Assembly (NCBI RefSeq): GCF_009939295.1
Contig: NZ_WVIC01000035.1
Location: 1 to 46,002, forward strand
Source of the DNA: Petrachloros mirabilis ULC683
GTDB taxonomy: Bacteria; Cyanobacteriota; Cyanobacteriia; Thermosynechococcales; Thermosynechococcaceae
Direction: 5' to 3'
DNA length: 46,002 nucleotides
Positions 1-46,002 of the stretch are shown here, one piece after another. Positions within the stretch are counted from its first letter, which is position 1; the number at the start of each line of letters is the position of its first letter. The translations under genes were made by a program, and so were the position numbers. The notes beneath the pieces are model-generated. The model searched no databases. It had not been told where the DNA came from and saw nothing but the letters and a program-made list of their open reading frames with translations.

Positions 1-2
1 CA

Positions 3-314
3 GAAGATGAGAGACGAAGAGCGGCAGAAAGAACTGAGGATGAGAGACGAAGAGCTGAGGATGAGAGACGAAGAGCGGCAGAAAGAGCAGAAGATGAGAG
101 ACGAAGAAGAGAAAATCGAGCACGAGCGGCAGCTCGCAGAGCTGAGGAGGCAAACCGCAGAGCTGAGGCAAAAGAACGCCAGACTCGCAGAGCTAGAGTC
201 GAAATTGAACAAGATCTTGCACTCCTGACCTTTCTGGCTATGCCGTCTGAAGAGAATCGCAAGGCTTTGCAGCAAGCCATTGCTTTGCTATTAGAGTATC
301 GTGACAGTCTCTAA
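3..314 (+). CDS. 3' end of a charged coiled-coil protein (partial at window edge)
   Basis: The frame starting at base 3 is open from the window edge to TAA at 312-314 and gives the last 103 residues of a protein. The first ~75 residues are an almost pure Glu/Arg/Ala coiled coil. They are built from an in-frame DNA repeat (GATGAGAGACGAAGAGC at 6, 39, 60 and 93; spacings 33, 21, 33). The tail is an ordinary amphipathic segment (LALLTFLAMPSEENRKALQQ, then AIALLLEYRDSL). A second frame, 1-228, is also open and coiled-coil-like, but it ends without such a tail. I prefer frame 3 because the sequence after 228 keeps protein-like composition up to 314. I do not recognise the family; the upstream domain lies outside the window. 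Confidence 0.55.
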   Translation, partial: EDERRRAAERTEDERRRAEDERRRAAERAEDERRRRENRARAAARRAEEANRRAEAKERQTRRARVEIEQDLALLTFLAMPSEENRKALQQAIALLLEYRDSL

Positions 315-379
315 GGATCATGGATTTAATAACCTCCAACTTTGACCCTCACTCCCAGCCCCTCACCTGCTAGGCTACG

Positions 380-793
380 GTGTATAGCGGTTTACAGATC
401 AATGGAGTACATGGGGTGCAAGGGGCGCTGCCCCCTGCGTGGGGGTTCCACCCCCACACCCCGTACCTCACTCAGGTGAGAACCGCTGTATTGGAAGATC
501 GCGGCCATATCCGGGTACGCATCACCCTCAGCAATGGCGACTTTGTTGAAGCGTCTGAGTTCTTTACGGTCAGCACCACAGGCATCCAGCAGCAGCGCTA
601 TCGCTATCAATGGATGGATGTAACCAAGACTCAGCTGCGAAAACGCTGGGACAATGCCCCTCACTTCCCAGAGATTGAAACTTTTCCCTATCATGTCCAT
701 GTCAGGCAGGAGGAAAATGTCTTACCCAGTGCCATGCTGGGTATTCTGGACTTGCTGACCTTACTGGAAGTGAAAAACACATCAACTCTATGA
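380..793 (+). pseudogene. DUF6516-type protein with its 5' end replaced by repeat B
   Basis: An open frame runs from a GTG at 380 to 793 (137 codons), but its first ~37 codons are the translation of repeat B. The genuine part starts near 490. It has the pattern of small DUF6516-like proteins: a beta-rich stretch (GHIRVRITLSNGDFVEASEF), a RYRYQWMD segment, then RWDNAPHFPEIETFPYHVHV and a C-terminal helix. Family members I recall are about 110 residues, and the missing N-terminal ~25-30 residues would be the part lost. They are often toxin-antitoxin-like, but no partner gene is seen here. It is either a pseudogene or a gene now started from the repeat. The family assignment is by motif memory. 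Confidence 0.55.
383..490 (+). repeat. 108-bp inverted-ended repeat B, copy 1
   Basis: The element begins TATAGCGGTTTAC and ends GAACCGCTGTA, so its tips are near-inverted copies. The interior is rich in hairpins (GGGGC..GCCCC and GTGGGGGTTCCACCCCCAC). An equally long, about 90% identical copy lies at 42849-42956, and a third, truncated copy starts at 43131. The length match and shared ends indicate a mobile non-autonomous element. It abuts GGCTACGGTG (373-382), which is the end of repeat family A, so it seems to have inserted into or next to a family A copy. Confidence 0.8.
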
Positions 794-1170
794 CCCTTTT
801 CTGCAGCACCAAGCTTCAATTCTGGAGCCTAAAAGTCAAGGACGAAGGCGTCAACGTTGTACTGCCGTCGAAAAGTGAAACGCTACACCCCCCAGCGCCG
901 TCCTGTGCGCCGCTGCGCTAGAACCAAAGGGCGACTACAGGGGGCTAATGCAGCGATGCTGAGCCGATCGCCGGGGAAACATCCGTGGAAATGCGGAGGC
1001 GGCAGAGAGCGGCATCAGTACAGGCATAGGGGTGACTCCGTAGATCTACGGATCTTTGCCAGGGGTGATATGAAGTCTGGAAAGGTTGGGTAATGTAATC
1101 TCAGGGAGCAAACGAAAGGCTTACACCTCAAACCCAAGTCGTTCTTCTACACATTAAAGAGAGCAAAATC
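794..1170 (+). other. Long non-coding leader upstream of the first pilin
   Basis: No convincing gene lies in these 377 bases; the 78-codon frame at 857-1093 is Arg-rich and unlike a protein. The stretch is GC-rich in the middle and has several self-complementary pieces, including the perfect palindrome CCGTAGATCTACGG near 1036-1049. It probably holds the pilin promoter and a structured 5' UTR. I could not match it to a riboswitch class. It contains GTGCGCC near 905, which resembles a group II intron start, but no domain V was found. Confidence 0.35.
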
Positions 1171-1776
1171 ATGAAGACATCTTTTCAGGCCAAGTACATC
1201 CAATCTCTGCTGAACAAAAAGAAAAACAACGAAGGGTTCACGCTGGTTGAACTGTTGGTTGTGGTGATCATCATTGGGATTCTGGCAGCCATTGCTCTGC
1301 CCAGCTTCTTGAATCAAACGGCGAAGGCGAAGCAGGCTGAAGCTCGTAATACTTTGTCTGCTGTCAACTCTGCACAAACTGCTTATCGGACTGAACACAG
1401 CAGATTCGCCGCCTCTATGGCAGCCCTTAGCCTAGGCTTGCCCGAGCAAACAGATAATTATGTATATGCTGTTGGGGCAGGTGCCAATGGTTCAGTTAAT
1501 GAGTCAATCACAACTGCTGCTGCTGAAGATGATGCTTTGAAAGGCTATATCTCAGGTATTAAACGTTATACTACTGCTCAAACTAATCCAACAACTACCA
1601 TTTCACAATCTGAAAGTGTCATTTCCAGTGTGACCTGTGAAGCAGAAATCGCTGGAACAGTTGTTCCTGTGGTAGATGCTATTGGATTTGGTGCTGCAAA
1701 TGGAACGGTTGCTCCTACTTGTGCTGGAACCTGGATTCGAGTAGGTGGTGAAGCTCCTGCAGCCGCAGCCACCTAA
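1171..1776 (+). CDS. pilA: Type IV pilin, PilA-like major pilin candidate
   Basis: This is a secreted structural subunit of a type IV pilus or pseudopilus, 201 residues. It has a 22-residue basic leader ending in Gly22, then the prepilin peptidase site G/FTLVELLVVV with the conserved Glu at mature position 5 (Glu27). A hydrophobic helix follows to about residue 45, leading into ALPSFLNQTAKAKQAEA, the usual cyanobacterial pilin continuation. The globular part has two cysteines (VTCEAE and APTCAG) that could form the D-region disulfide. The ATG is preceded by AAAGAGAGC. A strong hairpin follows the gene, and a second pilin lies downstream. PilD would cleave and methylate the N-terminal Phe; that gene is not in the window. 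Confidence 0.93.
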   Translation: MKTSFQAKYIQSLLNKKKNNEGFTLVELLVVVIIIGILAAIALPSFLNQTAKAKQAEARNTLSAVNSAQTAYRTEHSRFAASMAALSLGLPEQTDNYVYAVGAGANGSVNESITTAAAEDDALKGYISGIKRYTTAQTNPTTTISQSESVISSVTCEAEIAGTVVPVVDAIGFGAANGTVAPTCAGTWIRVGGEAPAAAAT

Positions 1777-1873
1777 TTCACACTTGACTCTGTTGTTAAA
1801 AGCTTGCTCAGAGACAAATTCAAGATAAGTCATAGTAAATTATAGAGCTACTCAAAAAGCTCTAAATTCTACA

Positions 1874-1899
1874 TAAGGGAGGCTTTAAAGCCTCCCTTA
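1874..1899 (+). terminator. Perfect 13-bp inverted repeat between the pilins
   Basis: Two 13-base arms (TAAGGGAGGCTTT and its exact complement) meet with no loop, so the folded hairpin would have a small loop taken from the arm ends. It lies 98 bases after the first pilin. Only a weak T-rich run follows, so it may act as an attenuator or RNA-stabilising 3' end that lets some transcript reach the second pilin. Confidence 0.6.
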
Positions 1900-1954
1900 C
1901 TTATTGAACCAAGAACCAAGATTTAATGATTACTTTTTCTGTCAAATTAACGCG

Positions 1955-2524
1955 ATGATACTTAGAGTGGTTGAAAATCTTGTGAGAAGGTACTTTTTAC
2001 TATCTTCTTGCGAAAGAAAGAATCAAAAAGGTTTTACTCTAACTGAGCTAATTGTAGTACTATTTGTTATGAGTATTTTGACGGCAATTAGTGTGCCGTC
2101 TATCTTAAATCAAACTCGAAAAGCCAAGCAAGCCGAAGCAATTACAGCTTTGTCTGCATTTGTCAACGCTCAGGCCGCCTATCGGAGTGAATATCGAAGC
2201 TATGCTAGCTCATTTCAGGCATTAGCCTTAGGGTTGCCCACCAGTACAGATGATTACAACTACTCTGTACCTGAAGCCAATACAACCTTTACTGCTGCCA
2301 TAGCCACTGCCAAAGACACTAGTCTCAAAGGCTACTCTGCCGCCTCAACTTGGTATGCAGTCGAACAGACAAATCCTGATACCGGTCTACCTCAACTAGA
2401 ACGAACCATTTCCAGTATTGTCTGTGAAGCAGATTTTGCGGGCACAACTCCTCCCGCTCTGCCTGAGCAAGGGCCGCCCCCCACCTGCCCAGCCAGTTTT
2501 TCAGTGGTGGGCAGTGGCTCCTAA
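1955..2524 (+). CDS. Type IV pilin-like protein (minor pilin or pseudopilin)
   Basis: A 189-residue prepilin-like protein. The cleavage site is KNQKG/FTLTELIVVLFV, with Glu at mature position 5 and a leader of 26 residues. The body matches the upstream pilin: NQTRKAKQAEA, TALSAFVNAQAAYRSEY, LALGLPTSTDDYNY, and Cys in IVCEAD and PPTCPA. The two are therefore tandem duplicates that have diverged. I start at ATG 1955; a TTG at 1904 is in frame but sits only 5 bases past the hairpin. No clear ribosome site precedes either start. AT-rich codon use in the leader contrasts with the previous gene. It probably serves as a minor subunit of the same filament. Confidence 0.85.
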   Translation: MILRVVENLVRRYFLLSSCERKNQKGFTLTELIVVLFVMSILTAISVPSILNQTRKAKQAEAITALSAFVNAQAAYRSEYRSYASSFQALALGLPTSTDDYNYSVPEANTTFTAAIATAKDTSLKGYSAASTWYAVEQTNPDTGLPQLERTISSIVCEADFAGTTPPALPEQGPPPTCPASFSVVGSGS

Positions 2525-2577
2525 ATCAACGGTTCAAGTTAAGCTGTTGGGTGGCTCCAAATACGACTGAGGTGTGC

Positions 2578-4767
2578 ATGGACTGGCAAACCCGGATTGA
2601 ACAGGCACAGAAACAAGGCAGTTATGCAGCTTTAATTCAGTTGCTTGAGGCTGAAATTGAACAATATCCAGATGAGCGTCACCTCTACTGGCAGCTAGGG
2701 CTAGCCTATCTTCTTAACGAGCAAGAAGAAGAAGCTCAAACGACCTGGCTGTATGCCTTAAGTAATGCCCCCACTGATGAACTAACCGGTTGGACTCAAG
2801 AACTATCGACGACTCTCACAACTGAAGCTGAGCGACTAGAAGAGTGTGATGAATTTAAGCTCAGTTGGCTGATCCGGCAGCATCTCAGAGAGCTACAGCC
2901 AGACAACCTCCAAAATCTTTTCAAATTGATCATCCTCGGTTGCGATCACCAAACACTACAAGGTGAGACGCTGAGCGAATGGCATCTTGTCCAGCTTTTA
3001 GAAACCCAGCAAGCCCAGTCTGAAGCGGATGAAACCCTGTTTAAGAAAGCGTTGAGTAAGCTGCTCATTTACCGTCCCGGCACCTTTGACCTAGAGTTAT
3101 TAACTCGTGCAGCTTTATCCTACTTCACTCAACCCGAAGTAGGCATCAATACAGTTCTTCAGGCCGCGTTCCATTTGGCCTACATTGCCCAACAGTCAGC
3201 ATCTGCTGTCACTCTACTAAAGGTATGCCTAGAAGTAGAGCCTCAGAATTTAGAGTGTTTACGCCAGCTCTCGACTCAATGCACCAATCTAGGCCACTTC
3301 AGTGAAGGCATTGCTGCTGCTGAGCAGCTTGTCCAACTCTGTCGGGGTAGCGTTTTCAAAGCAATTGGCAGCTACGCCTTGCTAAGGGCGCTCCTGTCAT
3401 CAGGAGGGCGCTGGGCATCAGTTGAGGTTGCTCACCTCCAACACTGCCAGTATTTAGATCAAATCATTCAAGATCTGCCCCGCACTCTGCCCAGAGATCA
3501 AGCAGCCAATTTAGTCTTTGCCAATTTCTTTGCCCCCTATCTCCAAGACACCCCTGCTCAGAGCCGTCCCATTCAAAACGAGCTTGCCACCATTTCTCAA
3601 GCTAACCTCTGCCAGCTTGCAGGTATGACCAAGTCCCCCTTTACCTTTACCGTCAATTCCAACCCTGCCAAACTTCGCATTGGCTATATTGCCCACACAC
3701 TCAAAGCCCATTCCGTAGGGTGGCTCAGTCGCTGGTTTTTGTCACATCATCAGCACGACTCATTTCAAATTCACTTATATCTGCTGAGGCACCAAGACAA
3801 TCTCTTCACCCAAGAATGGTTTATTAAAAAAGCAGATGTCCATCACAGCTTTAGCGCCACTCAAACCGGCAGAGAAATTGCCCAGGCCATTTACGATGAT
3901 GGCATTGATATTCTGGTGGATCTTGACAGCATCACCCTAGATCTCACCTGTGAAGTCATGGCGCTCAAACCCGCCCCCGTGCAAGTCACCTGGCTGGGCT
4001 GGGATGCATCCGGGTTGCCCAGCATCGACTATTTCGTTGCCGACCCTTACGTCCTACCTGACGATGCCCAAAACTATTACCAGGAAAAAATCTGGCGACT
4101 GCCCCAAACTTACCTAGCAGTCGATGGCTTTGAAATTGGTGTACCCAGCCTCCGCCGCGATCAACTAGAGATTCCCAATGATGCCGTCGTCTACTTCAGC
4201 GGCCAGCGGGGCTATAAACGCCACCCAGAGACCGTGCGGCTCCAGTGCAAAATCTTACGTGAAGTCCCCAATAGCTATTTGTTAATCAAGGGCTTTGCTG
4301 AAGAAGCTACGGTTCAAAAACTGTTTTCTGAAATCGCCACCGATGAAGAAGTTGACCCCAATCGCTTACGATTTTTACCCTACGCTTCCCATGAGTTTAC
4401 TCATCGAGCCAACCTACAACTGGCCGACGTCGTGCTAGACACCTACCCCTACAACGGAGCCACAACCTCCCTAGAAGCTCTCTGGATGGGCATTCCCCTC
4501 GTGACCCGCGTGGGTCAGCAATTCGCCGCCCGCAACAGCTACACCTTTCTGAAAAACCTAGAGATCAGCGAAGGCATAGCCTGGAGTGCTGATGAGTATG
4601 TCGAGTGGGGCGTGCGTTTAGGAGTTGATAAAGACCTGCGAGAAAACGTAACCTGGCGGCTCCTGGCCTCACGACAAACCTCACCCCTCTGGAATGCCAA
4701 GCAGTTTTGCCGTGACATGGAGCAAGCTTACCAGCAAATGTGGGCAAACTATAGCCAGAAAACCTAA
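2578..4767 (+). CDS. SPINDLY/OGT-like TPR glycosyltransferase (GT41)
   Basis: A 729-residue cytoplasmic O-glycosyltransferase of the OGT/SPINDLY type. These enzymes move GlcNAc (or fucose) from a nucleotide sugar to Ser/Thr. The N-terminal half is helical TPR-like sequence (for example YWQLGLAYLLNEQEEEAQTTW). The C-terminal half has GT41 landmarks: RIGYIAHTLKAHSVGWLSR, PAPVQVTWLGWDASGLPSIDYF, and DTYPYNGATTSLEALWMGIP. The usual YPGTTG is WDASG here. ATG 2578 has GAGG five bases upstream; a GTG at 2551 is in frame. It follows two pilins by 53 bases, so it plausibly glycosylates pilin. That role is inference from position. Confidence 0.88.
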   Translation: MDWQTRIEQAQKQGSYAALIQLLEAEIEQYPDERHLYWQLGLAYLLNEQEEEAQTTWLYALSNAPTDELTGWTQELSTTLTTEAERLEECDEFKLSWLIRQHLRELQPDNLQNLFKLIILGCDHQTLQGETLSEWHLVQLLETQQAQSEADETLFKKALSKLLIYRPGTFDLELLTRAALSYFTQPEVGINTVLQAAFHLAYIAQQSASAVTLLKVCLEVEPQNLECLRQLSTQCTNLGHFSEGIAAAEQLVQLCRGSVFKAIGSYALLRALLSSGGRWASVEVAHLQHCQYLDQIIQDLPRTLPRDQAANLVFANFFAPYLQDTPAQSRPIQNELATISQANLCQLAGMTKSPFTFTVNSNPAKLRIGYIAHTLKAHSVGWLSRWFLSHHQHDSFQIHLYLLRHQDNLFTQEWFIKKADVHHSFSATQTGREIAQAIYDDGIDILVDLDSITLDLTCEVMALKPAPVQVTWLGWDASGLPSIDYFVADPYVLPDDAQNYYQEKIWRLPQTYLAVDGFEIGVPSLRRDQLEIPNDAVVYFSGQRGYKRHPETVRLQCKILREVPNSYLLIKGFAEEATVQKLFSEIATDEEVDPNRLRFLPYASHEFTHRANLQLADVVLDTYPYNGATTSLEALWMGIPLVTRVGQQFAARNSYTFLKNLEISEGIAWSADEYVEWGVRLGVDKDLRENVTWRLLASRQTSPLWNAKQFCRDMEQAYQQMWANYSQKT

Positions 4768-4816
4768 GAGCTGGGCCAATAAAAGTGGATATAGACCCCT
4801 AGCCCCTCCCGTTCTG

Positions 4817-4994
4817 GGCTGCCGTATAACACAAGTCTTGAAAAATTCAAAATCTTTGCGCTCGCCCCCCCAGCCCCCCAAGTTTGGGGGGAATATAGTC
4901 CCAGACTTTGTTGATCTCCCCCCAAACTTGGGGGGTCGGGGGGGCTAATGCAGGGTGGAATGGGTTTATCTAGAAATGTGTGTACATCCTAGCC
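4817..4994 (+). repeat. Repeat family A, copy 1 (178 bp)
   Basis: The ends CTGCCGTATAACACAAGTCTTG and GTGTGTACATCCTAG are degraded versions of the family inverted ends (CTACGGTGTACACA). The centre has two C/G-rich hairpins (CCCCCCAAGTTTGGGGGG and CCCCCCAAACTTGGGGGG). Flanks CCCGTTCTGGG and CCCGCTCTGGG look like an 11-bp target duplication with one mismatch. The target itself resembles the older CCCCTCTCCC-type repeat, as at copy 6. Confidence 0.85.
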
Positions 4995-5174
4995 CGCTCT
5001 GGGCTGGGGGTGTAGAGCTTTGCTCTTCTCGCAGAGTGGGTCTTAAAGATTTGTCAGTCAATCAGGGTTGTAAATGAAGAAAGCAGCCCAGTTTTACAAT
5101 AAATTAGGGATCAAACGAGATCATTCCCAATGAACCGATGGATCAACCTTCTCGCCGGGTTTGTAAAGTAGTTT
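4995..5174. other. Non-coding gap with a possible 13-codon gene start
   Basis: Nothing firm is coded here. ATG at 5130 opens a 13-codon frame (MNRWINLLAGFVK) that resembles the first residues of cyanobacterial MFS transporters and stops where the IS21 end begins. It could be the stub of a gene cut by the insertion; the remainder is not found on the other side of the element. Confidence 0.2.
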
Positions 5175-5183
5175 GTGTCAAGT

Positions 5184-5275
5184 GCTAAATGATATCTACT
5201 TCGGCACCTGAGTGATGTCCACTTCGGCAGCTAAATGATGCTCACCTCGGCAGCCAAATGATGTCCACTTCGGCA
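5184..5275 (+). repeat. Four 23-bp tandem units, IS21 transposase-binding end
   Basis: Exact 23-base periodicity with units at 5184, 5207, 5230 and 5253, each ending CTTCGGCA or CTCGGCA. Multiple terminal repeats are typical of IS21-family ends, where they bind IstA. There are no spacers, so this is not a CRISPR array. Confidence 0.85.
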
Positions 5276-5404
5276 CCTAGCTAAACGCTACTCAAGCAGG
5301 TAATTTTCCAATTGATTAGCAGGATTTATAGAGCGCGTTTGAATAAGAACGCTGCCCTAAAGAGAACTGCTATGCCCTGTAAACGACAAGGAAAATTACT
5401 GCCC

Positions 5405-6390
5405 ATGGTGAAATTTAGAGAAATCATTCGGCTGCATGAATTGGGCCGAAATCAGAGTGACATAGCCCGCAGTTGCGGCGTGGCCCGCGCCACAGTGCAA
5501 GACTATACGCGACGCGCCAGCGCCAAGGGACTGAACTACGAGCAGCTAGAAGTCATGAGCGATAGCGAGGCTCAGGCACTTTTAGGAAAACAGCAGGGCG
5601 CGTCTACACCGGCAACGACGATCGCTTTTAAAGACATCCATCAAGAGCTATCGCAAAAAGGGGTGACGCTGGCGCTGCTGTGGCAAGAAGGGCTAGACCG
5701 TCAGGCTTGGACGCTGAGTTACGGTCAGTTCTGCCGCCGCGTCAGGTCTACGAAGGCGGCGACAAGCTGTTCATCGACTACTGTGGTTTGACGGTGACGG
5801 TGACGCACCCGGAAACAGGCGAGCAGCGGGAAGCGCAAATCTTTGTCGCTTGCCTCGGTGCCAGCAACTACACCCGAAGCGACCGCAAGCCAGACCCTAC
5901 CTGACTGGATAGGGTCACATCAGCGAGCCTTGTCGTTTTTTGGCGGGGTGCCAGCCTGCATCATCCCCGATAATCTCAAGTCAGGTGTCAGCGATGCCTG
6001 CCACTACGAGCCAGGGGTCAACCGCAGCTATCAAGACTTTGCCTGCCACTATGGTGTGGCGGTATTGGCAGCTAGGCCGATTCGACCGCGTGACAAAGCC
6101 AAAGTCGAGAAGGCCGTTCAAGAAGTGGAACGCCAGATATTAGCCCGACTGCGGCATCAATCGTTCCAGACACTCAGTGAGCTCAATGCCGCTATTGAGC
6201 CTTTGCTCAAACAACTCAATGAGCGCACGATGCAGACCTATGGCCTGTCGCGGCGGACACTCTTTGAGCGGGTTGACCAGCCTGCCTTGAAGCCATTACG
6301 GAGCGCCATCAGTTACCCCTGCCCCTCGAAGCACCGCCTGCTGTGCCGGTAAACCATGACAATCTGCGCGGCCAGAGCTACTCCTCCTAG
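5405..6390 (+). pseudogene. istA: istA transposase of IS21 family, frameshifted
   Basis: The start MVKFREIIRLHELGRNQSDIA and SCGVARATVQDYTRRA give the N-terminal helix-turn-helix. The reading then changes frame. After SYGQFCRRVR a stretch of roughly 15-20 codons is missing. The DDE-domain piece QVYEGGDKLFIDYCG continues in another frame to CLGASNYT. An extra C near 5873 shifts the frame, and it resumes as [20 protein letters not shown] with [13 protein letters not shown] one-base loss near 6299 shifts the end. The true C-terminus ([13 protein letters not shown]) is readable to TAG at 6388-6390. At least three lesions make it non-functional. Confidence 0.85.
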
Positions 6391-6415
6391 TTGAACCCAA
6401 CACTTTTGTAGACTT

Positions 6416-7220
6416 ATGCAACAGACTATCGAATATCTCAATCACCTCAAATTGACCGGACTGTTAGAAGCTTGGCAAGAACAACAAAGCCAGCCGACTT
6501 ATCTAGAGCTATCCTTCGACGAGCGCTTTGCCCTATTGGTCGAACGCGAATTTATTCGTCGTCAGAATCAGCGCCTGCAACGACGGCTCAGACAAGCTCA
6601 GCTCTTTATCGGGGCCTCCCTCTCGGATGTCAACTTTGAAGTCTCACGCGGGTTACAGAAGGCGCATTTCCTCCAATGGGCTCAGGGCCAGTGGGTGAGC
6701 CAGCATCTGAACTTGATTATGGTTGGTCCCACCGGCGTGGGTAAGACTTTTCTCGCTTGTGCGCTGGCAGACCAGCTCTGCAAGCATGACCCTCGGGTGC
6801 GCTATCTCAAAACTGCTGAGCTGATTTGTGAGTTGAAGTTTGCCAAGGCCGTTCGCGTAGCGTGCCCGTAGGGCTTAGGCTCTTTCCCTAAACTTCGCAA
6901 GCAACTGGCAGATGCCATGATTTAGTCATCTTAGATGAGTGGCTCAGAGACCCGCTGGGTGACAATGATGCCAGAGAAATTCTCGATTTCCTGGATGACC
7001 GCTTTCGCAAAGCTTCTTGTCTCTTTGCCACTCAGTTTCCGGTCGCTGACTGGCACAGAAGATTCTCGACCCCACCCTGGTCGATGCCATCCTCGACCGC
7101 ATTGTCCATGATTCCATCAGGCTTGCCCTCAGAGGTGAATCGATGCGCAAGCTCACCAGTCAGATGAAGCGCTCAGCTCTCTCACCCGATGACAATTCAC
7201 CCACCCTCGAAAACCCTTGA
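6416..7220 (+). pseudogene. istB: istB ATPase of IS21 family, broken
   Basis: The helper ATPase starts with MQQTIEYLNHLKLTGLLEAW and has a Walker A motif (GPTGVGKT) in NLIMVGPTGVGKTFLACALA. The frame stops at 6871, where a short GC-rich dispersed repeat (CGCGTAGCGTGCCCGTAGGGC) lies inside the gene. The remainder is still readable in other frames: LVILDEWLRDPLGDNDAREI, LDFLDDRFRKASCLFATQFP, SIRLALRGESMRKLTSQMKR, ending TLENP-TGA at 7220. The repeat and further single-base shifts inactivate it. Confidence 0.85.
6851..6879 (+). repeat. Short GC-rich dispersed repeat inside istB
   Basis: GTTCGCGTAGCGTGCCCGTA followed by GGGCTTAGG. The same palindrome-like core (GCGCAGCGTGCCCGCAGGGCG or its complement) occurs inside two family A repeats, at about 28139-28163 and 35908-35933. 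This type of repeat is scattered widely in cyanobacterial genomes. Confidence 0.7.
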
Positions 7221-7346
7221 TCAAGGTTGCTAGCTTTTTTGGCCTTTTTATCGCGGCCATGCCATCATGCTTTTATTACCTGTTTGAGTAGCCCCTAAGC
7301 CACCATGTTGAAGGGGCTGCCGAAGTGAACATCACTCCTGCCGAAG

Positions 7347-7657
7347 CCATGCAAATACGCATTACTGACAGTGAGCTCAAATTGTTGATGCAACTCGCTA
7401 CAAAGCTCTTCTAAGGTAATGTCATTTTTGGCTTCCACAAGGTCTTGGACAACCTGCATCTGTTCTGCGTCAAGGAGTCTCGGACGTCCTGGTCTAGATT
7501 TTGGGGCAAGTTGGCCAGTTTCCCGATACTGCTTGAGTAACTTAACGACAAAGCTAGGAGCCACCCGAAAGCGCTTGGCTAGCTCACGTTGAGAGATTGG
7601 CTCGCTCTCATAGGTATCGATAATTTTTTGTCTGAGATCAATAGTGTAAGCTTTCAT
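7347..7657 (-). pseudogene. IS630-family transposase, N-terminal stub
   Basis: Read from 7657, the protein starts MKAYTIDLRQKIIDTYESEP and continues ISQRELAKRFRVAPSFVVKL. This is the paired helix-turn-helix N-terminus of IS630/Tc1-type transposases. A GRPR linker follows, then LVEAKNDITLEELCSEL. After about 100 residues the sequence changes abruptly to the right end of the IS21 element, whose translation supplies the last residues of a chimeric frame. The DDE catalytic domain is absent. An in-frame start 24 bases upstream is less likely than MKAYT. Confidence 0.8.
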
Positions 7658-7689
7658 CAAGTTTCTCTTTATATAATTCACTCTTAAAG

Positions 7690-7869
7690 TGTACTATGTA
7701 ATTATGAAGATTGCTATAATGGTGAGCCACCCACATCTGAAGAAGTTGCAGAGGCATTCAAAGCCAAGTATCTACAACTTGCTAGCGGTAGATGAGCTAG
7801 AGAAGTTTAGGTACAGATTAAAATTTAAGGGGTATAGGCTTGACAATATTCCATCTACAGGTAAACCCT
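7690..7869 (+). other. Gap between transposase stub and vapB
   Basis: No firm gene. One short frame reads NGEPPTSEEVAEAFKAKYLQ-LASGR-stop (about 7718-7797). It looks protein-like but has no start, so it may be the tail of a gene truncated by the IS630 insertion. A 63-codon frame at 7689-7880 overlaps it and is less convincing. The vapBC promoter should lie here. Confidence 0.25.
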
Positions 7870-8082
7870 ATGCAAGTTAACCTCAACCTCGACGAAGCCC
7901 TTATTAATGAAGCCCTCCAACTAACAAAGCTGACAACTCAGGAGGAGTTACTGAACTTAGCTCTCAGAGAGCTTGTAAAGTCGCGTCGCAAGAAAAACCT
8001 TCTCGACCTAGCGGGGCAAATTCAGTTCGCCCCAGATTTTGACTACAAAGCATTGCGCGAAACTCGTCATGTTGCTGATTGA
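7870..8082 (+). CDS. vapB: VapB-type antitoxin
   Basis: A 70-residue antitoxin. MQVNLNLDEALINEALQLTK is a ribbon-helix-helix-like N-terminus, TQEELLNLALRELVKSRRKK is the dimerising helix, and LAGQIQFAPDFDYKALRETR is the toxin-binding tail. This matches the VapB (pfam09957-like) pattern. ATG 7870 is chosen over an in-frame TTG at 7840 because the conserved start is MxVNLNLDE. Its 3' end overlaps the vapC start by 14 bases, the normal coupled arrangement. It should bind its own promoter and neutralise VapC; the toxin next to it is frameshifted. Confidence 0.85.
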   Translation: MQVNLNLDEALINEALQLTKLTTQEELLNLALRELVKSRRKKNLLDLAGQIQFAPDFDYKALRETRHVAD

Positions 8083-8462
8083 TACCTCTGTTTGGATCAG
8101 CGTCTTTCGAGATCGTAGTGGTCAAGTTCGCCAACAGCTTGAAACCCTGACTGCTGACCGGGAAGTTCTACTCACTCACTTTACTCAGCTTGAGTTGCTC
8201 CAAGGTAGCCTAAACGAGCAAGAGTGGGATCTCCTCTCTACTTACCTTGAAACACAGGACTACGTTGAACTCACGCCTTCTTCGTGGCAAGGCACGTATC
8301 TACTACGAGTTGCGTCGCCAAGGACTTACCGTTCGTAGCCCAATCGATTGCTGTATTGCTCAAGCAGCGCTGGAAAACAATCTGCTTCTAATTCACAACG
8401 ATCGTGACTTCGAGACGATTGCTCAAGTACGATCTCTCCAGCACTTTCGTTTTCAGCCTTGA
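8069..8462 (+). pseudogene. vapC: VapC PIN-domain toxin with a frameshift
   Basis: PIN-domain ribonuclease toxin. The first part is MLLIDTSVWISVFRDRSGQV with Asp5 and Glu42 (TQLELLQG). The second part, in another frame, is RIYYELRRQGLTVRSPIDCC, then the PIN acidic residues in SPIDCCIAQ and HNDRDF, ending at 8462. The break is near 8293-8296 (TGGCAAGGCACGTATC), where one base too many or two too few shift the frame. All four acidic residues survive, so the damage is recent or is a sequencing error. The intact antitoxin upstream would be harmless without the toxin. Confidence 0.8.
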
Positions 8463-8502
8463 ATCTTCTAATCCTGCTTGAATGCTATCTGTGGGGTAAG
8501 CC

Positions 8503-8588
8503 AGCTAACACTGCGTTGGTGCAGACGGTACAGAGATTATCGGTGGGTGTTCTATATAGCCTGCCGCCGCACAACATCACCGTTGGGC
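8503..8588 (+). other. attC-like imperfect inverted repeat after vapBC
   Basis: The left arm AGCTAACACTGCGTTGGTGC-AGACGG pairs with the right arm CCGCCGCACAACATCACC-GTTGGGC. The right end GTTGGGC fits the integron R' core GTTRRRY, and TAAC near the left end fits R''. The arms differ by an extra unpaired G (GTTGGTGC against GTTGTGC), like the extrahelical bases of attC sites. It starts 40 bases after vapC. The remaining bases to 8850 hold nothing recognisable. Confidence 0.5.
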
Positions 8589-8850
8589 TGCTTAGTTTTG
8601 TCGGTGAGGGCAGTATTTGAAGGTTGGTAGTGAGACGACCTTCTTGAAGGAATCGAAGTATAGTGTGTTCGCACTTGTCGCTATCCAATCCCCTCGCCTT
8701 TGGCATTGGTCAGAGGATGCAACCTCACTCACGCGCTTTCATCTCACCCCAAATCAAAGATTATGGTGTGAGGCTTCCCGCTACGAAGCTAAATTCAACC
8801 CCACTGTATTGGGCAGTAGGGTTGAAGATTTTAGCCAAGCATTATGCAGC

Positions 8851-9150
8851 TTACTTGAACTTAGTCATGGCGTTATCGAAAGACTTTTGTAGGTCGCTCC
8901 AAGCTGCTTCAAAACCCTTGCTTAGCTCTTTCCAGGCTTCTTCGCTAGCACCTTGCAGTTCATTAAATTTCATTTGCACAGTGTCCCGCTGAGCGTAGAG
9001 GTTTTCTAGCTTGCTGTGATATTCAATTGAGGCATTTGCCTTGGCCTGCTCAGCCTTGGCCTTCATCTCGTCAATTTGAGCATTAAGCTTATCAATTTGA
9101 GCCTTGACCTTGGCTTGGTAAGCTGCCTTACTTTCCGAAGGAATTGCCAT
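8851..9150 (-). CDS. Small coiled-coil protein
   Basis: A 99-residue, highly charged, helical protein. It starts MAIPSESKAAYQAKVKAQID at 9150 with GGAGG nine bases upstream. Most of it is a coiled coil (KLNAQIDEMKAKAEQAKANA), followed by a second helix (AWKELSKGFEAAWSDLQKSF). It has no signal peptide and no membrane segment. Similar apolipoprotein-like coiled-coil proteins occur in many cyanobacteria, but I know no function. In-frame codons upstream to 9312 are not supported by a ribosome site. Confidence 0.85.
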   Translation of the reverse strand: MAIPSESKAAYQAKVKAQIDKLNAQIDEMKAKAEQAKANASIEYHSKLENLYAQRDTVQMKFNELQGASEEAWKELSKGFEAAWSDLQKSFDNAMTKFK

Positions 9151-9353
9151 TTGAATCGACCTCCAAAAAATGTTGCGTATCAATGACAGTTTATAGCCAT
9201 TTTTATGACAGGTTTCACCTTCTAGTCTAGGAGATTGTCGGTCATACTTAATCTGTCTGTAGTACAGGAAATTTGTGATAAATCTCTTACCTGAGATAGA
9301 GTGGCGATCCAATGCTCATAAAAAGTTTTAATCACTGAGACGGTGCTCTCCTC

Positions 9354-9935
9354 TTAGGTGGTTGGACGACCGCCATGGCTGCGGGGGTCATCGTCTTGGG
9401 GCTTCACTTTGGGGCTAAAGGTGGAGGTGAGCCCCCCTTGGAATTGGTGTGGGAGGGGCTGATTGGCCACTAGCGCCTCAAGATTTTCAGCCAAGATCGG
9501 ACGGGGCTGCTGACCAATGGTGCTGGCTACGGCCTCCCCGGCAGCATTCACGAAGACAAAGTGAGGAATACCATCCACTCGATATTGCAAGATCTCGGGC
9601 AGCCACTTGCTGTTGTCCACGTTCAGCATCACGAAGTTGACCTGATTGCTGTAGGTGTCTTTGATGGCCATCAAATCAGCCGCCATGGCCTGACAACTGG
9701 TACACCAGTTGGCATAAAACTCAATCAAGGTGGGGTTGGGGTTGCTGAGAGCCACCTCTAGGGGTACAGAAGATGCAGCCAAAGTATTGAGCGATGGCTT
9801 TGTGGTCTGATTGTGCAGCCCCAGAAATAGGGCAATGCTGACTAGGATGGCTGCGATCGCAACCAGCAGGTTTCGCACCTTCGTGCCCCCTGTCCCTTCA
9901 CGAGTGGACGGGCTCTCTGAAGTAGGACGTACCAT
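9354..9935 (-). CDS. txlA: TxlA/HCF164-like membrane-anchored thioredoxin
   Basis: A 193-residue thioredoxin-fold protein. One N-terminal membrane anchor (about residues 22-40, VRNLLVAIAAILVSIALFLG) precedes a thioredoxin domain with the redox motif WCTSC (77-81) in IEFYANWCTSCQAMAADL. The cis-Pro motif is GIPHFVFVN. The length and layout match cyanobacterial TxlA and plant HCF164, which pass reducing equivalents across the thylakoid membrane for cytochrome assembly. The C-terminal tail (QDDDPRSHGGRPTT) is disordered. ATG 9935 (MVRPTSES) is preferred to an earlier in-frame codon. Confidence 0.85.
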   Translation of the reverse strand: MVRPTSESPSTREGTGGTKVRNLLVAIAAILVSIALFLGLHNQTTKPSLNTLAASSVPLEVALSNPNPTLIEFYANWCTSCQAMAADLMAIKDTYSNQVNFVMLNVDNSKWLPEILQYRVDGIPHFVFVNAAGEAVASTIGQQPRPILAENLEALVANQPLPHQFQGGLTSTFSPKVKPQDDDPRSHGGRPTT

Positions 9936-10046
9936 AATCCTTGACTCAACCCATCTCAACCAACTTCTTTAGCCTATCGCGTTTCCAGGCGGCTGCCAGT
10001 TTACTCACGACTGCACCGAGCTGGAAAACTCATCTGGGAACCTCTT

Positions 10047-12776
10047 CTAGCGAATTGGCTCAATCCGATTTAACAGCAAAGCCAAGGGCAACATCAAAAC
10101 GCCCAGTGCCATACAAATTCCCCACTGCTCCCAGCTCATGGGCGCTGTTTCAAAAATGCGGTTCATCAAGCCCCACTGGGTGAAAATCACCTGGGAAATA
10201 ATGGTGCCAATAATGCCGTAAAAAATTGCCCCTCCAATGGGTTGCTTCTGGCCGCGCAGCCTAGCCCACAGATCCGGCACCAGTTGACAAATGCTGAGCA
10301 GATAGAGAATCCGACCCGCCACCAGGCTATTGATGGCCATGGAGCGAGCCAGGTCTTCATTGGCTGTGGCTTGTAAAATCCACTCAAACACCCCAAAAAT
10401 AATGATCCAGTTAAAAACAGAAATCGCCAGAATGCGACGCACTAGACTGGCGGATAACAGGGGTTCACTAGGACGACGAGGGGGCCGCTGCATCACCTGC
10501 TGGGGCTTGGGCTCAAAGGCGACGGGTACCGTCATGGCCACCGAGTTGACCATATTCAACCACAGAATTTGCACGGGCAAAATCGGCAGCAGTCGATTTA
10601 ACATGACGCTAATCAAGACCGTCATCGATTCCCCCCCATTCACGGGCAAAATGAACGAAATCGCCTTGAGCAAATTTTGATAGACGGTACGCCCCTCTTC
10701 CACCGCCGCCTCAATGGAGGCAAAGTTATCGTCAGTGAGAATAATATCGGCGGCTTCTTTGGCTACCTCGGTGCCAGCCATACCCATGGCAGTGCCCACG
10801 TCGGCCTGCTTCAAGGCTGGGGCATCGTTGACCCCATCCCCAGTCATGGCCACAATTTCACCTTTGGCCTGTAGGGCTTCTACTAAACGCAGCTTTTGCT
10901 CCGGAGCCACGCGGGCAAAAACTGCGGCTGCTTCTGCGGCGTTGCTAAAGTCGTCGGCCTCCATGTTGGCCAGATCCTGCCCCGTGTAGGCTACCACTGC
11001 ATCGGTTTCGCTCAATCCCATCTGGCGGGCAATTTCAGTGGCGGTAAGAATGTGATCGCCAGTAATCATCTTCACCTGAATCCCGGCAGTCTGGCAGGCA
11101 CTCACAGCAGCAATGGCTTCGGGACGGGGGGGGTCGATCATGCCTTGCAGCCCCAAGAAAATCAATCCTTCGTCTAGGTCTTCGTGGTCAGTGTGGTCAT
11201 GCCCCGTCGGCAGCGGTTTATGGGCAAAGGCCAGTACCCGCAATCCCTCGGCAGCCATGGTGGTGACTTCGGCTTCAATAGTTTGCCTTTGCACGGGCAC
11301 GGGCTGACCCTGGTTATTGAGCTGCCACTGGCAGCGTTTTAGGATAGATTCAACTGAACCTTTGGCGTAGAGGTAGGGCTGCTCAGGTTCCTGATGCAGG
11401 GTGGCCATGTACTGAAATTCAGACTCAAAGGGGATGGTATCCAGGCGGGGAAATTGTTGGTTTAGGGTTTCTCCATCCAGGCCGGCTTTGGCTGCGACGG
11501 TGATCAGGGCACCTTCGGTGGGATCTCCGACAATAAGCCACTGGTGACCTTCTGCTTCTAGCTGAGCGTCATTGCACAGCAGCCCCACCTGCAAACAGGC
11601 TGCGAGAGCCGGATTATGTGCGGCAGTGACCGGATGGCCATCATCATGAACTTTGCCGTCAGGGGCATAGCCGACCCCGCTGACGCTGTAATGTTGTCCG
11701 CCCGCGTAGATGAGCTGCACGGTCATCTGGTTTTCGGTGAGGGTGCCGGTTTTGTCGGAGCAGATGACGGTGGTGCCGCCCAGGGTTTCCACGGCGGGCA
11801 GTTTGCGAATAATGGTATGGCGCTGAGCCATCCGCGACACCCCAATGGCCAGGGTAATGGTGACCACCGCTGGCAACCCTTCTGGGATGGCGCTTACCGA
11901 CAGAGCCACGGCGGCGTTAAAGACTTCATCGGGGGAGTTGCCGTGCCCCAGTCCCACGGCAAAGGTGAGGGCAGCTAGCCCCAAAATGATGTAGAGCAGG
12001 GTCTTGCTGAACTGGTTAAATTTACGGGTCAGGGGGGTCGAAAGGTTGGGGCTTTGCTGAATGAGCTGGGAGAGCCGCCCGGTTTCGGTGGCATCTGCGA
12101 TCGCAACCACCACGCCGCGCCCTTGACCAAAGGTGACCAAACTACCGGAGTAGGCCATATTGAGGCGATCGGCCAGCACCGTATCTTCGGCTAGGGGAGC
12201 CACCTGTTTTTGGACTGGCAGCGATTCCCCGGTGAGGGCTGCCTCTGAAATTTGCAGTTGCCGCACCTGCACTAGACGCAGGTCGGCAGGCACCTTGTCC
12301 CCGGAGGACAGCAACACCACATCTCCCGGCACCAAGTCTACCGACGAAACCTGCATCTTTTTGCCGTCGCGCAAAACGGTGGCTTCGGTGGTAATGGCAG
12401 CAGCCAGGGCTGCGATCGCATTTTCCGCCTTCGACTCCTGCACATAGCCGATGATGGCATTTAAGACCGTCACCCCATAGATCACCCCCGCTTCGGTAAA
12501 CTTGCCCAAACTGAGCGAGACTGTCCCGGCAATCAGCAAGATATACAGCAGCGGTTGATTGAACTGGAGCAGAAACTTGACGAGGGGGCTTTTCCCCGCC
12601 TTGGCAGTGAGGCGATTCGCGCCAAATTGGTGTTGTCGTTGCTGAACCTCCTCCGCTGTGAGTCCCTGCTCAGGGTCTATCGCCAAGGTTTCAATCACCT
12701 GCTGCCAAGTTTGAGTATGCCAGGCTTGTTGTTGAATATCCTCGGGTAGAGCTGGTGTGAGTGAGGTTGAGGTCAT
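10047..12776 (-). CDS. P-type (P2) cation-transporting ATPase
   Basis: A 909-residue integral membrane pump. It has an N-terminal cation-ATPase domain (1-70), the actuator motif TGES (182-185), and M4 with AIPEGLP (297-302). The phosphorylation motif is DKTGTLT (341-347, Asp341), the hinge is TGDGVNDAP (645-653), and six C-terminal helices follow. PEGLP in M4 is as in SERCA/PacL Ca2+ pumps. M6, however, reads [13 protein letters not shown] instead of the NxxxDG of Ca2+ pumps. The transported ion is therefore uncertain; cyanobacterial pumps of this type have been named PacL or Pma1. An AI-2E family permease lies 48 bases upstream on the same strand. Confidence 0.92.
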
Positions 12777-12824
12777 AATAGAAATCGATCAAACAAACGT
12801 CAGGGCAAAAGTATAGGAGCTGGG

Positions 12825-13859
12825 CTAGCCATCTTCAGAGGGTTGCCAAGGATCCAAAATATCTTTGAGTAGTACTTCTTCTAGCCAAATTTTGGCGACG
12901 ACGGCCAGCGGCAAAGCAATCAGCAGCCCCAGAAACCCAAATACACTGGCAAAGAAAATCTGAACCGTTAGCGTAATAGCTGGTAATAAGGAAACTTGCT
13001 TGGCCATCACCGTAGGGGTGAGCCAATAACTCTCAATTTGCTGGATCACAATGTAGAAAACCAGCACAGCAACAGCCTTCCATGGTGAATCTGGCAGAGC
13101 AACTGCCATAGGGAAGATCACACTCAAGGTGGGGCCAATATTGGGGATAAAATTTAAGACCCCCGCCAACAGTGCATGGGCTAACACTAGCTTAACCCCT
13201 AAAATCCATAACCCTAGGGCACTCAGCACCGAAATAAACACCATTTCAATCAAAGCCCCCACCACCCAGCTGCCCAGGGCTGATTCACACCGAGCCAGCA
13301 CCTCGCGAATTCGACGGCGATAGAAGGACGGAAACAAACGCACAAACACATCCTGATAGGGCTGGGGATTCACGAGCAGCATCAACGAGAGCACCACCAC
13401 CAGCAAAAAGCTCAAAGCCGCTTCCACCGAAGCAGAGAAGAAATCTACCGAGCGCCCCAGAAAGTCTGACATCTGAGGCTGAAACTGCTCCAGCAGACTG
13501 TTCACATCTGGAATGTTGGGAAAATACGGCTCCAGAATTTGCTCTTCAATCCAGACCAGTCCTTCCTGAAACTGCTCCCAACCCGTAGGGAGCAAATCAA
13601 TCAGCTCTTGAAACTGATCGACGAAGGGCGGCACAATCAGCCAGAAAAATACTAATAGGGTGATCAGTAACCCGCTGATGGTGCTGACCACTGCCCACAG
13701 GCGCTTCATGGGGCGTTGCTCAAGCCACTGCACCAGATGGTTCAGTACCGTGGCCAAGACCACTGCGGTGAACAACAGCAACAGCAGTTGACGCACCTGC
13801 CAGATCACATACACCGAGACCAGCAACGCCACAAATCCAATCCACTGCCCTAGATTCAT
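12825..13859 (-). CDS. AI-2E/PerM family permease (UPF0118)
   Basis: A 344-residue membrane protein with about eight helices. There are two near the N-terminus (residues 5-45), one at 60-80, a long soluble stretch (LIDLLPTGWEQFQEGLVWIE), then LLVVVLSLMLLV. The C-terminal bundle contains the family hallmark GVLNFIPNIGPTLSVIFP and QQIESYWLTPTVMAKQVSLL. The family includes TqsA (AI-2 exporter) and Na+/H+ antiporters, so the substrate cannot be assigned. The gene precedes the P-type ATPase and could share its transcript. Confidence 0.92.
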   Translation of the reverse strand: MNLGQWIGFVALLVSVYVIWQVRQLLLLLFTAVVLATVLNHLVQWLEQRPMKRLWAVVSTISGLLITLLVFFWLIVPPFVDQFQELIDLLPTGWEQFQEGLVWIEEQILEPYFPNIPDVNSLLEQFQPQMSDFLGRSVDFFSASVEAALSFLLVVVLSLMLLVNPQPYQDVFVRLFPSFYRRRIREVLARCESALGSWVVGALIEMVFISVLSALGLWILGVKLVLAHALLAGVLNFIPNIGPTLSVIFPMAVALPDSPWKAVAVLVFYIVIQQIESYWLTPTVMAKQVSLLPAITLTVQIFFASVFGFLGLLIALPLAVVAKIWLEEVLLKDILDPWQPSEDG

Positions 13860-14026
13860 GGGTGGCTAACCTCCTCAATGTGATCTCCAAGTTCGGCTCT
13901 GTGGCCAGGTGTTCCACAGAGGCAGACAGCCTAGATTGTACTCCCTGAGCGTAAGTCAAGCGAAATAGTGGTCTTGCAGTAGCCCGACACAAGGGGACAG
14001 CAGCCCGGCTTCTCGCTCACACAAGG

Positions 14027-14605
14027 CTAGGGCAGTAGATCCTCCACTGTTACCCAGACACCCTCTGCTGCTAGGGGAGAAACCTGTTGTCCTGGGTCAT
14101 AGAGGACGCTTTCACCGTACTGCCAGCCATAGGTGGCCTGGTTGTCTGCCACCGGTTGCCGCCGCACCTCTAGCCGTCGTTTTACCAAATTCAAAATCCA
14201 ATAGTCTGCGACTCCGGCCTTAGCGTAGAGGCTACCTTTTATGTTGCGATCGTAGCTCAGTGAGGTATCTGCCACCTCCACAATTAGGACTGCTGTAGTG
14301 GGGTGAGTCTCGGCATAGTCACGTATTGTTCCTGGCACTACTGCCACATCGGGTTCTGGCTCAGAAATATCGCTAATCACCAAGGGCTTTTGCTGACGAA
14401 TGTAGTAGCCTGCGCCAAACACCGCTTTGAGCGCCTGATCAACCAAGTCGATTGCCACCGCATGAGGACTTTTCATCGCGGCCATGTCAATTACCTGCCC
14501 TTCGACTAGCTCTACCCGTCGTCCCTCAAACAAGCCCAGATCAGCCATACGATGGTACTCTTGGCGAGTCCACAGATGCACCTTCGGTTGAGCGACGGAT
14601 GTCAT
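14027..14605 (-). CDS. Uma2-family (DUF820) putative endonuclease
   Basis: A 192-residue PD-(D/E)XK-fold protein of the Uma2 family, abundant in cyanobacteria. Landmarks are WTRQEYHRMADLGLFEGRRV, ELVEGQVIDM, SEPEPDVAVVPG (catalytic Asp), VLIVEVADTSLSYDR (catalytic Glu/Val/Glu) and YAKAGVADYWILNL. The length is normal and the frame intact. These genes are copied widely and some may be transposon-linked; the biological role is unknown. Confidence 0.9.
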   Translation of the reverse strand: MTSVAQPKVHLWTRQEYHRMADLGLFEGRRVELVEGQVIDMAAMKSPHAVAIDLVDQALKAVFGAGYYIRQQKPLVISDISEPEPDVAVVPGTIRDYAETHPTTAVLIVEVADTSLSYDRNIKGSLYAKAGVADYWILNLVKRRLEVRRQPVADNQATYGWQYGESVLYDPGQQVSPLAAEGVWVTVEDLLP

Positions 14606-14739
14606 GGCGGCGTTCTCGTGAGTGAGTGGTCGTGCGCTTTTTTAGTGTACAAGCTAGCTCCAAGACAGCCACCGATCTGCAAAGTAGATTGACTGATTTT
14701 GCTAGCTTTGAGCAGCAAACCATGTTCAACTCGTTGTCT

Positions 14740-14913
14740 GCCCCAGCGGTTGAGCTCTGCCAGATAAACTGCATTCAGACCGTGCAGGGCAAATCGGTCG
14801 GGCTGGGCATCATCGAGTACTAGGCGCTGGTAACAAAAGTCGGTAGGAATGCCACAACTGCGCAGCAGCACTGCCAGCAGGTGAGCTTTGGCAAAATAGA
14901 GTCTTACATATTC
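14740..14913 (-). pseudogene. Transglutaminase-like domain remnant
   Basis: Read from 14913, the frame gives EYVRLYFAKAHLLAVLLRSC, GIPTDFCYQRLVLDD, RFALHGLNAVYLAELNRW. This is the core of bacterial transglutaminase-like proteins: the helix before GIP, a CYQRL strand, and the HGLNAVYL strand with catalytic His. The upstream part of such a gene is absent, because the frame begins exactly at the sigma factor stop. The following RLDARG-type strand is also lost, so this is a decayed fragment. It lies inside an otherwise empty 300-base gap between the sigma factor and the Uma2 gene. Confidence 0.5.
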
Positions 14914-15512
14914 TAAGAACAGCAGGATTTTTCTGACTCCTTAGAACCGCAGCTTGCCGTTGCCTTCGCCTGGTAATCGATCACATTGCCAAGCCGATCT
15001 CGCTGGATCTCACAGCACTGCAACAGCATCGCCTTCAACTTTTGCCGACCTCGCTGCACCCGCGACTTTGCCCCAGAAAGAGAAAGTCCTAGCTGTTCCG
15101 CTGCTGCTTTTTGGGTCATACCCTCCAGTTCTACCAACGCTATAGCTTTTTGGTAGCTGGCGGGTAAAGCCTTAAGCATCGGTTGCAAGCAGGTGGCTAG
15201 CTCCTGGTTCAAGGTGGCGACTGCTTCTTCCTCAGTCCAGGGGCTAGCAGCTAGATCTATCTCCTGCTCGTTAGTGACTTCTCGCTGTTTAGCGGCAGCG
15301 CGGTAATAATCAATCACGGCATGGCGAGCAATCTGAAAGATCCAGGATACTAAGCGATCGCGATCTCTCACCGTGGAGAGGCGGTGATGAATCCGCAGAA
15401 ACACTTCCTGCAAAATGTCATCTGCATCAGTGGGGTTTTGCACCCGTTGTTGAATGAATCGGTACAGGCGATCATGGAAAGCCTGCCAAAGTGCTATCAG
15501 ATCACTGTCCAT
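14913..15512 (-). CDS. sigZ: ECF sigma factor, SigZ-like
   Basis: A 199-residue ECF sigma factor. Region 2 is LIALWQAFHDRLYRFIQQRV with DADDILQEVFLRIH and SWIFQIARHAVIDYYRAA. Region 4 is LPASYQKAIALVELEGMTQK, AAAEQLGLSLSGAKSRVQRG. The tail is cysteine-bearing (LLQCCEIQRDRLGNVIDY, then SCGSKESEKSCCS), a feature of SigZ-type factors. The start is ATG 15512 with GGAGGA seven bases upstream. It lies 23 bases after a cysteine-rich DUF2703 protein on the same strand, so the two form an operon. No anti-sigma gene is seen; the cysteine tails may sense metal or redox state (inference). Confidence 0.9.
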   Translation of the reverse strand: MDSDLIALWQAFHDRLYRFIQQRVQNPTDADDILQEVFLRIHHRLSTVRDRDRLVSWIFQIARHAVIDYYRAAAKQREVTNEQEIDLAASPWTEEEAVATLNQELATCLQPMLKALPASYQKAIALVELEGMTQKAAAEQLGLSLSGAKSRVQRGRQKLKAMLLQCCEIQRDRLGNVIDYQAKATASCGSKESEKSCCS

Positions 15513-15535
15513 CACCGCTCCTCCCGCTGAAAAAA

Positions 15536-16165
15536 CTACCGACACCCACAGGATGCAGGTAGCGCTGTTACCGTGCCGCAGCACTCTGCTTTTTCCTCTG
15601 CTTCACAGCACGTAGCCTCTTCGCTGACATCACAACAACTGAACGCTGGTTCATCTGGTGTGATCGACTGCGAATGCCGACCCGCAAAAAACTGTCTGAG
15701 GTTGTCCGGTACGCCAGCATAGAGTGGAGGAACAACCGGCATTGCTAGTGTATCGGCGTAGATGGAAGCCAAAATTGCATCCACAATCATCCCAACGGGA
15801 GCCTCAGTATACTCTTCTCCACGATAGTGCCAAACTCGACAGGCAACCCCCCCATTGCACCCACACAGATCGCTACAAGTATCGCAGGGACTTTCCACCA
15901 TCTCCAAGGCAATATCCATGCCATTGATACGGATGGTGGGGGAGGCCACAAACTGTTGCTGACGAGCCTGCTCTTCCGATTCAATCAGCTGTTGGGTCAC
16001 AGACACCGTTACACCAGTCGCTTTAAGAATTTCTTGCAAAAGAGCGATTGCCTGGTGAATGTTTGCCAACGAGCCAGCGCAACGGGTACAGGTTTTGAGG
16101 TCTAAAGCCAGCAACTCAATCTCTATCCTTTGAGGTGGTTGAGAATTCATGATACGAAAATTCAT
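15536..16165 (-). CDS. DUF2703 protein with cysteine-rich C-terminus
   Basis: A 209-residue protein. The N-terminal part has a glutaredoxin-like fold signature, LDLKTCTRCAGSLANIHQAI (CTRC motif), followed by SPTIRINGMDIALEMVESPC and CDTCSDLCGCNGGVACRVW. That pattern belongs to DUF2703 proteins. The C-terminal ~45 residues carry three CC pairs and CGCR (FSCCDVSEEATCCEAEEKAE, CCGT), suggesting thiol chemistry or soft-metal/arsenic binding. The start ATG 16165 has GGAG eight bases upstream. That GGAG lies within one arm of a long inverted repeat. It is co-directional with, and 23 bases ahead of, the SigZ-like factor. Confidence 0.85.
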   Translation of the reverse strand: MNFRIMNSQPPQRIEIELLALDLKTCTRCAGSLANIHQAIALLQEILKATGVTVSVTQQLIESEEQARQQQFVASPTIRINGMDIALEMVESPCDTCSDLCGCNGGVACRVWHYRGEEYTEAPVGMIVDAILASIYADTLAMPVVPPLYAGVPDNLRQFFAGRHSQSITPDEPAFSCCDVSEEATCCEAEEKAECCGTVTALPASCGCR

Positions 16166-16168
16166 ACA

Positions 16169-16228
16169 GGGTTCTCCAATCTAAAAACAAAGCACAATCT
16201 TGTGCTCACTTTGAAAGACGGAGAACCC
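16169..16228 (-). promoter_or_regulatory. Structured leader of the DUF2703-sigZ operon
   Basis: Outer 9-base arms GGGTTCTCC (16169-16177) and GGAGAACCC (16220-16228) are exact complements. Inside them lies a second inverted repeat, AGCACAATCTTGTGCT (16191-16206). On the coding (minus) strand, the GGAG ribosome site of the DUF2703 gene is part of the outer stem. The leader RNA could therefore hide the start, or the inner palindrome could be a DNA operator. Confidence 0.45.
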
Positions 16229-16326
16229 GCAAAAAGGACGCAAGACTGGCTCAGATTAATTGTAGGTACGAGATATTGGGCCAAGCTAGCTAACGATTAT
16301 GTTCAGCAGATGCAGATACTATTGAA

Positions 16327-17094
16327 CTAAGCACCAAAACCTTGACTACATTCCGCTGCAACGCGCTTATTAGCCTGGATCAACTGGGTTGCGGAGTGAT
16401 CGAGTCCCATTCCATAGCGCCATTCGCCATTGAGATAGAGCCAGGTTGGAATTTGACGGATGAAATTGCGATCGCCCTCAAAACTGATTGAACCTTGCTC
16501 AAGGGCCAGGTTCAAAGGAGTAAATCCCATCCAAACATGACTAAACGCACTGAGATCGGCTGATATTAAAACATCTACCTCAAAGCCTGGATCTTTTTGG
16601 CACACATCGACTTCGCTATCTTCGATCATCAGCCACCAACTGCGCTGAGTTTTGCGTCCTCTGGTTAGCCCGCGAAAATCAAGCTGAAGCACAATTTTTT
16701 GCACGGGTATAGCCTCAAGGTTAATCCGCCGCCTCATGCCCCACATTAACAAGGCATCATCTAAGTCTTCCGAGGCAATTTGTTCACTTCCCCATTGTTG
16801 TGCCCAAACCCCCATCGCTTCAATGATCGGTCGCAGCGCTTCTCCTGCTGGCGTGAGCAGATATTCATACCCCTTCCCCGTGTCTTTTTCATGGCTCATG
16901 ACAACACCTGCCTTCTCAAGCTCTTTAAGTCGTTGAACTAAGAGGGCACGAGACATTAACGGCACACCTCGACTGATGTCGTTAAAGTGGCGATTACCAT
17001 ACAGCATTTCTCTTAGCACCAGTAGAGACCAGCGATCGCCAATCACTTCGGCAGCCTTCGCCACTGGACAGAACTGCCCATATCCCCTTCTCAT
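16327..17094 (-). CDS. HxlR-type regulator with C-terminal sterol-carrier-like domain
   Basis: A 255-residue regulator. The N-terminal HxlR winged helix (residues 1-100) shows YGQFCPVAKAAEVIGDRWSL with the single sensing-type Cys9, FNDISRGVPLMSRALLVQRL and YEYLLTPAGEALRPII. A C-terminal ~140-residue domain (from LMWGMRRRINLEAIPVQKIV to IRQIPTWLYLNGEWRYG) resembles the SCP2-like extension found in larger HxlR proteins, so it may bind a hydrophobic ligand. It is divergent from the acyl-CoA dehydrogenase gene, with a palindrome between them, and probably controls that gene. Confidence 0.88.
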   Translation of the reverse strand: MRRGYGQFCPVAKAAEVIGDRWSLLVLREMLYGNRHFNDISRGVPLMSRALLVQRLKELEKAGVVMSHEKDTGKGYEYLLTPAGEALRPIIEAMGVWAQQWGSEQIASEDLDDALLMWGMRRRINLEAIPVQKIVLQLDFRGLTRGRKTQRSWWLMIEDSEVDVCQKDPGFEVDVLISADLSAFSHVWMGFTPLNLALEQGSISFEGDRNFIRQIPTWLYLNGEWRYGMGLDHSATQLIQANKRVAAECSQGFGA

Positions 17095-17120
17095 GGCAAT
17101 GTCTAGGAGGGTAACGAATT

Positions 17121-17139
17121 AAGTTCAGATATTGAACTT
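17121..17139. promoter_or_regulatory. Operator-like palindrome in the divergent promoter
   Basis: AAGTTCA-GATAT-TGAACTT is a perfect 7+5+7 inverted repeat. It lies between the HxlR gene start (17094) and the acyl-CoA dehydrogenase start (17200). Its size suits a dimeric winged-helix repressor. Binding by the adjacent HxlR protein is inference. Confidence 0.55.
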
Positions 17140-17199
17140 GTATCACATCATCCAGCAAGTGACGATGGGATCATCACAAGATTTAAAGGAGACGGTCTC

Positions 17200-18351
17200 A
17201 TGTTAGAACTACAGACGACACCAACCATCCAGCAGGAAGGAATAGATTGGTTGTCCCTAGCAGAAGCGCTAGGAAAGCAATTTGCCGTATCAGAAGCTGA
17301 AGCTGATCAAAATGACTGGTTTGTCACGGATAACATCGCTCGATTAAAGTCATCTGGACTGGTGGGAGCGGGTGTGCCAGTCGAACTGGGTGGCGGCGGA
17401 GCTAGCTATAGCGATCTTTGCGCTGTGCTGCGAATTTTAGGATGCCATTCCAGTTCAACTGCGCTTGCTTTTTCTATGCATACTCATCAGGTGATGGTGC
17501 CAACCTGGCGATGGCGCAATCAGAATGCTCCCGTTGATGGATTACTCAAACGAGTGGCAACTGAGCAAATACTGATTCTGAGTAGCGGCGGATCAGATTG
17601 GTTGCGAAGTTCTGGCACGGCTGTAAAAGTAGAGGGTGGGTTTCTCGTTACAGCTCGCAAAGTATTTGCGAGTGGTGCGCCTGCCGCTAATTTATTAATG
17701 ACGAGTGCCGTTTATGAAGATCCAGAGAGGGAGTCCACAGTACTACATTTTGCGGTTCCCATGACAGCTCAAGGCATTTCTATTGAACCAACTTGGCAAG
17801 CCATGGGAATGCGTGGAACGGGTTCCCATGATGTCGTACTTTCTGATGTTTTTGTACCAGATGCCGCAGTGGCTCTGCAACGAGAGCAAGGGAAATGGCA
17901 TTTTATTTTTCATCTCATCTCGATGATTGCTATCCCACTGGTTTATTCTGTGTATGTCGGAGTTGCTGAAGCAGTACGCGATCGCGCAGTTCAACTGGCA
18001 ATGAAACGTCGTACTGATGAGCATCTCTGCTATATGGTGGGGGGTTTGAACAATGAATTGACGGCTGCCAAGTTAGCACTTGAGCACATGATTTCTACCG
18101 CCATTACCAGTCAACCTGGTTTTGAAACAACGAATCAAGTCATGACAGGACGGGCACTAGTTGCCAAAGCAGTGCTGAATGTGGCTGATTTAGCAATGGA
18201 AATTGCTGGGGGAAGTGCATTCTATCGCAAATTGGGTCTGGAGAAATTATTCCGCGATGTGCAGGGAGTTCGCTATCACCCGTTGCGGGAGGAAGCGCAG
18301 CGCAAGTTGTCGGGTCAACTAGCACTTGGGTGGAATATGTCTTCTTTATAA
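17200..18351 (+). CDS. Acyl-CoA dehydrogenase-family flavoprotein
   Basis: A 383-residue FAD/FMN-dependent protein of the acyl-CoA dehydrogenase fold. The N-terminal helical domain has LKSSGLVGAGVPVELGGGGA and SSSTALAFSMHTHQV. The middle beta domain has ILSSGGSDWLRSSGTAVKVE, GGFLVTARKVFASGAP and GMRGTGSHDVVLSDVFVP. The C-terminal helical domain has AMEIAGGSAFYRKLGLEKLF and RDVQGVRYHPLREEAQRKLS. It lacks an obvious catalytic-Glu YEG motif and resembles the DszC/monooxygenase-like branch, so it may be a flavin-dependent oxidase or monooxygenase rather than a beta-oxidation enzyme. ATG 17200 follows AAAGGAG. Confidence 0.88.
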   Translation: MLELQTTPTIQQEGIDWLSLAEALGKQFAVSEAEADQNDWFVTDNIARLKSSGLVGAGVPVELGGGGASYSDLCAVLRILGCHSSSTALAFSMHTHQVMVPTWRWRNQNAPVDGLLKRVATEQILILSSGGSDWLRSSGTAVKVEGGFLVTARKVFASGAPAANLLMTSAVYEDPERESTVLHFAVPMTAQGISIEPTWQAMGMRGTGSHDVVLSDVFVPDAAVALQREQGKWHFIFHLISMIAIPLVYSVYVGVAEAVRDRAVQLAMKRRTDEHLCYMVGGLNNELTAAKLALEHMISTAITSQPGFETTNQVMTGRALVAKAVLNVADLAMEIAGGSAFYRKLGLEKLFRDVQGVRYHPLREEAQRKLSGQLALGWNMSSL

Positions 18352-18667
18352 AGTGGCCATCGCAGTACCTTTATGCGCCAAGCCGCCAACCTCTGGCAGT
18401 ACAAACGAATAGTGCATCAGCGGCTGATTCAGGCGTTGGCGGCTAATCAGCAAGGCCTCTTCTAATTGATTCGCTCCGCATTAGCAGCTCTACAATGCTG
18501 GGCTACTGGATGAGATTATGGTGCAGATCGCCTCGGTCAACCTGGGGTGTCGGACACCGTAGAGCCAGCAGCCTGTTTGTTAACGTTTCATTTCGTCTGA
18601 TTGCAAAATAGTACTAAAGAACTAAGATTGTACTTGCGGTTTGGTATTATCAAGCGATCTCAGACCT
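18352..18667. other. Gene-free gap with a possible 30-codon remnant
   Basis: No recognised gene. A 30-codon frame from ATG 18374 (MRQAANLWQYKRIVHQRLIQ-ALAANQQGLF) reads like the end of a helical protein but has no family I can name. The second half is AT-rich and probably carries the promoter of the GNAT gene. Confidence 0.3.
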
Positions 18668-19228
18668 ATGACTAGCCTTATCACCCTCCGGGCTGCCACC
18701 CCTGCCGACATCCCGCTGCTGCGCCATTGGGACGAGCAGCCCCACGTCATCTCTGCCAACCCCAACGACCCCTGGAATTGGGAAGCAGATCTTGCTACCT
18801 CTGCCGACTGGCAGGAGCACTGGATTGCTGAACTGGATGGTCGTCCCATTGGTTTTATCGAGATCATCGACCCAGCACGGGAAGAGAGCCACTACTGGGG
18901 CGACGTGCCCACCCATCTTCGCGCCCTCGACATCTGGATCGGTGAGGCGAGTGATTTAGGTCGGGGCTACGGCACCGCCATGATGCAGCTCGCCCTGACC
19001 CACTGTTTTGCCGATCCTGCCGTGACTGCTGTGCTAGTTGACCCGCTGGCCAACAACACCCGCGCCCACCGCTTTTACGAGCGCCAGGGGTTTAAGTTTC
19101 TACAGCACCAACGCTTCGGCGAGGATAACTGCTCAGTATTCCGCCTGAGTCGTGCTGAGTGGCAGCAGGCGATGCCGGGACAGATCCCTACGCCCAGCGC
19201 ATCCCAATCCCCTACTCCCCCAGGCTAA
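18668..19228 (+). CDS. GNAT acetyltransferase, AAC(6')-like
   Basis: A 186-residue GCN5-related N-acetyltransferase. It begins MTSLITLRAATPADIPLLRH and has EHWIAELDGRPIGFIEIIDP. ALDIWIGEASDLGRGYGTAM contains the acetyl-CoA loop (R/Q-x-x-G-x-G/A as LGRGYGT), followed by PLANNTRAHRFYERQGF. The layout matches AAC(6')-type aminoglycoside acetyltransferases and their housekeeping relatives; the substrate is not predictable. ATG 18668 is preferred to an in-frame codon 27 bases upstream. The Pro-rich tail is unusual. The ECF42 gene follows after 64 bases. Confidence 0.88.
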   Translation: MTSLITLRAATPADIPLLRHWDEQPHVISANPNDPWNWEADLATSADWQEHWIAELDGRPIGFIEIIDPAREESHYWGDVPTHLRALDIWIGEASDLGRGYGTAMMQLALTHCFADPAVTAVLVDPLANNTRAHRFYERQGFKFLQHQRFGEDNCSVFRLSRAEWQQAMPGQIPTPSASQSPTPPG

Positions 19229-19292
19229 ATTTCCGCCTAAGTGGCCATCCCCTGGCATCGATACCCATCTACAAAAGGTTGAGAACCCAGTC

Positions 19293-20543
19293 GTGACCCA
19301 AATTATGCCCCCCATCCATGCCACGGTAGAGGCCGTCTACCGCGCCGAGTCGCGCCATGTTTTTGCCACCCTGGTGCGCCTGCTGGGCGATTTTGATCTA
19401 GCAGAAGAAGCGCTGCACGATGCCTTTGCTGCTGCCCTTGAGCAGTGGCCTCGCCAGGGTATGCCTGCCAACCCCAGAACCTGGCTGGTTTCAGTGGGAC
19501 GATTTAAGGCCATCGACGTTATTCGCCGTCGCGCTCGCTTTGATGCTTCTCTGGCGCTTCTGTCTCAGCAGCTTGATGCCAATGAACCGGTGGTTTTGGA
19601 GGAGGTAGAAGATGACCGCCTGCGTCTGATCTTCACCTGCTGCCACCCGGCGCTGTCGCCAACCGCCCAAGTCGCCCTCACCCTGCGGGAAGTCTGCGGC
19701 CTCACCACTGAGGAAATTGCCAGTGCCTTTCTCATTGCTCCGACCACCCTGGCTCAGCGGATTGTGCGAGCCAAGGCCAAAATTCGAGCGGCGAACATTC
19801 CCTATCAAATTCCTTCCAAGCCTGACCTGCCGGAACGATTGGACGCCGTGCTCCAGGTGATCTATCTGGTGTTTAACGAAGGCTATGCTGCCTCCGCTGG
19901 TTCGTCACTGACCCGAGCCGACCTCTGCGAAGAAGCCATCCGGCTGGGGCAACTCCTGCTGGAATTATTGCCCGATCCAGAAGTCATGGGGTTGTTGGCA
20001 CTGATGCTGTTGCAAGAGTCGCGGCGGGCAGCCCGCACTTCTCCCACGGGGGATCTGATCTTGCTGGCAGATCAGGATCGATCGCTATGGAATGTTGAGC
20101 AGATCCAGGCCGGTCAGGCTCTGGTGCAGCAAGCTCTGGCGGCGGGACAGGTTGGGGCCTATACTCTGCAAGCTGCGATCGCAGCCCTCCATGCCACAGC
20201 GCCCAGTCCCTCGGCTACGGACTGGCCTCAAATCGTTGCCTGGTATGACCTACTCAGGCAAGTTAACCCCTCCCCAATTGTTGAACTCAACCGAGCCGTG
20301 GCCGTTGCCATGCAAGATGGTCCCGCTCAGGGTCTACAGCTTATTGAAGATATTCTGGCTCAGGGGCATCTGGTTGACTACCATTTAGCCCATGCTGCCC
20401 GCGCCGATCTCTGTCGGCGACTGGGCAAGGTAGGCACTGCCAGAGACGCCTACCAGCAGGCACTAACCCTAGTGAAGCAAGAACCCGAGCGCCGCTTTTT
20501 GGAAAAACAACTCCGAGAACTGGTCAGTACGGCAGCCAAGTGA
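19293..20543 (+). CDS. ECF42-type sigma factor with TPR-like C-terminal domain (DUF6596)
   Basis: A 416-residue sigma factor. Region 2 is VYRAESRHVFATLVRLLGDF with DLAEEALHDAFAAALEQWPR and NPRTWLVSVGRFKAIDVIRR. Region 4 is LTLREVCGLTTEEIASAFLI, APTTLAQRIVRAKAKIRAA. A ~200-residue helical extension (YLVFNEGYAASAGSSLTRAD; VELNRAVAVAM) is the DUF6596/TPR domain that replaces an anti-sigma factor in the ECF41/42 type groups. ECF42 factors are typically encoded with DGPF/YCII proteins, and one lies 1.4 kb downstream. The start is GTG 19293 (VTQIMPPIHA); ATG 19305 is an alternative. Earlier codons overlap the GNAT gene. Confidence 0.9.
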   Translation: MTQIMPPIHATVEAVYRAESRHVFATLVRLLGDFDLAEEALHDAFAAALEQWPRQGMPANPRTWLVSVGRFKAIDVIRRRARFDASLALLSQQLDANEPVVLEEVEDDRLRLIFTCCHPALSPTAQVALTLREVCGLTTEEIASAFLIAPTTLAQRIVRAKAKIRAANIPYQIPSKPDLPERLDAVLQVIYLVFNEGYAASAGSSLTRADLCEEAIRLGQLLLELLPDPEVMGLLALMLLQESRRAARTSPTGDLILLADQDRSLWNVEQIQAGQALVQQALAAGQVGAYTLQAAIAALHATAPSPSATDWPQIVAWYDLLRQVNPSPIVELNRAVAVAMQDGPAQGLQLIEDILAQGHLVDYHLAHAARADLCRRLGKVGTARDAYQQALTLVKQEPERRFLEKQLRELVSTAAK

Positions 20544-20560
20544 AATTTTTTTGGCGTCAC

Positions 20561-20587
20561 TGTCGATTAGCCACCCCTGCGAACGAC
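20561..20587 (+). promoter_or_regulatory. Candidate ECF42 promoter upstream of the DUF899 gene
   Basis: TGTCGA (20561-20566), a 17-base spacer and CGAC (20584-20587) fit the bipartite motif described for ECF42 sigma factors (TGTCGA in -35 and CGA/TC in -10). It is 78 bases before the DUF899 start. I found no equally good match before the YCII or VOC genes. Confidence 0.4.
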
Positions 20588-20664
20588 TACTTAATGTAAA
20601 TGACTGTTGGACGTCATTCCTGAGCGTTGTGAAGACAGTCCATTGAAGCAAAGGAGCCCTAACC

Positions 20665-21396
20665 ATGAAAAGCAGCACCCTGGCTCATCCGCCCGTTGTC
20701 TCCCAGGCAACTTGGCTGACGGAGCGCAAAGCACTTCTTGCCCAGGAAAAGAAACTCACGAACTACCGCGACCAGGTTAACGCCCAGCGGCGGCGGCTAC
20801 CGATGGTCAAGCTCACCAAAGAATACCGGTTTGACAGCCCCAGCGGCACAGTTCGTCTGATCGATTTATTCGCAGGTCGTCAGCAACTGATTGTCTACCA
20901 TTTCATGTTTGACCCCGCCTGGGACAAAGGGTGTTCGGGCTGTACAGGACTCGTCAATGCCCTAGGCAATCTGACCCTCCTCAGCGATCGCGGCACCACC
21001 TTTGTTCTCATTTCCCGCGCCCCCCTGGAAAAACTGGAGCGCTACAAAGCCCAGCAGGGCTGGACGCTGCCCTGGGTGTCATCCTTTAGGAGCGACTTCA
21101 ACTACGACTTTCACGTCACCCAAGACCCATCTGTCGCTCCCATTCAATACAACTACCGCAATCAACAAGAACTGGAGCAGCGAGGAGAGTCCTATTTCAT
21201 GACGGGTGAAAACCACGGACTGAGCGTCTTCTTTCGCCTGGACGATGACGTCTTTCACACCTACTCCACCTACGCCCGAGGCGTTGAAGGTTTAACCAAT
21301 GCCTACAGCCTCCTGGATGTGACGCCCTACGGTCGGCAGGAAGACTTTGAAGAGTCGCCCCCAGGCTGGCCCCAAAAGCCAACCTATGGTGACTGA
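20665..21396 (+). CDS. DUF899 thioredoxin-like protein
   Basis: A 243-residue DUF899 protein with a thioredoxin/AhpC-like fold. Landmarks are [40 protein letters not shown], the core [20 protein letters not shown] with a CSGC motif, and [12 protein letters not shown]. It ends with [20 protein letters not shown]. These proteins are usually annotated as DUF899 or thioredoxin-family and are common neighbours of ECF42-type factors and VOC genes. The ATG is preceded by AAAGGAG. It probably belongs to the ECF42 regulon, given the candidate promoter ahead of it. Confidence 0.9.
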
Positions 21397-21438
21397 ATCC
21401 ACAATGTCAGCAGTTAGAAGTCAAAAGGAGTGTCTGGT

Positions 21439-21891
21439 ATGAGTCAAGGTCAAAACCGAGTCCACGAGGTATTTCCCTACCTGCGAGTCAAAGGCGCTCC
21501 GGCTGCCATTGATTTCTACAAGAACGTCTTTGGTGCCACGGAGCGATTCCGTCTTACCGAGCCAAGCGGAAGGATCGGACACATCGAACTTGATCTAGGC
21601 AACATCATCTTGATGCTTTCCGAAGAGTTTCCCGAATACGGCTGCTTTGCTCCCCAAGCAACAGGTTCCACGGGTATGGCCATTCACCTGCACTGTGACA
21701 ACGCTGATGAATTGGCAGCACGCGCCGTCTCAGCAGGAGCCACATTGGTACGGGATCTCTCCGACGCGTTTTATGGGGAGCGCTCCTGCGTCATCCGCGA
21801 TCCTTTTGGCCACGAATGGATGCTGGGGCATGAGATTGAGCCAGTGTCACCCGACGAGATGCAGCGCCGATATACGGCAATGTTCAACTGA
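21439..21891 (+). CDS. VOC (glyoxalase/PhnB-like) protein 1
   Basis: A 150-residue vicinal-oxygen-chelate protein with two beta-alpha-beta-beta-beta modules. They are VFPYLRVKGAPAAIDFYKNV with FGATERFRLTEPSGRIGHIE, then GMAIHLHCDNADELAARAVS with FYGERSCVIRDPFGHEWMLG. The last motif is the typical PhnB/glyoxalase-like ending. Metal ligands could include His54-like and the terminal Glu/His, but I cannot fix them. ATG 21439 has AGGAG nine bases ahead; a GTG nine bases earlier is less likely. The substrate is unknown. Confidence 0.9.
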   Translation: MSQGQNRVHEVFPYLRVKGAPAAIDFYKNVFGATERFRLTEPSGRIGHIELDLGNIILMLSEEFPEYGCFAPQATGSTGMAIHLHCDNADELAARAVSAGATLVRDLSDAFYGERSCVIRDPFGHEWMLGHEIEPVSPDEMQRRYTAMFN

Positions 21892-21898
21892 ACATGAC

Positions 21899-21963
21899 TT
21901 CTAATAATATTGCGCTTCAGCGGACTCCCCTAACGCTCTTCCGCTGAGCTTAAACGTTAACCT
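21899..21963 (+). other. Possible attC-like hairpin after VOC 1
   Basis: GCTTCAGCGGA (21914-21924) and TCCGCTGAGC (21940-21949) pair with one extra T, and the outer parts CTAAT and CGTTAAC resemble R'' and R' core ends. The layout GCTTAAACGTTAAC at the right side is like classic short attC sites. R' does not fully fit GTTRRRY, so this is the weakest of the candidates. Confidence 0.3.
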
Positions 21964-21975
21964 GAGGCCAATCCC

Positions 21976-22332
21976 ATGAAATACATGTTGCTCATTTACA
22001 GTGACGAAAATGCCTGGACCGAACGGGAGCAGGAAGACTGCTTTACCGAGTCAGTGCAGCTCAGCCAGCAGCTTAAAGCCAGTGGTCACTACCTGGGGGC
22101 GTCGCCCCTCCAGCCGGTATCGACCGCCACCAGTGTGCGGGTGCGCAGCGGCAAACGCCTGGTGACCGATGGCCCCTTTGCCGAAACCCACGAACAGCTC
22201 GGCGGCTACTTTCTCATCGATGCCAGCGATCTGAACGAAGCCATCAACATTGCCGGACGTCTGCCCCCTGTGCATAAAGGCACGGTGGAAATTCGCCCCA
22301 TCCTAGAGCTACCAACCCTGCCCGATCCCTAG
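21976..22332 (+). CDS. DGPF/YCII-related protein
   Basis: A 118-residue YCII-fold protein. It begins MKYMLLIYSDENAWTEREQE and carries the signature DGPFAETHEQLGGYFLIDAS with DLNEAINIAGRLP. That sequence defines the DGPF domain proteins that accompany ECF42 sigma factors. Their biochemical function is not established; the YciI fold suggests a small hydrolase or ligand-binding role. It lies 75 bases after VOC 1 in the same direction. Confidence 0.93.
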   Translation: MKYMLLIYSDENAWTEREQEDCFTESVQLSQQLKASGHYLGASPLQPVSTATSVRVRSGKRLVTDGPFAETHEQLGGYFLIDASDLNEAINIAGRLPPVHKGTVEIRPILELPTLPDP

Positions 22333-22456
22333 AGGCTCTGGCATTCCGGGTAGAACATTGGCTCCTCTGGCGTTCTTCCTATCCCGCCCTTTGACCCATA
22401 CCGGGTTCATGCCCTTTCTATCCATCATCTGAAGTTGTTCATTAACTAAGGAAACC

Positions 22457-22861
22457 ATGATGCAAGTTAATCCCTATCTCTTTTTCGATGGCCAATGCGA
22501 AGAGGCTTTTAAGTTTTATCACCAGACCTTGGGGGGCCAACTCGAAGCGATGATGCCCCACAAAGGCTCCCCCATGGAAAACGAAGTCCCCCCTGAATGG
22601 GTCGATAAAATTATGCACGCCTACCTGACCCTGGGGGATTGGGGTCTGATGGGGTCTGACTGCCCCCCCGGAACCTATGAAGTTCCCAAGGGTTTCTCGG
22701 TCTCGCTTCAGGTGTCCAATTCAAGTGAAGCGGAACGTATCTTTAAAGCCCTAGCCGCAGGCGGCACCATCCAGATGCCCCTAGAAGAAACCTTCTGGGC
22801 CAAGCGGTTTGGCATGGCGATCGATCAATATGGCACTCCCTGGATGATCAGTTGTGATTAG
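22457..22861 (+). CDS. VOC/PhnB-like protein 2
   Basis: A 134-residue PhnB-type VOC protein: NPYLFFDGQCEEAFKFYHQT, LGGQLEAMMPHKGSP, then VSLQVSNSSEAERIFKALAA and EETFWAKRFGMAIDQYGTPW. This is the 3-demethylubiquinone-methyltransferase-like branch without a known reaction. Two adjacent ATG codons start it after AAGGAAACC. It is followed by DUF1579 with a 49-base gap. Confidence 0.9.
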   Translation: MMQVNPYLFFDGQCEEAFKFYHQTLGGQLEAMMPHKGSPMENEVPPEWVDKIMHAYLTLGDWGLMGSDCPPGTYEVPKGFSVSLQVSNSSEAERIFKALAAGGTIQMPLEETFWAKRFGMAIDQYGTPWMISCD

Positions 22862-22910
22862 AACGTGATGACGTTTGCAGTCAATATTCGCAGTAAATAG
22901 AGGCAAAACC

Positions 22911-23420
22911 ATGACAACCACTGAAATTCAATCAGCTACCCCCTCAGTCGAAACTCTCCAAAAAGAACACCAGTGGCTCCAACAGTTAGTTGGCGAGTGG
23001 ATCTACGAAGTGGAGGCCAATATGGGATCAGACCAACCCATTGAGAAATCGACGGGCACAGAGCAGGTGAAGTCCCTGGGTGGCTTCTGGGTGGTCGCTG
23101 AAGGCCAGGGCGAAATGTGTGGCAGTCTGGCTACCACGATCATGACCCTGGGCTACGACCCACACAAGCAACACTACGTCGGCACCTGGATTGGCTCGAT
23201 GATGAGCCACCTCTGGATCTACGCGGGCGAACTCGACCCGACTGGACAAGTGCTCACCCTCAATTCTGAAGGTCCCGCCATGTCTGGGGACGGGAAGATG
23301 GCTCAGTACAAAGACGTGATTGAGTTCAAAAGCCCAGACCACCGGGTGCTAACCTCCCATTGCCTTGGTGATGATGGTCAGTGGCACCAGTTCATGACGG
23401 CAAACTACCACCGCCAATAA
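22911..23420 (+). CDS. DUF1579 protein
   Basis: A 169-residue beta-rich protein of the DUF1579 type: LQKEHQWLQQLVGEWIYEVE, LGGFWVVAEGQGEMCGSLAT, TIMTLGYDPHKQHYVGTWIG, and DGQWHQFMTANYHR. The family folds as a lipocalin-like barrel, but its function is unknown. ATG 22911 follows GAGGCAAAACC. It is part of the co-directional small-gene run after the ECF42 factor. Confidence 0.9.
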   Translation: MTTTEIQSATPSVETLQKEHQWLQQLVGEWIYEVEANMGSDQPIEKSTGTEQVKSLGGFWVVAEGQGEMCGSLATTIMTLGYDPHKQHYVGTWIGSMMSHLWIYAGELDPTGQVLTLNSEGPAMSGDGKMAQYKDVIEFKSPDHRVLTSHCLGDDGQWHQFMTANYHRQ

Positions 23421-23520
23421 CCCAAAACCATAGGGTGCAGGATCAGCTCATCACGTTCACCAAAACCCGTTGGACTGTGACCCTGGGCTGATCCTGCACT
23501 GCTCCCAGAATCGAGGCTCA

Positions 23521-24012
23521 ATGAAGATGAAGCTAAAAATCTGGCGGTTTATCACTATTTTGCTCTCAGCGCTGGCGCTGGGGATGGCCTTTTGTCACGC
23601 CCTGGAACTGCCTGCCAAAATGCAGTACCCAGCAGAGCTGTATATTACGGTGCAAAACACACTGTACGTGGCCTTTGGCCCACCAGCCATTGGGGCGTTT
23701 ATTGAAATTGCTACACCCCTAGCTGCGATCGCACTGGCTGTGTTGAGCCGCAAGCATCGCCCTGCCTTTCAGTGGGTGCTTGTGGCTGTGGTCTTGATTC
23801 TGCTGGCTTTTCCAGTGCTGTTCTTTGCCTTCACTGAGCCTGCCAATGTCATCTTTCGGGAGGCAACACCAAACTCAATCCCCACCAACTGGGAGCAGCT
23901 TCGCGCCCAATGGGAATATTCGCACCTAGCGCGATTTTTCTGTCATCTGATCGCCTTTAGCGCGCTAGTGATGTCAGTGTTGGTAGAAACCCCTAACAGG
24001 CAACTGCGCTGA
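23521..24012 (+). CDS. DUF1772-like four-helix membrane protein
   Basis: A 163-residue integral membrane protein with four hydrophobic helices, at about residues 8-26, 50-75, 83-105 and 138-157. FCHALELPAKMQYPAELYIT and ANVIFREATPNSIPTNWEQL, then RAQWEYSHLARFFCHLIAFS match the DUF1772/anthrone oxygenase-like pattern (LPAKM; NxxI; W.... H..R). No enzymatic role can be assigned. The start is ATG 23521, six bases after GAGG. It ends the first accessory run; a family A repeat follows. Confidence 0.8.
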   Translation: MKMKLKIWRFITILLSALALGMAFCHALELPAKMQYPAELYITVQNTLYVAFGPPAIGAFIEIATPLAAIALAVLSRKHRPAFQWVLVAVVLILLAFPVLFFAFTEPANVIFREATPNSIPTNWEQLRAQWEYSHLARFFCHLIAFSALVMSVLVETPNRQLR

Positions 24013-24067
24013 ATTATGTCTGTACATCCATGTCCGCAGAGAAAACATGGGCACTTCTCTACTAGAG

Positions 24068-24245
24068 GGCTACGGTGTATACATAAGTCTTGAAAAATTC
24101 AAAATCTTTGCACTCGCCCCCCTAGCCCCCCAATTCTGGGGGGAACTAGTTCTAACTTTCGGATTTCTCCCCCCAATTTTGGGGGGTTGGGGGGGCTAAT
24201 GCAGCGTGGAACACGGAGAACTAGAGATGTGTGTACACAGTAGCT
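24068..24245 (+). repeat. Repeat family A, copy 2 (178 bp)
   Basis: Ends CTACGGTGTATACATAAG and ATGTGTGTACACAGTAG, with central CCCCCCAATT/CTGGGGGG hairpins. The flanks CTACTAGAGGG are perfectly duplicated on both sides (11 bp). This is the clearest target duplication of the family and shows insertion rather than chance similarity. Confidence 0.9.
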
Positions 24246-24439
24246 ACTAGAGGGGGAAGGAATACCGATCACCTTTGCAGGCAGATTTTTAGTCAGAAAC
24301 AGCCTGTTTTTCGGCACGTAATATGATTGTGAAGATTCGTAGGGCAGGCATCTCGCCTGGAGGGGCAAGATTCCCGTACTACCTGCATGAATCAATATGG
24401 AGCTATTGTTTATCGCATTGTTTAAGCCGGAGCCTGCCA

Positions 24440-24829
24440 ATGACCATAGAACTTGATCACATAATTGTTCCCTGCCGCAATCAGGTAAGGTCAGCCAAAC
24501 GCTTAGCAGAACTCCTTGGGGTTCCCTGGGCGGAAAAAAGTATCGGCTCCTTCTCACCCGTCTACGTTAACAGCGGGCTAACCCTCGACTTTCAGGAAAC
24601 TGATGACAATTTTCCCATCTATCACGTCTGCTTTCGAGTCGAAGAAGAAGAGTTTAACGCTATTCTCAAACGGCTCAAAGCATTTGGCATCGACTACCGC
24701 AGCACCTTGCGGGGCGGCGTAGACAAGCAGGTCAATACCGAGTTTGGTGGACTGATGATCTACTGGAATGAGCCAGACGATCACCAGTGGGAAATGTTGA
24801 CGGTCAGCTATGCTCGTCAGGAAAGTTGA
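24440..24829 (+). CDS. VOC protein 3 (glyoxalase/bleomycin-resistance type)
   Basis: A 129-residue VOC protein: MTIELDHIIVPCRNQVRSAK, LAELLGVPWAEKSIGSFSPV, DDNFPIYHVCFRVEEEEFNA, and the closing DDHQWEMLTVSYAR. His7 and a C-terminal Glu could be metal ligands. The start is ATG 24440 with GGAG seven bases ahead; an earlier in-frame codon would add an unlikely Ser/Cys-rich leader. A tiny 8-codon frame with its own ribosome site (ATG 24892) follows and is probably a remnant. Confidence 0.88.
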   Translation: MTIELDHIIVPCRNQVRSAKRLAELLGVPWAEKSIGSFSPVYVNSGLTLDFQETDDNFPIYHVCFRVEEEEFNAILKRLKAFGIDYRSTLRGGVDKQVNTEFGGLMIYWNEPDDHQWEMLTVSYARQES

Positions 24830-24949
24830 AGCTTGGGTTCTGCTCAATTTAGCTTGATTTATCTTTGCTAACAAATAGGAGACTGTGATATGCCACTCAC
24901 CGCTCAACAAGGCTAAGATTGAGTAGATAACTGCGATTAGCTTGCTGAT

Positions 24950-25174
24950 ATGACAACCGCATCCCTTGTTATCCATAGCGACCCTGACATTCTGGGAGGG
25001 ATCCCTGTTTTTGTCGGAACTCGTGTGCCAATGAAAACACTGCTTGATTATCTTGAAGCGGGCGATCCATTGGATGAATTTCTAGATCATTTTCCGAGTG
25101 TTAAGCGTGAGCAGGCAATTGCAGCTCTTGAATTAGCAAAGGAAATGCTGACAGCCTATGCGAATCCTGCTTAA
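24950..25174 (+). CDS. DUF433 antitoxin-like protein
   Basis: A 74-residue DUF433 protein. SDPDILGGIPVFVGTRVPMK, TLLDYLEAGDPLDEFLDHFP and VKREQAIAALELAKEMLTA give the winged-helix-like fold. DUF433 proteins act as antitoxins to PIN-like (DUF5615) partners and contain the DNA-binding part. It overlaps the next gene by 17 bases, which indicates translational coupling. Confidence 0.93.
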   Translation: MTTASLVIHSDPDILGGIPVFVGTRVPMKTLLDYLEAGDPLDEFLDHFPSVKREQAIAALELAKEMLTAYANPA

Positions 25175-25484
25175 TGAATGTGCCCCACGTCCCCTTAAGC
25201 GTGAATTAGCTGATTACGAGATACGCACAGTTGTTGAGATGGGATGGTCAGGGAAAAAGAATGGTGAATTGTTGCGGCTCATGAGTCAAGAGGGCTTCAC
25301 GATTCTACTTACAACAGATCAAAATTTGCGGTATCAGCAGAATTTAGGGCAAGCTGGAGTGGCAGTCGTTGTTCTTGTAGCACGCAGTAATCGATTGCCA
25401 GATTTAGTACCTCTGATACCTGATGTTTGTAGTGTCTTGAACACAATTGCACCGGGGCAAGTAATCGAAGTTGGAGGCTCCTAA
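25158..25484 (+). CDS. DUF5615 PIN-like toxin candidate
   Basis: A 108-residue PIN-like protein: MRILLNECAPRPLKRELADY, TVVEMGWSGKKNGELLRLMS, FTILLTTDQNLRYQQNL. The usual DUF5615 start is LLDE, but here it is LLNE, so the first acidic residue of the active site is Asn6. The TTDQNL Asp is kept. The protein may therefore have weak or altered nuclease activity. It pairs with the DUF433 gene, and the attC-like site follows 18 bases after its stop. Confidence 0.9.
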   Translation: MRILLNECAPRPLKRELADYEIRTVVEMGWSGKKNGELLRLMSQEGFTILLTTDQNLRYQQNLGQAGVAVVVLVARSNRLPDLVPLIPDVCSVLNTIAPGQVIEVGGS

Positions 25485-25502
25485 TAATCGTGCAAGCGGT
25501 GC

Positions 25503-25593
25503 GGCATAACAACCCCAATGCACCCAACTGCCGAGAGTTTATTTATGATGGGCTTTCGAGGTTATCTGCGGCGGGTGAGGGACAACGTTAGAC
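25503..25593 (+). other. attC-like imperfect inverted repeat after DUF433-DUF5615
   Basis: The left arm GCATAACAACCCCAATGCAC-CCAACTGCCG and the right arm CTGCGGCGGGTGAGGGACAA-CGTTAGAC are partly complementary with bulges. The right end GTTAGAC fits the R' core GTTRRRY exactly, and ATAAC fits R'' in part. AACAACCCCAATGCACC recurs exactly in the site at 41903-41992. The following gene (VOC 4) has different base composition from its neighbours. Confidence 0.6.
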
Positions 25594-25665
25594 CGCCAAC
25601 AGAGGATTGATGACCTTTTCCGAGAACGGCGCAGACCCTACTTCTAATCAGGATGGAGGAACAAC

Positions 25666-26151
25666 ATGACAAACATCGCCAAGAACAGGATTTGCCTTTG
25701 GTACGAACGTGATGCCGAGGAGGCGGCGCGGTTCTACGGTAAGACCTTTCCCAACTCGTCCGTCGGCGCGGTGCATCTCGCACCGGGCGACTTTCCGTCG
25801 GGCAAACAAGGGGACGTGTTGACAGTCGAGTTCACCGTGATGGGCATCCCCTGTCTGGGGCTTAACGGTGGACCCACGTTCAAGCATAACGAGGCGTTCT
25901 CGTTCCAGGTTGCCACTGAAGATCAGGCCGAGACGGATCGGTATTGGAACGCGATCGTTGGCAACGGCGGCCAGGAGAGCGAGTGCGGTTGGTGCAAAGA
26001 CAAGTGGGGTATCTCTTGGCAGATTACGCCGATCGCGTTGACCAAGGCGTATACCAGCTGCGATCGCGCCGCTGCCAAGCGGGCGTTTGAAGCAATGATG
26101 ACGATGAGAAAGATCGACATCGCCGTGATCGAAGCGGCGGTTCGTGGCTGA
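25666..26151 (+). CDS. VOC protein 4 (PhnB/3-dmu-9_3-mt type)
   Basis: A 161-residue VOC protein: NRICLWYERDAEEAARFYGK, TFPNSSVGAVHLAPGDFPSG, LTVEFTVMGIPCLGLNGGPT, KHNEAFSFQVATEDQAETDR, and the repeated-module ending SECGWCKDKWGISWQITP. This is the 3-dmu-9_3-mt branch. GGAGG precedes the ATG. Codon use is richer in G/C at third positions than nearby genes, which together with an attC-like site ahead and GTTAGGC directly after the stop suggests a cassette acquired from elsewhere. Confidence 0.92.
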   Translation: MTNIAKNRICLWYERDAEEAARFYGKTFPNSSVGAVHLAPGDFPSGKQGDVLTVEFTVMGIPCLGLNGGPTFKHNEAFSFQVATEDQAETDRYWNAIVGNGGQESECGWCKDKWGISWQITPIALTKAYTSCDRAAAKRAFEAMMTMRKIDIAVIEAAVRG

Positions 26152-26153
26152 GC

Positions 26154-26160
26154 GTTAGGC
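26154..26160 (+). other. Lone R'-like core GTTAGGC after VOC 4
   Basis: GTTAGGC, three bases past the stop of VOC 4, matches the attC R' consensus GTTRRRY. No matching left arm is visible, so it could be chance or the scar of a rearranged cassette junction. The next gene starts 58 bases later. Confidence 0.3.
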
Positions 26161-26218
26161 CGCACCAAGAAAGAATTCTCGAATGTTGACCGCTAGACTC
26201 AACCAAGGAGAGTGACCC

Positions 26219-26887
26219 ATGCGGAAGGTTATTGTCGGCGCAATGGTTTCCATGGACGGTGTCATGCAGGCACCAGGTGGGCCAACCGAGGATCCGACTA
26301 AGGGCTTCAAATTCGGTGGCTGGGTGATGCCCTATTTCGACCAAGAGTTTGGCGAAGAGCTCGATCAGATCTTCAAGGACTTCGACCTCTTGCTGGGCCG
26401 CAAGACCTATGAGATTTTTGCCGGGTACTGGCCCTACTATGACGACGGTGGCTCAGATGGCGGTATCGCCAGGCAATTCAACGAGATTAGGAAGTACGTC
26501 GTTTCGCGCTCGGGCGAGGTCGATACGAGCTGGGGGGGCTCAGTGCTCCTCCGCGGCATCGCCGACCTGAAGCGTCTGAAGCTGGAGGACGGTTCAAACC
26601 TCGTCACGCAGGGCAGCACCGAACTCGTACACGCACTACTCGCCAACGATCTAGTCGATGCGATTAGCATTTTTACGGTACCGGTCATTCTCGGCGGCGG
26701 CAAGAAGCTGTTCGCGGACGGCTCGGCACCGCATTCGTTCAAGCTGACCAGCTCGCGCGTATCGTCCACCGGCACCCTTATCGGTCACTACGAGCGCGGC
26801 GGCGAGATCAAGATTGACGACACCGCACCAGATTCCCCCAGCGAGCGTGAAATTGCCCGCCGGAAGCGGATGAAACGCGAAGGCTAA
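26219..26887 (+). CDS. RibD C-terminal/dihydrofolate reductase-like protein
   Basis: A 222-residue protein of the RibD-C/DHFR fold. MRKVIVGAMVSMDGVMQAPG is the family N-terminus, DLLLGRKTYEIFAGYWPYYD the nucleotide region, YVVSRSGEVDTSWGGSVLLR follows, then QGSTELVHALLANDLVDAIS and VPVILGGGKKLFADG. It is likely an NAD(P)H-dependent reductase of unknown substrate. The last ~30 residues are charged and extended. GC-rich codon use resembles VOC 4 just upstream and differs from the core genes, so the two may have arrived together. Confidence 0.92.
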   Translation: MRKVIVGAMVSMDGVMQAPGGPTEDPTKGFKFGGWVMPYFDQEFGEELDQIFKDFDLLLGRKTYEIFAGYWPYYDDGGSDGGIARQFNEIRKYVVSRSGEVDTSWGGSVLLRGIADLKRLKLEDGSNLVTQGSTELVHALLANDLVDAISIFTVPVILGGGKKLFADGSAPHSFKLTSSRVSSTGTLIGHYERGGEIKIDDTAPDSPSEREIARRKRMKREG

Positions 26888-26911
26888 AGGTTCGCGGACG
26901 CTCCTGCACTT

Positions 26912-27002
26912 ATTCGTTCCATGGAGCCTATGACGCCGTTGCTTTGGGAACGGGATTTTGGCATTACAAGTTTTATCCCATGAAAGTGACAAAAGAGGGA
27001 TA
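26912..27002. repeat. 91-bp repeat C, copy 1
   Basis: This 91-base stretch aligns without gaps to 42956-43046 at about 86% identity. The most conserved part is its last 24 bases (from CCCATGAAAGTGACAAAAGA). Neither copy has an open gene. It fills most of the gap between the RibD-like and S-formylglutathione hydrolase genes. Confidence 0.85.
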
Positions 27003-27127
27003 TCTATGATTCTGGTGCAGGTGGTGGCTAATGGTGTCACATCGAGGACAGGTGGCTGATTCTGCATGGGCTTCTACTTCCAGGTGGCAGTAGGCTGGAA
27101 GAGCACTTCGTTAAACTCGTAAACTCC

Positions 27128-27976
27128 ATGTCTGTGGCACTCACCTGTCTGCAATCTTTTGCCTGCTTTGGCGGCACGGTTAGCTTTTATGAGCATGGCT
27201 CCCAAGTTTGTCGCAGCCCGATGCGATTTGCTGTCTATCAGCCGCCTCAGGCCCAAATTGAGTCGGTGCCTGTGGTCTACTTTTTGTCAGGGCTCACCTG
27301 CACCGAAGAGAATTTTATGGCCAAGGCGGGGGCTCAACGCTATGCTGCTGAACTGGGCTTGATGCTGGTGGTTCCTGACACTAGCCCCCGCCATACGGGT
27401 ACCCCCACAGAAGATGCAGATTGGGATCTGGGTACGGGGGCGGGTTTCTATGTGGATGCCACCCAAGCTCCCTGGCACACCCATTACCAGATGTATCGCT
27501 ACGTCACAGTGGAGCTGCCAGCCCTGATTGCCCAAGAGTTCCCGGCAAAGCCTGAGGCGCAAAGCATTTGTGGCCATTCTATGGGCGGACATGGTGCTCT
27601 GATCTGTGCGCTGCGCAATCCGGGTCGCTACCGCTGCGTTTCTGCCCTGGCTCCTATTGGGGCACCGATGCGCTGTCCTTGGGGCGAAAAGGCGTTTAGC
27701 CATTATCTGGGTTCAGATCGCAATACCTGGAAAGTCTATGATGCCAGTGAGCTGGTGCTGAATACTTCAGGATGTTGTCCTATTTTGATTGATCAAGGAC
27801 TCCAGGATCAGTTTCTCTCGGAACAGCTTAAGCCTGAACTGTTTGAGCAGGCTTGTATTCAGGCTGGTTGTGATCTGACTCTGCGCCTGCACCCCCACTA
27901 TGACCACAGCTATTATTTCATTGCTAGCTTTATCGGTGAGCATCTGCAATTTCATGCCCAATACCTGCGGGCTTGA
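27128..27976 (+). CDS. fghA: S-formylglutathione hydrolase
   Basis: A 282-residue alpha/beta-hydrolase that converts S-formylglutathione to formate and glutathione in formaldehyde detoxification. Esterase D-type landmarks are VPVVYFLSGLTCTEENFMAK, GLMLVVPDTSPRHTG (oxyanion region), the nucleophile elbow GHSMGGHGA (Ser151), LIDQGLQDQFL (acid) and HPHYDHSYYFI (His). The length is as for FrmB/FghA. The partner formaldehyde dehydrogenase is not in the window. ATG 27128 starts the protein. Confidence 0.95.
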   Translation: MSVALTCLQSFACFGGTVSFYEHGSQVCRSPMRFAVYQPPQAQIESVPVVYFLSGLTCTEENFMAKAGAQRYAAELGLMLVVPDTSPRHTGTPTEDADWDLGTGAGFYVDATQAPWHTHYQMYRYVTVELPALIAQEFPAKPEAQSICGHSMGGHGALICALRNPGRYRCVSALAPIGAPMRCPWGEKAFSHYLGSDRNTWKVYDASELVLNTSGCCPILIDQGLQDQFLSEQLKPELFEQACIQAGCDLTLRLHPHYDHSYYFIASFIGEHLQFHAQYLRA

Positions 27977-28037
27977 TGATTGATGGGCTCACTCAGTTTG
28001 AGTCATTGTTTACCCACGAGATTAGGCCATGGTGGAA

Positions 28038-28226
28038 GACTACCATGTACACAAGTCCTCGGTTCTGTTATCCAGCCTGTCTAGCCCCCTAAATCCCCCA
28101 TTCTGGGGGACTTTGACGATCTGATTCCCCCCAGAATTACGCCCTGCGGGCACGCTGCGCGAGGGGGGGTTAGGGGGGCAATGCAGCATTGTGGGTTCGA
28201 CTCAGAGATGTGTGTACACCGTAGGA
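28038..28226 (+). repeat. Repeat family A, copy 3
   Basis: Ends CTACCATGTACACAAG and ATGTGTGTACACCGTAG, with flanks GGTGGAAGA and GATGGAAGG as a decayed duplication. A GC-rich short repeat (ACGCCCTGCGGGCACGCTGC-GCGAGG) interrupts one arm of the second hairpin. It ends 50 bases before the ROK kinase start, so it may carry or separate that gene's promoter. Confidence 0.8.
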
Positions 28227-28275
28227 TGGAAGGTGGGTCTGCTGTACTGTTGGGATAACTGGGGTTTCACGTTCT

Positions 28276-29181
28276 TTGTCTGCCAACCGCTTTGTGATCG
28301 GGATTGACTTGGGGGGAACGGCTATCAAGCTGGGATGTTTTGATGTGTTGGGACAGTGCCTAGCTTCTTTGGAGGTGGCAACACCACAGCCTGCCACCCC
28401 TGAGGCGGTGATGTCCACATTGGTAGAGGCGATTTCTAAACTGGATCCGGAAGAGGTTGCGATCGCACTTGGCATTGGCACCCCCGGTCCAGCAGATGCA
28501 GCTGGTCGAATTGCCCGAATTGCCATCAACCTCCCAGATTGGCAAGAGGTGCCCCTAGCGGATCGCTTAGAAGCACTCACAGGCAAGCCCACCGCCATTG
28601 GCAACGATGCCAACTGCGCGGCCCTAGGTGAAGCCTGGCTCGGGGCAGGACGCCCCTATCAAAACTGGATCTTGCTCACCCTAGGCACCGGGGTAGGCGG
28701 TGCCATTTTCTTAAATCGCAAGCTGTTTGTGGGACAAAGCGGGGCTGCTGGAGAGTTGGGGCTGATCACCCTAAGACCCAAAGGGCCACCCTGCAATAGT
28801 GGCAATGCGGGATCGCTAGAACAATATGCCTCGGCTCGCTCCATCCAGCGGCGAACCGGTTTGACCGCAGCGGCCTTGGCCGCCAAAGCCCGAGGTGGAG
28901 ACCAAGCTGCGATCGCATTTTGGCAGCAATACGGACAGGATCTAGGGGCTGGCCTTGCCAGCCTCATCTACGTCCTGACGCCAGAAGCCATCGTGCTGGG
29001 GGGTGGGGTCTCAGCGAGTGCCGATCTCTTTTTGCCAACCGCCCAGAACGAGCTAGAGCAGCGAGTGATGGCCACCTCCCGAGAAAGCTTGGTGTTGGTG
29101 CCAGCTTCCTTGGGCAATAGAGCCGGGATGTTGGGAGCTGCTCGCCTAGCCTGGGAGCGCATGGGTTTCCAACTCACCTGA
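28276..29181 (+). CDS. ROK-family sugar kinase (glucokinase-like)
   Basis: A 301-residue ROK kinase. The ATP phosphate loop is FVIGIDLGGTAIKLG (7-21), the catalytic Asp111 lies in AIGNDANCAA, LLTLGTGVGGAIF follows, and Glu160 lies in GAAGELGLITL. The zinc site typical of ROK proteins (GxxGEIGH, then CxCGxxGCxE) is eroded: Leu163 replaces His and CNSGNAGSLE keeps only Cys173. No DNA-binding domain is present, so this is a kinase and not a repressor. The start is TTG 28276 because an in-frame TAA lies 30 bases upstream; GTG 28294 would cut the phosphate loop. Confidence 0.88.
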   Translation: MSANRFVIGIDLGGTAIKLGCFDVLGQCLASLEVATPQPATPEAVMSTLVEAISKLDPEEVAIALGIGTPGPADAAGRIARIAINLPDWQEVPLADRLEALTGKPTAIGNDANCAALGEAWLGAGRPYQNWILLTLGTGVGGAIFLNRKLFVGQSGAAGELGLITLRPKGPPCNSGNAGSLEQYASARSIQRRTGLTAAALAAKARGGDQAAIAFWQQYGQDLGAGLASLIYVLTPEAIVLGGGVSASADLFLPTAQNELEQRVMATSRESLVLVPASLGNRAGMLGAARLAWERMGFQLT

Positions 29182-29204
29182 GAGCTTGTTTGACAAGTTG
29201 CTTA

Positions 29205-29312
29205 GACCTTGCACTTGCCCCCCTAACCCCCCAATTCTGGGGGGAAATGATCAGAGTTTTTGGCTTTCTCCCCCCAATTTTGGGGGGTCGGGGGGGCTAA
29301 TGCAGGGATGAA
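29205..29312 (+). repeat. Repeat family A, degenerate copy 4 in a convergent gap
   Basis: Contains the family core (CCTTGCACTTGCCCCCCTAA, CCCCCCAATTCTGGGGGG, CCCCCCAATTTTGGGGGG, GGGGGGGCTAATGCAGGGAT) but has lost both inverted ends. It lies between the converging ROK and pyrG genes, where its hairpins could act as a two-way terminator. Confidence 0.75.
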
Positions 29313-29321
29313 TGAGGCTTT

Positions 29322-31428
<2,107 letters not shown>

Positions 31429-31489
31429 TGTCAGCCCGCCTCAATCTGAGCTAAGCTAACATGTAAATCCTTCTATTTAGGTTGCAACT

Positions 31490-32374
31490 GTGCATCACCA
31501 ATTGACACTCGTTCCACTGATGGTTCTCCTGAGTGTAGGGTCGATCAGTGCTCCTGCTTTTGGGCAAGCACTGGTGCCCAGAACCTTAGAGATAGAAACA
31601 CGCCAATTGGATCGAACCGGCATGATCCTGCTGCGAGAAGCAGTCCAGCTTGCTCAGTTTCAGCAATTTGATGCAGCGCTATCGAGGGCTCAACTGGCCA
31701 GCAAACTGATTCCTACGTCTGCAGATGTATGGGCACTTTTGGGGGGTCTTTACCTCAACCAAGAAAACCTGGAAGAAGGCATTGCGTCCTTAGAGCGTGC
31801 CCGGGACTTGAGCAGTGAGAATCCGGGGGTACACTTCAGCCTAGGCTCAGCCTATTTTCGCCAGGGGCAGTATGAATCTGCCCAAAAAGCCCTGGAAGCT
31901 GGCCTGAAATTGCGGCCTAATGCCCCCGAAGCACTCTTTGACTTGGGCAACACTTACTTTATGTTGGGTCGCCATCGCCAAGCCATTGCTCAGTACAAAC
32001 AAGCCTTTGATCAAGATGACCAGTTCTGGCCTGCGGTCAATAATATTGGCTTAGTGGAATACGAGATAGGCAACGTTCAATCCGCGATGCAAAGCTGGCA
32101 GGCTGCCATTGATATTGACGATACCTCCAGTGAGCCAAAGCTAGCGATGGCCGTGGCGCTCTACGCCCAAGGACAAACGGATACGGGCCTCAAGCTAGCA
32201 GAGCAAGCTTTACAGTTAGATAGCCGTTACGGAGACGTTGAGTTTCTGCGAGAAAACCTATGGGGCGATCGCTTGATCACAGCAGCCAGAGTGGTTTTGA
32301 ACAGTCCTAGAATTCGAGCAACCCTAGCACAAGGTCAGGTGCAACCGCTGGAGTCCCGCAATGCTCTGGACTAG
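31490..32374 (+). CDS. TPR-repeat protein with signal peptide
   Basis: A 294-residue exported protein. The N-terminus (LTLVPLMVLLSVGSISAPAF-GQA) is a signal peptide with likely cleavage after Ala. Six or so TPR units follow: DVWALLGGLYLNQENLEEGI, GVHFSLGSAYFRQGQYESAQ, EALFDLGNTYFMLGRHRQAI and VNNIGLVEYEIGNVQSAMQS. It is probably periplasmic or thylakoid-lumenal and a protein-binding scaffold. GTG 31490 is the start; no ATG fits before the signal sequence. Similar TPR proteins are common in cyanobacteria and have no fixed function. Confidence 0.88.
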   Translation: MHHQLTLVPLMVLLSVGSISAPAFGQALVPRTLEIETRQLDRTGMILLREAVQLAQFQQFDAALSRAQLASKLIPTSADVWALLGGLYLNQENLEEGIASLERARDLSSENPGVHFSLGSAYFRQGQYESAQKALEAGLKLRPNAPEALFDLGNTYFMLGRHRQAIAQYKQAFDQDDQFWPAVNNIGLVEYEIGNVQSAMQSWQAAIDIDDTSSEPKLAMAVALYAQGQTDTGLKLAEQALQLDSRYGDVEFLRENLWGDRLITAARVVLNSPRIRATLAQGQVQPLESRNALD

Positions 32375-32425
32375 GAACCAGCAGCCCTTGGCTGTCTGTA
32401 CTCTGGATGACTCAGAAAAAAGGAT

Positions 32426-33037
32426 TTGAAGGGTGTGACGCAGCCGTTCAACTTGCTAGGCGTTCATTCAGTAGGCGTGCATGGAGAATCGCTGAAACCT
32501 ATAAAAATTCGACAGTTTCAGCGTCAGGATCTTGAATGTGCAGCGGATTTACTCAGTGCCAGTTTTTACCCGCAATCGGGCTGGCTGAGTTGGTTCACAC
32601 CTGTGATGCGTCTGGGAATCTATCAAGATTTGCTGATGCGGATGCAAACCAGGCAGGTGCATGGGCTCTGCTGGGTTGCGGTCTTGAATGAGGCGGTTCA
32701 GGAGAGTAGTGCCTCTGTTGTAGGGATAGTCGAGGTGGCGGTTCGACCGCTGTCTGCTTGGCCTACGCCGAAGGGGGCTGTTCCCTATGTCTCTAATCTA
32801 GCTGTGGCACCTGCGTATCGTCGCCAGGGAATTGCCTTTCAGTTGCTAATGCACTGTGAGCAGAGTGTTAAAGATTGGGGTTTTGACGAGCTGTATCTGT
32901 ATGCCATGGCCGACAATAGGGCTGCCCAGCGACTTTACACCAAGATTGGCTATCGGGTGCAGTCCCAGCCTCTGCCTTGGTTTTTGAACTTGACTCATCC
33001 CCAACAGGTGCTATGGCGTAAGCGGTTGTTGGTTTAG
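32426..33037 (+). CDS. GNAT acetyltransferase
   Basis: A 203-residue GNAT protein: [40 protein letters not shown] (acetyl-CoA loop RRQGIA), [24 protein letters not shown]. It resembles the cyanobacterial and plastid GNAT group, so protein or small-amine acetylation is possible. The start is uncertain: TTG 32426, or GTG 32435. Its end overlaps hisC, transcribed from the other strand, by four bases. A GC-rich insert-like stretch (GGCCTACGCCGAAGGGGGC, 32760-32778) codes for WPTPKGA just before the acetyl-CoA motif. Confidence 0.85.
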
Positions 33038-34134
33038 CGGAGGATTTGATGCAGTCTGGCAAGGGTGTGATCGTTCTCGGTCGGGGTGCCCACAGTGATT
33101 CGCAACCCACCCCCTGCTTCGCGGACAGAGGTGCCCAGAGCCTTAAGCTCAGCGCCTAGATCTGCTCTCTCTGGAGACTGGATATACAGGAAGTTGGCGC
33201 GGCTGGGCCAGTGACGCAGTTGGGTATAGGATTTCAGGTTTTGGTAGAGGCGATCGCGCTCTGCCCAGACTTCCGGCAGGGTAGCCAGGAGACTCTGGCG
33301 GTGGTTGAGCGCTAGCAGGGCAGCAGCTTGGGAGATCGCGGGTAAGTTATAGGGCAAGCGTACTTTTTCTAGAACCTGAATCAGATCGGGATGGGCGATT
33401 GCATACCCAATCCGATGGGCGGCCAATCGAAAGGCTTTAGAAAAGGTGCGCAAAATTACCCAGTTGGGGTGCTGGGGCAACAGGCTGACCAAGCTGGTTT
33501 GACTGAACTCAAAGTAGGCTTCGTCAATCACGACCAGAATGTCCTCCGGCAGGCTGACCAGCCAGTCTTGCTCGGCTAGGGTGAGCACATTTCCGGTGGG
33601 TGAGTTGGGATGCACCACAAACACCACCCGCACCGGTGGCTCGGCAGCTTGGTTTCTGGCCACGGCTCCCTGGGCAGCCGCCAAATCCATGGCAAACTGA
33701 TCATCCCGGCCAATGTTGACAATCGGAATACCCAGAGTTTGTGCCAGGATGGCATACATCGAAAAGGTCGGATCGGCTACCAGAATGCTGCCTTCTCCGC
33801 CCAGGCAGGTGGCAATCAGCAATGACCGGATCAGCTCGTCTGAACCATTGCCCACTGAAATCCAGGGCGCATCTAGGAGAGAGTCGTTGGGCACACTTTC
33901 AGCGACGTAGGCTGCGATCGCAGCCTTCAGCGCCCCATGTCCACCATCCGGGTAGCGATTCGCCTCAATCTGGGTTTGATACTGCCCCATCAGCTTGTGT
34001 TTCAGCTCCAGGGGCAAATCATAGGGACACTCGTTGGTGTCCAGACGATCCATGGCGATACTGAGCTCGACCGCCTCTGGATGCGGGGTATAAGCCGCCA
34101 ATCGAGCCAGATCTGAGCGAATAAACAGATGCAT
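33034..34134 (-). CDS. hisC: Histidinol-phosphate aminotransferase
   Basis: A 366-residue PLP enzyme of histidine synthesis (imidazole acetol phosphate plus Glu to histidinol phosphate). Landmarks are [63 protein letters not shown] and the Schiff-base Lys233 in [17 protein letters not shown]. It ends with [17 protein letters not shown] (phosphate-binding Arg). ATG 34134 ([19 protein letters not shown]) is preferred over an in-frame GTG 33 bases upstream. The length is normal for the family. No other his genes are in the window, as usual for cyanobacteria. Confidence 0.93.
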
Positions 34135-34211
34135 AGGCCAGGGATGCTCCGACGGATAACGGTGCACCCCAGATCTTAACCTGCGGCTGCCAGCCCATTG
34201 AGCAATTTACC

Positions 34212-35615
34212 CTACTCATTCATATTGCGATAGGTAGCCACCGCAGAGGGAGACACCTGGTTAAGATAGCGAAAAATCCAATACTTAAACACCGTATCCA
34301 ACATCACCGGAAAAGTGGCAATAAACATATTGATAAAATTGCGACTTTGAGGCAAGCCAAAGTGCTCCAAAATGCTTTCAATGATCACCTCCCAGCCGTG
34401 GGGAGAATGGAAGCCCACAAAAACATCAGTAAACAGAATAATGATAAAAGCCTTGGCACTATCGCTTAAGCCATAGAGAATTTCATCAAGGAAAGACTTC
34501 AGGATGACAATTTGGGGCTTGCTCGAAAAAATGAGAATGCAAAAGACTGCAAAGGAAAGCAAATCTGCAAAAATATTTTTGATCGGATCCGTCAGTGCCC
34601 AGCGATACTCCTCAGATAGCTCCACAGCCCGACGACGAACCTGAGCTTCAAACTCAGGGGCAGTCAGGGGGCTAGAACTCAGTAAATTTTGAAACCGCAG
34701 TTGCTCCTCAAAGCGAGACAGCTCCGCCAGAATTGTATTCTCGATTTCTGGGTTAATGCGAACCTCGATCTGCTCAGAGCCCTTCCAGCGATCTACCAGG
34801 GGACTAATGATTAAATTCTTGGATACTTGCTGAGTTAGTAAAGGCAGAATAATCAGCAGTAAAATAAACTTTATAGCAGCCCGGGTACGATTTCTAGAGC
34901 TGCGAAAGTCCCGCATCACCTCTTCTTCTAAATTGGGATTTGGATCTAGCTCCCTCTTGAAACGATTGGCAGTTCTTAGAATAGACCGGGGAATAAAACT
35001 GGCGCTATCTAGCTTAGTGGGATCTGCCGAAATGTCATCTGAGGTGAACTCAGCCTCGTAAAAAGAGTCGTTAACGCCACGGAGATCAGAATCCTCAGGG
35101 TTGGCCACTGGAGGGCGTTTGCTCACAACCCTCAGGGCTGCTTCAGGAGCTTGATACCGACTCAACACCTGATCAATGAACTGCAACTTAGCCAGAACCA
35201 ACCCCGGATCCGTATCGGGTCTTTCGGCCTCAGCACTGTACTGGCCGGGAGGCAAAGTATACTCGCTCACGTAGTCACTGCGATCATCCCGCGCCGTCCG
35301 GGGTAGATCGGGTGGGGGCGGGGTCTGCTGCGATTGCTCGATTTCGATAAAGAAGCTGCTGGCCTTAAACTCGGTCAGACGCATCCGCGCCATCCGCAGA
35401 TATTTATTCAGGGAGGACTGTAAATAATCGGCAACGGCTCCGTCATATCTAGCTTCAGGACAAACATGTTGCCCCTCGAAGTACTCATCTTCAAGCTGCT
35501 TGATGGCTTGAGCCGCCCGATAGGACTCGTCTAAGGCGCGCAGCGGCGTATTGAGATACCATCTTTCAGCAGTCGAGAGGGCTTGTTTTAGACGGTTCAA
35601 GAGCGATGTTTTCAT
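34212..35615 (-). CDS. pcxA: Proton extrusion protein PcxA (CemA family)
   Basis: A 467-residue cyanobacterial counterpart of the chloroplast envelope protein CemA, needed for light-induced proton extrusion and inorganic carbon handling. The long soluble N-terminus (ERWYLNTPLRALDESYRAAQ) is followed by four hydrophobic segments near residues 248-265, 355-375, 385-405 and 430-455. Conserved pieces include AAIKFILLLIILPLLTQQVS, FSSKPQIVILKSFLDEILYG, LSDSAKAFIIILFTDVFVGF, HSPHGWEVIIESILEHFG and FPVMLDTVFKYWIFRYLN. Length and motifs are typical of PcxA. It stands alone on the minus strand next to hisC. Confidence 0.95.
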   Translation of the reverse strand: MKTSLLNRLKQALSTAERWYLNTPLRALDESYRAAQAIKQLEDEYFEGQHVCPEARYDGAVADYLQSSLNKYLRMARMRLTEFKASSFFIEIEQSQQTPPPPDLPRTARDDRSDYVSEYTLPPGQYSAEAERPDTDPGLVLAKLQFIDQVLSRYQAPEAALRVVSKRPPVANPEDSDLRGVNDSFYEAEFTSDDISADPTKLDSASFIPRSILRTANRFKRELDPNPNLEEEVMRDFRSSRNRTRAAIKFILLLIILPLLTQQVSKNLIISPLVDRWKGSEQIEVRINPEIENTILAELSRFEEQLRFQNLLSSSPLTAPEFEAQVRRRAVELSEEYRWALTDPIKNIFADLLSFAVFCILIFSSKPQIVILKSFLDEILYGLSDSAKAFIIILFTDVFVGFHSPHGWEVIIESILEHFGLPQSRNFINMFIATFPVMLDTVFKYWIFRYLNQVSPSAVATYRNMNE

Positions 35616-35844
35616 AGGATGCGATTCCGAATGGGATCTGAGTCCGAAGGTGGCCTGGGATGAGATGCTTCTGGGAGTGGCTTAAGCGGCAGATCCAGGT
35701 CTCCATGGATTTGCAAACTGACTTACTCGCACTTCTAGCAAAATTAGCTTGCCAATATTTTGAACTACCCATAGGGGTTCCTTCATGCCCCGCGCCATTT
35801 TTTTGCCACTGAATTTGGTCATGATTGACCCATACTCGGTTTCA
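35616..35844. other. Gap upstream of pcxA with short unrecognised frames
   Basis: Two short plus-strand frames are visible. ATG 35705 gives 35 codons (MDLQTDLLALLAKLACQYFE...). ATG 35785 starts MPRAIFLPLNLVMIDPYSVS and, if the downstream repeat insertion is ignored, would end after GHRRA. I recognise neither. The pcxA promoter must lie here. Confidence 0.3.
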
Positions 35845-36047
35845 GGCTACGGTGTACACACATCTCTGGATAAACCCATTTCGCTCTGCATTAGCCCCCC
35901 CGACCCCCCCTCGCGCAGCGTGCCCGCAGGGCGTAATTCTGGGGGGAGATCAACAAAAACTGGGACTATTTCCCCCCAGAATTGGGGGGCTAGGGGGGCG
36001 AGTGCAAGGATTTTGAATTTTGGCAAGACTTGTGTGTACACGGTAGC
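35845..36047 (-). repeat. Repeat family A, copy 5 (inverted orientation)
   Basis: Begins CTACGGTGTACACACATCTC and ends GACTTGTGTGTACACGGTAG, so it is reversed relative to copies 1-4. The flanks CGGTTTCAGG are perfectly duplicated (10 bp). One hairpin arm carries the GC-rich short repeat CCTCGCGCAGCGTGCCCGCA-GGGCG, as copy 3 does. The next gene starts 26 bases later. Confidence 0.9.
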
Positions 36048-36073
36048 GGTTTCAGGGCATCGTAGAGCATAAG

Positions 36074-38236
36074 GTGAAGGCCACGCACGCCTCCTTACTA
36101 CAGCGCTATGGGTCAATAAATCCAGTGCCAAATCAGCCATTATGGATTACGGGACCCGTTCGATCGGGTAAGACCCAGGCGTTGGTCGAGGCTATTGTCC
36201 AGAATGCAAAGCAGCAGGTAAGCCATGCCCGTATTCCCCCCACTCCGATTTTTTTAGGGTTTGCTGTGAATGGTGACAATCGGGTGCAATTGCTGGATCG
36301 GATTGTGACGCGGCTACCCAGGGCTGTCTCTGTGCAAACCACAACGCCCCTGGCTTTTTTTGAATCTGAAGTGATCTTGTACTGGCCTTTGCTACTAAAA
36401 CTGTTTCCAGAGGGGCAACTCTTGGCTCAGTTTCCCCTGCGCTTGCGTCCTGAGACTGAGCAGTTTTGGGCCACAGCTCTTTGGGATAGCACCATGATTG
36501 AGGAGCTGAACTCAGTGGAGCGACTGCCTGCTGAACGCTGGATTCGGCGCGTTTTGGATGTGGGGCAGTTGGCAGCCTTTGGGGGGATTCCCCTAGAGGC
36601 CCTTCCAGAGCGATTTGCTGAGGGGTTTGCTCCGGTGCATCAACATCCAGAAACCTGGGATCTCTTGGTCAGGTTGCTGGAGCAGTGGCGGCAGTGGTGT
36701 TGGGCTCAAGGCCTACTGACCTATGGCTTGCTGACGGAACTATACGGGCAGCATTTGTTGCCCCACCCCCAATATCAGGCTCAGCTTTGCCAGCGGTTTC
36801 AGGGCATTTTTGCCGATGATGTGGACAGTTACCCTGCGATCGCACGCACCCTATTTGAGCACCTGCTGGTCGCCGGCCTCACCGGTGCCTTTACCTACAA
36901 CCCCGAAGGCGCAATTCGGCTGGGATTAGGAGCCGATCCTCAAGCTCTGACACATCTGAGCCAGCGATGTGAGCAAGTGCCACTCCCTGAGCCTAGGCAT
37001 CAGCACTTAGCACCTCAGATCTTGATCGATGTTGCCGCTCAGGTCACCCCACTAGAACCCTTCCCAGGGTCAGCCTTACAGCGCATCACAACTTACTCTC
37101 GTGCCCAACTTTTACGACAGGTTGCCGAAACCATCGTGCAAGCCGTGCGAGTAGGACAGGTTCAGCCCCAAGACATCGCCATCATTGGCCCTGGGTTAGA
37201 CACCTTAGCTCGGTATACCCTCATTGATATTCTCACCCAACGGGGCATTGCTGTTTCCTCACTCAAAGATCAGCGTCCCCTAGTCAGTACCGCCTTGGTT
37301 CGCGCCCTGCTGACGCTTTTAGCCCTGGTCTATCCCGGACTCGGGCGCTGGGTCAACGTGGAGCAAATTGCCGAAATGCTCGTGGTGTTGACCTTGCCAC
37401 CGCCCCGCTCCGAGACCGTCCTGATCCGAGAAAGCCCCATTGATCCAGTGCGGGCAGGATTGCTCGCTGATCATTGTTTTCGACCCCATCCCGAGCATCC
37501 CGAGTTGCTGCCGATCACAGCCTTTCCCCGATGGGATCGCCTGGGCTATGGTGTCGCAACAGCCTACGATAAACTGCGAGACTGGGTTACCCAACAGCGC
37601 AGTGCCCTGACCCCTGCTAGCTATCTCACCCTTAGCCCTGTGTTTGTCTTAGATCGTGCCATTCAGCACTTTTGTGCCCCCGTTTGGCTCAGCGATGACC
37701 AATTGGCAGCGCTCCGGGAACTGATTGAAACCGCACAGCACTTCTGGGTTGTGCAAGATCGCCTCGGGTCTACGAACCTAGGGGAGAGTGTTGGACAATT
37801 GATTCAACTGCTGCGCCAAGGAACCCTGACTGCCAACCCCTTTCCCCTCCAGAGCAGCTCAACTCCCCATCCGGCAGTGATGATTGCCACAACCTTTCAG
37901 TACCGAACAGCCCGGTTGAACCATCGCTGGCACTTTTGGCTGGATGTGGGTTCCCCCCTATGGCAAGGGGGGGGTGCCGTGGAGTTGTGGGGTGCCCCTT
38001 TATTGATGCAGCAGGCAGGACAGCCACAAACTGCATCCTTGATCCTAGAGCGAGATCAAGCCCAACTGCAGCGGCTGATACATGACTTGCTTCGCCGGGT
38101 GCAAGAACGGGCGTATCTCTGTCACAGCACGCTCTCTGTTGGTGGGCAAGAACAAGTTGGCCCCCTGTTGCCCCTACTAGATGCTGCGGTCGATGCCGAT
38201 TTAGCTGTCGGGCTTCACTGGGAAAAGAAATTGTGA
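36074..38236 (+). CDS. Cyanobacterial recombinase-like NTPase (AddB/UvrD-like)
   Basis: A 720-residue protein with an N-terminal Walker A, WITGPVRSGKTQALVEAI (about residues 24-41), near PIFLGFAVNGDNRVQLLDRI. Later regions resemble the helicase/nuclease-like subunits AddB/RecC: FQGIFADDVDSYPAIARTLF (Walker B-like ADDVD), RAQLLRQVAETIVQAVRVGQ, PQDIAIIGPGLDTLARYTLI and DILTQRGIAVSSLKDQRPLV. No C-terminal iron-sulfur nuclease cysteines are seen. The family is annotated as recombinase-like in cyanobacteria; a role in DNA repair is inference. The start is GTG 36074; no better codon exists. Repeat A copy 5 lies directly upstream. Confidence 0.8.
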   Translation: MKATHASLLQRYGSINPVPNQPLWITGPVRSGKTQALVEAIVQNAKQQVSHARIPPTPIFLGFAVNGDNRVQLLDRIVTRLPRAVSVQTTTPLAFFESEVILYWPLLLKLFPEGQLLAQFPLRLRPETEQFWATALWDSTMIEELNSVERLPAERWIRRVLDVGQLAAFGGIPLEALPERFAEGFAPVHQHPETWDLLVRLLEQWRQWCWAQGLLTYGLLTELYGQHLLPHPQYQAQLCQRFQGIFADDVDSYPAIARTLFEHLLVAGLTGAFTYNPEGAIRLGLGADPQALTHLSQRCEQVPLPEPRHQHLAPQILIDVAAQVTPLEPFPGSALQRITTYSRAQLLRQVAETIVQAVRVGQVQPQDIAIIGPGLDTLARYTLIDILTQRGIAVSSLKDQRPLVSTALVRALLTLLALVYPGLGRWVNVEQIAEMLVVLTLPPPRSETVLIRESPIDPVRAGLLADHCFRPHPEHPELLPITAFPRWDRLGYGVATAYDKLRDWVTQQRSALTPASYLTLSPVFVLDRAIQHFCAPVWLSDDQLAALRELIETAQHFWVVQDRLGSTNLGESVGQLIQLLRQGTLTANPFPLQSSSTPHPAVMIATTFQYRTARLNHRWHFWLDVGSPLWQGGGAVELWGAPLLMQQAGQPQTASLILERDQAQLQRLIHDLLRRVQERAYLCHSTLSVGGQEQVGPLLPLLDAAVDADLAVGLHWEKKL

Positions 38237-38472
38237 CAATATGTCCAACTTTACCCTTTTTCTGTTCAACTAGAATAGGAGTTCTCCTCTGACTTTGATC
38301 CACAAACAACCCTGTTTGTCTAAGTCATAGACCTGGGTTATCCCAGGACTCCTGACATACTTTACTTTGCGCAATTCCTGATCTTAAACTAGATTACTTA
38401 TAGTCCTGCTCAAAATCCTAAGAGTTAGAAGATGTTTGACATTCACTCGGTGTTTATTAGTGGAGACTTAAA

Positions 38473-39249
38473 ATGGCTTCAATAAAGAAATATGTAGCGG
38501 AGCTCATTGGCACTTTCTGGCTAGTTCTCGGGGGGTGTGGCAGTGCTGTTCTAGCAGCAGCCTTTACTGGTGTTGATAGCCCCACAGGAGAAACATGGGT
38601 TTTCCCCCTGGGAATTGGTTTGGTGGGGGTGTCTTTGGCCTTTGGCCTGACAGTATTGACCATGGCCTATGCAATTGGTCACATCTCCGGCTGTCACCTC
38701 AATCCCGCCGTTTCGTTTGGCCTGTGGGCTGGCAAGCGATTCCCGGCCTCAGAATTGCTGCCCTATATTGTGTCTCAAGTGATTGGTGCAATTCTGGGTG
38801 CGGGTCTGGTCTACTTGATTGCCAGTGGACAGGCAGGCTTCGAGTTAACTGGGTCAAACCCCCTGGCCACCAATGGATTTGGTGAACACTCTCCCGGTGA
38901 ATACCCACTGCTGACCTGTCTGATCACAGAAGTGGTGATGACCTTCATGTTTTTGCTGATTATTTTGGGCTCGACCGATGTCCGTGCCCCCAAGGGGCTA
39001 GCTCCTGTGGCGATTGGGCTAGGGTTAACCTTGATTCACTTGATTAGTATCCCGGTGACGAATACCTCTGTAAATCCTGCTCGCAGCACTGGCCCTGCCA
39101 TTTTTGCTGGGGCTGAGCTGTTTAGTCAGGTCTGGCTATTTTGGGTGGCTCCCATTGTGGGGGCACTCCTGGCCGGGTGGCTGTATGCGTCGGTATTCGC
39201 AGAAGATGCGGTTCAGCCCGTGACTCTAGATCCTGTAAACCAGCCTTAA
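38473..39249 (+). CDS. aqpZ: Aquaporin Z
   Basis: A 258-residue water channel with six helices and two NPA loops: [11 protein letters not shown] (NPA 77-79) and [13 protein letters not shown] (NPA 201-203). The selectivity-filter Arg204 follows the second NPA, and His190 sits in TLIHLISIP, consistent with a strict water channel of the AqpZ type. The loop with [20 protein letters not shown] is as in E. coli AqpZ. ATG 38473 is preceded by GTGGAGACTTAAA. A 236-base gap upstream probably holds its promoter. Confidence 0.96.
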
Positions 39250-39344
39250 TTAAAGGGGTTGGGTTAGGCTTCTGTTTCATGAGCTGATTGACTGACAAAA
39301 CTCGAACCGCCCTCACCCCAACCCCTCTCCCGCTCTGGGCTACG

Positions 39345-39672
39345 GTGTACACACATCTCTAGGTAAACCCATTCCACCCTGCATTAGCCCCCCCGACCCC
39401 CCAAGTTTGGGGGGAGATCAACAAAAATTGGGACTATATTCCCCCCAAACTTGGGGGGCTAGGGGGGCGAGCGCAAAGATTTTGAATCTTTGCAAGACGT
39501 GAGTTCGACAGCTCTCGTCTGCCCTCACCCCAACCCCTCTCCCAATCCTGGGAGAGGGGCTAAAACGTTGAATTTCTGCTCTGTTCCCCCTCTCCCAATG
39601 TTGGGAGAGGGGGCTAGGGGGTGAGGGCGGATAAGTCGTCGAACTCACGTTTGCAAGACTTGTGTGTACACC
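39345..39672 (-). repeat. Repeat family A, copy 6, with a nested insertion
   Basis: Outer ends CTACGGTGTACACACATCTC and GACTTGTGTGTACACCGTAG are perfect inverted tips. The flanks CCCGCTCTGGG are duplicated (11 bp). The family core (CCCCCCAAGTTTGGGGGG etc.) is followed by a second element at 39498-39649, so the copy is longer than usual (about 328 bases). The insertion target is part of an older CCTCACCCC..CTCTCCC repeat, whose remnants lie at 39307-39344 and 39673-39760. Confidence 0.9.
39498..39649. repeat. 152-bp inverted-ended element nested in repeat A copy 6
   Basis: Perfect 12-base inverted ends CGTGAGTTCGAC and GTCGAACTCACG. The 9-base TTTGCAAGA is duplicated exactly at 39489-39497 and 39650-39658. 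The interior is two hairpins of the CCCTCTCCCAATnnTGGGAGAGGG kind. It has no gene, so it is a non-autonomous element. Removing it restores a standard family A copy. Confidence 0.92.
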
Positions 39673-39823
39673 GTAGCCCGCTCTGGGGGAGAGAGACTTC
39701 AAGCCCAGTTCCCAACCCCTTCTTCTCCCTTGTTGGGACAAAGGGCTAGGGGATGAGGGCAAGTCTTTTCAGGTATATCAGGTTGAGGTTGTACTCTCAG
39801 TTCAGGTCTCGCGGATTCTCAGT

Positions 39824-40300
39824 ATGACTGGCTCAACACTTGTGTTTACTCTGATGGCGATCGCCAGCTTAGCCCTCGCCCTCGTTGGTCTGAGTGTCTG
39901 GATTATTAATCTGGTGTGGCTACAGCGCAAGCTAGCCTTACTGAAGCGAGGAATCACTGTGCCCGGAACCATTGCTAAAGTGCGGTGGACATCATCTGCC
40001 ACCCAAGCCTCCAACAGCCAGGGGGGCTACCTCCTTGCCAAAACTACGGTGCGCTACACCACCTTAACGGGAGAAGAACTTCGGCAACCCCTGCGAGCAC
40101 AAAACAACTATCGCCTGTGGCGAGAAGGGGAAGCAGTGACCGTTGTCTATAATCCTGACCAGCCTAGGCAAATTGTGATCCGCTCCTTTCTGAGTCTGTG
40201 GATGAGTCATATCATTATGGGTTTGGTGGGCAGCGGCTTTTTATTGGGCAGTTTTCTGGTTTTCTTGGGCACCCTGGCCTTTCGAGCCATTATTGACTAA
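39824..40300 (+). CDS. DUF3592 membrane protein
   Basis: A 158-residue protein with two membrane helices (residues about 8-33 and 128-152) flanking a beta-rich soluble domain: GITVPGTIAKVRWTSSATQA, LLAKTTVRYTTLTGEELRQP and YRLWREGEAVTVVYNPDQPR. The VTVVYNPDxP motif is diagnostic of DUF3592. Function is unknown. It begins with ATG 39824 just downstream of the repeat cluster. Confidence 0.88.
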   Translation: MTGSTLVFTLMAIASLALALVGLSVWIINLVWLQRKLALLKRGITVPGTIAKVRWTSSATQASNSQGGYLLAKTTVRYTTLTGEELRQPLRAQNNYRLWREGEAVTVVYNPDQPRQIVIRSFLSLWMSHIIMGLVGSGFLLGSFLVFLGTLAFRAIID

Positions 40301-40375
40301 AGTCAGTCGGGTAAATCACCCAGGCATTTCAATAAACGCCTCCATGGCTGGTGAACCAAAGACCAAGTAATACAC

Positions 40376-40834
40376 CTACTTAACTGATGCCGGATCTCGC
40401 ACACAGAAAAACCAGATCCATCCAACCAGAAACACCTGCATGGGAACTCGAAATAGTAGATAGATGGGGCCAGCGGCATGGCCACCCAAGTCTACAGCGT
40501 TGAGTGCTGCATAGATATTGGCAGGGAAAACTGCAATCAGAAATGCGATCGCTAGTATTCCAGTGATGGGAATGGTCTGAGACCAAAGAAAGCCCGTCGC
40601 CAGAGCAATTTCGATTAAACCGGTGGCATAGATAATGCCGTATCGAAAGGGAACAAATGCTGGCAGCATCGCCACCATGTCATCGGCTAGGCCAAAATGG
40701 CTGATGCCAGCAAAGGTAAACATGGTGGCGATGGCAATATGGCCACAGGTACGATAGGTGGTCGGCTTTGACAGAATTTGCTTTGACAATACTGCGATCG
40801 CAAAGGTTGCTAGCAGGACAATTAAAACAGCCAT
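40376..40834 (-). CDS. DoxX-like membrane protein
   Basis: A 152-residue protein with four hydrophobic helices. GHIAIATMFTFAGISHFGLA, MVAMLPAFVPFRYGIIYATG, LIEIALATGFLW and FPANIYAALNAVDLGGHAAG, GPIYLLFRVPMQVFLVGWIW fit the DoxX/DoxD-like family. NIYAALN and the final RxPxQ helix are typical of this branch. No reaction is known for it. It is followed on the same strand by nothing, and preceded by DUF6463 and DHFR-like genes 33 and 436 bases upstream, which may form one transcript. Confidence 0.85.
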   Translation of the reverse strand: MAVLIVLLATFAIAVLSKQILSKPTTYRTCGHIAIATMFTFAGISHFGLADDMVAMLPAFVPFRYGIIYATGLIEIALATGFLWSQTIPITGILAIAFLIAVFPANIYAALNAVDLGGHAAGPIYLLFRVPMQVFLVGWIWFFCVRDPASVK

Positions 40835-40867
40835 AGCTCATTCAAGGGCATGTCAGTTCATCGGTTA

Positions 40868-41257
40868 CTAGTCTAGCGAGGCAGCTTTAGCTCGGGCAGC
40901 TACCAGTATGTTAGTGGCGACAGGCAGTACCAGCCAGAAGCCAGTATCTAGATCTAGCCCAATACCGAAAAGGGCGATCGCCAGCAGTCCCCATCCAGCA
41001 AAGGCTGGCAGAGGGCGGCTGAGATGGTGTTCAACCCAATAGCACAGGCAGCCATAGAGCATCAGCAAAAATCCAGAAATCAGGAACCAGTAGTACCCCC
41101 AGATGCGAAGTGAGTCAGGTTTGACGGCATCGACCACACCTGAACTGGCAATTTCCTGCCAGATGCCGTCGAACCCGAACAGCCCTGGCGCGATCAAGCC
41201 GAGCAGGCTGTGCAGCAGAGCGATCGCAATAATGGCCAGTCCGTTGATCTTTTCCAT
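40868..41257 (-). CDS. DUF6463-like four-helix membrane protein
   Basis: A 129-residue membrane protein: MEKINGLAIIAIALLHSLLG, FDGIWQEIASSGVVDAV, LRIWGYYWFLISGFLLMLYG and FAGWGLLAIALFGIGLDLDT, GFWLVLPVATNILVAARA. The pattern HxxxG..W..I...G, then the WF..G....L.G helix, recalls DUF6463. The start is ATG 41257 with GGAG eight bases upstream; the earlier in-frame codon overlaps the DHFR-like gene. It is 13 bases from the end of that gene and probably co-transcribed. Confidence 0.75.
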   Translation of the reverse strand: MEKINGLAIIAIALLHSLLGLIAPGLFGFDGIWQEIASSGVVDAVKPDSLRIWGYYWFLISGFLLMLYGCLCYWVEHHLSRPLPAFAGWGLLAIALFGIGLDLDTGFWLVLPVATNILVAARAKAASLD

Positions 41258-41270
41258 GGGTTTGCTCCAT

Positions 41271-41822
41271 TTATTGGCCTGGAACGCTATAATGCAATTC
41301 CACAAAATCGTGTCCATAGGGCTTCGCTGATAGCAGTTTCAGCGGTGGGTCTATTCTGCGGGGAAACAGGGGGGCACCGCCGTCCAGGGTAACAGAGGCC
41401 ACCGACACCACCAGTTCATCTAGCAGCCCACAATCGTAGAACTGGCCCGCTAGGTCGCCGCCGCCGACAATCCAGAGGTTTTTGTCTCCGGCGGCGCTCG
41501 CCATGTCTTTGTGAATGGGTCTCACATCGCCGCTGACAAAGCGCACGTCTGCCTCAGCGATGATGGGCAACTGTCGGGAGGTAAAGACCCAGGTGGGGGT
41601 GCGATAGGGCCAGGGTTTGGGGTCGTCTACCTCGGTACCAAAGTCGTGGTCGTAGATCCATTGGTAGGTGGTGGAGCCCATGGCAATCGCCCCTACCCCC
41701 TCCAGAAAGGCATCAAAGGTATTCGGCTCTAGCTCGCCAAACTGAAACAGCCAATCAAGGGAATTGTGTTCATCGGCAATGAAGCCGTCCAGGCTAGTGG
41801 CCGTGTAATAAATGGTTGCCAT
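41271..41822 (-). CDS. Dihydrofolate reductase-like/RibD C-terminal protein
   Basis: A 183-residue DHFR-fold protein: MATIYYTATSLDGFIADEHN, SLDWLFQFG, AIAMGSTTYQWIYDHD, WVFTSRQLPIIAEADVRFVS, KNLWIVGGGDLAGQFYDCGL and LDELVVSVASVTLDGGAPLF. It is a short RibD-C-like reductase related in fold, but not closely in sequence, to the gene at 26219. An attC-like site lies ahead of it on the same strand, as for the accessory genes at 25.6 kb. The substrate is unknown. Confidence 0.92.
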   Translation of the reverse strand: MATIYYTATSLDGFIADEHNSLDWLFQFGELEPNTFDAFLEGVGAIAMGSTTYQWIYDHDFGTEVDDPKPWPYRTPTWVFTSRQLPIIAEADVRFVSGDVRPIHKDMASAAGDKNLWIVGGGDLAGQFYDCGLLDELVVSVASVTLDGGAPLFPRRIDPPLKLLSAKPYGHDFVELHYSVPGQ

Positions 41823-41902
41823 AACGCCTCAGTTGCAGCTCTAGGAACGGTTAAAATGGCTAGGCATCGGCGTTGATGGACGGGTTGAAGTTTTGATTAA
41901 AT

Positions 41903-41992
41903 GTACCCTCGTTCCCAATCACCCGCCGCAAAAAAACTAGAACGTTCAGTAGATAACCCTTTGGCGGTCAGGTGCATTGGGGTTGTTTAAGC
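41903..41992 (-). other. attC-like imperfect inverted repeat (minus orientation)
   Basis: On the minus strand the site reads GCTTAAACAACCCCAATGCA-CCTGACCGCC ... TTGCGGCGGGTGATTGGGAA-CGAGGGTAC. It shares AACAACCCCAATGCACC and GCGGCGGGTGA with the site at 25503-25593, but its R' end (ACGAGGG) is decayed from GTTRRRY. It lies between the DUF4926 gene (upstream on that strand) and the DHFR-like gene. Confidence 0.5.
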
Positions 41993-42038
41993 TGCCCCGA
42001 TGCTGTCTTTCAATCTTCACTGCTAAAACTCACAATTC

Positions 42039-42365
42039 TCAAGCACTTTCCTGCTCGGCTTTATCTTTCTGTAAGAGAAACTCAAGGTACTCTTCGAGTT
42101 GCAGCAGTCTCATTTGAGAGAGTTGACGTAATTTGGCTAAAATTGCTTCTTCTTGCTGCCACTGACTAACGAAAATAATCTGCGAAGCCGCTACCTCAAC
42201 CGTTATGTGAGGAACATCAAAACCTTCCAAACTATACCCATCCTCTTCTCCTTCAGGCATAGGATAGTGCTCTACAATGGTTGCGATATCTCCCCGTTTG
42301 AGGTGATGTTTTGGTAAGTCTTCAACTAGGGAAACTTGGGAAAATAGGGGATACTGCACCTTCAT
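42039..42365 (-). CDS. DUF4926-like protein (small TA-type partner)
   Basis: A 108-residue protein. The N-terminal ~60 residues (PLFSQVSLVEDLPKHHLKRG, DIATIVEHYP, YSLEGFDVPHITVEVAASQI) match DUF4926, a small beta-barrel often encoded after DUF6883-type genes. A charged helical tail (ILAKLRQLSQMRLLQLEEYL) extends it. The ATG overlaps the stop of the DUF6883 gene by four bases (ATGA), so translation is coupled. Function is unknown; the pair has toxin-antitoxin-like organisation. Confidence 0.8.
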   Translation of the reverse strand: MKVQYPLFSQVSLVEDLPKHHLKRGDIATIVEHYPMPEGEEDGYSLEGFDVPHITVEVAASQIIFVSQWQQEEAILAKLRQLSQMRLLQLEEYLEFLLQKDKAEQESA

Positions 42366-42694
42366 TGATTCTCTCCTTTATCTGGCACTAAAGTCACAAA
42401 TTTGGTTGTACCGTTTGTAACCATCCATATGGTCAAGGTACTGAGTTCAACTCCATTAGTTCCTCGAAAACGCGCACGGATGAAATACTTCTTACCATAG
42501 CTGTTGGTTTCAATAAGTTCAGCGGGTTGTGTCAAGACTTCAGTTCGTAGGTCTTGTTCAAGTTGCTGCCAATTGTCTAACGTATATCCCGCCTGAGCCA
42601 AAAATTTGGATTTGTCATCTTTTGACAATAGAACAAGCAAGTACTTGGTCAGTTTTTCTTCTGCAATTGTCGCTTCCTGCGGTAGAAATACCAT
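42362..42694 (-). CDS. DUF6883-like protein (TA-type partner)
   Basis: A 110-residue protein: MVFLPQEATIAEEKLTKYLL, SKFLAQAGYTLDNWQQLEQD, TNSYGKKYFIRARFRGTNGV, LSTLTIWMVTNGTTKFVTLV and P at the end. The KxxxYLL..KxKxxFL..GY..ENW..L pattern is that of DUF6883, which is usually followed by DUF4926 as here. It is annotated as a hypothetical toxin-like domain in many bacteria. It is intact. AT-rich codons contrast with the flanking core genes. Confidence 0.82.
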   Translation of the reverse strand: MVFLPQEATIAEEKLTKYLLVLLSKDDKSKFLAQAGYTLDNWQQLEQDLRTEVLTQPAELIETNSYGKKYFIRARFRGTNGVELSTLTIWMVTNGTTKFVTLVPDKGENQ

Positions 42695-42848
42695 TGGCTA
42701 GTAACGAGAGTCAGAGATTTAGATGTTGAATCTATTCTACTCTGGAATGCCAATGAGCTAGCTACTTGAAAGAACACTGGCATTGCTAACGGCAATTGTT
42801 CTATCCCTCTTTTGTCACTCTAAGCAGAGAGAATCTGAGCTCTACACT

Positions 42849-42956
42849 TATAGCGGTTTACAGATTAATGGAGTACATGGGGCGCAGGGGGCAGTACCCC
42901 CTGCGTGGGGGTTCCACCCCCACACCCAGTACCTCACTCAGGTGAGAACCGCTATA
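42849..42956 (+). repeat. 108-bp inverted-ended repeat B, copy 2
   Basis: Same length and ends as copy 1 at 383 (TATAGCGGTT...AACCGCTATA, here perfect 10-base inverted tips). It abuts repeat C copy 2 with no spacer. No gene is coded; the 64-codon frame through it is only a translation of the repeat. Confidence 0.9.
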
Positions 42957-43046
42957 TTCGTTCTATGGAGCCTATAACACCGTCGTTGTAGGAACGAGAT
43001 TTTGGCATTACAAATTTTCTCCCATGAAAGTGACAAAAGAGGGATA
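42956..43046. repeat. 91-bp repeat C, copy 2
   Basis: Gap-free alignment to 26912-27002. Adjacent to repeat B copy 2 on its left. The remaining bases to 43270 hold a third, truncated repeat B start and otherwise nothing I can identify. Confidence 0.85.
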
Positions 43047-43130
43047 CGATAAGCTAATCGACATTTAAATTTCCAAGGCGATCCCCTTACAACAAAGGCT
43101 CCAGAGCGATCATCATGCAATTTAGATGCT

Positions 43131-43151
43131 TATAGCGGTTTACAGATCAAT
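43131..43151 (+). repeat. Truncated third copy of repeat B (left end only)
   Basis: TATAGCGGTTTACAGATCAA matches the first 20 bases of copy 1, after which the similarity stops. Confidence 0.7.
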
Positions 43152-43270
43152 CGTGTCGATGCGGACATAGACTGCGCCGTTGTTCTCAGTTCTTGGTTTG
43201 GACACTGTCAAAAATCTCCCCTGACAAACCCGAGAGATATAGGGAAACAAGCGATGCTCAATGGGGCAGC

Positions 43271-44650
43271 CTAGTACTTGATTGAGTCATGGCGAGCCGT
43301 GAGGCAATGAAACCGCCAGACAAAGATGACTCCCGCCACGGCAACTCCCAGGGATTGTCCTATCCACAACCCCACCCCGCCCAGACCCAGTTGAAACCCC
43401 AGCCAATAGCCACTGGGCAGACCTACGCCCCAAAACGCTAGCCCGCTCAGCATCATGGGCATGCGAGCATCTTGAAGCCCGTGGAGTGCGCCCATGGCCA
43501 CCCGCTGAATGCCATCTAGCAGTTGGACGATCGCCGCAACCACGAGCATGGGCACAGCCAGAGCCAGGACATTGAGGTTCTCTGGCCTGCGAATATCCAG
43601 ATAGACCCCAATCACCTGCTGACGAAAGAGCAGCAGTGCGATCGCACTCACCCCCATGAAGAGCGCCACACAGGCAATACCGACATAGCCTGCCCGGCGT
43701 GTGCCCTTAACGTCATACTGGCCAAACCACTGCCCCACCCGGGCGGTGACGGCGTAGGCCATCCCCAGCGGCACCATGTAAAGCACCACAGCGGTTTGAT
43801 AGACAGTCTGGTGGGCGGCTAAGATTTCGGTGCCCAAGCTGCCCATCATCAGGGTGACGGCGGCAAATAAGCCATATTCCAGGGCGATGGTGACGGCGAT
43901 CGCAACACCAATTGTGGTCAACCGGCGTAAAATTTGCGGCCTGATCTGGTGCAGATTTCGCAGCAGTCGATAGTGCTTGAGTTGCGGGTGCTTCAGGGTG
44001 TAGACCAAAAACAGCAAAAACATCAGCCAAAAACTCAGCCCACTGGCTAGGCCCAGACCCGCTAACTCCATGCGAGGCAAGCCGAACTTGCCGAACCCCA
44101 ATGCATAGTTACCCAGAATGTTAAACAGAGTGCCAATGACCACAATGACCGTCACAATATGAGCCTGGGAAAGCGCCGATACGTAGCCTCTCAGCATGGC
44201 AAACCCCAGAGCCGGAACGATTCCCCAGGCGATGAAGTATAGATAGGGCTGCGCCAAGGCAACGATCTCGGCGGGCTGGCGCAAGAATTGGAGAGCCATA
44301 TCGAGGTGGGCGATCGCTACCATCAGCGGCAGGCCCAGCAACAGCGCCAGCCAGAGCCCCTGGCGGGCGATCTGCTCAATTTGGCTTTTGCGACCGGCTC
44401 CATAGGCTTCCGCCACCAGCGGGCTTACCGCCATCACCACCCCACCCGAAACATTGAGCAGCAGTTGAAAGGTGGTTGCGGCCAATCCACCGGCGGCCAG
44501 GCTTTCGGCACCCAGATGGCCCATCATAATCGTGTCTACAAAGCCAGTGGCCGCCTGGGCTACTTGGGCACTGGCCAGGGGAACCGCAATCTTGAGAAAT
44601 TCACGGCTCTCTGTGCCCCACGGCGATTTAACCAATGCTTTTGTGATCAT
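43271..44650 (-). CDS. MATE-family multidrug/solute exporter
   Basis: A 459-residue transporter with twelve helices in two halves: REFLKIAVPLASAQVAQAAT, GFVDTIMMGHLGAESLAAGG (the usual MATE D-x-x-M-x-G), and MAVSPLVAEAYGAGRKSQIE. The second half has GTEILAAHQTVYQTAVVLYM, VPLGMAYAVTARVGQWFGQY and GALHGLQDARMPM. It is the NorM-like branch, using Na+ or H+ to expel cationic compounds. The ATG (44650) is one base from an 18-bp hairpin, and its AAAGG ribosome site lies in the hairpin arm. The AraC-type gene is divergent and may control it. Confidence 0.93.
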   Translation of the reverse strand: MITKALVKSPWGTESREFLKIAVPLASAQVAQAATGFVDTIMMGHLGAESLAAGGLAATTFQLLLNVSGGVVMAVSPLVAEAYGAGRKSQIEQIARQGLWLALLLGLPLMVAIAHLDMALQFLRQPAEIVALAQPYLYFIAWGIVPALGFAMLRGYVSALSQAHIVTVIVVIGTLFNILGNYALGFGKFGLPRMELAGLGLASGLSFWLMFLLFLVYTLKHPQLKHYRLLRNLHQIRPQILRRLTTIGVAIAVTIALEYGLFAAVTLMMGSLGTEILAAHQTVYQTAVVLYMVPLGMAYAVTARVGQWFGQYDVKGTRRAGYVGIACVALFMGVSAIALLLFRQQVIGVYLDIRRPENLNVLALAVPMLVVAAIVQLLDGIQRVAMGALHGLQDARMPMMLSGLAFWGVGLPSGYWLGFQLGLGGVGLWIGQSLGVAVAGVIFVWRFHCLTARHDSIKY

Positions 44651-44651
44651 G

Positions 44652-44699
44652 CCTTTGTCTATGGTGTAATTCGTGGAAGACTTACACCATAGACAAAGG
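44652..44699. promoter_or_regulatory. Perfect 18-bp inverted repeat at the MATE start
   Basis: CCTTTGTCTATGGTGTAA (44652-44669), a 12-base loop, and its exact complement (44682-44699). On the MATE-coding strand the last arm ends ...GACAAAGG, directly before C-ATG, so the ribosome site is in the stem. It could repress translation as an RNA hairpin or be a DNA operator for the AraC-type regulator; this is not decided by sequence alone. Confidence 0.7.
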
Positions 44700-44817
44700 T
44701 CACTTCGCCAAACTACTCAAATCTTGCCTGACTGGTCACAACTTGCGGCGAATTTCTAGGAGTTAGCCGTGCTAGCTTTGGAATTGACTAAACTGAAGCC
44801 AATGCCAGGTTTATCTC

Positions 44818-45705
44818 ATGACTATCACATCGGTCACAAACCATACTCAGCCTCATCTGAGTCCGCTTCAGCCGCCGATACTGATGAGTGAAATCTACGG
44901 TTGGCAAAACATTTTAGTCAGAGAGTTTGAGCAGCCTCCCAGCCGAGAGACCTACCAGAGTGCCACCGAACATCTGCTGTGTCTATCGCTCAATGGTCGC
45001 CCCTCCCGTGTGCTTCAGCAGATGAATAACCGCCAACACAGCGCTCTTTTCGCCCGAGGCGATCTGTCCATTACACCGGCCGGAGCGTTGCTAGTCAGTC
45101 AGTGGCATCACAACGAAAAATACCTACAAATTCGGCTAGCCTCCAAATTCCTAGAAGACGTTGCCCAAAGCACCCTCGACAATCGGGCAACTTCTGTCGA
45201 CTTGGCTCCAGAGTTTCGCATCAGAACCCCTGAGATTGAACAGATCGCCATGATGCTCCTGAGCGAGCTTCGCAATGGCGCACCCACTGGGCTGCTCTAT
45301 GCTGAGTCCTTAACCCATGTACTGGCGGTACACCTGCTCAAACACCACTCTGTGAGTCAGCCCTGCATCGTACTGCAAGAAGTTGGTTTGAGCGATCGCC
45401 AGCTTCTTCAGGTGACAGACTATATCGTTGCCCACCTAGCCAGCAATCTTCAGCTATCAGATTTGGCGGCATCGGTAGGCTTGAGCCAGTTCCATTTTAG
45501 TCGGCTGTTCAAACAATCGATTGGGGTTACCCCCTATCAATATATTCTGCGCCAGCGGATAGAACGAGCCAAACAACTCCTCAAAACCACAAAACTCTCG
45601 GTGATGGAAATTGCCCTACTGTGTGGCTTTAGTAGTCACAGTCATCTAGGTAAGCTGTTTCGGCAACATACCGGGGTAACACCGAAACGGTATCGTATGG
45701 GTTAA
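44818..45705 (+). CDS. AraC-family transcriptional regulator
   Basis: A 295-residue regulator. The N-terminal ~175 residues form a cupin-like ligand domain (LCLSLNGRPSRVLQQMNN, GDLSITPAGALLVSQWHHNE). The C-terminal ~100 residues carry two helix-turn-helix motifs: LQLSDLAASVGLSQFHFSRL, FKQSIGVTPYQYILRQRIER and LSVMEIALLCGFSSHSHLGK, LFRQHTGVTPKRYR. It begins with ATG 44818, divergent from the MATE gene, with 167 bases between them. Control of the exporter is inference from position. Confidence 0.95.
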   Translation: MTITSVTNHTQPHLSPLQPPILMSEIYGWQNILVREFEQPPSRETYQSATEHLLCLSLNGRPSRVLQQMNNRQHSALFARGDLSITPAGALLVSQWHHNEKYLQIRLASKFLEDVAQSTLDNRATSVDLAPEFRIRTPEIEQIAMMLLSELRNGAPTGLLYAESLTHVLAVHLLKHHSVSQPCIVLQEVGLSDRQLLQVTDYIVAHLASNLQLSDLAASVGLSQFHFSRLFKQSIGVTPYQYILRQRIERAKQLLKTTKLSVMEIALLCGFSSHSHLGKLFRQHTGVTPKRYRMG

Positions 45706-46002
45706 TACAGAAAATCTGATTTGCTTTCCTTTGAGGCCCAGCGGTGTGCAAAGGTTTACACAAAAATCTCAACACTCTTTGGCTCCTGCTGCAACCAGTC
45801 CAAGATGACCCCATAACTCCTGAATCCCTCCTCCGAGGCTAGTCGTTGCTTCAGCTTCCAAGCTACTGAGGTGCACTTGAACTTCGCTTGCCCATAGTAT
45901 GGGCAGTCTCACAAGGCTAAAATTTTCTACTATAGCAATCCTAATTGATTTATGAACAAGGTGAATATTGTTCTATTTTAGGAAAATCAAATTTTTGGTG
46001 AT
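45706..46002. other. Gene-free stretch at window end
   Basis: No gene, repeat or hairpin of note was found in these 297 bases. The last ~80 bases are AT-rich and may be a promoter for a gene beyond the window. Confidence 0.5.

Follow-up and report, generated by a model that had tools for sequence, protein, structure and literature searches.

The cyanobacterium Petrachloros mirabilis ULC683 carries a gene for a DUF2703 protein directly ahead of a gene for a SigZ-family ECF sigma factor, and both lie behind one conserved promoter through which, judging from sequence comparison, SigZ very probably switches on the adjacent DUF2703 gene. We read the pair as a self-reinforcing detoxification module, in which SigZ would sense As(III) or similar thiol-binding agents and drive both the DUF2703 gene and sigZ itself; we put the probability of this reading at roughly 0.6.

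Gene pair, promoter and leader

The window, i.e. the whole stretch of 46,002 nucleotides that was analysed, contains the two genes on the minus strand in the order DUF2703, then sigZ (Table 1). Finding both open reading frames there confirmed the adjacency across a 23 bp gap given in a preliminary description of this DNA, and the cysteine clusters it had listed (CTRC, three CC pairs and CGCR in DUF2703; CC, SCG and SCC at the end of SigZ) were all present. It had also seen no anti-sigma gene, and indeed a Pfam scan of the window neighbours gave no anti-sigma domain. The sigma factor passes both the NCBIfam SigZ model NF007215 (222.6 bits; cut-off 212) and TIGR02959 (207.9 bits; cut-off 168.65), the latter match spanning residues 9-184. 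A solved-structure search with SigZ returned ordinary ECF sigma factors only. The neighbours of the pair are HxlR/SCP2, acyl-CoA dehydrogenase, Uma2 and AI-2E transporter genes, and the window itself is, therefore, without metal context: no ars genes occur in the surroundings of the pair. The base composition around the pair is nothing unusual. Elsewhere the genome has a separate acr3 cluster without a SigZ-type promoter, which includes what we take to be a GAPDH gene and an arsJ-like MFS gene.

Table 1. Positions of the features discussed (window coordinates unless a locus is named).
Feature	Position	Strand	Remarks
DUF2703 gene	15536..16165	-	209 aa; Pfam PF10865 93.2 bits (gathering cut-off 23.6)
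sigZ (SigZ-family ECF sigma factor)	14913..15512	-	199 aa; ATG 15512, stop at 14913
Intergenic gap DUF2703/sigZ	15513-15535		23 bp
sigZ ribosome-binding site GGGAGGAGC	15517..15525	-	read in the sequence, just ahead of ATG 15512
Predicted SigZ-dependent promoter TTGCGTCC-N15-CGTCT	16216..16243	-	
-35 element TTGCGTCC(TTTTT)	16236-16243	-	followed by 15-bp spacer
-10 element CGTCT	16216-16220	-	
Outer inverted repeat, 9 bp, GGGTTCTCC/GGAGAACCC	16169-16177, 16220-16228	-	
Inner palindrome AGCACAATCTTGTGCT	16191..16206	-	at start of predicted leader; stem in fold
CTRC motif of DUF2703, Cys26 and Cys29 (invariant CxRC)	16079..16090	-	both invariant in 28/28 aligned DUF2703 proteins
Cys-rich C-terminal tail of DUF2703, CC-x7-CC-x6-CC-...-CGCR	15539..15637	-	
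SigZ Cys108, just ahead of sigma-4	15189..15191	-	Cys in 43/45 SigZ proteins
SigZ C-terminal extension with Cys166-Cys167, Cys188, Cys198	14916..15017	-	
Free CC-rich peptide, like the window DUF2703 tail	L016 4697-4873	-	also L125, L126
acr3, GAPDH gene and arsJ-like MFS gene (names presumed)	L167 3258-6742	+	window genome, contig 22

The promoter, which the preliminary description had missed, is identical in all five of the duf-sig operons first compared. Alignment of their upstream DNA gave TTGCGTCCTTTT, 11 free bases and CGTCT at identical spacing within an otherwise diverged region, so that 12 + 5 promoter bases are unchanged even though the encoded proteins share just about 43-53% identity with those of the window. 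With at most one mismatch allowed, 23 of 45 SigZ genes have the promoter within 2.5 kb, or 18 out of 40 when the five loci that defined the pattern are set aside; the shuffled control gave 0 loci in 200 of 200 patterns. This count preceded the addition of L174-L176. In the later set of 48 SigZ genes, 34 have a site with at most two mismatches within 3 kb, a frequency that shuffled patterns hardly ever approach, and eight loci have none even when three mismatches are allowed. Duplicates or near-duplicates (L156, L157, L121, L134, L001 and L002) had been dropped before counting, as had L122, where no intact sigma ORF was found. The strongest columns over the 34 sites are TGCGTCCTTTT and CGTCT, with each base present in 29-34 of them, a conservation that is partly by construction since the sites were chosen at two mismatches or fewer.

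Where SigZ and DUF2703 occur within 2 kb of each other, 27 of 28 loci have a site with at most two mismatches; for DUF2703 loci without SigZ this is 1 out of 27 (the truncated L043, two mismatches). The promoter precedes the DUF2703 gene whichever of the two genes comes first, being placed between them in sigZ-first operons, and in L175 (5177-7247) two DUF2703 genes flank sigZ, each with its own promoter at one mismatch. Seven out of 11 genomes have one perfect site each, always at DUF2703. Weaker sites in these 11 genomes (35, against 53 in a reversed-pattern control) show no excess, and a wide SigZ regulon was, therefore, rejected; a further site with two mismatches lies at G000:C32:50835. 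In IMG/VR the exact pattern occurred only in three near-identical contigs of one phage type, inside an ORF, and these matches were taken as chance, so that a phage link was rejected as well. The B. subtilis SigZ promoter has a C at -34 (PMC6713349), with which the window motif agrees in our own alignment if the G of TGCG is placed at -35.

The double-hairpin leader of the preliminary description stood only in part. The outer repeat and the inner palindrome do exist, although an automated repeat search at its settings listed neither, and the downstream arm of the repeat contains the ribosome site. However, the upstream arm lies within the promoter spacer, touching the -10 element, and should therefore not be in the main transcript; the predicted RNA start, near 16208-16211, keeps the inner palindrome only. 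Folded as one RNA, the whole stretch reaches z -4.3 to -5.6, with 0 out of 200 shuffles as stable, and the part downstream of the predicted start z -1.84. With its upstream arm inside the promoter and no stem in the three other cyanobacteria (L020-L022), an RNA-leader switch was rejected as the primary reading. A genuine switch, in which read-through RNA would hide the ribosome site while RNA from the SigZ promoter, without the upstream arm, would be translated, is in our view unlikely: it fits the strong whole-stretch fold (z -5.6), the stem GTTCTCC/GGAGAAC kept in the nearest relative L130 and a different but comparable stem in L023 (z -4.3), but the longer L130 fold reaches only z -1.1, L020-L022 have no outer stem (z +0.5, -0.4 and +0.75), and the arms coincide in part with the -10 element and the ribosome site, whose sequences are under constraint in any case. 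The leader may silence read-through RNA, a possibility with weak support.

Cysteines of SigZ and DUF2703

The CC directly after sigma-4, a trait of the SigZ family, is present in the window protein as Cys166-167; the best SigZ-like ECF factor in 11 other cyanobacterial loci has no CC at this place. In the alignment, Cys166 occurs in 43 and Cys167 in all of the 45 SigZ proteins, which is partly due to the selection of these proteins by the SigZ model since that model includes the CC. Cys188 (42/45) and Cys198 (41/45) sit beyond the end of the TIGR02959 match, and their counts depend on the alignment of short, variable tails. Together with Cys108, five SigZ cysteines are kept in 41-45 of the 45 proteins whatever the target, and the tail cysteines of the sigma factor are thus conserved in relatives, as the preliminary description had required. 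Neither these cysteines nor the promoter change with the gene that SigZ drives, and the simplest sensor is, therefore, SigZ itself, in the manner of CorE of Myxococcus xanthus, a sigma factor that is switched by metal through its Cys-rich tail (PMC8999054, PMC3107203). Alternatively, SigZ may not be a sensor at all, its amount alone setting the output under another regulator (e.g., ArsR) and its cysteines being structural (zinc). ArsR-type genes do occur near several SigZ loci, and duf-sig operons self-amplify, so that small changes in synthesis would matter. However, most ECF factors manage without these five cysteines, which SigZ nonetheless retains, and the scanned neighbourhood of the window contains no ArsR gene; we consider this alternative improbable.

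For DUF2703 the conservation of cysteines held for the core, where Cys26, Cys29, Cys94, Cys97 and Cys109 (i.e., CxRC, CxxC and CR) are invariant in an alignment of 28 proteins, but not for the extended CC tail, which varies among relatives: the CC-CC-CC-CGC layout is common to the DUF2703 proteins of the window, L130, L023 and L174, and other members have N-terminal cysteines or short tails. The published assignment of DUF2703 is thioredoxin-like (PMC3091736). Its predicted structure (pLDDT 80.8) gave thioredoxin-type matches, with thioredoxins in the top rows of Foldseek (best E only 0.013) and, by VIA, Z scores of 8.8 for KaiB and 8.6 for ERp44 over residues 10-141; these matches agree with the published assignment and comprise many thioredoxin-fold proteins, none of which pinpoints a function. 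A solved-structure search with DUF2703 gave one, non-significant match, and the DF family (seleno)protein model NF049942 scored 50.5, under its cut-off of 70.

Among the 27 SigZ-less DUF2703 loci, 16 contain acr3 or arsC (hand count), and in L035 (5935-6891, plus strand) DUF2703 is fused to an ArsC-type low-molecular-weight phosphatase domain. DUF2703-arsO is induced by As(V) in Rhodococcus (PMC6514093). Because of the acr3/arsC loci, the ArsC fusion, a Cys-x-x-Sec variant and the predicted thioredoxin-like fold, the job of DUF2703 is likely thiol chemistry on arsenic.

The Cys-x-x-Sec variant is that of Peptoclostridium (L014 3938-4462, plus strand), whose DUF2703 frame is open only with an in-frame TGA read as Sec and then has CERU at the position of CTRC; in the record the annotated protein is shorter and starts beyond this TGA. 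In L137 (3948-4799, plus strand) DUF2703 carries a C-terminal 4Fe-4S ferredoxin domain.

Occurrence, targets and co-inheritance

Within the phylum of the window only 1 out of 386 genomes contains DUF2703 and only 1 out of 386 contains SigZ above the cut-off, in both cases the window's own, and broad cyanobacterial occurrence was, therefore, rejected. Elsewhere SigZ above the cut-off was found in 4 out of 148 genomes of the class and 12 out of 249 of the phylum of the genome of L031, and in 5 out of 199 genomes of the phylum of that of L023. A GTDB scan with DUF2703 yielded 32 loci; the gene order of the window recurs in three other cyanobacteria and one Acidobacteria MAG, and loci labelled Bacillota or Sumerlaeota have sigZ first. 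The closest pair is that of locus L130, whose genome was drawn from the phylum to which the Acidobacteria MAG belongs (72% identity for SigZ and 65% for DUF2703), and the other cyanobacterial pairs are about 49-53% identical to that of the window. Distances of SigZ and DUF2703 correlate with r 0.85 over 21 pairs, a value reached in 0 of 2000 permutations. The pair is conserved together in relatives, a point for which the preliminary description had asked for a check, and is an old co-inherited module of cyanobacteria, Acidobacteria and Bacillota that is rare in cyanobacteria; its patchy occurrence is likely the result of horizontal transfer. One of the cyanobacterial loci, L020, is a degraded copy with a sigma ORF of 91 aa and a DUF2703 tail that is out of frame.

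DUF2703 lies within 2 kb at 28 of the 48 SigZ loci, a set that includes loci reached through DUF2703. In the 28 loci found through SigZ alone, from which G392, G393, G394 and G389 are excluded as having been reached through DUF2703, hand counting gave 17 DUF2703, three arsM and one arsI gene adjoining sigZ; those with DUF2703 make up 16 of the 21 loci from the Bacillota draws and one of the seven from the other draw (hand count). Pfam confirmed DUF2703 in the small or weak cases scanned. A perfect promoter site precedes arsM in L131 (328 bits) and L139 (362 bits; cut-off 263), and an ArsI/CadI-family enzyme with a CC tail stands behind the promoter in L129 (146 bits; cut-off 116). In L155 the gene next in line is arsM, with a variant site upstream whose spacer is one base longer. 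On Rhodococcus plasmids (L016, L125 and L126) a free CC-rich peptide of 58 residues stands beside sigZ behind its own SigZ-type promoter. A divergent SigZ-like gene of Ideonella (L127) lies within an ars operon, with a site at three mismatches before a permease. The wider setting of SigZ and DUF2703 in arsenic and metal detoxification is supported.

Some targets differ: the first gene in Vibrio (L019) encodes a GST-like protein with a Cys tail, that in Priestia (L017) is an aldo-keto reductase with a site at three mismatches, and in L128 the apparent target is a weak cupin-like protein. These point to thiol/electrophile stress, wider than arsenic. The signal might, then, be such stress in general (oxidants, methylglyoxal, mercury, zinc), with arsenic genes as one of several outputs, a possibility that we take seriously without favouring it: the Vibrio GST, the Priestia reductase and the Rhodococcus CC-rich peptide all stand behind a similar promoter, but DUF2703, arsM and arsI together adjoin sigZ in most of the loci found through SigZ alone.

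The four genomes in which arsM or arsI adjoins sigZ contain no DUF2703. The proposal that the sigma factor is switched through its DUF2703 partner consequently does not hold as a general rule, and DUF2703 as an obligatory partner was rejected in that sense. It might still be a regulator that holds and releases SigZ as a soluble redox or metal anti-sigma factor, in which case the promoter would give negative feedback. This would agree with the tight pairing and co-inheritance of the two proteins, with the one SigZ-DUF2703 fusion (L151) and with the lack of any other anti-sigma candidate in the scanned neighbours; nevertheless, we doubt it, because the same SigZ cysteines and promoter occur beside arsM and arsI in genomes without DUF2703 and because 27 DUF2703 loci have no adjacent SigZ, 16 of them with acr3 or arsC. 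Our preferred reading makes DUF2703 a target of SigZ and a thiol effector that SigZ does not strictly require, although it could still modulate SigZ (compare the in-frame fusion).

That fusion (L151 4779-5498, minus strand) joins SigZ, with regions 2 and 4 and the CC, to the C-terminal half of DUF2703; it has a CC-rich end and all three Pfam domains pass. It may be a real fusion, an in-frame deletion or an assembly error.

Proposed mechanism and relation to known systems

In the detoxification module that we favour, As(III) or another thiol-seeking agent would bind SigZ at Cys108, Cys166-167, Cys188 and Cys198, and the agent-bound SigZ would guide RNA polymerase to a single kind of promoter, TTGCGTCC-N15-CGTCT. 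In the window DUF2703 and, downstream of it, sigZ would both be expressed from such a promoter, so that SigZ would promote its own synthesis (positive feedback). Because the two genes share one promoter, the response would keep amplifying until the signal has been removed by DUF2703. With its CxRC site and its CC-rich tail, DUF2703 would bind thiol-arsenic species or reduce them, either as a scavenger or by serving ArsC-type enzymes as their reductant, and by removing the signal would close the loop. The pairing, the promoter, the choice of targets, the cysteine conservation and the co-inheritance are results of the computed comparisons; that SigZ recognizes the promoter, that the signal is arsenic, that SigZ senses it and what chemistry DUF2703 performs are inferred.

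Extended to the whole SigZ family, this would make its members one-protein metalloid-sensing sigma factors that bind As(III) or Sb(III) on the Cys108/CC/C-C set and, as a rule, turn on just one promoter of their own, ahead of the gene for a thiol-rich detoxifying product (DUF2703, ArsM, ArsI or a free CC-rich peptide). We offer this extension tentatively, as somewhat short of an even chance; if true, it gives B. subtilis sigma-Z its function. Arsenic genes are classically under ArsR repressors, and a metalloid-sensing sigma factor would, if true, represent a different control logic, alternative to ArsR. Such a sigma factor, as a compact sensor made of one protein and equipped with an orthogonal promoter, would also lend itself to biosensors.

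Similar known systems include CorE and CorE2 of Myxococcus xanthus (ECF44, now ECF238), which are ECF sigma factors with a Cys-rich C-terminal extension, no linked anti-sigma factor and metal-detoxification neighbours (PMC3107203, PMC8999054). The window SigZ has CC, Cys188 and Cys197-198 in its C-terminal part and, according to the Pfam scan of its neighbours, has no linked anti-sigma factor either. However, its linker has no CXC and only Cys108 (ATCLQPM) ahead of sigma-4, its tail is short with the CC after sigma-4, and the SigZ targets are DUF2703, arsM and arsI, not copper genes. ECF287 and ECF288 resemble it by their description, with Cys-rich C-terminal extensions and a suggested CorE-like action (PMC8999054). 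DUF2703 of the ars operons (Rhodococcus aetherivorans BCP1) is also thioredoxin-like, with a CxxC-type motif and adjoining arsenic genes (PMC6514093, PMC3091736), but that of the window is predicted to be under a linked sigma factor and has a long CC-rich C-terminal tail.

Both the SigZ family and DUF2703 were already known. In a review B. subtilis sigma-Z is listed without a known function, its role being given as undetermined (PMC7522486), whereas we propose for SigZ a promoter, a set of targets and a connection with arsenic. In the literature searched, no paper links SigZ to arsenic or arsenite, nor does any treat ECF, sigma factor, arsM and arsenite together, and the papers on ECF sigma factors, arsenite and arsenic resistance had, in the parts examined, no bearing on SigZ; a prediction of the SigZ-group promoter may exist in print. 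The sharp promoter, the arsenic-linked targets and the conserved cysteines make the role of sigma-Z open to direct experiment.

The window contains a second ECF sigma factor (19152-20543), with a DUF6596 C-terminal extension, which we take to be of the ECF42 type. A YCII-domain protein is encoded 1.4 kb beyond it (21976-22332). YCII-related proteins are mentioned as a conserved neighbour in a section on sigma factors activated by protein interaction (PMC8999054).
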